Shown piece after piece: positions 1 to 39,477 of a stretch of 39,477 bases of DNA; the first letter of the stretch is position 1; each line of letters begins with the position of its first letter. Below the pieces are notes generated by a model. It was not told the origin of the DNA. It searched no databases and worked only from the letters and a program-made list of their open reading frames with translations. The stretch is from IMG/VR virus record IMGVR_UViG_3300049203_000080, positions 1 to 39,477 of that record; one strand, written 5' to 3'. The translations under genes and the position numbers were made by a program. The stretch comes from a virus.

Positions 1-126
1 AGCGCCCATGGCGCGGATCGTAGCGCTGCGCTCGCGTTCGGAAGCGATCGCGACGCTGTGATCGATCGGCGCTGCAGGAGCGGCGGCCGAGCGCTGTTCA
101 TTGACGGGAGCCGCTGCAGCAGCGGC
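1..126. repeat. Left copy of the 126-bp terminal direct repeat (contig overlap)
   Basis: Bases 1-126 are identical to 39345-39470. The reading frame of the protease-capsid fusion continues without interruption when base 1 is joined to base 39344, so this is the overlap of a circularly closed assembly of 39,344 bp. It need not be a physical terminal repeat of the virion DNA. The continuation at 127-180 (alanine-rich linker codons) fits the open frame, so the left copy is the true sequence where the two copies diverge. Confidence 0.95.
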
Positions 127-786
127 GGCGACAGCGGCGGCGGGCGCAGCAGCGCCGCCACCGGCATTACGAATGCCGAAGTTCATGTCTTCTTCTTCCT
201 CTTTCACAAGGGTTCTGGGATCAAATGGCTCGGCCTCGCCTTCGCGGCCGACCCCGACGGTCGTGTCTGCAGGGATCGAGACCAGACTGATCTCGTAGGG
301 CTCCCAATCGGTCACCCGGTATGTCGCGTTGTCGCCGTCACGCTGCGCCAGCACCATTTCGACGATGCGATATCCCACGCTCACCAGCTTGCGGATGCCG
401 TCAATGACATCCTGAAAGACTTCCTGCGCCCGTGCCGATCTGCCGAACCGGACGACCGCGCGGCCTTTCCTGCCTGAGATCCAGGCACGTTCCACAACGC
501 CGACCTGGTCGCGGCCGTTATGGTCCATCAGGAGCGCGCCCCCGTTGTTCAACCGGCCAAGGCGAACAGCGGTATCGGCGTGATCCAGAATTTCGGTGCC
601 CCACCAGCGCTCATAAGGCTCTTCGCTGGAGAAGCTGAGTTCGACGGTGCGCGCCTCTTCGTCGTAGGCCTCCGCGCGCACCGTAAATTGCATATCCCGG
701 CGCAGGCTCTGGTCGATCTCGCTGTCGCGCGACGCCCAGGCATGCGTCATCGTTCCCGCCAACAGGGCGGGGGCAAGCTTCTGCAT
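1..786 (-). CDS. Prohead protease / major capsid fusion, protease half (continues at 39344-38121)
   Basis: This is the N-terminal 262 codons of a 669-residue protein that crosses the window junction. It starts at ATG 786 with AGGAGA five bases upstream. Residues 1 to about 190 look like a U35/HK97-type prohead protease. His89 lies in LLMDHNG, Ser136 in KLVSVGYR, and a conserved WEPYEISLVSIPAD stretch follows. A run of acidic residues and an alanine/proline-rich linker (about residues 195-240) lead into the capsid part. The protease trims the scaffold and capsid during prohead maturation. Fusion of protease and capsid is a known arrangement in some siphoviruses, so I am confident of the role. 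The frame was translated directly and is open throughout. Confidence 0.92.
   Translation of the reverse strand, partial: MQKLAPALLAGTMTHAWASRDSEIDQSLRRDMQFTVRAEAYDEEARTVELSFSSEEPYERWWGTEILDHADTAVRLGRLNNGGALLMDHNGRDQVGVVERAWISGRKGRAVVRFGRSARAQEVFQDVIDGIRKLVSVGYRIVEMVLAQRDGDNATYRVTDWEPYEISLVSIPADTTVGVGREGEAEPFDPRTLVKEEEEDMNFGIRNAGGGAAAPAAAVAAAAAAAPVNEQRSAAAPAAPIDHSVAIASERERSATIRAMGA
184..201 (-). promoter_or_regulatory. Candidate internal ribosome-binding site and start for the capsid alone
   Basis: Within the fusion gene an in-frame ATG (186-184, Met201) is followed by NFGIRNAGG. It is preceded by the glutamate codons GAGGAAGAAGAAGAC, whose GAGG lies 11 bases before the ATG. The same bases thus encode an acidic linker and could act as a Shine-Dalgarno sequence. 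Initiation here would give a separate capsid protein of about 469 residues. The spacing is a little long, so use of this site is inference. Confidence 0.4.
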
Positions 787-811
787 TGCTGTCTCCTAAA
801 AAGTGGCGGAA

Positions 812-1009
812 CTAGTGAGCGGACGCGTGCCCGCCTTCGCGCAGTTGGCGCACTGCAGGCCGAGCAAGCACCTTCTCCTGCAGCCGGTGGATGCCTGCGC
901 GAAACTCATGCACATCATCGGCATGTTGCGTTGGCAGTTCGAGGAAGGCGTTCCATGCCGTCGCGAGAGCTTGGACCACCGCATCTTCATCCTTGGTGAG
1001 TTCACACAT
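812..1009 (-). CDS. Small conserved-looking phage protein between portal and protease-capsid
   Basis: A 65-residue protein starting at ATG 1009, overlapping the portal stop codon by 8 bases (ATGTGTGA), so translation is probably coupled. It is predicted to be mainly helical. The central stretch AWNAFLELPTQHADDVHEF followed by a second helix is the type of sequence seen in small head-module proteins of related phages, but I cannot name its function. The longer reading frame that extends upstream to 1210 overlaps the portal gene and has portal-antiframe composition, so I reject that start. The protease-capsid gene begins 25 bases downstream. Confidence 0.72.
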   Translation of the reverse strand: MCELTKDEDAVVQALATAWNAFLELPTQHADDVHEFRAGIHRLQEKVLARPAVRQLREGGHASAH

Positions 1010-2567
1010 CGCGCACCTTCGCCCCCGTTTTCGGCGCGGGCTCACTGCCGCCGCTGTTGCCACCGCCCCCTGCGTGGGGCTGCGCCATTCCCATGTCGCT
1101 TTCGGCCTGCAGCTCAGCCCAGACTTCGTCCGGGTCGCGGCCCGATTCGCGGATGATCTGCGCGCGACTGCGCACCCCGAGCGCGACCGCCTCGCGATCG
1201 GCGGCGGCATCGCTCTTCGGATCGACCCAGTCCCATCGACGACCGAAGAAAACGGGCGCGTTGAACTTGTCGAACTTCGTGTAGGGCAGGCTCTTCAGCT
1301 CGGCGTCATGGATCAGCGCGAGTCCCAGCCACCGCTCGAAGATCTGGGCCTTGATCTCCGCATACCAGCCCTGGATCATCTTCCACATGTCGCGTTCGTC
1401 CAGCGTGCCGGCCCGGATCGAACTGAAATTAACCTGCGTAAGATCGCCCGTGAGACTGTGGTTTGCGACCAGCAGGCCCGTCGACAGGCGGCGCAGCACG
1501 TTGCGCGTGAAGGGATCATAGACCTCATTCGGATAGGTCGGATCATATTCCTTCAGCTCATACCCGTCCGGGATGATGTCGAAGGTGCCGGGCTCAGCCG
1601 AGGTGACGAAGTCGCCGCCCCCGGCGCCATAGCCGTCGTCACCACCTTCCTCTCCGCCCATCGGCGGCCCGGCTTCCGGATCTTTCTGCTGGAAAAAGCC
1701 CATCTTCGCGGCGCCCACGTTCGCTGCCACCAGGGCGGCTTCGTCGAACTGGTCGAGATGCTTGGCATCGCGCAGGGCGACATAAGCCCACGGCACGCCG
1801 CGCCACTGGTCGATCTCTTCCGCAATGAAGAGATGGATGATTTCCGAGGCGTCGACGCGCTCGTACCGCTGGCTTGCCGTGCCGTGCATGTCGGCACCGC
1901 CGTCGATGATGCGCAGATGATAAGCCACCGCCTTCATGAAGGGGTCGAACTCGACGCCCATGCGAATGCGATAGCCGTTCGCCAGATCGCGGTTGTGATC
2001 TTCGTCCAGCAGATGGCCTGGCAGCAGCTGCAGCTGGAAACGGTGCGGGCCGCGATCGCGCCCTTCGACCATCCGGATCAGCACTTCGCCGTCGCGGCCG
2101 ACCATCGTCACAGCCAGGGCGTCGAACTGCGTTTCGCTCAGCCGGCCCGTGACGTCGAAATTCCCACGCTTGACCCACCGGCGATAGGCCCGGCCGATCC
2201 GATCGCTGTCGGGCTTGTCGGGCTGGCCGTCAGGGCGCCGGCAGTCGACCTTCAGCGTGAAGCCGTTCGGGCCGACAACGTGCGTGCGGATCAGAGAGAA
2301 GAATTTCCGGCCATATTCGTTGTTGCGGCCAAAATCACGGCTGCGCGCACGCATCGTCCGCAGATGACGCAGCAGCGACATATTCACGGTTTCATCGGTC
2401 GTCGTCCATTTGCTGGTGAGACGATCGGTGACACCCGCCTGAAATCCGCGACGATAGCCGGCGCGCGGCCCGCCGCGAGAAATCCGTTGCCGCGTCGGCG
2501 CCGAGTCTGGCGCCATTGCATCGATCGACCGCGCCCCGCGCGAGAACTCGAAGCCGAAGATCCGCAT
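1002..2567 (-). CDS. Portal protein, lambda gpB family
   Basis: A protein of 521 residues. The N-terminal part carries the lambda-type portal pattern: LLRHLRTMRARSRDFGRN at about residues 63-80, followed by GRKFFSLIRTHVVGPNG. Conserved DRFRM-like segments of the family follow, including PFMKAVAYHL and ASEIIHLF. The dodecameric portal forms the DNA entry and exit channel at the capsid vertex and docks the terminase. The length is usual for the family. ATG 2567 overlaps the upstream stop as TGATG; the codon before it, GTG 2570, would give a GTGA overlap and one extra residue. The tail (from about residue 485) is rich in Gly, Pro and Ser. The gene lies between the gpW-position protein and a small 65-residue gene. 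Confidence 0.93.
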   Translation of the reverse strand: MRIFGFEFSRGARSIDAMAPDSAPTRQRISRGGPRAGYRRGFQAGVTDRLTSKWTTTDETVNMSLLRHLRTMRARSRDFGRNNEYGRKFFSLIRTHVVGPNGFTLKVDCRRPDGQPDKPDSDRIGRAYRRWVKRGNFDVTGRLSETQFDALAVTMVGRDGEVLIRMVEGRDRGPHRFQLQLLPGHLLDEDHNRDLANGYRIRMGVEFDPFMKAVAYHLRIIDGGADMHGTASQRYERVDASEIIHLFIAEEIDQWRGVPWAYVALRDAKHLDQFDEAALVAANVGAAKMGFFQQKDPEAGPPMGGEEGGDDGYGAGGGDFVTSAEPGTFDIIPDGYELKEYDPTYPNEVYDPFTRNVLRRLSTGLLVANHSLTGDLTQVNFSSIRAGTLDERDMWKMIQGWYAEIKAQIFERWLGLALIHDAELKSLPYTKFDKFNAPVFFGRRWDWVDPKSDAAADREAVALGVRSRAQIIRESGRDPDEVWAELQAESDMGMAQPHAGGGGNSGGSEPAPKTGAKVRDV

Positions 2568-3127
2568 CACAGGCTCACCAGCACGCGGCCCGGCCCAGAA
2601 CGGCCTGCTTTGCGGTCCTCACCGGCGACAATCTTTGCATAGTAGCTGCGCAGCGCCGTCAGCTCGCTATGCGCCATGCGCTTGATCTGGCGACCATCGG
2701 CGAACGTGTATTCCAGGTCGGTCTGCGAGGCGCGCCCTTCGATCGCCGCTTCGATCTTCGCCAGCACCTTGCGGGCATGGCTGCGCGTGTCGACGTTCGC
2801 GGTCGGATCGGGCTGCACGCGGATCAGTCCGGTTTCCGCAGTCAGGCGATCGTCGCCCTTCACGATCTTCACCGCCCAACGCCAATCACCTGCGACCCAA
2901 TCGGCCGTGATGGTCGACGACAGCAGCAGCGACCAGGCCGTTGCGCCGTCGCCGCCTGCGACTGTCACGGCATCGCCGCCGGCGACGGGCACGAAGATGA
3001 AGGACGCCGCATAGCCGTCGGCCGCCGGATAGGTGGTGGCCAGATCGACGCGGTCAACGCGCAGGCTGTCGCCAGCCACGATCGCCGCCGGCATCGTGGA
3101 GCGCGGCTCTGTCAGCAAATTCGCCAT
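2567..3127 (-). CDS. Head protein in the gpW position
   Basis: A 186-residue protein between large terminase and portal, where lambda has gpW. The first 110 residues resemble the beta-rich N-terminal domain seen in many phage structural proteins (GDSLRVDRVDLATTYPA and GDWRWAVKIVKGDDR). The last 75 residues are helical (DTRSHARKVLAKIEAAIEG, then IKRMAHSELTALRSYYAKI), which fits a gpW-like head-completion segment. That assignment rests on position and the helical C-terminus. ATG 3127 has AGGAAA about ten bases upstream. The stop overlaps the portal start. Confidence 0.7.
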   Translation of the reverse strand: MANLLTEPRSTMPAAIVAGDSLRVDRVDLATTYPAADGYAASFIFVPVAGGDAVTVAGGDGATAWSLLLSSTITADWVAGDWRWAVKIVKGDDRLTAETGLIRVQPDPTANVDTRSHARKVLAKIEAAIEGRASQTDLEYTFADGRQIKRMAHSELTALRSYYAKIVAGEDRKAGRSGPGRVLVSL

Positions 3128-3130
3128 CGG

Positions 3131-5200
3131 CTATCGGTTTCCTAGTCTGTTCATCCAGCCCTGCTTGCGCTGAACTGGCCGGGTCCGCGCCTTGCGTGGT
3201 GGCGCGGCAGGTGGCGTGATCGCCGCCAACGGCTCCGGCACAGTAGCGCCCTGGTCCGGATCGTTGGCGGCTTGGCGTGGCAGAACGACGACACCCTGCT
3301 TCGGCCAGATGATGCGGAAGCCCTTGGGCACCCACAGCATATCGGTGCGCGATTGCGCAAAGGGCGGGCGCAGCAAGGCCACCTCGCCATAAACGAGAAT
3401 ATCCCAAGTCTCATTTCGAGCCCGGCGCTTCTCCCATTTGCCGTCCTTCAGCTCTTCCGCCGTGATCTCTTCGACATGTTCGTCGCTCAGATCTTCCGGC
3501 AGATGGATGTAGCCCGGTCCAGGCGCCGATCGGCGCAGGCGAGCATCGATCATGTTCTTCACGACGTGGACGTTCGGAATCCACAGCTTCGCGCTGCTCC
3601 GCTTCGCCGTACCCTTCGCCTTCTGATCGGCGAACTGGCCGGGCGGCATCAGCTTGCCCGTCGGCTTTGACCCGCCCTTAACCAGCGTGATCCGGGTCGG
3701 ATGCACGCCCAGAGCACGCGCCGCATTCCAGAACCATTTCGCGCCGGCGGTAGCCTGGTCGCCCTTGCGGTCGGAACCGCCCGTGTCGACGACCAATGAC
3801 AGCACGGGGGCGTGACCGATCGGCTTCCCATCCTCGCCAAGCTCGGCCAGCGGATAAAGCCGATCGAACAGGCCGAGCAGCACTTTCCAATGTTCGGGAT
3901 GCGTGAACGGCGCCACCTGCGTCAGGCCGTCGTCCAACACATCGATCGCGAAGCGGTCAATCAGCCAGCTTTCCCGGTCCTTACCGTAGCCGACCGCGCC
4001 GCACTCGAACCGATCGTGCTGGACGTCGATCATGATGTTGATCACTTTGACGCCACGCGGCACCGTGCCGAGCTTCCACCCCGCCTCGCGGCGCTGCTTC
4101 AGCGCATCGGTCTCGACCGGCTTTTCGCCTGAGAGCACCGAACGATAGTTCTGGCCGCCCTTGACGTTGAAGAACGCCTTAAGCGGCGCCTCATCCTGTC
4201 GCAGATCCCAGGCGATCTCGGCTTCCCGCCACTGCCGGGCCAGCTTGCCCCAAGTGGTGAAGGTCAGCAGACCGTCACGGCGGAATGTGCGACGCCGGCG
4301 CCCGACGTTGCGATTGCGGGCCACGAAGCCTCGGTTCGGCAGATCGGCCGTGCTGGCGATCAGGCGCGACCGTTCGGGCGGCAGCAAAATGCAGCCATTG
4401 GCCGGGCAGACGACATGCGCCGATTGCTCGGCCAACTCCAGTGAGCCGCGCTCGAACTTCAAATCGCGGCGAATATCCAGCTCGATCCGCTCTTCGCAGT
4501 GCGGGCACACCGGCTGCAGCCGTTCGTCGGTGCCGGCCTCGATAAAGGCCTCGATATTCGCCTTACGTGACCCCGGCTCCCATGCGGGCGAGGACGACAC
4601 CAGGATCGTTTCCCGGCCCTCGAACGAAGTCATACGCCCATACATGAGCGATACGCCGTCGCCCTGACCGTCGATATCGGCAGGGAACTGGTCGAAGTCG
4701 TCGAGCCATCCGCGCTGGATGGATCGGGCGCGAGCCATGTTCGCCGGCCATGTCGATGTCAGCAACATGCCCCGGAACTGCTTCAGGAACATGTTGTCGG
4801 CGCTGGCAGTGGGCAGCAACTGAGCCTTCACCACCGGCGATTTCTCAATCATCACGCCGATGCGGCGGACGACGAAGTCCTGCATCAGCACCTTGTCGGG
4901 CTGCACTACCATGAACGGCGCGGGGCTATGTTCGATGGACCAGCCCATAAAGGCTTCGCCCACCTTCGACTTGCCGGCCTGCGCTGGCCCCATGTCCCCG
5001 ACTTCGGAAGTTTCCGGGTCGGAGCAGGCGTCCATGATCTCGGCCAGGAACGGCAGCGCGAGCGGATCATATTCGGGCAGATATTTTTCTGCCCATTGAG
5101 AAACGGTCAGCCCCTCTTTGGGGCGGATCAGCGACGCGAGCCGCCGAACAATGTCAAAGCCGGTTTCAAACGGCGGGATCTCGATCGGTCGATACAGCAT
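3131..5200 (-). CDS. Terminase large subunit, GpA family
   Basis: A 689-residue ATPase-nuclease that cuts concatemers and pumps DNA into the prohead. The GpA-family signature VSQWAEKYLPEYDP is at residues 33-46. An atypical Walker A, GPAQAGKSKV, ends near residue 80 and Walker B WLDDFDQFP is at about 165-173. A four-cysteine zinc-binding region (CPHC then CPANGC) lies near residues 225-275. Acidic nuclease segments (IMIDVQHDRFE, SLVVDTGG) are in the C-terminal half. ATG 5200 is chosen because GGAAGAG lies nine bases upstream; ATG 5239 would add 13 residues and a longer overlap. It overlaps the small subunit gene by 35 bp. The last 45 residues are Pro/Arg-rich. Confidence 0.94.
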   Translation of the reverse strand: MLYRPIEIPPFETGFDIVRRLASLIRPKEGLTVSQWAEKYLPEYDPLALPFLAEIMDACSDPETSEVGDMGPAQAGKSKVGEAFMGWSIEHSPAPFMVVQPDKVLMQDFVVRRIGVMIEKSPVVKAQLLPTASADNMFLKQFRGMLLTSTWPANMARARSIQRGWLDDFDQFPADIDGQGDGVSLMYGRMTSFEGRETILVSSSPAWEPGSRKANIEAFIEAGTDERLQPVCPHCEERIELDIRRDLKFERGSLELAEQSAHVVCPANGCILLPPERSRLIASTADLPNRGFVARNRNVGRRRRTFRRDGLLTFTTWGKLARQWREAEIAWDLRQDEAPLKAFFNVKGGQNYRSVLSGEKPVETDALKQRREAGWKLGTVPRGVKVINIMIDVQHDRFECGAVGYGKDRESWLIDRFAIDVLDDGLTQVAPFTHPEHWKVLLGLFDRLYPLAELGEDGKPIGHAPVLSLVVDTGGSDRKGDQATAGAKWFWNAARALGVHPTRITLVKGGSKPTGKLMPPGQFADQKAKGTAKRSSAKLWIPNVHVVKNMIDARLRRSAPGPGYIHLPEDLSDEHVEEITAEELKDGKWEKRRARNETWDILVYGEVALLRPPFAQSRTDMLWVPKGFRIIWPKQGVVVLPRQAANDPDQGATVPEPLAAITPPAAPPRKARTRPVQRKQGWMNRLGNR

Positions 5201-5744
5201 TGCCTGTTGCTCTTCCGATTCGCTCCATCCTGTCCGCAAGCTCCCGCTGATCCTGCGCGATCACCGCGTCGACGATCGCCAGCTGCTCGCGGCTGAAGTC
5301 ACCCCTCTTCGCGAGCCGCGCCGACAACGACGTGCCCTGCTGCTGAAACCATGCGACCAGTTCGCCCAACGCTTCCTCGACGGAAGCCTTGTGGATCAGA
5401 TCGCCCCGCTTCTCCGCCAGCTTCGTCGCCAGCAGCTCATTTTCCATGATGGTGCGATGCTCGGTCGGAGAAAGTCCGACCTGCGTCTGCGCCATCGCTT
5501 CGCCGCCCAGCAGCGACAAACCATATTGGCGGATCTCATCGGCCCGCGCCCGCTGCACCTGCTCTTCGCTGTCGCGCAGGCTTTTGATGAAGGCCCAGGC
5601 ATCGTCGAAATCGATCACATAGGACCGGCCATTCGTGCCGCGCTCGATGATCGGGAAGTCCGGATAGTCCCGGATCATTGCCCGAAGCGTGGGCTCCGAA
5701 GGCGTCCCCGGCAGGGACGCAAATTCGCCTAGCGTGCCTCTCAC
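5166..5744 (-). CDS. Terminase small subunit, Nu1/DUF1441-like
   Basis: A 192-residue protein directly upstream of the large terminase. Residues 5-55 form a winged-helix-like DNA-binding region (GEFASLPGTPSEPTLRAMI, then IERGTNGRSYVIDFDDAWAFI). A long helical segment follows (residues 60-185, HRTIMENELLATKLAEKRGD). This matches small terminases of the Nu1/DUF1441 type, which recognise the packaging site and recruit GpA. The start is GTG 5744; the next ATG (5678) would cut the winged helix. The upstream ribosome-binding site is poor, and no gene product of clear identity lies immediately before it. Confidence 0.85.
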   Translation of the reverse strand: MRGTLGEFASLPGTPSEPTLRAMIRDYPDFPIIERGTNGRSYVIDFDDAWAFIKSLRDSEEQVQRARADEIRQYGLSLLGGEAMAQTQVGLSPTEHRTIMENELLATKLAEKRGDLIHKASVEEALGELVAWFQQQGTSLSARLAKRGDFSREQLAIVDAVIAQDQRELADRMERIGRATGNAVSTDRDPAV

Positions 5745-6070
5745 CGATCAAAACCCAAAGAAAAACAAGAGCCTACGGGAAAATACCGAACACTCGCATC
5801 TTCCTCGCCTTCGGCCCCCGTATAGGTCGGGATGGCGGGAAGGACCCAAAGGGGGGTGCCCGCCCGCGACGACCCCGACCACCCCCGGCCCGAAACGGCA
5901 CCGCCCCGCCGGGCACGGGACCAGGCGAGGCGGCGCAGGCTATTGGAGAGGACGCTCGCTTGGGGATGCCCATAGGACCGCCCTAAGCGTATGTCCTGAA
6001 TACCCATTTCGGCCCCGGAGGTGGACACAGAATATTTCGCGAGCATCACATTCTACCCCTTGCGCCGTCT
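5745..6070. other. GC-rich non-coding gap upstream of terminase, candidate packaging (cos/pac) region
   Basis: This 326-bp gap holds no convincing gene. Its centre (about 5830-5960) has long C- and G-runs on one strand, including GTGCCCG at about 5859 and CGGGCAC at about 5914 as separated inverted arms. The flanks are ordinary. Its place immediately before a Nu1/GpA-type terminase pair is where lambda-like phages usually carry cos. A minus frame from 6049 that ends in GTGA over the small terminase start was examined and not accepted, because its composition is not protein-like. The function is inference. Confidence 0.4.
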
Positions 6071-6520
6071 CTATGCGCGCATTTCTGCGCCATTCAGCGC
6101 ATTGCAAATGCAGGTGATCGCGCGCGAGTAGCGCTTGCGCAGGCCGTGCGCCCCATGCCGGACGCCCATCGGCTTCAGTAGCTTCGTCCAGGGCACCGTC
6201 TTGCGACCAGCGGCAAGGTTGCGCACCGCCATGGCGATCAGCCGCCGATCGTCGTCGGACGGCACGAACAGCACCCATGCCAGCGCCTCTTCCATGCGCG
6301 CCAGCTGGTCGCGTGACAGCGGCACGCGCGGCACCGGCTTGTCCTCATGCGCGCCCCAATCCCACCAGTCCTTGACGATCAGGTGCCACGGCCCGTCGGA
6401 TGCGAATGGCCAGCCACCACCGCGGGGCAGGCGCTGCTGGAACTCCATCGCCTCGACAAGGCGTGCCTGGACGCCATCGAATGTCCAGAAATCTGATCCT
6501 TCCAACTCCGGAACCATCAC
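6071..6520 (-). CDS. DUF6362-like protein, possible late regulator
   Basis: A 149-residue protein. The N-terminal half has VQARLVEAMEFQQRLPRGGG and two tryptophan-rich stretches. The C-terminal half (residues 75-145) is helical, with LAWVLFVPSDDDRRLIAMAV and a helix-turn-helix-like GVRHGAHGLRKRYSRAI. This resembles the DUF6362 family found just upstream of terminase in alphaproteobacterial phages. Such proteins resemble sigma-70 region 4 or late activators, but their function is not established. GTG 6520 is 8 bases after GGAAGG, and ATG 6517 follows it immediately. The Shine-Dalgarno is itself one of the repeated motifs of the upstream gap. Confidence 0.65.
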   Translation of the reverse strand: MMVPELEGSDFWTFDGVQARLVEAMEFQQRLPRGGGWPFASDGPWHLIVKDWWDWGAHEDKPVPRVPLSRDQLARMEEALAWVLFVPSDDDRRLIAMAVRNLAAGRKTVPWTKLLKPMGVRHGAHGLRKRYSRAITCICNALNGAEMRA

Positions 6521-6763
6521 TCGCCAATCCTTCCGACGCTCAAACTACTGAAAACCTTTGATCTTTTATCTATTCTGGAAGCTTTGGAAGCTTTGGAAGG
6601 AACTATGTATATTTTCATCACACATGCGCCCGCGCACACGCGCATATGTGAGGGGAACATGTCGCCAATCCTTCCAATCCTTCCAAAGGCGCAGAAATCC
6701 GCGCTTTCTTCCTTCCGTCGAAGCTTCCGCCATCCTTCCAACCCGGAAGCTTTTGAACCTTCC
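6496..6763. repeat. Cluster of ATCCTTCC and GGAAGCTT repeats, candidate origin or regulatory region
   Basis: ATCCTTCC occurs at 6496-6503, 6527-6534, 6668-6675, 6677-6684 and 6732-6739. Three copies are extended to CCAATCCTTCC. GGAAGCTTT is in tandem at 6577-6594, GGAAGCTT recurs at 6745 and AAGCTTCC at 6721. The stretch 6544-6620 is markedly AT-rich for this genome. The cluster fills the gap between the primase-helicase and the DUF6362-like gene. Iterated sites next to an AT-rich segment and a replicative primase gene are typical of phage origins, but regulator sites are equally possible. A 47-codon minus frame (6660-6517) has a good ribosome-binding site but is largely built from these repeats, so I do not call it a gene. 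Confidence 0.6.
6618..6651 (-). other. 12-bp stem hairpin within the repeat cluster
   Basis: Arms 6618-6629 and 6640-6651 pair over 12 positions around a 10-base loop. The one non-Watson-Crick position is a C-A mismatch on the plus strand but a G-U wobble on the minus strand, so the structure is more stable in the minus-strand transcript. No T-run follows on the minus strand, so it is not a simple terminator. Confidence 0.55.
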
Positions 6764-6777
6764 GCGCCCCGCCGCGC

Positions 6778-9700
6778 TCAGAAGTCGGGCACGTAATCGT
6801 CCTGATATTGCGGTGGTGCATGTGCATCGTCGGGCGGCGCAGCGGGCGACTGCGCCCCATCGGGCAGCATCGGCACGTCCTCACGCACCTTCCCATTCTC
6901 GTCGACGAAGTCGCGGGCCTCGCGGACCAGCTTCATGCCGAGCCACTGCATCCCGTCGCTGGCCTTCTTCTGAAAGCCCTTGTCGAGCATGGCCTTGCTG
7001 AAGCCCCTCTGCGTCCATTCACGCTCACCGGCGGCCTTGCACCAGGCCACGAACACTTCGTAGAGCCGGGACGACTGGATACGCCCTTGCGGGTCGACGG
7101 CCGTGCAGAGTTTCAGGAAGCGGGCCAGCGGGTCGCTATCCTCTCGATACTGCGCCGTCGCCTCCCGCACCGCCTCAGGCTCCACCAGCCCATTGTCGAG
7201 CCAGTCCAGCAGGCCGCGCACCATATGATTGAGGACGCCAGCAGCTTCCGCGCGGAGTTTCGCGGGCAGCTGCTCGTCGCGATCCTGCTCCAGGACGTGC
7301 GCATTCCATGGCACAAGCTTCATGCGGCGCCAGATGCCTTCGTCCGTTCCCGGAATGTCGGGCTTATAGTTGCCGCCGATCGTCAGCTTGAACAGCGGCT
7401 GAAGATCGAAGAATCCGCGGTGCAACGCGCGCACCGCCATCGGCTCGCCACCCGTCGCCGCCTTGATCAGCGCTTCGTTCAGCTTCGCGCCGCGCTCCGG
7501 CTCCGACGCGCGAAGCATGCGCACGCCGCCCAGGCGCGCGAGATCCGGCGACGCCTGCTCACCGCGCTTCTTGATGCCCTGGTCGAGGAAGGTCTCGATC
7601 CCGATCGTGCCGGAATAGTCGCCCAGGACATAGGCCCACAAGTCGATCGTGACGGACTTGCCGTTGCCGCCGAGGCCATACCAGAACTGCAGCTTCTGCT
7701 CCGATATGTCCCCGCTGGCGCTATAGCCCGCCCATTGATGCAGATAGCGCCGCATGCCCGGATCAGGCTGAGCCCATGCCAGGAAGCCGTCATAGACGAC
7801 CGACACGGCATCCGGATCATAGGTGACCGGCGCGAGCTTCGTATTCAGATCCTCGCGGCGATGCGGCTCCAGCGTGACGCTCGCCCCATTTTCCTTGTCC
7901 CGCTTGAAGCGCAGCGTGCCGTTCAGCACGTTGATCGCCAACGGATCTTGATCGAAGTCCTCGATCGGCGCCGTCACCCACCGTTTGGCGAGGCCGGCGA
8001 TGCATCCGATCCGCCCCGATCCTTCCGACGCGCGACCCCATTTGACGATCAGCTCCGACAGAATGACGGGGCCGCTCTTCCAATCGACGATCCGGTTCAT
8101 CGCGCCGACCCGTCGTCCGCTATCGCGATAATAATGCCACTGCGTCGCCAGCATGATCGTCGGCTTGTCATCCTCGGGCAGCGGCTCATCCGGCTCAGCG
8201 AACCCGGTTGAGGCCACGAAATCGGCCTCGCGCTGGATCGAGCGCACGGTATCGAACACGGCCGCCTGCACTTCCGCCGGCAGCGTGTCCTTGTCCTGGT
8301 CGAGCACCTTCCAGCGGCGGCCGTCCCAGCCCAGCCAGCCCTTGGCCGTGGTGAAGCGGAAGCTGCTGCCATAGCGAGCGTTGAACCGCTCGGCATTGCC
8401 GAGATCCGTGCGCTGGAATCCGGCGCAGCGCATGTCCAGCAGCATCGGCGCGATGTCGAAGCCCTTGGCCACGCCAGCGGCGAAGCTGCGCTCGATATCG
8501 TCGGCCGAGACATCCTCGACGCCCTCGGACACTTCGTCGATCGCGTCGTCGGCCATGTCCTGGTCGATCAGGCCCGCGCCGACGCGCCGGCCCATGCCCC
8601 AGGCGAACAGCGTCACGCCATCCTTCGTGCGCTCCGCTGCCTCGATCATGCCGCTCAGCCGCTTTTCAGCGACCGCCTTTAGCCGATCCTGCACCTCCGC
8701 CGTCTGGTCGGAGAATTTCGCCTCCATGGTTCCAACCGGAAGCTTTTGATTCTCGACGACCCACCGGGGGGCAGGGGGGAACTCGGCATTGAAGAGCCCG
8801 CGCCAATAGGATTGATACTGCGCCCGCGTTTCCTCGTGCCGCACCGTGGCCGCGAGGTCGGCCAGCTGCTGCCAGATCGCCGCCCTTCCTTCCGGCGTGT
8901 CGCGATCGCCGGCGGCCAGCACCGCGGTCCAGACATAACTGGAGAGGGAAAGGCCGGTAGCGATCAGATCGTCGATCGCCTCACGTCCGCATTCGCGCAC
9001 CAGGCTGTCGGGGTCGTAACCATCCGGAAGGGTCGCGATCTTCAGCGACCGACCCGGGCCAGCCATCGGAAGGGCGCGAACGCAGGCACGGGCGGCCGCC
9101 ATGCGGCCCGCTTCGTCGCCATCCATCAGCAGCACCGGGCATTCCGTCACGCGCCACGCGCGCTCCAGCTGCTCGGCCGTGATCGCGGTGCCCATGGGCG
9201 CGACCGCCTCCTCGATCCCGGCCTGGTCGAGCGCGATCACGTCGAAATAGCCTTCGACGACGACCAGCCGCCGCGCCGATCGCGCCGCCGGCGCCGCGCG
9301 GTGCAGGTTGAACAGCACGCGTCCCTTGTCGAAATGCTCCGACTGGTCGCTGTTCAGATATTTGGGCTGGGCTTCACCGAAGGCACGGCCGCCGAAGCCG
9401 ATAGGGCGTCCGCGTGCGTCATGGATCGGAACCATGAGCCGATGCCGGAAGCGATCGCGGCGACCCTTTTCCGTGTCGACGACCAGGCCGGCCGCCATCA
9501 GCTGGTCGACCGCGATACCGATGGCGGAGATCCCGCCGCGCGCAGGCGCGAAGCCCAGGCCGAAGCGCTCGATCGCCGCGTCGTTCACGCCGCGCGCGGC
9601 CAGCGCCTCCATCGCGACGCCAGCCTGCTCCAGCTGCTGCGCATACCAATCGGCCGCTTCGCCCAGCACTTGGCCGACATGCTCGACCCGCCGCGCCCGC

Positions 9701-10011
9701 TCAGCCTCTTCCGCCGTTCGTGCCGGCATATCCATGCCCGCGGCCGTCGCGAGCTGCTTCACCGCATCGATGAAGTCCATGCCCTCATGATCGGTGAGCC
9801 AGCGCAGCGCGTCGCCATGGGCGCCGCAACCGAAGCAATGGTAAAATTCCTTGTCGTCATTGACGGTGAAGCTGGCCGTCTTTTCGCTATGGAACGGGCA
9901 GCAGCCCTTATGTTCCTTGCCCTTTTTCTCCAGCTTCACCTTCTGCCCGATCAGGGCGGAGAGCGGCGTGCGGGCGCGGATTTCATCCAGGAACGCAGTC
10001 GAAAGAGACAC
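6778..10011 (-). CDS. DNA primase-helicase (DnaG-like primase fused to SF3/D5-type helicase)
   Basis: A 1077-residue replication protein. A CHC2 zinc finger is at residues 38-62 (Cys38, His41, Cys59, Cys62; CCPFHSEKTASFTV, YHCFGCGAHGD). A DnaG-type Toprim domain follows at about 240-320 (VVVEGYFDVIA, LLMDGDEAGR). After a helical linker the C-terminal third is a phage D5/P4-type helicase. It has Walker A GLGGNGKSV near residue 780 and the GTDEGIWRRMKLVPW arginine-finger segment. One polypeptide can therefore unwind DNA and make primers. The start is GTG 10011, chosen because the DnaG-like N-terminus begins there; the ribosome-binding site is weak. It precedes the repeat cluster that may be its origin. 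Confidence 0.93.
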   Translation of the reverse strand: MSLSTAFLDEIRARTPLSALIGQKVKLEKKGKEHKGCCPFHSEKTASFTVNDDKEFYHCFGCGAHGDALRWLTDHEGMDFIDAVKQLATAAGMDMPARTAEEAERARRVEHVGQVLGEAADWYAQQLEQAGVAMEALAARGVNDAAIERFGLGFAPARGGISAIGIAVDQLMAAGLVVDTEKGRRDRFRHRLMVPIHDARGRPIGFGGRAFGEAQPKYLNSDQSEHFDKGRVLFNLHRAAPAARSARRLVVVEGYFDVIALDQAGIEEAVAPMGTAITAEQLERAWRVTECPVLLMDGDEAGRMAAARACVRALPMAGPGRSLKIATLPDGYDPDSLVRECGREAIDDLIATGLSLSSYVWTAVLAAGDRDTPEGRAAIWQQLADLAATVRHEETRAQYQSYWRGLFNAEFPPAPRWVVENQKLPVGTMEAKFSDQTAEVQDRLKAVAEKRLSGMIEAAERTKDGVTLFAWGMGRRVGAGLIDQDMADDAIDEVSEGVEDVSADDIERSFAAGVAKGFDIAPMLLDMRCAGFQRTDLGNAERFNARYGSSFRFTTAKGWLGWDGRRWKVLDQDKDTLPAEVQAAVFDTVRSIQREADFVASTGFAEPDEPLPEDDKPTIMLATQWHYYRDSGRRVGAMNRIVDWKSGPVILSELIVKWGRASEGSGRIGCIAGLAKRWVTAPIEDFDQDPLAINVLNGTLRFKRDKENGASVTLEPHRREDLNTKLAPVTYDPDAVSVVYDGFLAWAQPDPGMRRYLHQWAGYSASGDISEQKLQFWYGLGGNGKSVTIDLWAYVLGDYSGTIGIETFLDQGIKKRGEQASPDLARLGGVRMLRASEPERGAKLNEALIKAATGGEPMAVRALHRGFFDLQPLFKLTIGGNYKPDIPGTDEGIWRRMKLVPWNAHVLEQDRDEQLPAKLRAEAAGVLNHMVRGLLDWLDNGLVEPEAVREATAQYREDSDPLARFLKLCTAVDPQGRIQSSRLYEVFVAWCKAAGEREWTQRGFSKAMLDKGFQKKASDGMQWLGMKLVREARDFVDENGKVREDVPMLPDGAQSPAAPPDDAHAPPQYQDDYVPDF

Positions 10012-10082
10012 AGAGACCCACCCCGAAAATCAGGCTTTGCAGATACAGATTGGTCCGGGCGGCTTTCGCCTTTGGGTCGGTA

Positions 10083-10103
10083 GATCGGGCACCATGCCCG
10101 ATC
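10083..10103. other. Perfect 9-bp stem hairpin with 3-base loop
   Basis: GATCGGGCA at 10083-10091 and TGCCCGATC at 10095-10103 are perfect inverted arms around CCA. The structure lies in the 125-bp gap between the primase-helicase and the methyltransferase genes. No T-run follows on either strand. Both ends are GATC. A shorter hairpin of GCGC-rich sequence follows at about 10110-10123. It may be a protein site or an mRNA stability element between two genes. Confidence 0.5.
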
Positions 10104-10136
10104 CTCCATGCGCCCCGGTGCGCGGAAGGCGGATGC

Positions 10137-10799
10137 TCAGCCCGGATCGGGATCGACCGGCGCGAGCAGATCCGGAGCCCGGAACGGCGTCAGGACATCA
10201 TAGACACAAAGATTCTCGATCGCGGCCGCGTCCCAGACGCACCAGATCACTTCCATGGTCGGCGCACCCTTGCCGAGAAAATCCGGCCGCCAGTTCAGCG
10301 CGTAGATCCGCGACGGCGTGCGCTGCCGCCAAAGGCCCGTGCGGACCTGCGCATGCCAGAAGGTCGACTTCAGCAGCATGGCGACATAGGTGCAGCCCAG
10401 GTCGCCATGCAGATGCCGGATCATTTCCTCCGCCAGCGTGAAGGGCGGGTTCGTCACCACCACCGGCGAAAGCGCCTGCCGGCAAAGCAGGAGATCCTGC
10501 TGCGTCACCCGATGCTCCGGATCGGCGACTAGGTCGGTCGCGATCGTCACGAAGCCAGCCGCTTCCAGCTCGCCCGAGATCGCACCGCCACGGCCGCACG
10601 GCTCCCATACCGGATTGACCAGATCGCAGGCGTCGAGCAGATGCTCCCGCTCTGCCGCGATGAACGCGCGAGTGACCGTTGCCGGCGTCGGATAATAATC
10701 ATTGCCCTGCCGCTCGACCTTCGCCCCGCCGGTCATCATGCGGCCGAGGCCCTTCGGAGCCGGCCCGGCGATCGCCGGTTCGGGGAACATGTCAGTCAC
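10137..10799 (-). CDS. Phage DNA adenine N6-methyltransferase-like protein
   Basis: A 220-residue protein with the layout of small phage N6-adenine methyltransferases. NDYYPTP is at residues 33-39 and the S-adenosylmethionine-binding region WEPCGRGGAISGELE at about 65-79. Catalytic motif IV NPPF is at 117-120. The C-terminal part WRPDFLGKGAPTMEVIWCVW is typical of the group. It probably methylates phage DNA against host restriction, with no partner endonuclease nearby. The GTG start at 10799 overlaps the upstream stop as GTGA, which indicates coupled translation. The target sequence cannot be read from the sequence. Confidence 0.85.
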   Translation of the reverse strand: MTDMFPEPAIAGPAPKGLGRMMTGGAKVERQGNDYYPTPATVTRAFIAAEREHLLDACDLVNPVWEPCGRGGAISGELEAAGFVTIATDLVADPEHRVTQQDLLLCRQALSPVVVTNPPFTLAEEMIRHLHGDLGCTYVAMLLKSTFWHAQVRTGLWRQRTPSRIYALNWRPDFLGKGAPTMEVIWCVWDAAAIENLCVYDVLTPFRAPDLLAPVDPDPG

Positions 10800-11080
10800 A
10801 GGAGCGGCCTCACAACTGCACGTGGATCGAGCGGCTGATCGCCTTCGTCCTCGGCCTCAAATTCCAGACAAGAAGGCGCGCCGTCATCATCCTGCACCCA
10901 AGCTTGGGGATAGGAGGGATCATCGATCTCAAATGCCATTGTGAGCGTGATGATCTCGCACCCCGCAAATGCGTCACCTTCACGTCTCGCTTGATCCCTC
11001 ATGCAACGCGCGCACCAGGCCGACATGAAGATCTCGCCTTCGGTTCCGTTCGACGGGCGATAGGGGTGAAGGTCAGCCAT
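10796..11080 (-). CDS. Small cysteine-containing phage protein of unknown function
   Basis: A 94-residue acidic protein. The N-terminal block PYRPSNGTEGEIFMSAWCA is followed by CARC and a third cysteine (AGCEI), which suggests a small metal site. The C-terminal half is acidic (EIDDPSYPQAWVQDDDGAP). Proteins beginning with this PSNGTEG pattern are common in phages and prophages but have no assigned role. It starts at ATG 11080, four bases after the sliding clamp stop. It overlaps the methyltransferase start by 4 bp, so the three genes are probably co-translated. Confidence 0.82.
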   Translation of the reverse strand: MADLHPYRPSNGTEGEIFMSAWCARCMRDQARREGDAFAGCEIITLTMAFEIDDPSYPQAWVQDDDGAPSCLEFEAEDEGDQPLDPRAVVRPLL

Positions 11081-11083
11081 GGA

Positions 11084-12214
11084 TCAGACCCGCAGCGGCA
11101 TCAGGACGTAAAGCCCAGCCGCTTCCTCGCTATTTTGCCAAAGGGAGGGAGCTGTCGGGTCCGCCAGCAGCACCCGGGCGCGCGTCCCTTCGGCTCCGGT
11201 GCCCTTCAGCTGCGCCAGAATGTCGAGCAGGAAGCGGCCGTTGAAGCCGATGCGCAGCGCATCCCCGTTGAACTCGCACGGCACGTCCTCGCTGGCCGTC
11301 CCCGTTTCTGGGCTGACAACCTCCAGCGTGATCGCCTTCGCCTCGAAATTCACCGCGATCGTCTTCGTCTTGTCGCTGCTGATCGTCAGCACGCGCTCAA
11401 CCGCTTCCGCCAGCGGACCGGGCTCGAACCAGCAATCGAGCCTGTTGCTCACCGGAATGACGCGCGAATATTCCGGGAAGGCCCCGTCGATCGTCTTGCC
11501 GGTGAGAACGGTCTTGCCGATCTCGAAGCGGAAGCGCTGAGTGCTGACAGACACGCCCACCGTGCCGCCTTCCTCATCCAGAAGCTGGCTCAGCGTGGCG
11601 ATGGCCTTGCGCGGGATGATGATGCCGGGCATTCCTTCCGCGCCGTCCAGCACCTCCCAATGATAGCGGGCGAGACGGTTGCCATCGGTCGCGGCCGCGA
11701 ATTGGCAGCTGCTGCCGTCGGGCACATGGACATAGATCCCGTTCAGATAATAACGGGTCTCTTCGTTTGCGATCGCGAACTTCACGCTTTCGATCAGCTT
11801 GATCAGCTGCGTCGCGTCCTGCTCCCATTCGGCATCCCAATCGCCCATCGCGATGGTCGGGAAATCGTCGGTCGGCAGGGTGTTGAGCTTGAAGCGAGCC
11901 CGGCCGCACTTGATCGTGATGCCGGTATTGCCGTCCGGCGCGATCGACGCGATGCCTTCGGTCGGCAGCTTGGCCGCGATCGAAGCGAGCGTCGAGGCAT
12001 CGACGCAGAAGTTCATCGCCTTGTTTGCCCCGGCATCCTCCAGGTCGACGATCTTCTCGACCATGATATCGAGGTCGGTGCTGGTCAGGAACATCTGCCC
12101 GGGCGTCGACGTGATCAGCACATGCGACAGGATCGGGATGGTGTTGCGGGTTTCGACGACCGCTTTGATCGCCTTCAGCGCGCCGCGCAGCGCCTTCACC
12201 TTCACCTGCATCAT
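11084..12214 (-). CDS. dnaN: DNA polymerase III beta sliding clamp homologue
   Basis: A 376-residue protein of normal beta-clamp length and pattern. The N-terminal KALRGALKAIKAVVETRNTI is followed by IPILSHVLI, and three repeats of about 120 residues carry clamp landmarks such as TDGNRLARYHW and FPEYSRVIP. It ends with YVLMPLRV, the usual clamp terminus. A ring clamp tethers DNA polymerase to DNA. The phage has no polymerase of its own in this window, so it presumably recruits the host replicase. ATG 12214 overlaps the upstream stop as ATGA; a longer frame reaching 12622 overlaps another gene and is rejected. Confidence 0.93.
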   Translation of the reverse strand: MMQVKVKALRGALKAIKAVVETRNTIPILSHVLITSTPGQMFLTSTDLDIMVEKIVDLEDAGANKAMNFCVDASTLASIAAKLPTEGIASIAPDGNTGITIKCGRARFKLNTLPTDDFPTIAMGDWDAEWEQDATQLIKLIESVKFAIANEETRYYLNGIYVHVPDGSSCQFAAATDGNRLARYHWEVLDGAEGMPGIIIPRKAIATLSQLLDEEGGTVGVSVSTQRFRFEIGKTVLTGKTIDGAFPEYSRVIPVSNRLDCWFEPGPLAEAVERVLTISSDKTKTIAVNFEAKAITLEVVSPETGTASEDVPCEFNGDALRIGFNGRFLLDILAQLKGTGAEGTRARVLLADPTAPSLWQNSEEAAGLYVLMPLRV

Positions 12215-12663
12215 GCCGCGATATCCTTGTCGAGGGCGCCGTCGAGCAGCGCGATCATGGCCATCACCGGCCGTTGCCCGGTCGCTCGGGCGTGCTGACA
12301 GACCCGCTCCCATGTCGGAGCCCAGCGATCGCGGATGATGCCGGTCGCAAGCGATGGCGCACCCTCCAGCGCCTTTTCCTGCAACTGCGTGCCCAGCGAC
12401 ACGTCCTGGAACAGGTTCGTCGGCACCGGATCGGCTTCCACGGGCTCGACGACTGGAGCCGGCGCAGGCGACGGGCGCATCGAAGGCACCAGGGCGAGAT
12501 CGAACTGGTGGATCTTCCCTTCCTGCCGCAGCTGCTGGACGGCGGCCGCGAACGCACCGACCTTCAGGCCGGTCAGGCGACGCAGATCCGGCATCGTCCA
12601 GCCGCCCACGGGCGTTTTGCACCGCTGCAGCTCCAAAATAATCCTATCGGCAGCTTCGCTCAC
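12211..12663 (-). CDS. Putative winged-helix DNA-binding protein
   Basis: A 150-residue protein with a winged-helix-like N-terminus (residues 1-55; TMPDLRRLTGLKVGAFAAAV then QLRQEGKIHQFD). A Pro/Val-rich linker of about 25 residues and a helical C-terminal region follow. It starts at GTG 12663, directly adjacent to the stop of the upstream ParB-like gene, and ends in a 4-bp overlap with the sliding clamp start. The context suggests a replication or early regulatory protein. I do not recognise the family. Confidence 0.75.
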   Translation of the reverse strand: MSEAADRIILELQRCKTPVGGWTMPDLRRLTGLKVGAFAAAVQQLRQEGKIHQFDLALVPSMRPSPAPAPVVEPVEADPVPTNLFQDVSLGTQLQEKALEGAPSLATGIIRDRWAPTWERVCQHARATGQRPVMAMIALLDGALDKDIAA

Positions 12664-13467
12664 TCAGGCCTCCAGCGCTTCAGCGACAGCGCGGCCGATC
12701 GCCACGACGGCGGCCTCGCGCATGTTGTTGTTGGGTTGTTCCGCCTTCACGCGGTTGATCTCATCGCGCCATTCAGCCTGGTCGGCACCGCCCAGGACGA
12801 TCGCGATCAGATCCTGCTGTCCCACGCCATGCGCGGCGATCGCCGCTTCGACGCCGGGGAAGATCGTGCCGAAATAGCGCAGCACCTGCCCTGAGAAGGC
12901 GACGGAAGCCGTCAGGCATGCCGAGCGCAGCACCTGCTCACCGCTCTGGCGCAGGCACTTCTCCAGACCGCCGATGTTGCAGATTTGGCCGGGCTTCCAC
13001 GCATCGGGGTTGGTCGTCGCAGCGACAGACAAGCCAGCATTGTTGAGGGCGTCGAGGATCTTGCCCGCGTCGCCATCGCCAGCCGCGAGCGCGGCCTTGA
13101 ACAGGTCGAGCTTGCTTAGCGGCCGCCGCTGCTGGTTCAGCGCGACGAAGGCCGCAGCCTCATCATCGGCGCAGCGCGACGCGATGACGACGCAGGGCAG
13201 ATCGTAAATGTCGCCGCGATCGCGAGCCGCCGCGAGGCGGTGCTGGCCGTCGATCACCCAAAGCGACCCATCTTCGCGCTTCGCGACATTCAGGGGCTGG
13301 CACAGGCCCCAATCCCATTCCCGCGCGATCCGCTTGACCAGCGACTGGCTAGGCCCGGTGTCGATCGAGCGCTGATAGCTGTCGTCGATCCGCAGATCCG
13401 CGATCGGGCGAAACTCCAGGCTCGGCCGCTGGCCACGCTGGGCACGAAGTTTGGCCGCGCCGCTCAT
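12664..13467 (-). CDS. ParB/sulfiredoxin-fold protein (shorter of two)
   Basis: A 267-residue protein with a ParB-like N-terminal domain at about residues 15-110. It has EFRPIADLRIDDSYQR and the box VIDGQHRLAAARDRGD, the phosphate-binding motif of this fold. The region after residue 115 is helical and could bind DNA. No ParA-type ATPase is present, so plasmid-like partition is not supported. In phages such proteins are often nucleases or regulators. It overlaps the larger ParB-like gene by 4 bp (ATGA), and the pair appear to be a unit. Confidence 0.82.
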   Translation of the reverse strand: MSGAAKLRAQRGQRPSLEFRPIADLRIDDSYQRSIDTGPSQSLVKRIAREWDWGLCQPLNVAKREDGSLWVIDGQHRLAAARDRGDIYDLPCVVIASRCADDEAAAFVALNQQRRPLSKLDLFKAALAAGDGDAGKILDALNNAGLSVAATTNPDAWKPGQICNIGGLEKCLRQSGEQVLRSACLTASVAFSGQVLRYFGTIFPGVEAAIAAHGVGQQDLIAIVLGGADQAEWRDEINRVKAEQPNNNMREAAVVAIGRAVAEALEA

Positions 13468-15215
13468 GCCGCTTCATCCATCTCAGCGGCCATGGCTCCA
13501 GCCCATGCTTCGATCGAGGGCCAGACCTGCATCGCGCCGTTCGCGCTTTCGACCAGTTCGGCCAGATCATCGTAGAAAAAGCTGGCATTCTCATCGCCGG
13601 CATCTTCCTGCTCATCGACATAGGCACCGCTTTCCCAGCGGAAATGCGTAACGCCATCAACATGCACGACTGCTGGCTGGGGGTCCATTGCCAGGACTTC
13701 GTTATGCTGCGCTGCCAGCGCGGCAGCTTCCTCTTCCTTGGCTTTCTGCTCAGCTTCACGCTGCGCGGCCGCTTCCGCTTCCTGACGGTCGAATTCGGCT
13801 TCAGCCGCTTCCAGCTGGGCATCGATCTCAGCGGGCGTCACCATGACGCCGATCGTGACCGAATAACATTCACCGATGCCGTCGATTTCTTCCGTCCGGT
13901 GCAGCGAGGGGCGCATGCTCTGCCAGAAATGGCGGCCCTCTACCTTCTGCTCGCGGATATCCCTTGCGGCCAGGAACGCCGCCACAGACCGGATGGAGGC
14001 CGCGCGACGCTCCGCCGCGCGCTCAGCTTCCGATTTCGTCGGCGCATCCTGCCGGGCAGGCACAATGTCGGCCATCCGCGCACCCGGGACGAAAAAACCT
14101 TCGTCCAGGACCAAATTGCCGGCGTGGTTCACCCCCGCATAGCCGATGATATCGATCCCGCTGTCGCTGGCTTTCTCGCGCAGCTTTGCCATGCTCGGCA
14201 GATCGGTGCGCCAATAGGGCCGCTCGACCTTCTCATAGCCCTTCGGAGGTTTTGGGACCTTGCCTAAGCGCAGCCCCGGCACGAGGATCACGGCGCTGGT
14301 GGTCGGATGATTGCGCTTTGCGTCGGCTTCGACGCCCACGATCTGGAAATTCGCCCGATCAGTGGCGATGCCGACGATGATGTCGGGATCAATCAGCTTC
14401 CGGCCTGAATAATTCTCGGCATCACCGAAGAGATCATCTTCATAGCGGCCGCCCTTTTTCTCATAATCCGCCTTGCCAACGAATTTGAACAGCGCGTCGC
14501 CGGTCGTCATCACCGAGTTCGTGATACCTGATCGGATGCTCTGGACGCCATGGCCCCAGGCTCCCTTCTTCTGTTCCGCCGCGAAGATCTTCAGCTGCAG
14601 CTTTTGGTCCTGCGTTGCCGCATAGGCTATGGCCGCATCGATCGTCAGCTGACCCGCGCGCATCGCTTCGAGAACTTCCGGCGCGAGCGCAGCCAGCCGC
14701 AGGCGCTGCTTCACATAGCGCTCGCTGAAGCCGAACTGCTTTGCCAGATCGGCGGGCGACAGCGTGCCCCGTCGCATCAGCTGGGCGAACGCTAGAAACT
14801 CATCCGCCGGGTTCATGTCGCGCTTGGCGAGGTTTTCCGACAGGGATAGGTCGATGGCCTCAGCCGCCTCGCGGATCAGCACAGGCACGTCAAAGCTGTC
14901 ATCCATAACGCCGCGATCGCGCAGGACATGAAGCGCCTGAAGCCGACGGCCGCCACCGACAACGTAGACCGCATCCTTGTCGATGTCGGTATCGCCTTTG
15001 TAGCCGATCAGATTCTGCAGAAGGCCATGCGCGGCGATATCGTCGGCCAGGCTTTCGACATCGGCCGCCTTGTCCGTATGGCGCACATTTTCAGGCGCGC
15101 GGACAAGACGACCGAGCGGCACCGGCTGAATTGCCATAGGTGCGACCCGAGGGCTGGCCGGTGCGGTAATCTCTTCTGACGCCACAGTCGGCGTCGCTTT
15201 CTTAGGTCTTGCCAT
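13464..15215 (-). CDS. ParB/RepB/Spo0J-family protein (longer of two)
   Basis: A 583-residue protein. The ParB nuclease-like domain occupies residues 30-125 (PVPLGRLVRAPENVRHTD, VVGGGRRLQALHVL). A KorB/ParB-type helix-turn-helix follows (ENLAKRDMNPADEFLAF at about 130-147, LAKQFGFSERYVKQRLRLA at about 160-180). The remainder is long and includes a charged coiled-coil-like stretch rich in Glu, Ala and Lys near 470-510. ATG 15215 has AGAAGGA eight bases upstream. It is the first of a tightly packed gene run that leads to the sliding clamp. With no ParA or visible parS, a role in replication or gene regulation is more likely than segregation. Confidence 0.88.
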   Translation of the reverse strand: MARPKKATPTVASEEITAPASPRVAPMAIQPVPLGRLVRAPENVRHTDKAADVESLADDIAAHGLLQNLIGYKGDTDIDKDAVYVVGGGRRLQALHVLRDRGVMDDSFDVPVLIREAAEAIDLSLSENLAKRDMNPADEFLAFAQLMRRGTLSPADLAKQFGFSERYVKQRLRLAALAPEVLEAMRAGQLTIDAAIAYAATQDQKLQLKIFAAEQKKGAWGHGVQSIRSGITNSVMTTGDALFKFVGKADYEKKGGRYEDDLFGDAENYSGRKLIDPDIIVGIATDRANFQIVGVEADAKRNHPTTSAVILVPGLRLGKVPKPPKGYEKVERPYWRTDLPSMAKLREKASDSGIDIIGYAGVNHAGNLVLDEGFFVPGARMADIVPARQDAPTKSEAERAAERRAASIRSVAAFLAARDIREQKVEGRHFWQSMRPSLHRTEEIDGIGECYSVTIGVMVTPAEIDAQLEAAEAEFDRQEAEAAAQREAEQKAKEEEAAALAAQHNEVLAMDPQPAVVHVDGVTHFRWESGAYVDEQEDAGDENASFFYDDLAELVESANGAMQVWPSIEAWAGAMAAEMDEAA

Positions 15216-15281
15216 GGGAACGTCCTTCTCTCTGTGGTGCCGTGATCGGCTTGTTTTTGCGGATGAAAGAGCGGGGGCGGC

Positions 15282-15506
15282 CTATTGTAGGTCGGTCGCC
15301 CCCGCAGTTGCGCCGCCACCAGAAAGGGGTCGAGGAGCGGCGGCGATCTGCTGTTGGGTTTCGCGGTCGATTTCGTCGGCCCAATTCTCGGCCAGGTCGA
15401 AACCGATGCCGAAGATTTCGGCCAGATCGGCGAGCATGCAGCGTCCGACCTGGTTATAGCGGGCCTCGAAATGGCGGCGGGTGATGGTCATGTCGACGAA
15501 GGTCAT
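15282..15506 (-). CDS. Small hypothetical early protein
   Basis: A 74-residue protein starting at ATG 15506 in a 4-bp ATGA overlap with the upstream gene. The first 55 residues (ITRRHFEARYNQVGRCMLA, then IFGIGFDLAENWADEIDRET) look globular and helical, and the last 20 are Ala/Gly-rich. I do not recognise it. Coupled translation with two upstream small genes supports it being real. Confidence 0.65.
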   Translation of the reverse strand: MTFVDMTITRRHFEARYNQVGRCMLADLAEIFGIGFDLAENWADEIDRETQQQIAAAPRPLSGGGATAGATDLQ

Positions 15507-15874
15507 CGGCCCGCCTCCGCCAACAGCGCCCCGGGCAGCGCGCGCGTTTCCAGCGCCGCGCCGATGGCCGCGATCAGCTGCTCGGCCTCTCGCTCGCTGA
15601 TCTCGGCCATGCCGTCTGCCGTCGCCAGCAGCACCTGCCGCGCCGCCGGTCGATACAGCGCCATCACGCCGTTTGGGAAACGCCACCGGGCACGCCGGGG
15701 AAGTCCCTGCTGCGCCCGAAAATGCTCCATCACCCCACGGTCAATGCAGCTGGCGCAGAACAAGGCGGGCTCATAGCCGGGCACGCGCAGCGCGTCCCAG
15801 CCGTCCGGGAGTGCCAGCTCTGCAACACCCTGCACCATCTGGACGCAGCCGACGCACTGGACCTGATCACTCAC
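15503..15874 (-). CDS. Small zinc-ribbon-like hypothetical protein
   Basis: A 123-residue protein. CVGC (residues 7-10) and CASC (about 40-43) are a spaced pair of CxxC motifs that could bind one zinc. The C-terminal half has ARQVLLATADGMAEISE and a helix of ERE-AEQLIAAIG type. GTG 15874 overlaps the stop of the upstream gene as GTGA. The function is unknown; position in the early operon suggests a host-takeover or regulatory role, which is only inference. Confidence 0.7.
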   Translation of the reverse strand: MSDQVQCVGCVQMVQGVAELALPDGWDALRVPGYEPALFCASCIDRGVMEHFRAQQGLPRRARWRFPNGVMALYRPAARQVLLATADGMAEISEREAEQLIAAIGAALETRALPGALLAEAGR

Positions 15875-16389
15875 AGCTGCGCCCTCCGCGTCTGCGCGCC
15901 CGTGGCGACGATCGTCACGACGCGGCGCTCGCTCGGGGACGGCTCTTCAACGACGATCGCGCCCGACTGGACCAGCCGCCGCACGCGGTAGGAGGCAGCG
16001 ACCGCATCCTTTAGGCCGATACGCTTCGCCAGTTCGGCATTGGTCGGGCAGGGCAGTCCTTTGCTCGCGGCCTGCGCCAGGAGGCGCAGCACTGCCCGGG
16101 TCGTCATCTTCCCGTCATTCGCCGCCAGAGCAAACCGGCCCCGGTTGACCGGTTTGCGCGCGCGGACCTGTGAGGGCCGCGGATCTGACAGGCGCTGCGC
16201 TATGAAGCGGAAGCCGTCATCGCCTCGCTTGGCCGTCATCGTGACAAGGCCCTTTTCGTGCAGCGAGCGGACGTAGGCGCCGATGCCCTCGGCAGGACGG
16301 GCCCCGGTCGCATAAACGACATCATCGCCGGGCCGCGCAGCCTTCACCCAATTGTCGAACTGGTCCGGTTTCATCATCATCTGCAACAT
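15871..16389 (-). CDS. Winged-helix early protein
   Basis: A 172-residue protein with a possible winged helix in each half. Residues 5-65 have FDNWVKAARPGDDVVYATG and LHEKGLVTMTAKRGDDGF. Residues 95-165 read TTRAVLRLLAQAASKGLPC, then AELAKRIGLKDAVAASYRVR and a basic wing ending at VVTIVATGA. Two such domains suggest a DNA-binding regulator. ATG 16389 overlaps the CII-like stop by one base (TGATG). I know no firm family name. Confidence 0.75.
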   Translation of the reverse strand: MLQMMMKPDQFDNWVKAARPGDDVVYATGARPAEGIGAYVRSLHEKGLVTMTAKRGDDGFRFIAQRLSDPRPSQVRARKPVNRGRFALAANDGKMTTRAVLRLLAQAASKGLPCPTNAELAKRIGLKDAVAASYRVRRLVQSGAIVVEEPSPSERRVVTIVATGAQTRRAQL

Positions 16390-16883
16390 CAGCCCCCCAC
16401 CTCTTCGCGAAGCTGGGCCAGCAGCTGGACGCCAAGCGTCACCAGCTGCTCAGCGTCAGCAATCAGCGCATGATTCTTGATTTCGCGGGCGTCGATCCGC
16501 TGATCGTCGGCCAGGGACGCGCAGATCTTCGACGTGATCTCGGCCGCTTCGGTCGACAGCGCGCCGACATGCTTCAGCCAGTCACCCTTCGAGGCGCCCG
16601 TCTCCGGCAGTTTGTAGAGGTCGAAGCCATCGGCCCGAGCCAGCGCATGGGTGATGTGCGGCCAGCCGGGCTTGCCCGCGCCAAGCGCCTGCACCTTGCG
16701 CACCAGATCGATCGGCATGAAGTCGGGCTTGTTCGGCGATCCATAATCGCTGAACCGCGACTGAGCGCGACCGAGGCTTTCGGAAAGGAACTCCTGTCCG
16801 CCTGCCCCCCTGATCGCATCCTTCGTCGCCAACTTCAGAGCCAGATCGGCGGGCTCTAGCGCCTGTTCCCCCCGTGAGCCCAT
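16389..16883 (-). CDS. CII-like phage regulatory protein (Phage_CP76 type)
   Basis: A 164-residue protein resembling phage CII/CP76 regulators. The N-terminal helical part includes LSESLGRAQSRFSDYGSPN and FMPIDLVRKVQAL. A segment with WPHITHALARADGFDLYKL and a long helical C-terminus follow. Such proteins bind DNA and tilt the lysis-lysogeny decision. ATG 16883 has GGAGG 11 bases upstream. It is the next minus-strand gene after the cro gene and a 45-residue gene, which is where lambda-like phages place cII. Confidence 0.72.
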   Translation of the reverse strand: MGSRGEQALEPADLALKLATKDAIRGAGGQEFLSESLGRAQSRFSDYGSPNKPDFMPIDLVRKVQALGAGKPGWPHITHALARADGFDLYKLPETGASKGDWLKHVGALSTEAAEITSKICASLADDQRIDAREIKNHALIADAEQLVTLGVQLLAQLREEVGG

Positions 16884-17050
16884 TTCAGATGGACCCTCCG
16901 GGGCTTGCGACCCAAGTCATTCAAGAGCCTCCGATTTTTGATTGAAGCCATCAGGCGAAGAAACCCGTCGCGCTTTGGGGGAGCGACTGGACGCCGCCCC
17001 CACCGCCGCTACAGTCGCCGCTGCAACCACCACGACTGAAAGGATAATCA
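16884..17050. other. Short non-coding gap before the plus-strand gene at 17051
   Basis: This gap holds the CII leader on the minus strand (GGAGG at 16895-16899 on the plus-coordinate scale) and the leader of the plus-strand gene at 17051. I see no clear promoter on either strand and no operator of the TGCGATNATCGCA type. Confidence 0.4.
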
Positions 17051-17308
17051 ATGGCCGAAGCCGATCCCGCAGGTGAGGATCCTTACGAAGACATGCTGCT
17101 GGCCCTGCTACTGAGCCAGTCCAACCTGATCGCGACGCTGGCGAAATTCGCTGAAGCAGCCGGGACGCCCCGCGAACTGCTATCGGCAGCCATGAACGAC
17201 TATCTGGATGCGAACGATCGCGCGATTGCTTCAGAGCGGGTACGCCGGATGTTCCGCGACCAGCTTCAATGGCTGGCAGACCGTTACGATGCCAGTAATC
17301 GCGCATAG
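17051..17308 (+). CDS. Small helical protein encoded opposite the early transcript
   Basis: An 85-residue acidic helical protein (MLLALLLSQSNLIATLAKF, then SERVRRMFRDQLQWLADRY). ATG 17051 is preceded by AAAGGA seven bases upstream. It lies on the strand opposite to cro and the CII-like gene, between them, so the early minus-strand transcript runs antisense through it. A minus frame over the same bases (16917-17558) has low-complexity composition and is rejected in favour of this one. The function is unknown. Confidence 0.65.
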   Translation: MAEADPAGEDPYEDMLLALLLSQSNLIATLAKFAEAAGTPRELLSAAMNDYLDANDRAIASERVRRMFRDQLQWLADRYDASNRA

Positions 17309-17353
17309 CACTGGCCGAAACCTGAAGGGCTTGTTCGATGGCGGACAAGTCTT

Positions 17354-17491
17354 TCACGCCTCTACCTTCTTCCATTCGATGGATTTCACCCGCCGCCAGA
17401 TCCCGCCGTCGCGGATGGACACTGCCAAACGGTTTGCCTGCACATCGACCGCAGCCACGCGCACCAGCTTCACCTTGCCCATGTCCAGCAT
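17354..17491 (-). CDS. 45-residue early protein after Cro
   Basis: A small gene in 4-bp ATGA overlap with the Cro-like gene (ATG 17491-17489, stop TGA 17356-17354). The protein is basic and beta-like: MLDMGKVKLVRVAAVDVQAN, then IRDGGIWRRVKSIEWKK. Coupling to cro makes it probably translated. No family is recognised. Confidence 0.55.
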   Translation of the reverse strand: MLDMGKVKLVRVAAVDVQANRLAVSIRDGGIWRRVKSIEWKKVEA

Positions 17492-17730
17492 CACTCACCC
17501 CCTCCGATATTTTGATCTGAGCTATCGGGTGACGGAACCTGTTCCGCATCCGTATCAAGAGGCCACGGAAGCCCTTCGGCCTTCGCGGCGAGTTTCAGAT
17601 GGGCGAGACGCGAAAGGGGAATGCCATTTTTCCGCCAGCTGTGGACAGTCGAGGGGGGCACCAAGGTCATGCGCGAAACCGCAGTCGTCCCGCCCAATCC
17701 GTCGATAATATGGTTCGCTTCGTCGCTCAT
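17491..17730 (-). CDS. Cro-like repressor (YdaS-type helix-turn-helix)
   Basis: A 79-residue protein with a helix-turn-helix in residues 10-50 (GGTTAVSRMTLVPPSTVHSW, then RKNGIPLSRLAHLKLAA). This is the arrangement of Cro/YdaS regulators, divergent from a CI-type repressor. ATG 17730 is chosen; an upstream ATG at 17766 would include the operator and promoter. It should repress its own promoter and cI through the operators at 17742 and 17776. The C-terminal 20 residues are acidic and serine-rich. Confidence 0.82.
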   Translation of the reverse strand: MSDEANHIIDGLGGTTAVSRMTLVPPSTVHSWRKNGIPLSRLAHLKLAAKAEGLPWPLDTDAEQVPSPDSSDQNIGGGE

Positions 17731-17741
17731 GGTCCGAGCTA

Positions 17742-17754
17742 TGCGATAATCGCA
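17742..17754. promoter_or_regulatory. Operator O1, perfect palindromic core
   Basis: TGCGATAATCGCA is a perfect palindrome about its central A. It lies immediately downstream of the proposed cro -10 box, over the likely start of transcription. Bound CI or Cro would block cro. Three further copies or near-copies occur at 17776, 18679 and 18715. Confidence 0.85.
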
Positions 17755-17755
17755 C

Positions 17756-17783
17756 AGTCTAAGCAAGTGAATTTATGCGACAA
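17756..17783 (-). promoter_or_regulatory. Candidate cro promoter
   Basis: On the minus strand TTGTCG (17783-17778) is followed after 16 bases by TAGACT (17761-17756). Operator O1 covers the start point and O2 covers the -35 box. This would start the whole early minus-strand unit. Confidence 0.5.
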
Positions 17784-17788
17784 TAGCA
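17776..17788. promoter_or_regulatory. Operator O2, imperfect
   Basis: TGCGACAATAGCA matches the operator core TGCGATNATCGCA at 11 of 13 positions. Its centre is 34 bp from that of O1, about three helical turns. It overlaps the proposed -35 of cro and lies just upstream of the cI start, so it is suited to cooperative binding and autoregulation. Confidence 0.7.
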
Positions 17789-17823
17789 ATTGCAGCCATC
17801 GCATGGGTTCGCAATCTCGAGGC

Positions 17824-18381
17824 ATGGACCCCGAAGAGATCTTACAGCTGCTGGACGCGCGCGGAATTAGCCAATCCGAGCTGGCGCGACGGATCGACCT
17901 TGATCAGGATAAGCTCAACAAATCGCTGCGCGGAAAACGGAAAATCAGCGTGAAGGAGATGGAGGCCATCAAAGCCGTCTTGATCCAAGAGCATGCGCAG
18001 CCTACCCGTTCGATCCCAGTGATAGGTCAGATCTCAGCAGGCAACTGGCGCGAAGCGATCCAGCATCCGATCGACGCAATCCCCATGCCGGATAGCTCGA
18101 TCCCGCCCCGCGCATTTGGCCTCCGCGTCAGTGGCGATTCGATGGATCTCTTGGTCGATGATGGCGCGCTGATCATCGTGGACCCGGATGACCGGGTCCT
18201 CTTCAATGATAGATATTACGCTGTTTTGAACGCAGACGGCGAAGCCACGTTCAAGCAATTTAAGACCGACCCCGCTCGGCTCGCGCCTTGCTCGACAAAC
18301 CCCGCCCATCGCGAGATCGTTCTGGGTGATGAGTTCTATGAGGTGATCGGCCGGATAATCTGGCGCGCCTCTCGGATGTAA
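17824..18381 (+). CDS. cI: CI-type repressor with LexA-like autopeptidase domain
   Basis: A 185-residue repressor. Residues 3-50 form a helix-turn-helix (LLDARGISQSELARRIDLDQ). A LexA/S24 peptidase domain follows with the Ala72-Gly73 cleavage site in ISAGNW, Ser106 in SGDSMD and Lys144 in ATFKQF. All parts for RecA-stimulated self-cleavage are present, so the prophage should be inducible by DNA damage. ATG 17824 fits the start of the HTH; ATG 17803 would add seven residues. Neither has a good ribosome-binding site, so translation may be leaderless or weak. Confidence 0.92.
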   Translation: MDPEEILQLLDARGISQSELARRIDLDQDKLNKSLRGKRKISVKEMEAIKAVLIQEHAQPTRSIPVIGQISAGNWREAIQHPIDAIPMPDSSIPPRAFGLRVSGDSMDLLVDDGALIIVDPDDRVLFNDRYYAVLNADGEATFKQFKTDPARLAPCSTNPAHREIVLGDEFYEVIGRIIWRASRM

Positions 18382-18601
18382 TCAGCTCCTGCACTTGCTC
18401 CTGCGTCATGCCGATCTCATCCGGCCGAACCTCCTTCACCTGAATGTCGCCAGGGACCACATCAAAGTAGCTTCCCCACTCATCGAAGGCGCCCAATCCG
18501 GCCGCAACGGCCTCCCGTCGCGCCTGCATTAGCCGAAGCCGCCAAGGCCCCACAGGCTTACCAAACGACACCACGCGATAGGCATTGATCTTCGTGAACA
18601 T
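18260..18601 (-). CDS. Hypothetical protein convergent with CI
   Basis: A 113-residue protein from ATG 18601 (FTKINAYRVVSFGKPVGPWR, then GLGAFDEWGSYFDVVPGDI). The first 80 residues look like a real protein. The last 35 are Arg/Ser/His-rich and run antisense through the last 122 bases of cI. An earlier ATG at 18655 would enter the control region and is not used. The function is unknown. A divergent promoter may lie in the operator region at 18690-18720. Confidence 0.55.
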   Translation of the reverse strand: MFTKINAYRVVSFGKPVGPWRLRLMQARREAVAAGLGAFDEWGSYFDVVPGDIQVKEVRPDEIGMTQEQVQELITSERRARLSGRSPHRTHHPERSRDGRGLSSKARAERGRS

Positions 18602-18675
18602 TCTCGACTCACCCTGTCTCTGAGAAGGCCCGGAATAAGAACAAAGATTGAACAAATATCAACGGCATGCCGCCG

Positions 18676-18694
18676 CTATGCGATCATCGCATAG
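18676..18694. promoter_or_regulatory. Operator O3, 19-bp perfect palindrome
   Basis: CTATGCGATCATCGCATAG is symmetrical over all 19 positions around the central C. It is the most perfect of the four operator copies. It lies just upstream of the TTGACA box at 18702. Confidence 0.88.
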
Positions 18695-18701
18695 ATATAT
18701 A

Positions 18702-18731
18702 TTGACAGATGTATTGCGATAATCGCATAGG
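18702..18731 (+). promoter_or_regulatory. Promoter of the plus-strand integrase operon
   Basis: A consensus -35 TTGACA at 18702-18707 is followed by a -10 of weaker match (GCATAG or CATAGG, 18725-18731) at 17-18 bp. Operator O4 sits in the spacer. The promoter fits the gene at 18760, whose Shine-Dalgarno GGGAGG is at 18749-18754. It is flanked by O3 (centre 18685) and O4 (centre 18721), 36 bp apart, almost the same spacing as O1-O2. Confidence 0.65.
18715..18727. promoter_or_regulatory. Operator O4, perfect core
   Basis: TGCGATAATCGCA is identical to O1. It lies between the -35 and -10 boxes of the plus-strand promoter, so repressor binding should block the integrase operon directly. Confidence 0.85.
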
Positions 18732-18759
18732 TTGCCCCTCGCAACAGAGGGAGGCAATC

Positions 18760-19209
18760 TTGCTTCAGGTCGAAAACTCCTTTCCATTTCCCGGCAGCGT
18801 CGCATTGCTGCACGGATTGCGCTGGCGCGTGCTCAGCCATGCAGCTGATCAAACTGCGCTCCTGAGCCGCATCGGCCCCAACACTGCACTGACGCGTCGC
18901 GCACCGATCGGCGATCTAGTCGATCCAAAGATCGCAGACGAGAACGCGATCATCGCGCTCACCGACGCGAGCGAGGCGAGCGCTCGCATTGGCCTGTTCA
19001 TTGCCCGCCACCTGCGCGACGCCAACGAGATCGCCATGGCGACCCTACGCCGGCAACTGGCTGAAGCCGCCCGCGAGGGGCGCATTCCCGACCCCCGCGA
19101 CAACTTCCAGATCGCCATGCTCCTGCGCCGTCTGGGCTGGCGCAAGGCAGGCTACGTCCAGGACAGCGGGGGCATGACCGCCCGCTACGTTCGGAGCGCC
19201 GCGAAGTGA
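18760..19209 (+). CDS. First gene of the integrase operon, hypothetical
   Basis: A protein of 149 residues, starting at TTG 18760 behind GGGAGG with five-base spacing. An in-frame ATG at 18709 lies inside the promoter/operator and is rejected. The N-terminal part (VENSFPFPGSVALLHGLRWR) is followed by a helical middle (EASARIGLFIARHLRDANEI). The end is basic and possibly DNA-binding (LLRRLGWRKAGYVQDSGG). No family is recognised. Its stop overlaps the next start as GTGA. Confidence 0.72.
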   Translation: MLQVENSFPFPGSVALLHGLRWRVLSHAADQTALLSRIGPNTALTRRAPIGDLVDPKIADENAIIALTDASEASARIGLFIARHLRDANEIAMATLRRQLAEAAREGRIPDPRDNFQIAMLLRRLGWRKAGYVQDSGGMTARYVRSAAK

Positions 19210-19382
19210 GCGCGGCCGCTGTCGTCATCTTCAGCAGCGCCTGGTTCGCGCTGGCGATCATCTGCGGGATGCTGGCCGAATACCGCCACAAGATCTCCGC
19301 CGCCCTCCGGTTCGAGCCGATCCCGAGTGAGCAGCGATTCCGCGCCGGTCAGCCAGTCATCACCGTCAGGAGGCGCGCGTGA
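19206..19382 (+). CDS. 58-residue single-span membrane protein
   Basis: A small gene (GTG 19206, stop 19380-19382) with overlaps of 4 bp on both sides. The N-terminal segment AVVIFSSAWFALAIICGML is a likely transmembrane helix. The rest is a charged tail ending in VITVRRRA. It carries the perfect AGGAGG of the next gene. Function unknown. Confidence 0.6.
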   Translation: MSAAAVVIFSSAWFALAIICGMLAEYRHKISAALRFEPIPSEQRFRAGQPVITVRRRA

Positions 19383-19672
19383 TCGTCATCATTCACGGCC
19401 CTATGGCCAGCGGCAAGACTTTCCACAGCAAGGCCTTCGCCAAGCACTTCGGCTGTTCGCACATTGCAGATTGGGATCGCCATGGGCAGCCGCTGCCCAA
19501 CAGCAACAGCCTCTTGGTCCTCACCAATGACCACCCCCGGCGCGCCGAATCCGCGATCAGGAAGCGCAACCCAGACGCGAAGATCCGCATCATCTCGATA
19601 CGGATTGCGCGCCTTGCGATCGGCGTCGCCCCGATCGCACCGCCGCTGCCTCCCAGGAGGGCCGCACGATGA
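19379..19672 (+). CDS. Small P-loop protein
   Basis: A 97-residue protein starting at GTG 19379 behind AGGAGG. A Walker A motif GPMASGKT (residues 7-14) follows a short hydrophobic strand, in the pattern of kinase-like P-loops. A second strand-like segment SLLVLTNDHP and a third IRIISIRIA follow, then a Pro/Arg-rich tail. It is too short for a full nucleotide kinase. It may be a minimal ATP/GTP-binding protein. No substrate can be deduced. Confidence 0.7.
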   Translation: MIVIIHGPMASGKTFHSKAFAKHFGCSHIADWDRHGQPLPNSNSLLVLTNDHPRRAESAIRKRNPDAKIRIISIRIARLAIGVAPIAPPLPPRRAAR

Positions 19673-19971
19673 GCATGGAATATATCCGCTCCTACTATGG
19701 CGTGCCCGCGCAGCCGGGCGGCCGCGTCCGCTACAGCGGCGGTCGATACCCAATGGAAGGAACCATAGACGACGCCCAGGGCGCCTATCTCATGATCCGC
19801 CTCGACGGCCAACGACACGCCATGCCCTACCATCCGACATGGAAGATCGAATATCTTCCCGAAGAGACCAACGCGTCGAGCCGTCCTGAAATCACACACG
19901 ACGCGGACTGCCTGTCGTTCTTCATCGCCCACCCAGGGCCGTGCGACTGCTCGGCCAGCCGCAATGCCTAA
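19669..19971 (+). CDS. Hypothetical protein, beta-rich
   Basis: A 100-residue protein. ATG 19669 is preceded by AGGAGG (8 bases) and overlaps the previous stop as ATGA. The sequence is beta-rich and aromatic (YIRSYYGVPAQPGGRVRY, then GAYLMIRLDGQRHAMPYHPTW). It ends with CDCSASRNA. The YGVPA-GGRVRY pattern recurs in phage hypothetical proteins, with no function known to me. Confidence 0.7.
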   Translation: MSMEYIRSYYGVPAQPGGRVRYSGGRYPMEGTIDDAQGAYLMIRLDGQRHAMPYHPTWKIEYLPEETNASSRPEITHDADCLSFFIAHPGPCDCSASRNA

Positions 19972-20338
19972 GGCGACGCCTGCCCAGCTGCACCAGTTCG
20001 CCCAGGACGAACGGACGCGCCGCAAGGCTGCGTTCAAGGCAGCTGGGCAGGCGCTGTCCGATCGCGCTCAGCAGGACGATATCATCTGGTCCAACATCGA
20101 GCAGATGGCCGGCCTCGAAGCAGGCGATCCCATCTGCCTGAAGCGCGAGCCTCGCTATTGGAACAGGGCTCAACGGATCATCATGGCGCGCAGCGCATGG
20201 GCAACGGCGTGCAAGGCTGAGGACAGCCTGGACGCGTCGGTGCCCGCGAATCTCGAAAAAATCACCGCACTTTGGTGGCTTTTCCGCTGGCTGAAGCCGG
20301 TGGGCTGGTCGCCCTACATCAGCGAAACCGCCGCATGA
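19964..20338 (+). CDS. Hypothetical helical protein
   Basis: A 124-residue protein starting at ATG 19964 and overlapping the previous gene by 8 bp. The first half is charged and helical (LHQFAQDERTRRKAAFKAA). The second half has tryptophans (SAWATACK, ALWWLFRWLKP) and could associate with a membrane or a partner. No family is recognised. The stop overlaps the next start as ATGA. Confidence 0.65.
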   Translation: MPKATPAQLHQFAQDERTRRKAAFKAAGQALSDRAQQDDIIWSNIEQMAGLEAGDPICLKREPRYWNRAQRIIMARSAWATACKAEDSLDASVPANLEKITALWWLFRWLKPVGWSPYISETAA

Positions 20339-20547
20339 ACGCGTTCAGCGTCCTCGATCTCGCGCTGGCCATTGCCGAAGACATGGCGGCAGAGGATGCT
20401 GCGCGCGAGTTCGAATCACAGAGAGACTTCACCCATGAGCTGGGCACCGGAAGGCACCCGCGTCGCAATCTACGCGCGCTTCAGCACGGACATGCAGAAC
20501 GCCCTAAGCGCCGAGGATCAGATCAGGCTCTGTCGAGCCTACGCTGA
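20335..20547 (+). CDS. Short reading frame leading into the integrase
   Basis: A 70-residue frame from ATG 20335, coupled by ATGA to the gene before it. Its first 33 residues (MNAFSVLDLALAIAEDMAAE, then DAAREFESQRDFTHELG) are a plausible helical protein. The rest runs out of frame through the first 113 bases of the integrase and is low in information. It may serve mainly to deliver ribosomes to the integrase start. Confidence 0.5.
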   Translation: MNAFSVLDLALAIAEDMAAEDAAREFESQRDFTHELGTGRHPRRNLRALQHGHAERPKRRGSDQALSSLR

Positions 20548-22081
20548 ACGGCAGGGCTGGCAGGTCGTCGACGCCTATTCTGACGCGGCCATTTCAGGAC
20601 AGAACAAGCACCGCCCCGGGCTGAACGCGATGCTCGCCGCCGCCGATCGGCGCGACTTCGATATCGTCCTTTCGGAATCGCTCGACCGTATCGCCCGCGA
20701 TCTAGGCGACACGGCCGAGATCTACCGCCGCCTGGAGTTCGCCAGGGTCGCGCTGTTCACCTGCTCCGACAACCGCGTAACCGAACTTCACATCGGCTTC
20801 ATCGGCACGATGAGCGCCCTCTACGTGAAGGAGCTGGGCAGCAAGATCCGCCGAGGCGGGAAGGGGCAGGTCGGACGCGGCCGAGTGCCGGGCGGCCGCT
20901 GCTATGGCTATGACGTGACGCCGGTCGTGAACAGCGACGGATCGGTCGAGTTCGGGCACCGCGCCATCAATGAGGAAGAGGCCGCGGTCGTCCGCCGGAT
21001 CTTCCGGGAATATGCCGAAGGCGTCCCGCCTCGCACCATCGCCCACAAGTTGAACGCGGAAGGCGTCCCTTCGCCGCGCGGCACCGAATGGCGCGCAAGC
21101 ACCATCAACGGGTCGGCAGCACGTGACTATGGCATCCTGCGCAACCCGATCTATGTCGGTCGCATCCGCTACGGCCGCGTCCGCATGGTGCGCGACCCCA
21201 ATTCCCGCAAGCGGCTGTCGCGGGTCGACGTCCAGCCGGACATTGTCGAGGGCGAAGCGCCACACCTGCGCATCATCGACGATGCGCTCTGGTCGATCGT
21301 CCAGGAGCGGAAAGAAGATCTCGCCCATGTCCCGTTCCATCGGCAGCGCCGGGCGCGGCATGTGTTGAGCGGCCTGGTCCGGTGCGGATGCGGCGGCACT
21401 TATACGATAGTGTCGAAAGACCGTTGGGCCTGCTCCCGGCATAAGGAGGCGGGCACCTGCGACAATGGCCGCCGGATCTCCACCGGCCGCCTTGAACAGC
21501 GGGTTCTATCCGGCCTGCAGGACCGGCTCCTAGATCCGGAGATCATCCGCGCAGTGGTGAAACGTTATCATGATGCGCGGACGCAAGCGCGAGCAAAACT
21601 CCAGTCTTCGCGCTACCGGGCAGAGGAACGGGTCGACCAGCTGAAGGGCGAGATCCGCAACCTGGTCAACGCGATCGCCGCCGGTGCCGACATGGATGAA
21701 GTGAAAGAAGCGCTGAAGGACCGCAAGGCAGCGCTCGCGTCGGCCGAAGCCGCCTTGGCCGAGCATGAAGCCGTCCCGGCCATCATCCTGCATCCACAGA
21801 TCGTCGAAGCATACCGGCGCAAGATCCGCCAGCTGGGCGACGCGCTCACCAGTGGCGAGCAGGCACAGAAATATCTCCCGATGATCCGCGACCTGGTCGA
21901 GGCCGTGATTGTGCGGGATGACGAAAACGCGCCCGATCGCGCGTCCCTGGAGCTGGTCGGAAATCTGTCAGCAGTGCTTGCGATCGCGACAGGAAAGCCT
22001 GTGCCAATGAAGCGGACTGTAAAGGTGGTAGCGGAGGAACGTTACCGCCTCGACAGTCCGCTGAAGAAGTTCCGGGTTTAG
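20435..22081 (+). CDS. int: Large serine recombinase (phage integrase)
   Basis: A 548-residue integrase. The resolvase-type catalytic domain is at 8-150, with catalytic Ser17 in YARFSTD and the arginine-containing SESLDRIARD. The recombinase domain is at about 165-280 (GGRCYGYDV, RRIFREYAEGVPPRTIAHKL, ILRNPIYVGRIRY). A zinc ribbon at about 305-345 (LVRCGCGGTYT, then ACSRHKEAGTC) and a coiled-coil at about 375-450 follow. These enzymes integrate phage DNA unidirectionally at att sites. ATG 20435 follows an AGAGAGA stretch. The gene is the last of the operon and ends in convergent 4-bp overlap with the o-spanin gene. Confidence 0.95.
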   Translation: MSWAPEGTRVAIYARFSTDMQNALSAEDQIRLCRAYAERQGWQVVDAYSDAAISGQNKHRPGLNAMLAAADRRDFDIVLSESLDRIARDLGDTAEIYRRLEFARVALFTCSDNRVTELHIGFIGTMSALYVKELGSKIRRGGKGQVGRGRVPGGRCYGYDVTPVVNSDGSVEFGHRAINEEEAAVVRRIFREYAEGVPPRTIAHKLNAEGVPSPRGTEWRASTINGSAARDYGILRNPIYVGRIRYGRVRMVRDPNSRKRLSRVDVQPDIVEGEAPHLRIIDDALWSIVQERKEDLAHVPFHRQRRARHVLSGLVRCGCGGTYTIVSKDRWACSRHKEAGTCDNGRRISTGRLEQRVLSGLQDRLLDPEIIRAVVKRYHDARTQARAKLQSSRYRAEERVDQLKGEIRNLVNAIAAGADMDEVKEALKDRKAALASAEAALAEHEAVPAIILHPQIVEAYRRKIRQLGDALTSGEQAQKYLPMIRDLVEAVIVRDDENAPDRASLELVGNLSAVLAIATGKPVPMKRTVKVVAEERYRLDSPLKKFRV

Positions 22082-22386
22082 CGGCTTTTGCTCGGCGTTC
22101 CGGCGACTTCGGCATTGTGCCGGATGATCTCGGCACGGCTTTCGACATAAGCATTGACGACCGCAGCATGGCGCAGCCGGCATTCATCGTTCAGAGCGGC
22201 GTTAGGGTTCGTCACCCTCGCCAGCGTTGCCCAGCGCTGGTCCGGCAGCTGCTGGAGCGTGGGGCAAGGGGCACTCAATTCCGCCGTCAGCTCGGCGGGC
22301 ACAGGTGCTGCTGGCGAGGGCGGCGTTAAGCGACCGCCACAGGCCGTCAGACATGCGAGCATCAGAACGGGCAAGAAACGGATCAT
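22078..22386 (-). CDS. o-spanin (Rz1-like outer-membrane lipoprotein)
   Basis: A 102-residue lipoprotein with signal MIRFLPVLMLACLTAC and lipobox LTAC ending at residue 16. A Pro-rich stretch and helical C-terminus follow. It begins 281 bp inside the i-spanin gene in another frame, with AGGAGA upstream of ATG 22386. The Rz/Rz1 overlap is a standard arrangement. Together the two proteins bridge inner and outer membranes and fuse them in the last step of lysis. A longer frame up to 22611 lacks the signal start and is rejected. Confidence 0.9.
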   Translation of the reverse strand: MIRFLPVLMLACLTACGGRLTPPSPAAPVPAELTAELSAPCPTLQQLPDQRWATLARVTNPNAALNDECRLRHAAVVNAYVESRAEIIRHNAEVAGTPSKSR

Positions 22387-22666
22387 CGGCGATCTCCTTT
22401 TCGATGGCGGGCTGAATGACGGTCCCGTGATAGGTCCGGACGGCCGCGAGGCCTTCGGCCAGCGCCCGATCGTTTGTCGTGACGATCGTCGCCAACCTGC
22501 CTTCGCTACGGCGCAATAGGATGGCGAACGTCGCGGCTGATTCTGCGCGCTGCAGCTGCTCATCCTTCTGCGCGCGATCATAGCCGCGCTGGTCGATATA
22601 CCAGACGGCACCGATGATAGCGGCGACCGCCAGAAGGTGCGGCCAGATGCGGGATAAGATCGCCAT
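22202..22666 (-). CDS. i-spanin (Rz-like inner-membrane protein)
   Basis: A 154-residue protein from ATG 22666. A membrane anchor at about 7-24 (IWPHLLAVAAIIGAVWYID) is followed by a helical periplasmic part (RAQKDEQLQRAESAATFAI, NDRALAEGLAAVRTYHG). The gene encodes the o-spanin in an overlapping frame. Its start overlaps the stop of the 19-residue peptide as TGATG. Longer frames reaching 22840 cover the holin-like gene and are rejected. Confidence 0.86.
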   Translation of the reverse strand: MAILSRIWPHLLAVAAIIGAVWYIDQRGYDRAQKDEQLQRAESAATFAILLRRSEGRLATIVTTNDRALAEGLAAVRTYHGTVIQPAIEKEIADDPFLARSDARMSDGLWRSLNAALASSTCARRADGGIECPLPHAPAAAGPALGNAGEGDEP

Positions 22667-22725
22667 CACGCATCCTCCCATGTGCAGCCATAGAAGACGA
22701 TGAGCCAGGGCAGGAGGAAGATCAT
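22666..22725 (-). CDS. 19-residue hydrophobic peptide in the lysis cassette
   Basis: A micro-gene of 20 codons. ATG 22725-22723 overlaps the holin-like stop as ATGA, and its stop overlaps the i-spanin ATG as TGATG. The product MIFLLPWLIVFYGCTWEDA is a single short hydrophobic helix with a WEDA tail. Double coupling makes translation likely. It might act as a holin partner or antiholin, or only pass ribosomes on. Confidence 0.5.
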   Translation of the reverse strand: MIFLLPWLIVFYGCTWEDA

Positions 22726-22892
22726 TGCTCCCCCACCTTTCCATCGGGGACCAGCGCACCCAGCGTGCCGCAGACCAGGCTGAGCCAACTGAAAGGGCTC
22801 GGCAGGACAGCCGCGCCCGAAATGGCCATACCGATGCCAACGAAGGTCGACCGCTCTTGCAGGCGCGATCGGAGCCAACGCAGGGCCCTCAT
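22722..22892 (-). CDS. Holin-like small membrane protein
   Basis: A 56-residue protein with a basic N-terminus (MRALRWLRSRLQE) and two short hydrophobic segments (TFVGIGMAISGAAVL, FSWLSLVCGTLGALV), then a charged PDGKVGEQ end. The size, topology and position between endolysin and spanins match holin-like proteins that release cytoplasmic endolysin. ATG 22892 overlaps the endolysin stop by 4 bp. A longer frame through 22899 lies in another register and is rejected. Confidence 0.7.
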   Translation of the reverse strand: MRALRWLRSRLQERSTFVGIGMAISGAAVLPSPFSWLSLVCGTLGALVPDGKVGEQ

Positions 22893-23404
22893 GCCTCATT
22901 CCTCGACACAGGCACGCCAGCGGCCGTCAGCTTCACCGGGCCGCCGATCACCGGGACGAGCGCAGGCCAGCGCCGTGCGACGCAGCGCGCCTTCTCCAGC
23001 CGCATGATGCTCACCCGATCGCCCTGATTGCCGCCCAGAACATGGTAGTGCGTCGGATCTTCGCCCACATAGAAGGCGACGTGCCCGCCACCCGCTCGAT
23101 CGAACACAAGGATAGCGCCAGGCGCGAGCCGATCGGCCGCGATCGATAGCCCCCATGTCGCCCAAGCCTTGGCCCGCACGCCGACCTTCATGGTCGACAG
23201 GTCGGCACCGGCGACGCGGAGGCAGTGCGCTACGAAAAGCCCGCACCAGGGCACACTATCGGCATTGTAGGCGATGCCCAGGATCTTCAGGCCGAGAAGC
23301 TTTGCCCAGCCGAGGATTGTTGTATTGTTCGCAGCGCCGGCCGCTTCACGCGTGCCGATCAGTTGCCGCGCGGCCAGCAGCCACGCGGGTTCGGTCGAAC
23401 CCAT
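22889..23404 (-). CDS. Endolysin, NlpC/P60-CHAP-like peptidase (TIGR02594 type)
   Basis: A 171-residue cell-wall hydrolase. Catalytic Cys54 lies in PWCGLFVAHCL, His108 in GGGHVAFYVGED, and Asn126 in GGNQGDRVSI. These fit a cysteine peptidase that cuts peptidoglycan peptide bonds, as in the TIGR02594 group. There is no signal peptide, so it needs the holin to leave the cytoplasm. ATG 23404 has GGGAGA about seven bases upstream, immediately after an intrinsic terminator. The stop overlaps the holin-like start. Confidence 0.9.
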   Translation of the reverse strand: MGSTEPAWLLAARQLIGTREAAGAANNTTILGWAKLLGLKILGIAYNADSVPWCGLFVAHCLRVAGADLSTMKVGVRAKAWATWGLSIAADRLAPGAILVFDRAGGGHVAFYVGEDPTHYHVLGGNQGDRVSIMRLEKARCVARRWPALVPVIGGPVKLTAAGVPVSRNEA

Positions 23405-23417
23405 CTCATTCTCCCAT

Positions 23418-23440
23418 AAAAAAAGGCACCCCCCGGTGCC
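23418..23440 (-). terminator. Intrinsic terminator between tail genes and endolysin
   Basis: On the minus strand GGCACC-GGGG-GGTGCC (23440-23425) is followed by seven T residues (23424-23418). This is a complete rho-independent terminator. It lies 14 bp before the endolysin start, between co-directional late genes. Confidence 0.85.
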
Positions 23441-23465
23441 CGACGTTTCGATCTTTCAGCTGAAG

Positions 23466-23903
23466 CTAGACGCGCACCGCTTCCGGCGCTGGCCTGTCGA
23501 TCATGGCCATCAGCGAGGCCAGGTCTTCCGGTATCCCCGGATCGAGCGGGAAGGCCCGGTCGAGCATGGCCTGCGCGTGAGACAGATTGGGATTGTCCGG
23601 CTCCAGCCGCCGAAGCGGTTCCGCCACCAGCTCGAAGGCGCGGCGCAACACGCGGATCTCCACAGCCTGCCGGCGCAGCTGCGTTTCGATATGCTGCTGG
23701 TACTTCAGGTCGCGTTCGTCCTGCTTCGCCTCGCGCGCCTTCAGTTCATCATGCCAGGCCTGCAGCTTCGCCGCCCTGGACAGTGCCCGAGCGTCCCGCC
23801 AGTTGAGCAGCCAGGCCATCCCCTTGCCGAAAGCATAGAGGATGGCAACGCTGCCGGCGATCATCCCACCCGCTTCACCAGCAGCCGATCCAGCGTCCGC
23901 CAT
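23466..23903 (-). CDS. Membrane-anchored coiled-coil phage protein
   Basis: A 145-residue protein with a hydrophobic segment at about 14-33 (MIAGSVAILYAFGKGMAWLL). A long charged coiled-coil (ARALSRAAKLQAWHDELKAR, QQHIETQLRRQAVEI) and a short tail follow. The position between fibre and endolysin suggests a lysis-related or virion role that I cannot settle. ATG 23903 overlaps the fibre stop by one base (TGATG). Confidence 0.7.
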   Translation of the reverse strand: MADAGSAAGEAGGMIAGSVAILYAFGKGMAWLLNWRDARALSRAAKLQAWHDELKAREAKQDERDLKYQQHIETQLRRQAVEIRVLRRAFELVAEPLRRLEPDNPNLSHAQAMLDRAFPLDPGIPEDLASLMAMIDRPAPEAVRV

Positions 23904-25093
23904 CAGGCCGCCGCCTCTAAGACGGCCAGACGGGCTTCAACCTCAGCCAGACGCAGCGCAACGTCTTGCAAAGCAGCGGTCAAGAGCGGAACAAGGTGGC
24001 TCTTGTCGACACCCTGATAGTCAGGCAGCGTCTGCTTTTCGATAACAGCGGCGACAGCCTGCTGAATAACGTTGCCTTCGTCATCTCTGATTTCAGGTTG
24101 CGCAGGAGAGACTTCGATGTCCCTTTCAACCACCGCATCTTTCTCGCCGCTAACTGCTTGCGGGACGACCTCCTGTAGTTCATGCGCAATAAACCCATCT
24201 TCACGCTCGCCGTTCGACTTCCATGCAAAATTTACGGGCTTAATGCGGAGCAGCTTGTCTATTGGGGATTGGATGGGCTGGGGGTCATCTTTGAGCCGGT
24301 AATCCGATGAAGTATTAAAAGTGACACCAGTAGTGCCGCTCTGCCCAATGGAACCTATTGCCGCTCCATTGTAGCCGAATACTAGGTACGACCACCCAGC
24401 GGCTGTGCCGCTATGGTTGATCGTTTGCGTCGCGCCGGGCGCGTTCAAGTCGATACTGTTAGAGTTCTGAAGGCCAGTCGCAGTCTGATTTATCGAAACG
24501 CCACCAGCATGGTTGATCCTCATCCGCTCCGTCGAAGTTCCACCGTTCAAGGTGGAGAGGATCATTCCGCTACCGACACCTTGACTAAGATAGCCGGATA
24601 TTTCTGCCCCATATCCTGAACCTTTCTCAATACGGACGCTAGTTTTACTTTCTCCGGTAGGATTCGCCGTCGAAATATAGCGGCCAGCGGTGAAGGACGC
24701 GGCGGTCGATGCGTCCTGAACATCTAGCTTATAAGTGGCTGAGGTCGCGCCGATGGCGACGCTCCCCCCGGCCGGGTTGAGCAAAAGATTATACGCTGAA
24801 GTCCCGCCATCTGAACGTTGGCCCTGCAGCCACGGCGCCCCAGAGGCAGCATCCACCCCTATCTGAAGGCCGTAACCTGCATCTGCTCCAGAAAACTGAA
24901 CTATTCCTTTTCGCGCGCCGAGCGTGGGCGCGTTGTCCGATGTCCCTTGCGCGAGGAATTTTCCATCCGAGCGTTTCGCGACAAGTGCCGACGCAAGGAT
25001 GTTTATACCGCCAGAACCGCGCTGGAGGAGGAGAATATCCGCCGGATCGAAATAGGCGCTATCAGTGAAATCCTGCCAGATCGTGTCGACCAT
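23903..25093 (-). CDS. Tail fibre with S74 intramolecular chaperone domain
   Basis: A 396-residue fibre. The N-terminal 260 residues are repetitive and beta-like (RSDGKFLAQGTSDNAPTLG, AGGVSINQTATGLQNSNS). A peptidase S74 chaperone starts at SDYRLKDD (about residue 265) and includes DGFIAHELQEVVPQAVSGE. The Ser/Lys pair of the SDYRLK motif allows self-cleavage after trimerisation. The end has coiled-coil heptads. It probably recognises host receptors. Base composition of 24100-25000 is visibly more AT-rich than neighbouring genes, which fits horizontal exchange of fibre modules. Confidence 0.88.
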   Translation of the reverse strand: MVDTIWQDFTDSAYFDPADILLLQRGSGGINILASALVAKRSDGKFLAQGTSDNAPTLGARKGIVQFSGADAGYGLQIGVDAASGAPWLQGQRSDGGTSAYNLLLNPAGGSVAIGATSATYKLDVQDASTAASFTAGRYISTANPTGESKTSVRIEKGSGYGAEISGYLSQGVGSGMILSTLNGGTSTERMRINHAGGVSINQTATGLQNSNSIDLNAPGATQTINHSGTAAGWSYLVFGYNGAAIGSIGQSGTTGVTFNTSSDYRLKDDPQPIQSPIDKLLRIKPVNFAWKSNGEREDGFIAHELQEVVPQAVSGEKDAVVERDIEVSPAQPEIRDDEGNVIQQAVAAVIEKQTLPDYQGVDKSHLVPLLTAALQDVALRLAEVEARLAVLEAAA

Positions 25094-25524
25094 TAGCCCC
25101 GCCCTCCATCATTGCTGGCCGGGAGGACAGATGCGTTGGTCACATCGAACCGCCCAGGACTGATCGGGTCAATCGCCAGCACCAGCAGATCACCCGGGCG
25201 CACTGCGTATGACGGCGCAGTCAGCCGCACATGCGCGATCGACCGCCCCTCCATCGATGCGCTCGCCACCGGAATCAATGCCCAGCGACCCAACTGATCA
25301 TTGGCCGCGATCGCGGCACGCGCCTCTTCCGCACGGGCAGCAGGAACCAGATAGAGGCGAGCCCAGGCGGGCTTATGATCGAGGCTGTCGATCGCCGCCC
25401 GAGCCTCGATATCCCCGAGACCGTCCGCCACCGACATCGCCACGGCGGTCGGCTGATCGGACACCGGCCCGCCAGCACAGGCGGCCAGCAGTGCAAGGCT
25501 CAACAGAGCAAGTTTCTTCATCAC
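25093..25524 (-). CDS. Predicted lipoprotein in the tail-fibre region
   Basis: A 143-residue protein with a signal MMKKLALLSLALLAAC and lipobox LAAC ending at residue 16. A beta-rich mature part follows (RLYLVPAARAEE, HVRLTAPSYAVRPGDLLVL). It could block superinfection or modify the envelope. The frame overlaps the 84-residue gene as ATGA and the fibre start as TAATG, so it is co-translated with late genes. No family is recognised. Confidence 0.75.
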   Translation of the reverse strand: MMKKLALLSLALLAACAGGPVSDQPTAVAMSVADGLGDIEARAAIDSLDHKPAWARLYLVPAARAEEARAAIAANDQLGRWALIPVASASMEGRSIAHVRLTAPSYAVRPGDLLVLAIDPISPGRFDVTNASVLPASNDGGRG

Positions 25525-25775
25525 TGTTCCCCCGTCGCTGCCATGCCTACCGGCATTTCAGCTTCATCTACAATAGCTTGCTGCTCGGCTAACTCGGCAT
25601 CCGTGAAGGTCCGGAAGGCCATCGCCCCCAGGATGATGCCGCCCCGTTCCTTGTCGTCGACCGACACCGGCGCGCACTGGTCGCCATTTTCCATGTAGCC
25701 CAGGATCTCTTCCGGCCTGCTGGCCTCTATGAACCGGGCGCGCGCGCCGATCCTGCCCATTGCCCAAATGGTCAT
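25521..25775 (-). CDS. 84-residue late protein, hypothetical
   Basis: A small protein from ATG 25775 (MTIWAMGRIGARARFIEASR, then GYMENGDQCAPVS). AGAGG lies about five bases before the start. A longer frame to 25943 overlaps the tail tip gene and is rejected. Acidic C-terminus. The function is unknown; the position between tip protein and lipoprotein suggests a tail or lysis accessory role. Confidence 0.65.
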   Translation of the reverse strand: MTIWAMGRIGARARFIEASRPEEILGYMENGDQCAPVSVDDKERGGIILGAMAFRTFTDAELAEQQAIVDEAEMPVGMAATGEQ

Positions 25776-25777
25776 TT

Positions 25778-28627
25778 TCACCTCTTCACGATGTCGATCG
25801 AAATTTCGCCGGACCAATTGTAGCTCCAGCTGCCTGCAGCTGGCGGGTAGGCTGCAACGTCGAGTGCCAGCACATAGAGATCCCCGGCCGCCGGCGATGT
25901 CGTGGAATGTTGCAGCGCCGCCGCCATGTCGACGTTCGTCCAATTGGCGAGCGTTGCATTCTTGCCCGTGACAGAGCCGCCCGAGGATGACGGATTGCGG
26001 TTCGTTCCGCTGGCACTGGCGAGATAGCTCGCCGCATTGGCAGCGGGGACGCGATAGACCCGCAGCACCGGATATCCCGGCGTCGGCCCGCCGGTATATT
26101 TCACCTGCCCGAACGCGGCGATCTTGATGCCAGTCACCCCCGACGGCAGCGAACCGACCGTGACATAGGCCAGTTCGTGGATAGTCGTGAACGCGGCCGC
26201 CGATCCTGAGTTGGAGGCGATCGTGAGCGAGATGACCGATCCGGCGACCAGCGATTGCGTGCTGGCTTTGCCGTCCTTCAGCGAACCGTCGCTGTTCAAG
26301 CCGTTGTTCGCCGCCGCCGCGCCGGATGCGACCGTGCTGGCGGCCGCGCCGCTCACCGTGCCAGTGACATCACCGGCGAAGGCAACGCTGCTGGCAGGCC
26401 GATAGGGGTTCTCACCAGCGGCAGAGGGCTTCACCCAAGCCGACTGGATGATGCCAGCCGCGTTCACATCGGGATCGACCATCCGATAGGCGCGAACGGC
26501 GAAGGTGTAATAGCTGGTCGGCTCGGCACCATAGAGGATGAAGGCTCGCTTGCCTGCCGCCATGAAGAAGGTTTGCTCGGCCGCTGGTGTTGCACCGACC
26601 GTGTAGGCCGCCGAGCTGGTCGAGGCATAGACCAGGATCTCGAACCCATCGATGTCGCTTTCCGTGCCGCCCCAGACCCATTCAAAGCTGATATCGGCCG
26701 ACCCGCCGGAGTTGATCGCATGATCTACCGCACTGCCGTCGGTGACGATCGTCGGCGCTACCGGCGTTGTGCCCAGCCGATCATTCCGAGCATTGAAGTT
26801 CGTCGCCGTGGTGGTGAGCAGCGCCGCCTGCGTCGCCGTCGCGCCGTAGGTTGCCGCAGCGACCCAGGCGGACCCGCTCCAATAGTCCATCTGGACCGGG
26901 CTGAGATAAGCCCGCACCAGCACATCCCCGATATCGGTTCCCGTCGGCACCGGATCGGATGCCGAATACATAGTGAAGATGACCGCCTTGCTGTCGGCCA
27001 GATTCGACGCTGCAGTCGCTGCCGCCAGCGCATTCGTAATGCGCTGGTCACCCACCGGGGCCCAGGGCAGGATGACATAACTTCCGCCGAGCAGGATGGC
27101 GTTGCCGCCGATCGACAGCCTGCCGCTGCCGGCGACGCGAACATAGGTGGCGATGATATTGCCGCTGCCGTCCGTCTGCTGCCACCAGTCATTTTCCTGA
27201 CTTTCATCGGCGGTCGGCGCGGTCGGCTGCGTAAACACGATGCGCTTCGCGTCCACCACCGTTGTCAGGTCATCGAGCAGCGCCTCGATCGACGCGCCCG
27301 AGCTGGTGACAGCCACGACGGCATTCGACAGGCGCTGCCAGTCGGTGTTCGCGTCTGTAGGCGCGGAATTGGCCGTCGGCACCGTTGCGACGAAGAGCCA
27401 TTGCGACCCGTCGCTCAGCGAGACGACATCGCCCTCGCGATAGACGGTGGCCGCATCATACTGTCCCATGGGCGCGTTCAGGTTGAAAGCGATATCGCTG
27501 GAGCTATGCACCTGCCACGTCGGCACCGCGCCTTGCGCCAGCCGCCAATAGGGGGCGGCGATCGAGATCTGTTCGACACTGGCAACCGGAGGCAAAGCCG
27601 ACCCGTCGGCCGCCATGGTGGTGGACGCCGTGCCGATGCCGATCGCGGCGACGCGCAGAACGCCTAGCCAGTCGACGAAGGCGACAGCATTAACGCTGGC
27701 AGCTATCCGCTGGATCAGCTCGCGCGCCGTCGTCTGCGCGGTCACCATCAGCGACAGGTTCCACGGCCGCGCACTGTTCAGCGCCGTCATGTCGGAGGTC
27801 GAGAACTTGCCCACGCCGCCGGCGATCGTCGCCACGCGCTGGATCAGCGCCCCCGGCAGGCGCGACCAGCCGCCAACGGCGTCGCCGTTGGCATGGAAGC
27901 AAACCATGCCGTCCGCCGGTGCCCCGAAGCGCACATAGCCACCGGCCAAGGATGTCGCCCACTGGCCGCGCTGCACTGTCGCTGCCTTCAGGGCCGCGAA
28001 GCTGGCATAGTCGCCGATCGCCGCGCCGAAGCGTGTCAGACGATCGAAGGCCAGCGACACGCCGCCAATCAGCCCATAGGCCGAGATCTGATAGATGTTG
28101 TCCACCGCGTCGACCAGGACGCCGGGCGCGAAGCGTGGCGCGCCCAGCGCGAGCGGCTTCGCCGTGCCCTGCAGATCTGTCGAACCTTCAGCCCCGCCGG
28201 TCCCGGCATAGGTCGCCAGCAGCGGCTGATCGAGCCAGCTGTCGTCGGTGCCGATGCTGACCGTCGCGATGCCGTTGGCGATCTCCGGCTGCTCTTTCAC
28301 CCGGCCGTCAAACTTCAGCGTGAACGCAGCCCACGCGTCGCCCAAATTGCCCTGCCAAATCCGCACGCGCGCATCGTGAATTGCCAGCGCAGGCAGGTTC
28401 GGAATGGAGCCGAAGTTGACCGTGAGCGAGCCCGAGGGAGAGGTGATCGACTTGGGATCGAAGCCACCGTCGAAGAAGTCATAGCGCAGCTTCGGCAGCG
28501 TCGCGATCGCGGGCCACCATACTTGCCCGTTCAAATGGCAAAGCCGCTCATCGTCATGGCTGGCAAGGCATAGGGGAACGGCCGTGGAACCGCTCCACGC
28601 GTCGATTTGCACAAGATAGGCGATCAT
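25778..28627 (-). CDS. Tail tip / central tail protein
   Basis: A 949-residue protein in the position of lambda J. The N-terminal 350 residues look like tail hub material (AYLVQIDAWSGS, LPKLRYDFFDGGFDPKSITS). A fibronectin-like region is near 600-690 (SFEWVWGGTESDIDGFEILV, YYTFAVRAYRMVD). The C-terminal 250 residues are Ala/Ser/Thr-rich fibre-like sequence. It forms the distal tail and probably carries receptor contact and cell-wall penetration parts. ATG 28627 overlaps the upstream stop as ATGA; a frame beginning at 28657 adds ten residues. Confidence 0.82.
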   Translation of the reverse strand: MIAYLVQIDAWSGSTAVPLCLASHDDERLCHLNGQVWWPAIATLPKLRYDFFDGGFDPKSITSPSGSLTVNFGSIPNLPALAIHDARVRIWQGNLGDAWAAFTLKFDGRVKEQPEIANGIATVSIGTDDSWLDQPLLATYAGTGGAEGSTDLQGTAKPLALGAPRFAPGVLVDAVDNIYQISAYGLIGGVSLAFDRLTRFGAAIGDYASFAALKAATVQRGQWATSLAGGYVRFGAPADGMVCFHANGDAVGGWSRLPGALIQRVATIAGGVGKFSTSDMTALNSARPWNLSLMVTAQTTARELIQRIAASVNAVAFVDWLGVLRVAAIGIGTASTTMAADGSALPPVASVEQISIAAPYWRLAQGAVPTWQVHSSSDIAFNLNAPMGQYDAATVYREGDVVSLSDGSQWLFVATVPTANSAPTDANTDWQRLSNAVVAVTSSGASIEALLDDLTTVVDAKRIVFTQPTAPTADESQENDWWQQTDGSGNIIATYVRVAGSGRLSIGGNAILLGGSYVILPWAPVGDQRITNALAAATAASNLADSKAVIFTMYSASDPVPTGTDIGDVLVRAYLSPVQMDYWSGSAWVAAATYGATATQAALLTTTATNFNARNDRLGTTPVAPTIVTDGSAVDHAINSGGSADISFEWVWGGTESDIDGFEILVYASTSSAAYTVGATPAAEQTFFMAAGKRAFILYGAEPTSYYTFAVRAYRMVDPDVNAAGIIQSAWVKPSAAGENPYRPASSVAFAGDVTGTVSGAAASTVASGAAAANNGLNSDGSLKDGKASTQSLVAGSVISLTIASNSGSAAAFTTIHELAYVTVGSLPSGVTGIKIAAFGQVKYTGGPTPGYPVLRVYRVPAANAASYLASASGTNRNPSSSGGSVTGKNATLANWTNVDMAAALQHSTTSPAAGDLYVLALDVAAYPPAAGSWSYNWSGEISIDIVKR

Positions 28628-29427
28628 GCGTCGAGGCTCACCAGACTCGCGCGCCACTCAAAGCCGCCGGGCTTTGCCCAGACGGTGCCGAGATCGCCGA
28701 CCAGCGGTCCAAACCAGATGCGATTCTGCCGCTGCGCGTGCGCGTCGGGATCAAGGATCAGCGCGATCGGTTCGCTGATCCCGATTTCCTCGATCAGCGG
28801 ATGCACCGTCGACTCCACCTCATCGCGCAGGACCGCGCCATAGCTGATCCCGACCGACCGCAGTTTCTTGCCGCGCCGGCGCAGCAGAACGCCGCGAACG
28901 GAGAAGTCGGTGGTGCCGAGATCCCGAACGCCGAACGCCGCGCCGAACTGGAAATTGCGCGCGAGCTGGATCTTGCTGCCCAGCACCAGGCGCGCGATCG
29001 TCGCCGCGCTTGTGCCGAGCCCGGCGATCGTGAACCGCCACCAGCGCGCAGCCGGCGGCGGCGATGCCGGTGCCAGCCACAGGCCGCGCCCCTTGCCGGA
29101 AATCGGCATGGCCGATCCCGCCAGGAACGGAAGCACCGCACCCACCCAGGAACCGGCGGGGAAGCTGCTGCCCTGCGCGGCCGTCGCCGCCTCGACCTTC
29201 AGCGTCCAGCTGGAATTTGCCCCGCTCGCGCCCAGCAGCACGGCCGTATCGATCAGGACATCAGAGCCCATGTCGATCGTGATGGTGCGGGAATCCGCGC
29301 CGGTCGCGCTTTTCCAGACGACGCCCATATGATCGTTGCCGATGTAAGAAGGATCATAGCCGGCGGCCGTTGAGCTGGCACTGACAGCTGCGAAGGGCAG
29401 CGGCTTGATGATCAGCGCATTGCTCAT
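28624..29427 (-). CDS. Tail protein, beta-sandwich-like N-terminus
   Basis: A 267-residue protein between a small tail gene and the tip protein. The first 140 residues (DHMGVVWKSATGADSRTIT, LLGASGANSSWTLKVEAAT) have the look of a discoidin-like beta-sandwich seen in distal tail and host-recognition proteins. The second half is less typical (RRRGKKLRSVGISYGAVLR). I place it with the tail tip complex. The function is inferred from position. Confidence 0.68.
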   Translation of the reverse strand: MSNALIIKPLPFAAVSASSTAAGYDPSYIGNDHMGVVWKSATGADSRTITIDMGSDVLIDTAVLLGASGANSSWTLKVEAATAAQGSSFPAGSWVGAVLPFLAGSAMPISGKGRGLWLAPASPPPAARWWRFTIAGLGTSAATIARLVLGSKIQLARNFQFGAAFGVRDLGTTDFSVRGVLLRRRGKKLRSVGISYGAVLRDEVESTVHPLIEEIGISEPIALILDPDAHAQRQNRIWFGPLVGDLGTVWAKPGGFEWRASLVSLDA

Positions 29428-29783
29428 CCGAAATATTCCACCTTGCTCTGTTCGGTTTCGAGATCGACTTCGATGCGTGAGACCAGCAGCAGGGCGTCGA
29501 GCCCTTGCTCGCTATCGATCACGCGATGCGTCGGAACGGTGCCGGCCGGAACGTCGACCAGATCCGCCACTGTGACGCTGAAGCGCCGCCGCACCACCCC
29601 GAGCAGCGCCGCGCGCTGGGCAAGGGCGGCGCTGGCGTCGGTAGCGCTGTCGAAAAAGCCTTCCGCCGGGCTGTCGCTGTTGTCGCGTGCCGACGGGAAG
29701 CGACCCTTGATCGTCAGATCCTGAGAGGACACGACGATCTGCTGCCGCAGGGCAGCAGCGATATCGGACGGTATCGCGGGCAT
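29424..29783 (-). CDS. Small minor tail protein, hypothetical
   Basis: A 119-residue protein directly after the tape measure gene (ATG 29783 overlaps its stop by one base). Sequence pattern: ALRQQIVVSSQDLTIKGRF, then a domain with GVVRRRFSVTVADLVDVPAG and ALLLVSRIEVDLETEQSKV. It is likely a tail tip component. No name can be given from the sequence. Confidence 0.65.
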   Translation of the reverse strand: MPAIPSDIAAALRQQIVVSSQDLTIKGRFPSARDNSDSPAEGFFDSATDASAALAQRAALLGVVRRRFSVTVADLVDVPAGTVPTHRVIDSEQGLDALLLVSRIEVDLETEQSKVEYFG

Positions 29784-32700
29784 CAGACGTAGTTCCGTGA
29801 CAGGCCGATGAAGCCGCCTGCAGCGATGGCCTGCTGGATTTCCTGCAGCTTCTGCACGATCGCCGGAAAGCCTTGGGCCATCAGCTGCACACCATTTTCA
29901 GTGCTGGCAGCGGTCGCCTGCGCCGCCTTCGCCGTTGCCTCATTGAAGGGATCGGACGTGGTGCGGATCGGCGCGGCATTGTCGATCGTCGCGATCGCGT
30001 TGCCAGTCGCGCCCTGGATCATGTCGAACGCTTCGAAATATTTCGCGGTCGACCCGTAAAGCTGCCGCTCGATGTCCAAAAACGTCTGCGCCGCCGACTG
30101 ATATTTTTCCTGATCGATCGACTCGCCCCGGGCGATCTGCCCCAGAAACGGATCAAGCACTGCCCGCGCATTGGCTTCCTGGTCGCGTAGAGACAGCGGC
30201 GAGCCCGACCCGGCGTTCAGGGACTGAAGAAATTCCTTCAGCGCTTGGCTGGCGCTCCCGGCGTTTTCCTTCGCTTCGGCCAGCTCCAGATTGTAGAGCT
30301 TTTGCGCGTCGGCCATTTGCTCGGCGGTTGCGCCACCTTCACGCAGCGCTTCGACGATCTTCTTGAAGCGGTCGTTCACCTCATCGATCGCGTAGCCCAC
30401 GGGATCGAGACGCTTTTGCAGTTCCTTCGGCACGGACTCGACCAGCAGCGCCTTTTCCAGCGCCTTCTGCAGATCCTGCCCCGACTTTAAGATATTGATC
30501 GACGCTTGGCTGATCCCGGTGATCACGCCGCCCTCGATCGACTTCTGGATGGCGAAGGCTACGGCATCTTCCGCGCCATTCTTGCCGAAGTCATAGAGCC
30601 CTTCCGCGCTCTTGCCGCTAAAGTTCAGCTTGCCGGTATAGCCGGTCGTCGAGACGCGATATTTGTCCTTATAGGTGCCGATGGTGATGTTCGGCACGCC
30701 CGTAATCTCGGCCCCCAGCTGATCGGCGATATCCTCGATCCCGTTGATGACATGACCGGCGGCACCCTTCGCGGCGGCCTTCTGCGCAGATCCGCGACCG
30801 CTGGTGACATTGGCCGTCAGTTCGCCATATTGGTTCATGCTGATCGCGGCGGTGCCGTATTTCGGCTTGCTCAGCAGGCCGCCGAGCAGAGATCCCGCCA
30901 TACCGCCGATGATGCCCGCGATCGGCCCGCCCAATCCGGCCAGCTTGGAGGATATCGCGCCCAGACCCTTGCCCACGGCATCGCCCAGCAACTCTTTGCC
31001 CACGGCACCGCCCAGGGCACCGCCCAGCGAACTTTGCTTGCCGCCGAACACGGTGCCCGCCAGCGAGGAGCCCGCGACCCCCAGCGACGCCCCCTGCAGG
31101 ATATCGCCAAATTTCTTGCCGATCGCGTCGGGAATATCGATCCCGAACGATTTCAGCCGCGCGACAATGGACTGGCCTATGAAGTTATAGGCGTCCGTCG
31201 CGCCGATCAGCGCCTTCGTGTTGTCGTTCGCCGCGTCGGCCTGCTTCCGCGCCGTTACGACGATCTCCGCTTCGGCGCTGCTGGAGCCGGTGACGACGTC
31301 GGATTGCTCGGCCTTTAGATCGGCCAGGAAGCCGTCATCCTTGAACAGGGCGGCCATGCTGCCAGCCAGGTTCGTCGTGGCACCGCCAGCGGCGACAATC
31401 CGGCCGCTGCCGATATCACCGCGCACCTGCGCCACCACATCGGCGAAGGACTTCAGCTCATTCCCGGCAACGGTCGTCTGCGACGACAGGAACTGATTCG
31501 CCTGCTCGACGCCGGTTCGGCCAGTCACGAAATCCTCGATCTTCCGGTCGAGGCCGCCGAAGATGCCTTCGGAGATGATGCGAGCCTGCAGGGACTTGAA
31601 GCTGGCCAGCAGATTACTGCCAAATTCCTTCACCGTGCCACCGCTCAGCAGCCGTTCGGTCGCGCTCTGGACATCGCCGATCGCTTGCACATAAAGGCCC
31701 ACCTGCCGCCGCTGATCCTCGATCGCGCGCGAGCGGGCTTCGTCGGCCTTGGCGATCTCCAGCACTTTCGCCAGCTGCTGCTCATTGAGCGGCCCCATCT
31801 GGCGCTCAAGCGCCAGCACCTGCTGCAGCGCGTCAGCTTCGGCATAACGGCCCTGGACGACCAACGCGTCGATCTGCTCGCGCTCGCGGGCGCGGTCGAC
31901 CAGGTCGCGCAAAGGACGATCGAGCGATTCGCGCACAACGATCTTCGCCTGCTCGGCTGATTTAATGGTCTCTTCGAAGTTCGGCGGCCGACGGCGGCTG
32001 AGATCGTCGATAATGTCGTCGAGATCCCGAACAGCCTTCTCGACCTGTTGGACCCGTGAGGCATCGCCACCAAAACGTGAAGCGATGTCCGCAATCCTGT
32101 CGGCAGAATCGCGGCCGAACTCATCACGCGCGGCGATCGCCCGGCTGTTGTCTTTCGGCTTGTTCGTCTTTGGACGCAGCAGCAGCGCGCGATCGGCGGC
32201 AGTGCCCGCGCCTTTCAGAAGCCGCTCCGTCCCCTCATACTCCTTCAGGTTGCGGAGTTCGGTGCCAAGCGCAGTCACAGAGGCGGCAGCGGACGCGAAT
32301 GCCTCATCCGTCAGAGCGCCAGCCTTCCGGAGGCTATCCAACCGCTCAACGGCCGTGGCGGCGTCCAGTTCACCTGAAAGCACCTGCTGGGAAATCACGC
32401 CGCGCGCGCCGGCATCCTTGCGCGTGACGGAAAAGCCGCCGCCCATGCCCCCCGAAAATTCGGTGGTGGGCGACTGGAGGGCAAGGATTTCGCTTCGCGC
32501 AGTGTCAGCGCGGGTGCGGGCTTGGATAGCCGCAACCTTGGCCTGCGCAATTGCCAGGGCAATCAGCTCCTTCGATTGCTCGCGGATCTTGCCAGTCGTC
32601 AGATCCATGACAGAGCCCAGGATATTCTGAGCGCTGCCCAACTGGTCCGAAGCGAACTTCGTCTTGTCGAGGGCGTCGGAGGTATCCTCCAGCTTCTCGT

Positions 32701-33427
32701 AGAACATGCCCAGGACAATGCCGGCCGTGGTCAACGCCGCCACCCAGGGATTGGTCAGGAAACGGCCCACGGCACCTGCCTTGCCGCTCATGTCGGATAG
32801 TGCGCCGCCGACTTGGCCTATCTGCTGGCCGAAGATGACGAACAGGCTACCACCGCTCGCCAGCGACGCGCCCACGTCCGAAAGCTGGAATCCGAGGTTT
32901 CGCATCGCCAGCTGATTGTTGCGCGCGGAGTGATCGAGCCGGCTCTGCTGGTCCGTCAGCTGCTTCGTTCTGCTGCTGGTTTGGTTCAGTTCGCTCTGCA
33001 GACGATCGAGTGCGACAGCCTGGTTATTCAGGCTGCGCACATTCTCTTCTGCCTCGCGCGCAGCCGCCTCAGCTGCTGCCACATAGAGCCGAGTTTCGGC
33101 CGTCGTGTCGCCTGTCGAAGTTGCAGCCTGTCGCGCGGCCGTTGCGATCTCGCGCAATGCCTGCGCCTCATTCTGCGCAGCAGCTGCCGCCGCCTTGATC
33201 GAGGAGCTATCGAGATTTAGCGCGCCCGTATCGGTGCGCGGCAGATCGAGCGCGCGCTTCGCCATGGCCTGCACTTCCGCGAAACTGGCATCGAAGGAAG
33301 ACTTCATGCGCGCGGCCGTGTCGGAGGCCCGCTTTTCCATCTCACCAAACGCCCGCGCATTTTCAGCGGAGAAGGACTCGGCATTCAGCGCGAGGCGGGC
33401 AACGATGTCCGACGAACGACTAGCCAT
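29783..33427 (-). CDS. Tape measure protein
   Basis: A 1214-residue protein, the longest of the tail module. The N-terminal 180 residues are helical and Ala/Arg/Gln-rich. A hydrophobic block at about 185-245 (GSLFVIFGQQIGQVGGALSD) is followed by long charged helices. A glycine-rich, membrane-like segment lies near 790-860 (LGGPIAGIIGGMAGSLLGGL). These are tape measure features: length sets tail length, and the hydrophobic parts may enter the membrane at DNA ejection. ATG 33427 has GAGGA upstream; an upstream ATG at 33439 is less well placed. Confidence 0.9.
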   Translation of the reverse strand: MASRSSDIVARLALNAESFSAENARAFGEMEKRASDTAARMKSSFDASFAEVQAMAKRALDLPRTDTGALNLDSSSIKAAAAAAQNEAQALREIATAARQAATSTGDTTAETRLYVAAAEAAAREAEENVRSLNNQAVALDRLQSELNQTSSRTKQLTDQQSRLDHSARNNQLAMRNLGFQLSDVGASLASGGSLFVIFGQQIGQVGGALSDMSGKAGAVGRFLTNPWVAALTTAGIVLGMFYEKLEDTSDALDKTKFASDQLGSAQNILGSVMDLTTGKIREQSKELIALAIAQAKVAAIQARTRADTARSEILALQSPTTEFSGGMGGGFSVTRKDAGARGVISQQVLSGELDAATAVERLDSLRKAGALTDEAFASAAASVTALGTELRNLKEYEGTERLLKGAGTAADRALLLRPKTNKPKDNSRAIAARDEFGRDSADRIADIASRFGGDASRVQQVEKAVRDLDDIIDDLSRRRPPNFEETIKSAEQAKIVVRESLDRPLRDLVDRAREREQIDALVVQGRYAEADALQQVLALERQMGPLNEQQLAKVLEIAKADEARSRAIEDQRRQVGLYVQAIGDVQSATERLLSGGTVKEFGSNLLASFKSLQARIISEGIFGGLDRKIEDFVTGRTGVEQANQFLSSQTTVAGNELKSFADVVAQVRGDIGSGRIVAAGGATTNLAGSMAALFKDDGFLADLKAEQSDVVTGSSSAEAEIVVTARKQADAANDNTKALIGATDAYNFIGQSIVARLKSFGIDIPDAIGKKFGDILQGASLGVAGSSLAGTVFGGKQSSLGGALGGAVGKELLGDAVGKGLGAISSKLAGLGGPIAGIIGGMAGSLLGGLLSKPKYGTAAISMNQYGELTANVTSGRGSAQKAAAKGAAGHVINGIEDIADQLGAEITGVPNITIGTYKDKYRVSTTGYTGKLNFSGKSAEGLYDFGKNGAEDAVAFAIQKSIEGGVITGISQASINILKSGQDLQKALEKALLVESVPKELQKRLDPVGYAIDEVNDRFKKIVEALREGGATAEQMADAQKLYNLELAEAKENAGSASQALKEFLQSLNAGSGSPLSLRDQEANARAVLDPFLGQIARGESIDQEKYQSAAQTFLDIERQLYGSTAKYFEAFDMIQGATGNAIATIDNAAPIRTTSDPFNEATAKAAQATAASTENGVQLMAQGFPAIVQKLQEIQQAIAAGGFIGLSRNYV

Positions 33428-33439
33428 TCTGATCCTCAC

Positions 33440-33469
33440 AAAAAAGGGCTGCGCATCACCTGCCAGCCC
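33440..33469 (-). terminator. Intrinsic terminator just before the tape measure gene
   Basis: On the minus strand the hairpin GGGCTG/CAGCCC (33469-33464 and 33451-33446, 12-base loop) is followed by six T residues (33445-33440). It lies 13 bases before the tape measure ATG and at the border of the plus-strand gene at 33540. Confidence 0.65.
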
Positions 33470-33539
33470 GCAAACTTCAGATTGGCCGGTTCGCGGCCTG
33501 GACTCGACTCATCCGCAAAAAAGCTTCTATCCAGCGTGG

Positions 33540-34043
33540 ATGAACGCCATCGCTCGCGCCGCAGCCGCGCTAATCTGCCTTGCATCGACCAGCGCGATCG
33601 CTGGCCCGGTTGCGGAAACCCTGCAGCATCTTAAGCAAGTCGTCGCAGCAGAGACCGTGGACCCAACTGCGCGTATATTTGACGCGTCCTTCCGATCGGA
33701 AGCATCCAAATCCGGCACCATCTATTGGCTGTGCGGCAAGGTCATCGCTCATGGCAAACCACCCCGAGCCTTCATCGCAACCTTAAATCCAGATGACGCC
33801 GAGCTTTTCCCATTTCCGGAAGTAACCGCCGCTGCATCCGATCAGGTCGGAAGTCAGTGCCGCGACGGCTTTACAAAATACTCCAGAGGCGACGATGTCG
33901 ATAAACAACAGCTTCAACAAATATGCGCCCGAGCTAAATATCTTTCTACAGCTAGGGTGCAGCAGACCACGTTTGACTTGAAATTCATGTCTGAGTGTAA
34001 GTTCCGGGGGACTGAGCACCCGTTTGCAGCATTCGATGAATAA
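33540..34043 (+). CDS. Secreted/periplasmic moron protein in the tail operon
   Basis: A 167-residue protein with a signal peptide (MNAIARAAAALICLASTSAI, likely cut after the AIA at residue 21). The mature domain contains a few cysteines (IYWLCGKVIAHGKPPRAFI, DQVGSQCRDGF, QICARAKYL, SECKF). It is the only plus-strand gene inside the long minus-strand tail operon. A minus-strand terminator lies at its 5' side and a convergent gene at its 3' side. The 3' half is more AT-rich than its neighbours. This is the arrangement of a moron expressed from the prophage, possibly for superinfection exclusion or host modification. No homologue is recognised. A start at ATG 33540 follows GTGG. Confidence 0.75.
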   Translation: MNAIARAAAALICLASTSAIAGPVAETLQHLKQVVAAETVDPTARIFDASFRSEASKSGTIYWLCGKVIAHGKPPRAFIATLNPDDAELFPFPEVTAAASDQVGSQCRDGFTKYSRGDDVDKQQLQQICARAKYLSTARVQQTTFDLKFMSECKFRGTEHPFAAFDE

Positions 34044-34046
34044 GCC

Positions 34047-34721
34047 CTAGCTGCTGGAAAGCCGCTGAGCGACAATACTCCCAAGCTTCGCCCCTGCAGC
34101 GTCGATCACCGGCTGCAGAGCGACACGATTGGCAAAGGCCACGCTCGGGATCAGCACGAAGATCGGCGTCGTGGTGGCACCACGCAGAAAGCCGCGCCGC
34201 TCATCCGCCTGCGTCCGCTTGCGGGTGATCGGCCTGAAGGTGCCCGTCCGTCCGTTCAAGGTGCCTTCGTCGGCGACCAGCAGCGACGCGCGACCAGGCC
34301 GATAGACGAAGCGGAGGCGAATGCCCGTGCGCCGTTCCCATTCCCCCGGCGTGAGGTTGCGGTTGCGCCCGCGAGAACCCGCTGCCGGCAACGGGATGGC
34401 GAGATAGAAGCCATCCTTGCCGGCAATGCGCCCCGGCCTGGTGAAGAACTCGAAGGCACCCTTCGTGCGCGACCCGCCGTTCAGGTAGATCTCGCCCGCC
34501 GGGTTTCTGGCGATGCCACTGCGCGGATAGACCGCGGATTTTAGCGCTCGCCAGAGGCCGCCAGGGACGGCGCTTCGCACCAGCTGCTCCAGATCCTGCT
34601 CTAGCTCGCGCGTGGTGACGCGAACCGCATCAGATCCCGCGCGAAGCATGCGCCGCGCCGCATCGTCCCGGGCAGACCGGATCGATGCGGTGTCGACGCC
34701 AAATCGGACGCTATCGGCCAT
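34047..34721 (-). CDS. DUF6441-like tail-region protein
   Basis: A 224-residue protein between the tail assembly chaperone and the tape measure. It is basic and has the FYLAIPLPAAG element and WRALKSAVYPRSGIARNPAG of the DUF6441 type. A region at about 120-160 has WERRTGIRLRFVYRPGRAS. The family is found in phage tail clusters and its role is unassigned; a tail completion role is likely. ATG 34721 has GAGGCAAGG upstream, within the end of the frameshift product, overlapping it by 11 bases. Confidence 0.7.
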   Translation of the reverse strand: MADSVRFGVDTASIRSARDDAARRMLRAGSDAVRVTTRELEQDLEQLVRSAVPGGLWRALKSAVYPRSGIARNPAGEIYLNGGSRTKGAFEFFTRPGRIAGKDGFYLAIPLPAAGSRGRNRNLTPGEWERRTGIRLRFVYRPGRASLLVADEGTLNGRTGTFRPITRKRTQADERRGFLRGATTTPIFVLIPSVAFANRVALQPVIDAAGAKLGSIVAQRLSSS

Positions 34722-35001
34722 CCTTGCCTCGCGAAAGTCGATCCAGGGTGGCAAATGCGTCCATCAGCGCGGCGGGCTGGTCTCCCGGCCCGCCGGCGCT
34801 GGGCAGGGCCGCCCCCCCGAACGGCCCCGCGTAACGCTGCGTCATGAACCAGAGGTCGACGACGCCCCAGATCCAGCTTGGGAGTTCAAGGCGGGGATTG
34901 CCGGGCCATCGTTCGCCGTCGATGTCCCATCCGCCCTCGACGTGTCGCTCGACGAAGTCGAGGGGTCGGCGTCGGACTGCGAGGGCTGCTGAAAAGTCCG
35001 G
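34711..35001 (-). CDS. -1 frame extension of the tail assembly chaperone (G-T type)
   Basis: The -1 frame relative to the chaperone opens at 35001 (after a TGA at 35004-35002) and stays open to a TAG at 34713-34711. It reads as good protein sequence (ERHVEGGWDIDGERWPGNPR, then LELPSWIWGVVDLWFMTQRY, AGPFGG). The 0-frame product over the same bases is a low-information Ser/Thr/Asp-rich tail. A -1 slip on the TTTT of ACT TTT CAG (34995-34992) gives a 280-residue fusion of residues 1-187 and 93 new ones. Such gpG/gpGT pairs are a rule in siphovirus tails. Confidence 0.75.
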   Translation of the reverse strand, partial: PDFSAALAVRRRPLDFVERHVEGGWDIDGERWPGNPRLELPSWIWGVVDLWFMTQRYAGPFGGAALPSAGGPGDQPAALMDAFATLDRLSRGKDGR

Positions 35002-35552
35002 TCATCCGTCGCGCCATAGACCAGGCCATAGCCGAAGTTTCCGGCACCGATCATTTCCATGGGATCGATCGCCGCCAGCACGGCCTCCGGAATCTGCCGA
35101 TCCTTGCCGAGCGACCATTGTGCATCGACATTTTCCCAACCAATGCAGAAGCGGCGAAACACGACGATCGGCGCGATCTCCTTTCGCCGTTCCTGCTGTG
35201 CGACCAGCTCGCGATATTCCGGCCAGTGCTGCGCCAGCACGGCCCGGGCCTGGATCAGCGCCTGCCGATCACTGGGCGAAAGCTTTTCGCCGCGCGACTC
35301 GGTTTCGACCAGATCCAGGAGTGTGTCGATTTCCGGGTCGTCAGCCAGAAGCGCCTGCAGGCCGTTGCGGAAGGCTGAGATCAGCTCGAACGGAAAGACG
35401 CGGCCAGCGGCGAAGGTGCCCGAAAGCTCCGCCTCCATCTGGGCGCGCTCGACAACGCCGGCAGCGCGGAAGAAGTAGCGCGGTGCCGCTTCCTCATCCT
35501 TGCGCCAGCTGGGCACATAGGCGTGCCCGGTGGTGGTGTCTGTTGAGATCAT
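34842..35552 (-). CDS. Tail assembly chaperone, 0-frame (gpG-like)
   Basis: A 236-residue protein between tail tube and tape measure. The first 187 residues are a helical domain (AQMEAELSGTFAAGRVFPFE, LIQARAVLAQHWPEYRELVA, VFRRFCIGWENVDAQWSLG). The last 50 are Ser/Thr/Asp-rich (QSDADPSTSSSDTSRADG) and overlap a good -1 frame. It wraps the tape measure and recruits tail tube subunits. ATG 35552 has TGAGG six bases upstream. The stop TGA overlaps an ATG of the -1 frame (ATGA), so termination-reinitiation is another route to the T part. Confidence 0.78.
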   Translation of the reverse strand: MISTDTTTGHAYVPSWRKDEEAAPRYFFRAAGVVERAQMEAELSGTFAAGRVFPFELISAFRNGLQALLADDPEIDTLLDLVETESRGEKLSPSDRQALIQARAVLAQHWPEYRELVAQQERRKEIAPIVVFRRFCIGWENVDAQWSLGKDRQIPEAVLAAIDPMEMIGAGNFGYGLVYGATDDRTFQQPSQSDADPSTSSSDTSRADGTSTANDGPAIPALNSQAGSGASSTSGS

Positions 35553-35559
35553 GTTCGCC

Positions 35560-36795
35560 TCAGGAGAAGGTCAGGATGCGATCGCCGTCGCGGCTATTGG
35601 CATCCTTGCCGGGATTGAGCGCCTGCCAGCGCGTCGTTTCCGCGCGGAACGATCCGCGATCGGTCGGTGACGCCTCGATCGGCTGTGCTTTCGGCCCCAG
35701 CAGCGAGACGCGGTTGCCGGCGACGTTGCCGAACTGCAGCGCGATCGGATAGTTTGCGAAGGCGGCTATTTCCGACAGTGTGTCGCGGGTCGTGACCAGC
35801 GTCATCAGCGGATCGGCTTCGAAGATCGTGGCGCGGCCGCCAATCTCGCCGCCAGCATAGCCGTAAGCTGTGTTTGGATCTTCGGGTGCTTCGACGTTGC
35901 CGCCGTTCGTCCAGGACCAGCGGCTGATCGGAAGGCCCTTGCGGTTGACCTGCATTGCGGGCGGGAGGCCGGAGCCCTGCACCAGCAGCGGCGCGGAGTG
36001 ATTTGCGATCACCGCATTGGTAGGAACGGCGACGGCCGTCTTGCCCATGTAAACGCCGGTGAAGGAGAATGCGCCGAAGCCCGGGCGCGCCGTGTTGCCA
36101 TCAAAATCGACGGTGCCGTGGCAGTCGATCCACTGCTGCAGGTTGCCATCTTCATACCAATAGATGGTCGCGTAGGGGTGATCGGTAGCACGGGCGGAAA
36201 CGTCCGCCGGCGACGTGCCAGCATAGGACCAGTTCGCCGGCATGGCTGCCGAGGTGGATGTATCGAGCGCGGAGCCGTAAAGATCGCTCAGCGTTGCCAC
36301 CTTGCCGGACGTATAATCGGTGATCAGCGGCATGCGGCCTGCACCGACGCCGCCGGTGAGAACCAGCGGCAGACCGCGATAGGCCTGCGCGGTGGTGCTA
36401 AAACCTGTGCCGAGCGTCGCACTGGTCGTAGTGCCGGCGGTCAGGGCGGCAGCGGCGATCGCCGCCGTGAAAAGCCCCCGCATGCCGCATGCCTGCAGAG
36501 GCGCATGCAGCGGCGGCTTCACCGACGACGTGTAGGTGACACCAGCCCCAGCGCCCTTCAGGCGGCTGCGAAAGCCGAAGGTGGCAGGCTGGCCGACGAC
36601 CAGCGGCGCGGCCGCGACCAGCGAACCATTCGCTTCGTTCGAGGCTTCCGTCTGATAGGGGCTGTTGTAGGTGATGCTGCCATCCTCGAAGGGAATGGCG
36701 TCGGTCGCAGCCGACGGGCTTGCGGCAACGCCTTGGGCAGACTGCAGCGCAATCAGCAGGACGCCGTTGCGCGGCCGAATTACCGGATCGGACAT
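35560..36795 (-). CDS. Major tail tube protein
   Basis: A 411-residue beta-rich protein after the tail terminator gene, in the position of lambda V. The N-terminus RNGVLLIALQSAQGVAASPS, the central YEDGNLQQWIDCHGTVDFDG and GFGAFSFTGVYMG are typical of tail tube proteins of this phage group. It is long for the family and may carry an extra surface domain (alanine-rich insertion near 110-160). It polymerises into the tail tube. ATG 36795 has GAGGAG seven bases upstream. Confidence 0.82.
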   Translation of the reverse strand: MSDPVIRPRNGVLLIALQSAQGVAASPSAATDAIPFEDGSITYNSPYQTEASNEANGSLVAAAPLVVGQPATFGFRSRLKGAGAGVTYTSSVKPPLHAPLQACGMRGLFTAAIAAAALTAGTTTSATLGTGFSTTAQAYRGLPLVLTGGVGAGRMPLITDYTSGKVATLSDLYGSALDTSTSAAMPANWSYAGTSPADVSARATDHPYATIYWYEDGNLQQWIDCHGTVDFDGNTARPGFGAFSFTGVYMGKTAVAVPTNAVIANHSAPLLVQGSGLPPAMQVNRKGLPISRWSWTNGGNVEAPEDPNTAYGYAGGEIGGRATIFEADPLMTLVTTRDTLSEIAAFANYPIALQFGNVAGNRVSLLGPKAQPIEASPTDRGSFRAETTRWQALNPGKDANSRDGDRILTFS

Positions 36796-36812
36796 TTTTT
36801 ACTCCTCTTGTG

Positions 36813-37241
36813 TCAGGCCGGCAGCGCCGGATTTTCTCGGGCAGTGGAAAACTGGATGATGATGTCGAGGCCGAAGCCGAGACGGCGGACAGAGGCGAGT
36901 TCAGCCACGCTCACGCGCAGCCCGCCTTCGTTGATTTCGTCGACCAGGCCATCCAACGGAGGCTCGGAAAGGAGGGCGGCGACCGTCTGCGCGTGAAGGT
37001 CGTTCAGCGCGACATGCGCCTCGACGCCGTCAGCCTGCTCCACGAAGCCTTCGATCGTCACGGTGAGTTCGTGCCGCGTGTATCCAGCGCCCCGCTCGAT
37101 CGGCTCCTGGACGCCATCAAAGATGCCGAGCGCCGGAAAAATGTCTGGATCACCCGCCGGCAGACGCTCGACCTGGACGCCGCCAATCGCGTTCAGCCGC
37201 GTCTCGATCTCGGCGAATATGCTTTCGCGGACGCTGGTCAT
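36813..37241 (-). CDS. Tail terminator-like protein (gpU position)
   Basis: A 142-residue protein: VRESIFAEIETRLNAIGGVQ, DIFPALGIFDGVQEPIER and YTRHELTVTIEGFVEQADG. The pattern of two beta-alpha parts fits minor tail proteins of the gpU type that cap the tail tube. ATG 37241 overlaps the upstream stop as ATGA. An upstream ATG at 37259 lies within that gene and is not used. Confidence 0.7.
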   Translation of the reverse strand: MTSVRESIFAEIETRLNAIGGVQVERLPAGDPDIFPALGIFDGVQEPIERGAGYTRHELTVTIEGFVEQADGVEAHVALNDLHAQTVAALLSEPPLDGLVDEINEGGLRVSVAELASVRRLGFGLDIIIQFSTARENPALPA

Positions 37242-37540
37242 TCCTGCACCACCAGCCACCAGGCGGCGATATCGTCGCGGCGGGTCCTGTCGATCACCTT
37301 CCGCTCGACACCGTCGGAAAGGATCAGGTCACCTTTGCGCGGTTCGCTGGGCAGGTCGGCCTGCGCGATCTCGAAGCAGATCTTGCGCAGCGTCGATCCG
37401 GCACCCTGAAATGTTGGAGCGCCATCTTCCATGCGGACAGCGGGGATGCCCTGCGCCGTCAGGCCGGCACCGGTATAGATGACGGTTTCGGAAAAGGCCG
37501 CACGGATGTCGGCCAGCGCGGCCTCTTCGTCAGGGCGCAT
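37238..37540 (-). CDS. Head-tail joining protein (gpFII-like)
   Basis: A 100-residue protein with DIRAAFSETVIYTGAGL, then LRKICFEIAQADLPSEPRKG and DLILSDGVERKVIDR. It resembles small head-tail connector proteins of the gpFII type, which join filled heads to tails. The sequence is short, so this rests on position and size. It ends in a 4-bp overlap with the tail terminator gene. Confidence 0.68.
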   Translation of the reverse strand: MRPDEEAALADIRAAFSETVIYTGAGLTAQGIPAVRMEDGAPTFQGAGSTLRKICFEIAQADLPSEPRKGDLILSDGVERKVIDRTRRDDIAAWWLVVQE

Positions 37541-37543
37541 CGA

Positions 37544-37744
37544 TCAGGCCTTGGCCTTCGATGCGCGGGTGGACGCTTCCGGCAACCAGGCCGCGCTGTC
37601 ATTGTTGACCAGCTCGGCCGCTCTGGTTTCGCCCAGATCGGTTTCGGTGTCGTCATCGGCACCGACCGTCAGCGTCGAGCCCGCGTCACGATAACCGCCG
37701 CGCCGATCGAGCGAGGCGGAATGCAAAATGATAGAGCGCGTCAT
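37544..37744 (-). CDS. Small head-module protein, hypothetical
   Basis: A 66-residue protein (SIILHSASLDRRGGYRDAG, ETRAAELVNNDSAAWLPEA) with a strong GGGAGG five bases before ATG 37744. It lies between the 71-residue gene and the head-tail connector. A role as head completion or decoration protein is possible from position only. Confidence 0.62.
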   Translation of the reverse strand: MTRSIILHSASLDRRGGYRDAGSTLTVGADDDTETDLGETRAAELVNNDSAAWLPEASTRASKAKA

Positions 37745-37771
37745 TTACGCCTCCCTTCGTTCATGTGGAAA

Positions 37772-37801
37772 GGGCGCCGGTGACCGATGCCACCAGCGCC
37801 C
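37772..37801 (-). other. Hairpin between two head-module genes
   Basis: GGGCGC (37772-37777) pairs with GCGCCC (37796-37801), and GGTG (37779-37782) with CACC (37791-37794), with one C-A mismatch between and an 8-base loop. Only three T residues follow on the minus strand. It may act as weak attenuator or mRNA stabiliser. Confidence 0.55.
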
Positions 37802-37828
37802 CCGCAGAAGCCGTATCCAAACGGCGGA

Positions 37829-38044
37829 TTATTTTTTTTTGCCGCCTTCGCCTTCGCCGTCGCCGGCGTCGCCTTCGTCAGGCGCTATGCTGGCCGCAGC
37901 GGTCTTCCTTGGGCCGATCCAGCCCGACCGCTCCGCGATCGCCAGCTGTTCGGCGTCGACGCCCTTGATTTCGTCATTCTCTGCAAAGTGCTTGCCAGCG
38001 ATCGCGACATTCCTCTGCGCAAAAAGCTTTGTCTTCGTCCCCAT
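37829..38044 (-). CDS. Small protein after the capsid gene, hypothetical
   Basis: A 71-residue protein. Residues 1-50 (MGTKTKLFAQRNVAIAGKHF, then AENDEIKGVDAEQLAIAER) look globular. The C-terminal 20 are Asp/Glu/Gly-rich and end in GGKKK. ATG 38044 has GAGG eight bases upstream. The place after the capsid matches the FI-type or decoration-type slot of lambda. No homologue is named. Confidence 0.65.
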   Translation of the reverse strand: MGTKTKLFAQRNVAIAGKHFAENDEIKGVDAEQLAIAERSGWIGPRKTAAASIAPDEGDAGDGEGEGGKKK

Positions 38045-38065
38045 TTGTCAGCCTCACTAGAAAGG

Positions 38066-38097
38066 GAACCGTGAGCCACATCAGTAGCCCACGGCTC
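38066..38097 (-). other. 12-bp stem hairpin downstream of the capsid gene
   Basis: On the minus strand the arms 38097-38086 and 38077-38066 form a 12-bp stem with an 8-base loop. Nine pairs are Watson-Crick and three are G-U. It lies in the 76-bp gap after the capsid stop. The following run has only three T residues, so it is a weak terminator at best. It could protect the 3' end of capsid mRNA. Confidence 0.6.
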
Positions 38098-38120
38098 AAG
38101 ATGAAGGATTGGCCGCCGGA

Positions 38121-39470
38121 TTAAGCGGTGAGTGCGTCGACCATCGCGGCGAAGCTTTCAGCATGACGAACCGCGATATCGGCCGACTGGAAAGCCTCGA
38201 TACGAACCGACCCGGTGCCCGACAGGATGTAGGGGTTCACCAGGATATCGAGGCCGCCCCACATGCCGATCAGCATGTCTGCCCAATTGCCGTAGATGAT
38301 CGCGGAGCAAACACCGGAAGCGGTGCCCTTTGTCAGGGTCGACGGCACTTGGTTCGAGACGGCGGCGCGGTAGCCGTTCATCTCGTTGCCCTTTTCCCAG
38401 ATCGGGTCGCCGTTTGTGCCGCTGAATTTCTGTGTCAGCTTCAGCTTGCCGCGAACCTTGGTGTTGGTGAGATAGCCGAGGCTACCCAGCGCCGCATTCG
38501 CATTGGCAACCTGTGTTTCCAGGCCGACGATATGATCCCATGCCGGAGCAAGGCCATTCGTGCCGCCGATCACCGATCCGATGCCGCTGGTGTTGAGGAT
38601 GCCGCGGGGCTGGTTCGAGGAACCGGAGCCGTTCACGCCCGCCAGATCGAGCGCCAGGGCGAGCGTCTGGGCAAGATCCATCCGGACGAAGGACTCGACA
38701 TCGATCGACGACTGCAGCAGCAGCTGCCGCGACATGTCCGTGAAGGCGGCGACAGTCTTAGGCGACAGCGCGACCTGGTCGAAAGCCTGCTGGCTTTCCG
38801 TGGGCGCCGAGCCTTCACCGACCCAATAGGCGGTCGCGCCGCCATTCTGGCGCGGAATGGCGAGGTTGCCGTTCAGATCGCCCAGGATGCGGACCCCGAG
38901 GCCGGTCAGTGCCATCGCGTTGCGCAGCAATTCGATGAAGCTGCCGGACAGCAGATCGGTCGCGACGGTATGGCCGCCAGCGGTGGCGGTGCCGACATTC
39001 AGGTCGCGTTGCTCGCCATTGACGTCCGACCGCAGCACATCGAGCGGGATGCGGAGCGAGCCGGCCTTGGCCGACGCCTGACCGCGCTGCAGGGCAGCGG
39101 CCGAACATTCCATCTCGAAACCGGCGGCACGCATCGCTTCCGCATCTTGCGGATTTGCCATGGCGTTCATCAGGCGCACGAAGCTGTAGCGCCGCACGTC
39201 GCGCTCCGACATGCCGATCGCGGGATGCTCGGCCGTGCGGATCGCGGTGGCGTTTCCGGCCTGCGCTTCGAAATCGCGCACGAACTGCTCGACCGAACGA
39301 CCGTCGTTGACGGCAGCGTCTGCCAGCTCGCGGCAGTTGAGGCGAGCGCCCATGGCGCGGATCGTAGCGCTGCGCTCGCGTTCGGAAGCGATCGCGACGC
39401 TGTGATCGATCGGCGCTGCAGGAGCGGCGGCCGAGCGCTGTTCATTGACGGGAGCCGCTGCAGCAGCGGC
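38121..39470 (-). CDS. Prohead protease / major capsid fusion, capsid half (starts at 786)
   Basis: The C-terminal 407 residues (counting from the joined base 39344) of the 669-residue protein. After the Ala-rich linker, residues IGMSERDVRRYSFVRLMNAM and the rest show an HK97-type capsid: WVGEGSAPTESQQAFDQVAL, then QLLLQSSIDVESFVRMDLAQ and WDHIVGLETQVANAN. The end AIIYGNWADMLIGMWGGLDI and QSADIAVRHAESFAAM is typical of this fold. The section before about residue 330 is probably removed as delta domain or scaffold by the protease part. Bases 39345-39470 repeat 1-126. The stop is at 38123-38121. Hundreds of copies build the capsid. Confidence 0.94.
   Translation of the reverse strand, partial: AAAAAAPVNEQRSAAAPAAPIDHSVAIASERERSATIRAMGARLNCRELADAAVNDGRSVEQFVRDFEAQAGNATAIRTAEHPAIGMSERDVRRYSFVRLMNAMANPQDAEAMRAAGFEMECSAAALQRGQASAKAGSLRIPLDVLRSDVNGEQRDLNVGTATAGGHTVATDLLSGSFIELLRNAMALTGLGVRILGDLNGNLAIPRQNGGATAYWVGEGSAPTESQQAFDQVALSPKTVAAFTDMSRQLLLQSSIDVESFVRMDLAQTLALALDLAGVNGSGSSNQPRGILNTSGIGSVIGGTNGLAPAWDHIVGLETQVANANAALGSLGYLTNTKVRGKLKLTQKFSGTNGDPIWEKGNEMNGYRAAVSNQVPSTLTKGTASGVCSAIIYGNWADMLIGMWGGLDILVNPYILSGTGSVRIEAFQSADIAVRHAESFAAMVDALTA
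39345..39470. repeat. Right copy of the 126-bp terminal direct repeat (contig overlap)
   Basis: Identical to bases 1-126. The two copies diverge at 127 versus 39471. Confidence 0.95.
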
Positions 39471-39477
39471 TCCCGTC
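39447..39477. repeat. 31-base fold-back inverted repeat at the window end
   Basis: GACGGGAGCCGCTGC (39447-39461), a single A, then its exact complement GCAGCGGCTCCCGTC (39463-39477). The natural sequence at 103-126 has only the inner 17-base palindrome and continues differently. The last seven bases (39471-39477) therefore copy the opposite strand and are best explained as a template-switching or assembly artefact. Confidence 0.85.

What the first reader, a model, noticed from the sequence alone, without database searches (positions are those of the whole stretch)
34711..35552. Programmed -1 frameshift in the tail assembly chaperone
The -1 frame is open only from 35001 and reads as a well-formed protein while the 0-frame over the same bases is low in information. 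A TTTT stretch allowing a P-site tRNA-Phe slip sits two codons into the opening. The genes lie exactly between tail tube and tape measure. The slip site is not a classical X XXY YYZ heptamer, so the mechanism may be unusual; an ATGA stop-start overlap at 34845-34842 is an alternative.
Basis: partly seen in the sequence, partly recalled or inferred. Interest (0 to 1): 0.65.

Follow-up and report, generated by a model that had tools for sequence, protein, structure and literature searches.

The report
Frameshifted phage tail assembly chaperone gene
A temperate phage makes a short and an elongated version of a tail-building helper protein by letting a few ribosomes slip back one base; this is a widespread phage trick, here with an atypically minimal slip signal (TTTT).

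Summary
On the minus strand, gene 35552-34842 (0 frame, 236 aa) is overlapped by a -1 frame that opens at 35001 and ends at TAG 34711. Both halves are conserved as protein in 47 non-identical relatives (IMG/VR contigs, prophages, Synechococcus phage MinM1; in five only the second half is clear). In all of them the second half lies in the -1 frame. All 47 carry a classical X_XXY_YYZ heptamer at the same place (32 A_AAA_AAC, 13 G_GGA_AAC, 1 A_AAA_AAA, 1 C_CCT_TTG). So -1 programmed frameshifting to make an N-C fusion (280 aa here), the lambda G/G-T arrangement, is well supported. Initiation at the ATGA (34845) cannot explain it: the -1 protein is conserved about 47 codons upstream of that ATG.

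The window is the only member without a heptamer. The slip must fall within six codons, where the only slip-prone motif is T_TTT (34995-34992). U_UUU is a known, weak, stimulator-dependent tetramer in E. coli. A candidate stem-loop (34986-34915) starts 5 nt downstream, with modest statistical support and no conservation. Neither half matches Pfam or PHROGs, but the mechanism is known. Slippage is inferred, not measured. A new member of a known kind, with a minority slip motif.

The parts
34842..35552 (-). 0-frame ORF (236 aa); residues 1-187 are the conserved N domain (lambda gpG-like short product)
   Evidence: N domain conserved in relatives; AF2 pLDDT 93
34992..34995 (-). T_TTT tetramer, the proposed slip site (0-frame ACT TTT CAG; -1 frame TTT TCA)
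   Evidence: Only slip-prone Z_ZZN motif in the six codons between the -1 stop and the first invariant -1 residue; sits within one codon of the heptamers of 47 relatives
34711..35001 (-). -1 frame open region including stop TAG; encodes the C domain of the fusion (T-like extension), containing GDQPAALMDAF near its end
   Evidence: AF2 pLDDT 85
34915..34986 (-). candidate downstream stimulatory stem-loop, 5 nt after T_TTT, -37.3 kcal/mol
   Evidence: z -2.7 dinucleotide shuffle, p 0.034 against synonymous recoding, but sensitive to window borders; no conserved pairs
34842..34845 (-). ATGA overlap of the -1 frame ATG with the 0-frame TGA; the reinitiation alternative, judged not sufficient
   Evidence: the -1 protein is conserved 47 codons upstream of it
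35560..36795 (-). upstream neighbour, probable tail tube protein (411 aa)
   Evidence: Homologue upstream of the pair in 43 of 47 relatives; tube role inferred from position (no family hit)
34047..34721 (-). downstream neighbour, DUF6441 protein, overlapping the end of the -1 ORF
   Evidence: PF20039 E=3e-22, phrog_6367; downstream of the pair in 40 of 47 relatives
29783..33439 (-). tape measure protein (1218 aa)
   Evidence: PF06791 TMP_2 E=3e-8, phrog_167

Best explanation
This is a two-part tail assembly chaperone gene expressed through -1 programmed ribosomal frameshifting. Most ribosomes read the 0 frame and make the N domain plus a short Ser/Thr-rich tail. A minority slip back one base at ACT_TTT_CAG, where tRNA-Phe re-pairs from UUU to the overlapping UUU one base upstream, and then continue into the -1 frame. 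The result is a 280-aa N-C fusion (...DDRTF-SAALAVRRRP...). By analogy with lambda gpG and gpG-T, the N domain would coat the tape measure protein and the rarer fusion would recruit tail tube subunits. Shown: the -1 architecture and the conservation of both halves. Inferred by elimination: the site of the slip. Inferred: slippage itself, its efficiency, the stimulatory role of the stem-loop and the chaperone function.
For: 47 non-identical relatives, all with the C domain in the -1 frame and all with an X_XXY_YYZ heptamer at the same place. In five of them (L025, L027, L062, L072, L079) a 0-frame TGA follows the heptamer directly. The -1 frame score is far above a 0-frame-only null. No ATG/GTG/TTG in the -1 frame for at least 35 codons after the slip in 45 of the 47 relatives, and for 49 in the window. 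The slip interval 35001-34986 holds only one slip-prone motif, T_TTT; any of six such motifs occurs in 7.3% of six-codon stretches of this phage, T_TTT in about 0.7%, a heptamer in 1.2%. U_UUU ranks third of 16 tetramers in E. coli with the IS3 pseudoknot, and U_UU[U,C] are among the predominant tetramers of IS1/IS3 elements (PMC4066793). A stem-loop begins 5 nt downstream. Synteny: tube homologue upstream in 43/47, DUF6441 downstream in 40/47. The best BFVD fold matches include annotated tail assembly proteins, though none is significant.
Against: The window lacks the heptamer that every relative found has. Tetramers alone are barely shifty in E. coli without a stimulator (PMC4066793). The stem-loop statistics are modest, and z falls as low as -0.2 with other window borders. 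No covariation. No SD-like element upstream of the window's site. Neither half matches a named chaperone family. No protein evidence.
Confidence: 0.88

Rival explanations
1. The C region is a separate small protein started at the ATG of the ATGA overlap (34845) by translational coupling or reinitiation.
For: ATGA is present at 34845-34842; coupling at ATGA is common in phage operons (general knowledge). The most conserved block GDQPAALMDAF lies after it.
Against: The -1 protein is conserved over 47 codons upstream of that ATG (AAL.VRRRP.DF...GW.I...W..NP). Relatives do not share the ATG: the first possible -1 starts lie at varied positions and three relatives have none in the 70 codons scanned. 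Five relatives end the 0 frame right after the heptamer, far from most such starts.
Confidence: 0.04
2. The window copy has lost its slip signal (decayed heptamer) and makes little or no fusion; the phage is defective or uses another route.
For: Only member of 48 without a heptamer; no SD-like element upstream.
Against: Both reading frames are intact and conserved. A T_TTT motif is present where its chance is about 0.7%, next to a downstream stem-loop.
Confidence: 0.04
3. Sequencing or assembly error at the slip site hides a classical heptamer.
For: The window is a metagenomic virus contig and the site deviates from all relatives.
Against: A second contig (IMGVR_UViG_3300049023_000025) is identical over 6.7 kb including the site, although it may come from the same sample series. 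The -1 architecture itself is shared by all relatives, so it is not an indel error.
Confidence: 0.03
4. The frame change comes from transcriptional slippage at TTTT rather than ribosomal slippage.
For: Poly-A/T runs can cause polymerase slippage (PMC3711429).
Against: The T run is 4 nt; the runs cited for transcriptional slippage are longer (A more than 7, T more than 8; PMC3711429). Relatives with GGGAAAC and CCCTTTG have no long homopolymer.
Confidence: 0.01

Closest known systems
Lambda G / G-T tail assembly chaperones
   Same: Two-part gene near the tail tube and tape measure genes; [quoted passage not shown]
   Different: No detectable sequence family in common; N domain 187 aa; the window's site is T_TTT (lambda uses a heptamer, GGGAAAG, from memory)
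IS3/IS1-family Z_ZZN tetramer frameshifting
   Same: -1 slip on a four-base motif with re-pairing of a single tRNA; U_UUU and U_UUC are among the motifs used (PMC4066793)
   Different: Different gene, product and stimulator; IS3 uses a pseudoknot, here only a modest candidate stem-loop
HK97-type tail assembly chaperone cluster
   Same: Phage chaperone genes with measured frameshifting of 6-7% (PMC3711429)
   Different: No match of this family to any Pfam or PHROGs model was found, so no shown kinship
Relatives found here (e.g. L004, L014 in Sphingorhabdus sp. 109, L062 in Synechococcus phage MinM1)
   Same: Homologous N and/or C domains, same -1 order, DUF6441 downstream
   Different: All have a classical heptamer; the window does not

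Membership tests
Phage tail assembly chaperone expressed by -1 frameshift (lambda G/G-T type) | Two overlapping ORFs, second in the -1 frame, both conserved | tested here: met
Phage tail assembly chaperone expressed by -1 frameshift (lambda G/G-T type) | Position between tail tube and tape measure | tested here: met
   Tube homologue upstream in 43/47 relatives, tape measure downstream in the window; DUF6441 interposed. Tube identity itself rests on position
Phage tail assembly chaperone expressed by -1 frameshift (lambda G/G-T type) | Slippery heptamer X_XXY_YYZ in the overlap (usual, not strictly defining) | tested here: not met
   Absent in the window, present in 47/47 relatives. PRFect reports that most annotated phage frameshift overlaps lack it (PMC10885494), so this does not exclude membership
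Phage tail assembly chaperone expressed by -1 frameshift (lambda G/G-T type) | Sequence or fold similarity to known chaperones | tested here: inconclusive
   No Pfam/PHROGs hit; no PDB match; BFVD top hits include tail assembly proteins at E 0.08 or weaker
Phage tail assembly chaperone expressed by -1 frameshift (lambda G/G-T type) | Both products made, fusion the minority, binding tape measure and tube | not testable with these tools
   Needs protein experiments
Z_ZZN tetramer (single-tRNA) -1 frameshift site | Z_ZZN motif in 0-frame phase inside the allowed interval, no heptamer | tested here: met
   T_TTT 34995-34992
Z_ZZN tetramer (single-tRNA) -1 frameshift site | Stimulatory element a few nt downstream | tested here: inconclusive
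   Stem-loop at 5 nt, z -2.7 or p 0.034 depending on the null; border-sensitive, not conserved

The most novel reading that the evidence does not exclude
Within one chaperone family that otherwise uses tandem-tRNA heptamers, this phage lineage switched to a single-tRNA U_UUU slip and compensated with a stronger downstream RNA structure. That would be a natural experiment on how the short-to-fusion ratio is kept while the slip chemistry changes.
Probability: 0.35. Interest if true: 0.45.

Novelty: new member of a known kind. Interest (0 to 1): 0.3.

Why it matters
It gives an annotation rule for a chaperone family that has no model in the Pfam and PHROGs copies searched: each member should be annotated as a short protein plus a -1 fusion. 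It also offers a set of 48 orthologous frameshift sites with five different slip motifs at one position, useful for testing how slip motif and stimulator co-evolve.

Tried and rejected
(1) Close relatives by the 0-frame protein in phages, viral contigs and genomes: one identical contig only; the -1 product found the family. (2) Named families for either half: none in Pfam or PHROGs. (3) A conserved RNA stimulator: RNAalifold gives 0 pairs; per-locus z averages -0.8 (45 nt) and -1.1 (75 nt), weak. (4) SD-like upstream stimulator: present in some relatives (e.g. GGAGGAGAGG in L006), absent in the window. (5) C_CCC at 34965-34962 as slip site: in phase, but downstream of the conserved AALAVRRRP block, so rejected. 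(6) +1 slippage on UUU_C as in influenza PA-X (PMC3498833): gives the wrong frame. (7) PDB fold search: no match. (8) Plasmids, searched with a query stitched from pieces of the L004 C domain: none. (9) Rfam, tRNA: none in the window. (10) The 0-frame similarity after the slip (1.50) also exceeds its synonymous null (0.52 +/- 0.26). I attribute this to shared ancestry of codons, since some relatives have no 0-frame tail at all; a role in other members is not excluded.

Full report
Observation. On the minus strand the 0-frame ORF 35552-34842 (236 aa) overlaps a -1 frame that opens at 35001, after a -1 stop TGA at 35004-35002, and ends at TAG 34713-34711. Joined at TTT, the fusion is 280 aa. The window is a virus record in IMG/VR with terminase, portal, capsid and tail genes, an integrase (with a DNA-invertase-like match, so probably serine-type) and an S24-type repressor-like gene, so probably a temperate tailed phage. 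The pair lies between the probable tube gene and the tape measure gene, but a DUF6441 gene and an opposite-strand ORF lie between it and the tape measure gene.

Conservation. The -1 product finds 10 distinct non-identical viral contigs and a Sphingorhabdus prophage at 46-60% identity. Profile searches with each half extend this, as does a scan of 398 genomes of the Sphingorhabdus genome's family, 14 of which match. Synechococcus phage MinM1 carries a distant C domain. After removal of duplicates there are 47 relatives. [quoted passage not shown] The N domain was recognised by profile in nearly all; in L075-L078 it is weak or absent, and in L062 the record ends there, so for those five only the C domain and the site count.

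Which frame is real after the site. Over the first 25 codons the window against the others scores 2.16 (BLOSUM62 mean) in the -1 frame. If only the 0-frame protein were constrained, 0.04 +/- 0.23 is expected. The 0 frame scores 1.50 against 0.52 +/- 0.26 expected from the -1 protein alone. Sequences are related, so these are not independent tests, but the asymmetry is clear. In five relatives the 0-frame stop follows the heptamer at once (L025, L027, L062, L072, L079), so the 0-frame tail is dispensable there.

The slip site. The 47 relatives all have an X_XXY_YYZ heptamer at the same place: 32 A_AAA_AAC, 13 G_GGA_AAC, 1 A_AAA_AAA, 1 C_CCT_TTG. The window reads GAC CGG ACT TTT CAG CAG. The -1 stop at 35004-35002 and the first invariant -1 residue (Ala, 34986-34984) confine the slip to six codons. 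Only T_TTT allows full re-pairing. In this phage's genes any of the six slip-prone tetramers of Sharma et al. occurs in 7.3% of six-codon stretches, T_TTT in about 0.7%, a heptamer in 1.2%. Sharma et al. rank U_UU.U third of 16 tetramers in E. coli with the IS3 pseudoknot, report that tetramers alone are barely shifty, and find U_UU[U,C] among the predominant tetramers used by IS elements (PMC4066793). PRFect also reports that most annotated phage frameshift overlaps lack the classical motif (PMC10885494).

Stimulators. An imperfect stem-loop spans 34986-34915 and begins 5 nt after T_TTT (-37.3 kcal/mol). Its z is -2.7 against dinucleotide shuffles and -1.9 (p 0.034) against synonymous recoding of the -1 frame. 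With different borders z ranges from -0.2 to -2.7, other parts of the gene reach similar z, and no pairs are conserved in the family. C_CCT_TTG of L013 also has a strong structure (z -5.2 over 45 nt). Two cases are not enough to claim compensation. The window has no SD-like element upstream; several relatives do.

ATGA alternative. The first start codon of the -1 frame in the window is 49 codons after the slip; relatives have no shared start at that position and three have none in 70 codons. The conserved -1 protein extends 47 codons upstream of the ATG. Reinitiation could at most add a shorter C product.

Function. Synteny fits a tail assembly chaperone: tube homologue upstream in 43/47, DUF6441 downstream in 40/47; some loci are too short to show both. 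The N-domain model is good (pLDDT 93), the C-domain model fair (85). Neither has a PDB match. The best BFVD matches of the N domain are an uncharacterised phage protein and a putative tail assembly protein of Pseudomonas phage POR1 (E 0.075 and 0.084, probability about 0.9), with more tail assembly chaperones lower down: suggestive only. The gpG / gpG-T model (PMC5009743) is applied by analogy.

Verdict. The finding is real and correctly read: -1 frameshifting in a chaperone gene. It is a new member of a known kind, in a family without a Pfam or PHROGs model, and the only one of 48 with a tetramer instead of a heptamer. Nothing here measures slippage.

Noticed in passing
window 33540-34043 (+): Opposite-strand ORF (167 aa from ATG 33540) with a signal-peptide-like start, between DUF6441 and the tape measure gene; no Pfam hit to the enclosing ORF and no homologue in the fetched relatives: a possible moron gene.
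   Followed up: partly
L006, L020, L022 downstream of the pair; L004, L017, L023, L033 upstream of it: DUF6441 or tube homologues lie roughly 300-800 bp further away than usual, suggesting inserted genes around the chaperone pair in several relatives.
   Followed up: no
48 loci, 0 frame after the slip motif: The 0-frame stop lies exactly 36 codons after the motif in 25 of 48 loci, probably a by-product of a conserved -1 Leu codon CTG followed by A.
   Followed up: partly
window 34866-34755 (-): Very strong predicted RNA structure (75-nt windows down to -57 kcal/mol, z -4.2) in the C-domain coding region, around and downstream of the ATGA.
   Followed up: no
window 12664-13467 and 13464-15215 (-): Two adjacent ParB-like genes in a phage that also carries an integrase, probably serine-type (20372-22081 +).
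   Followed up: no
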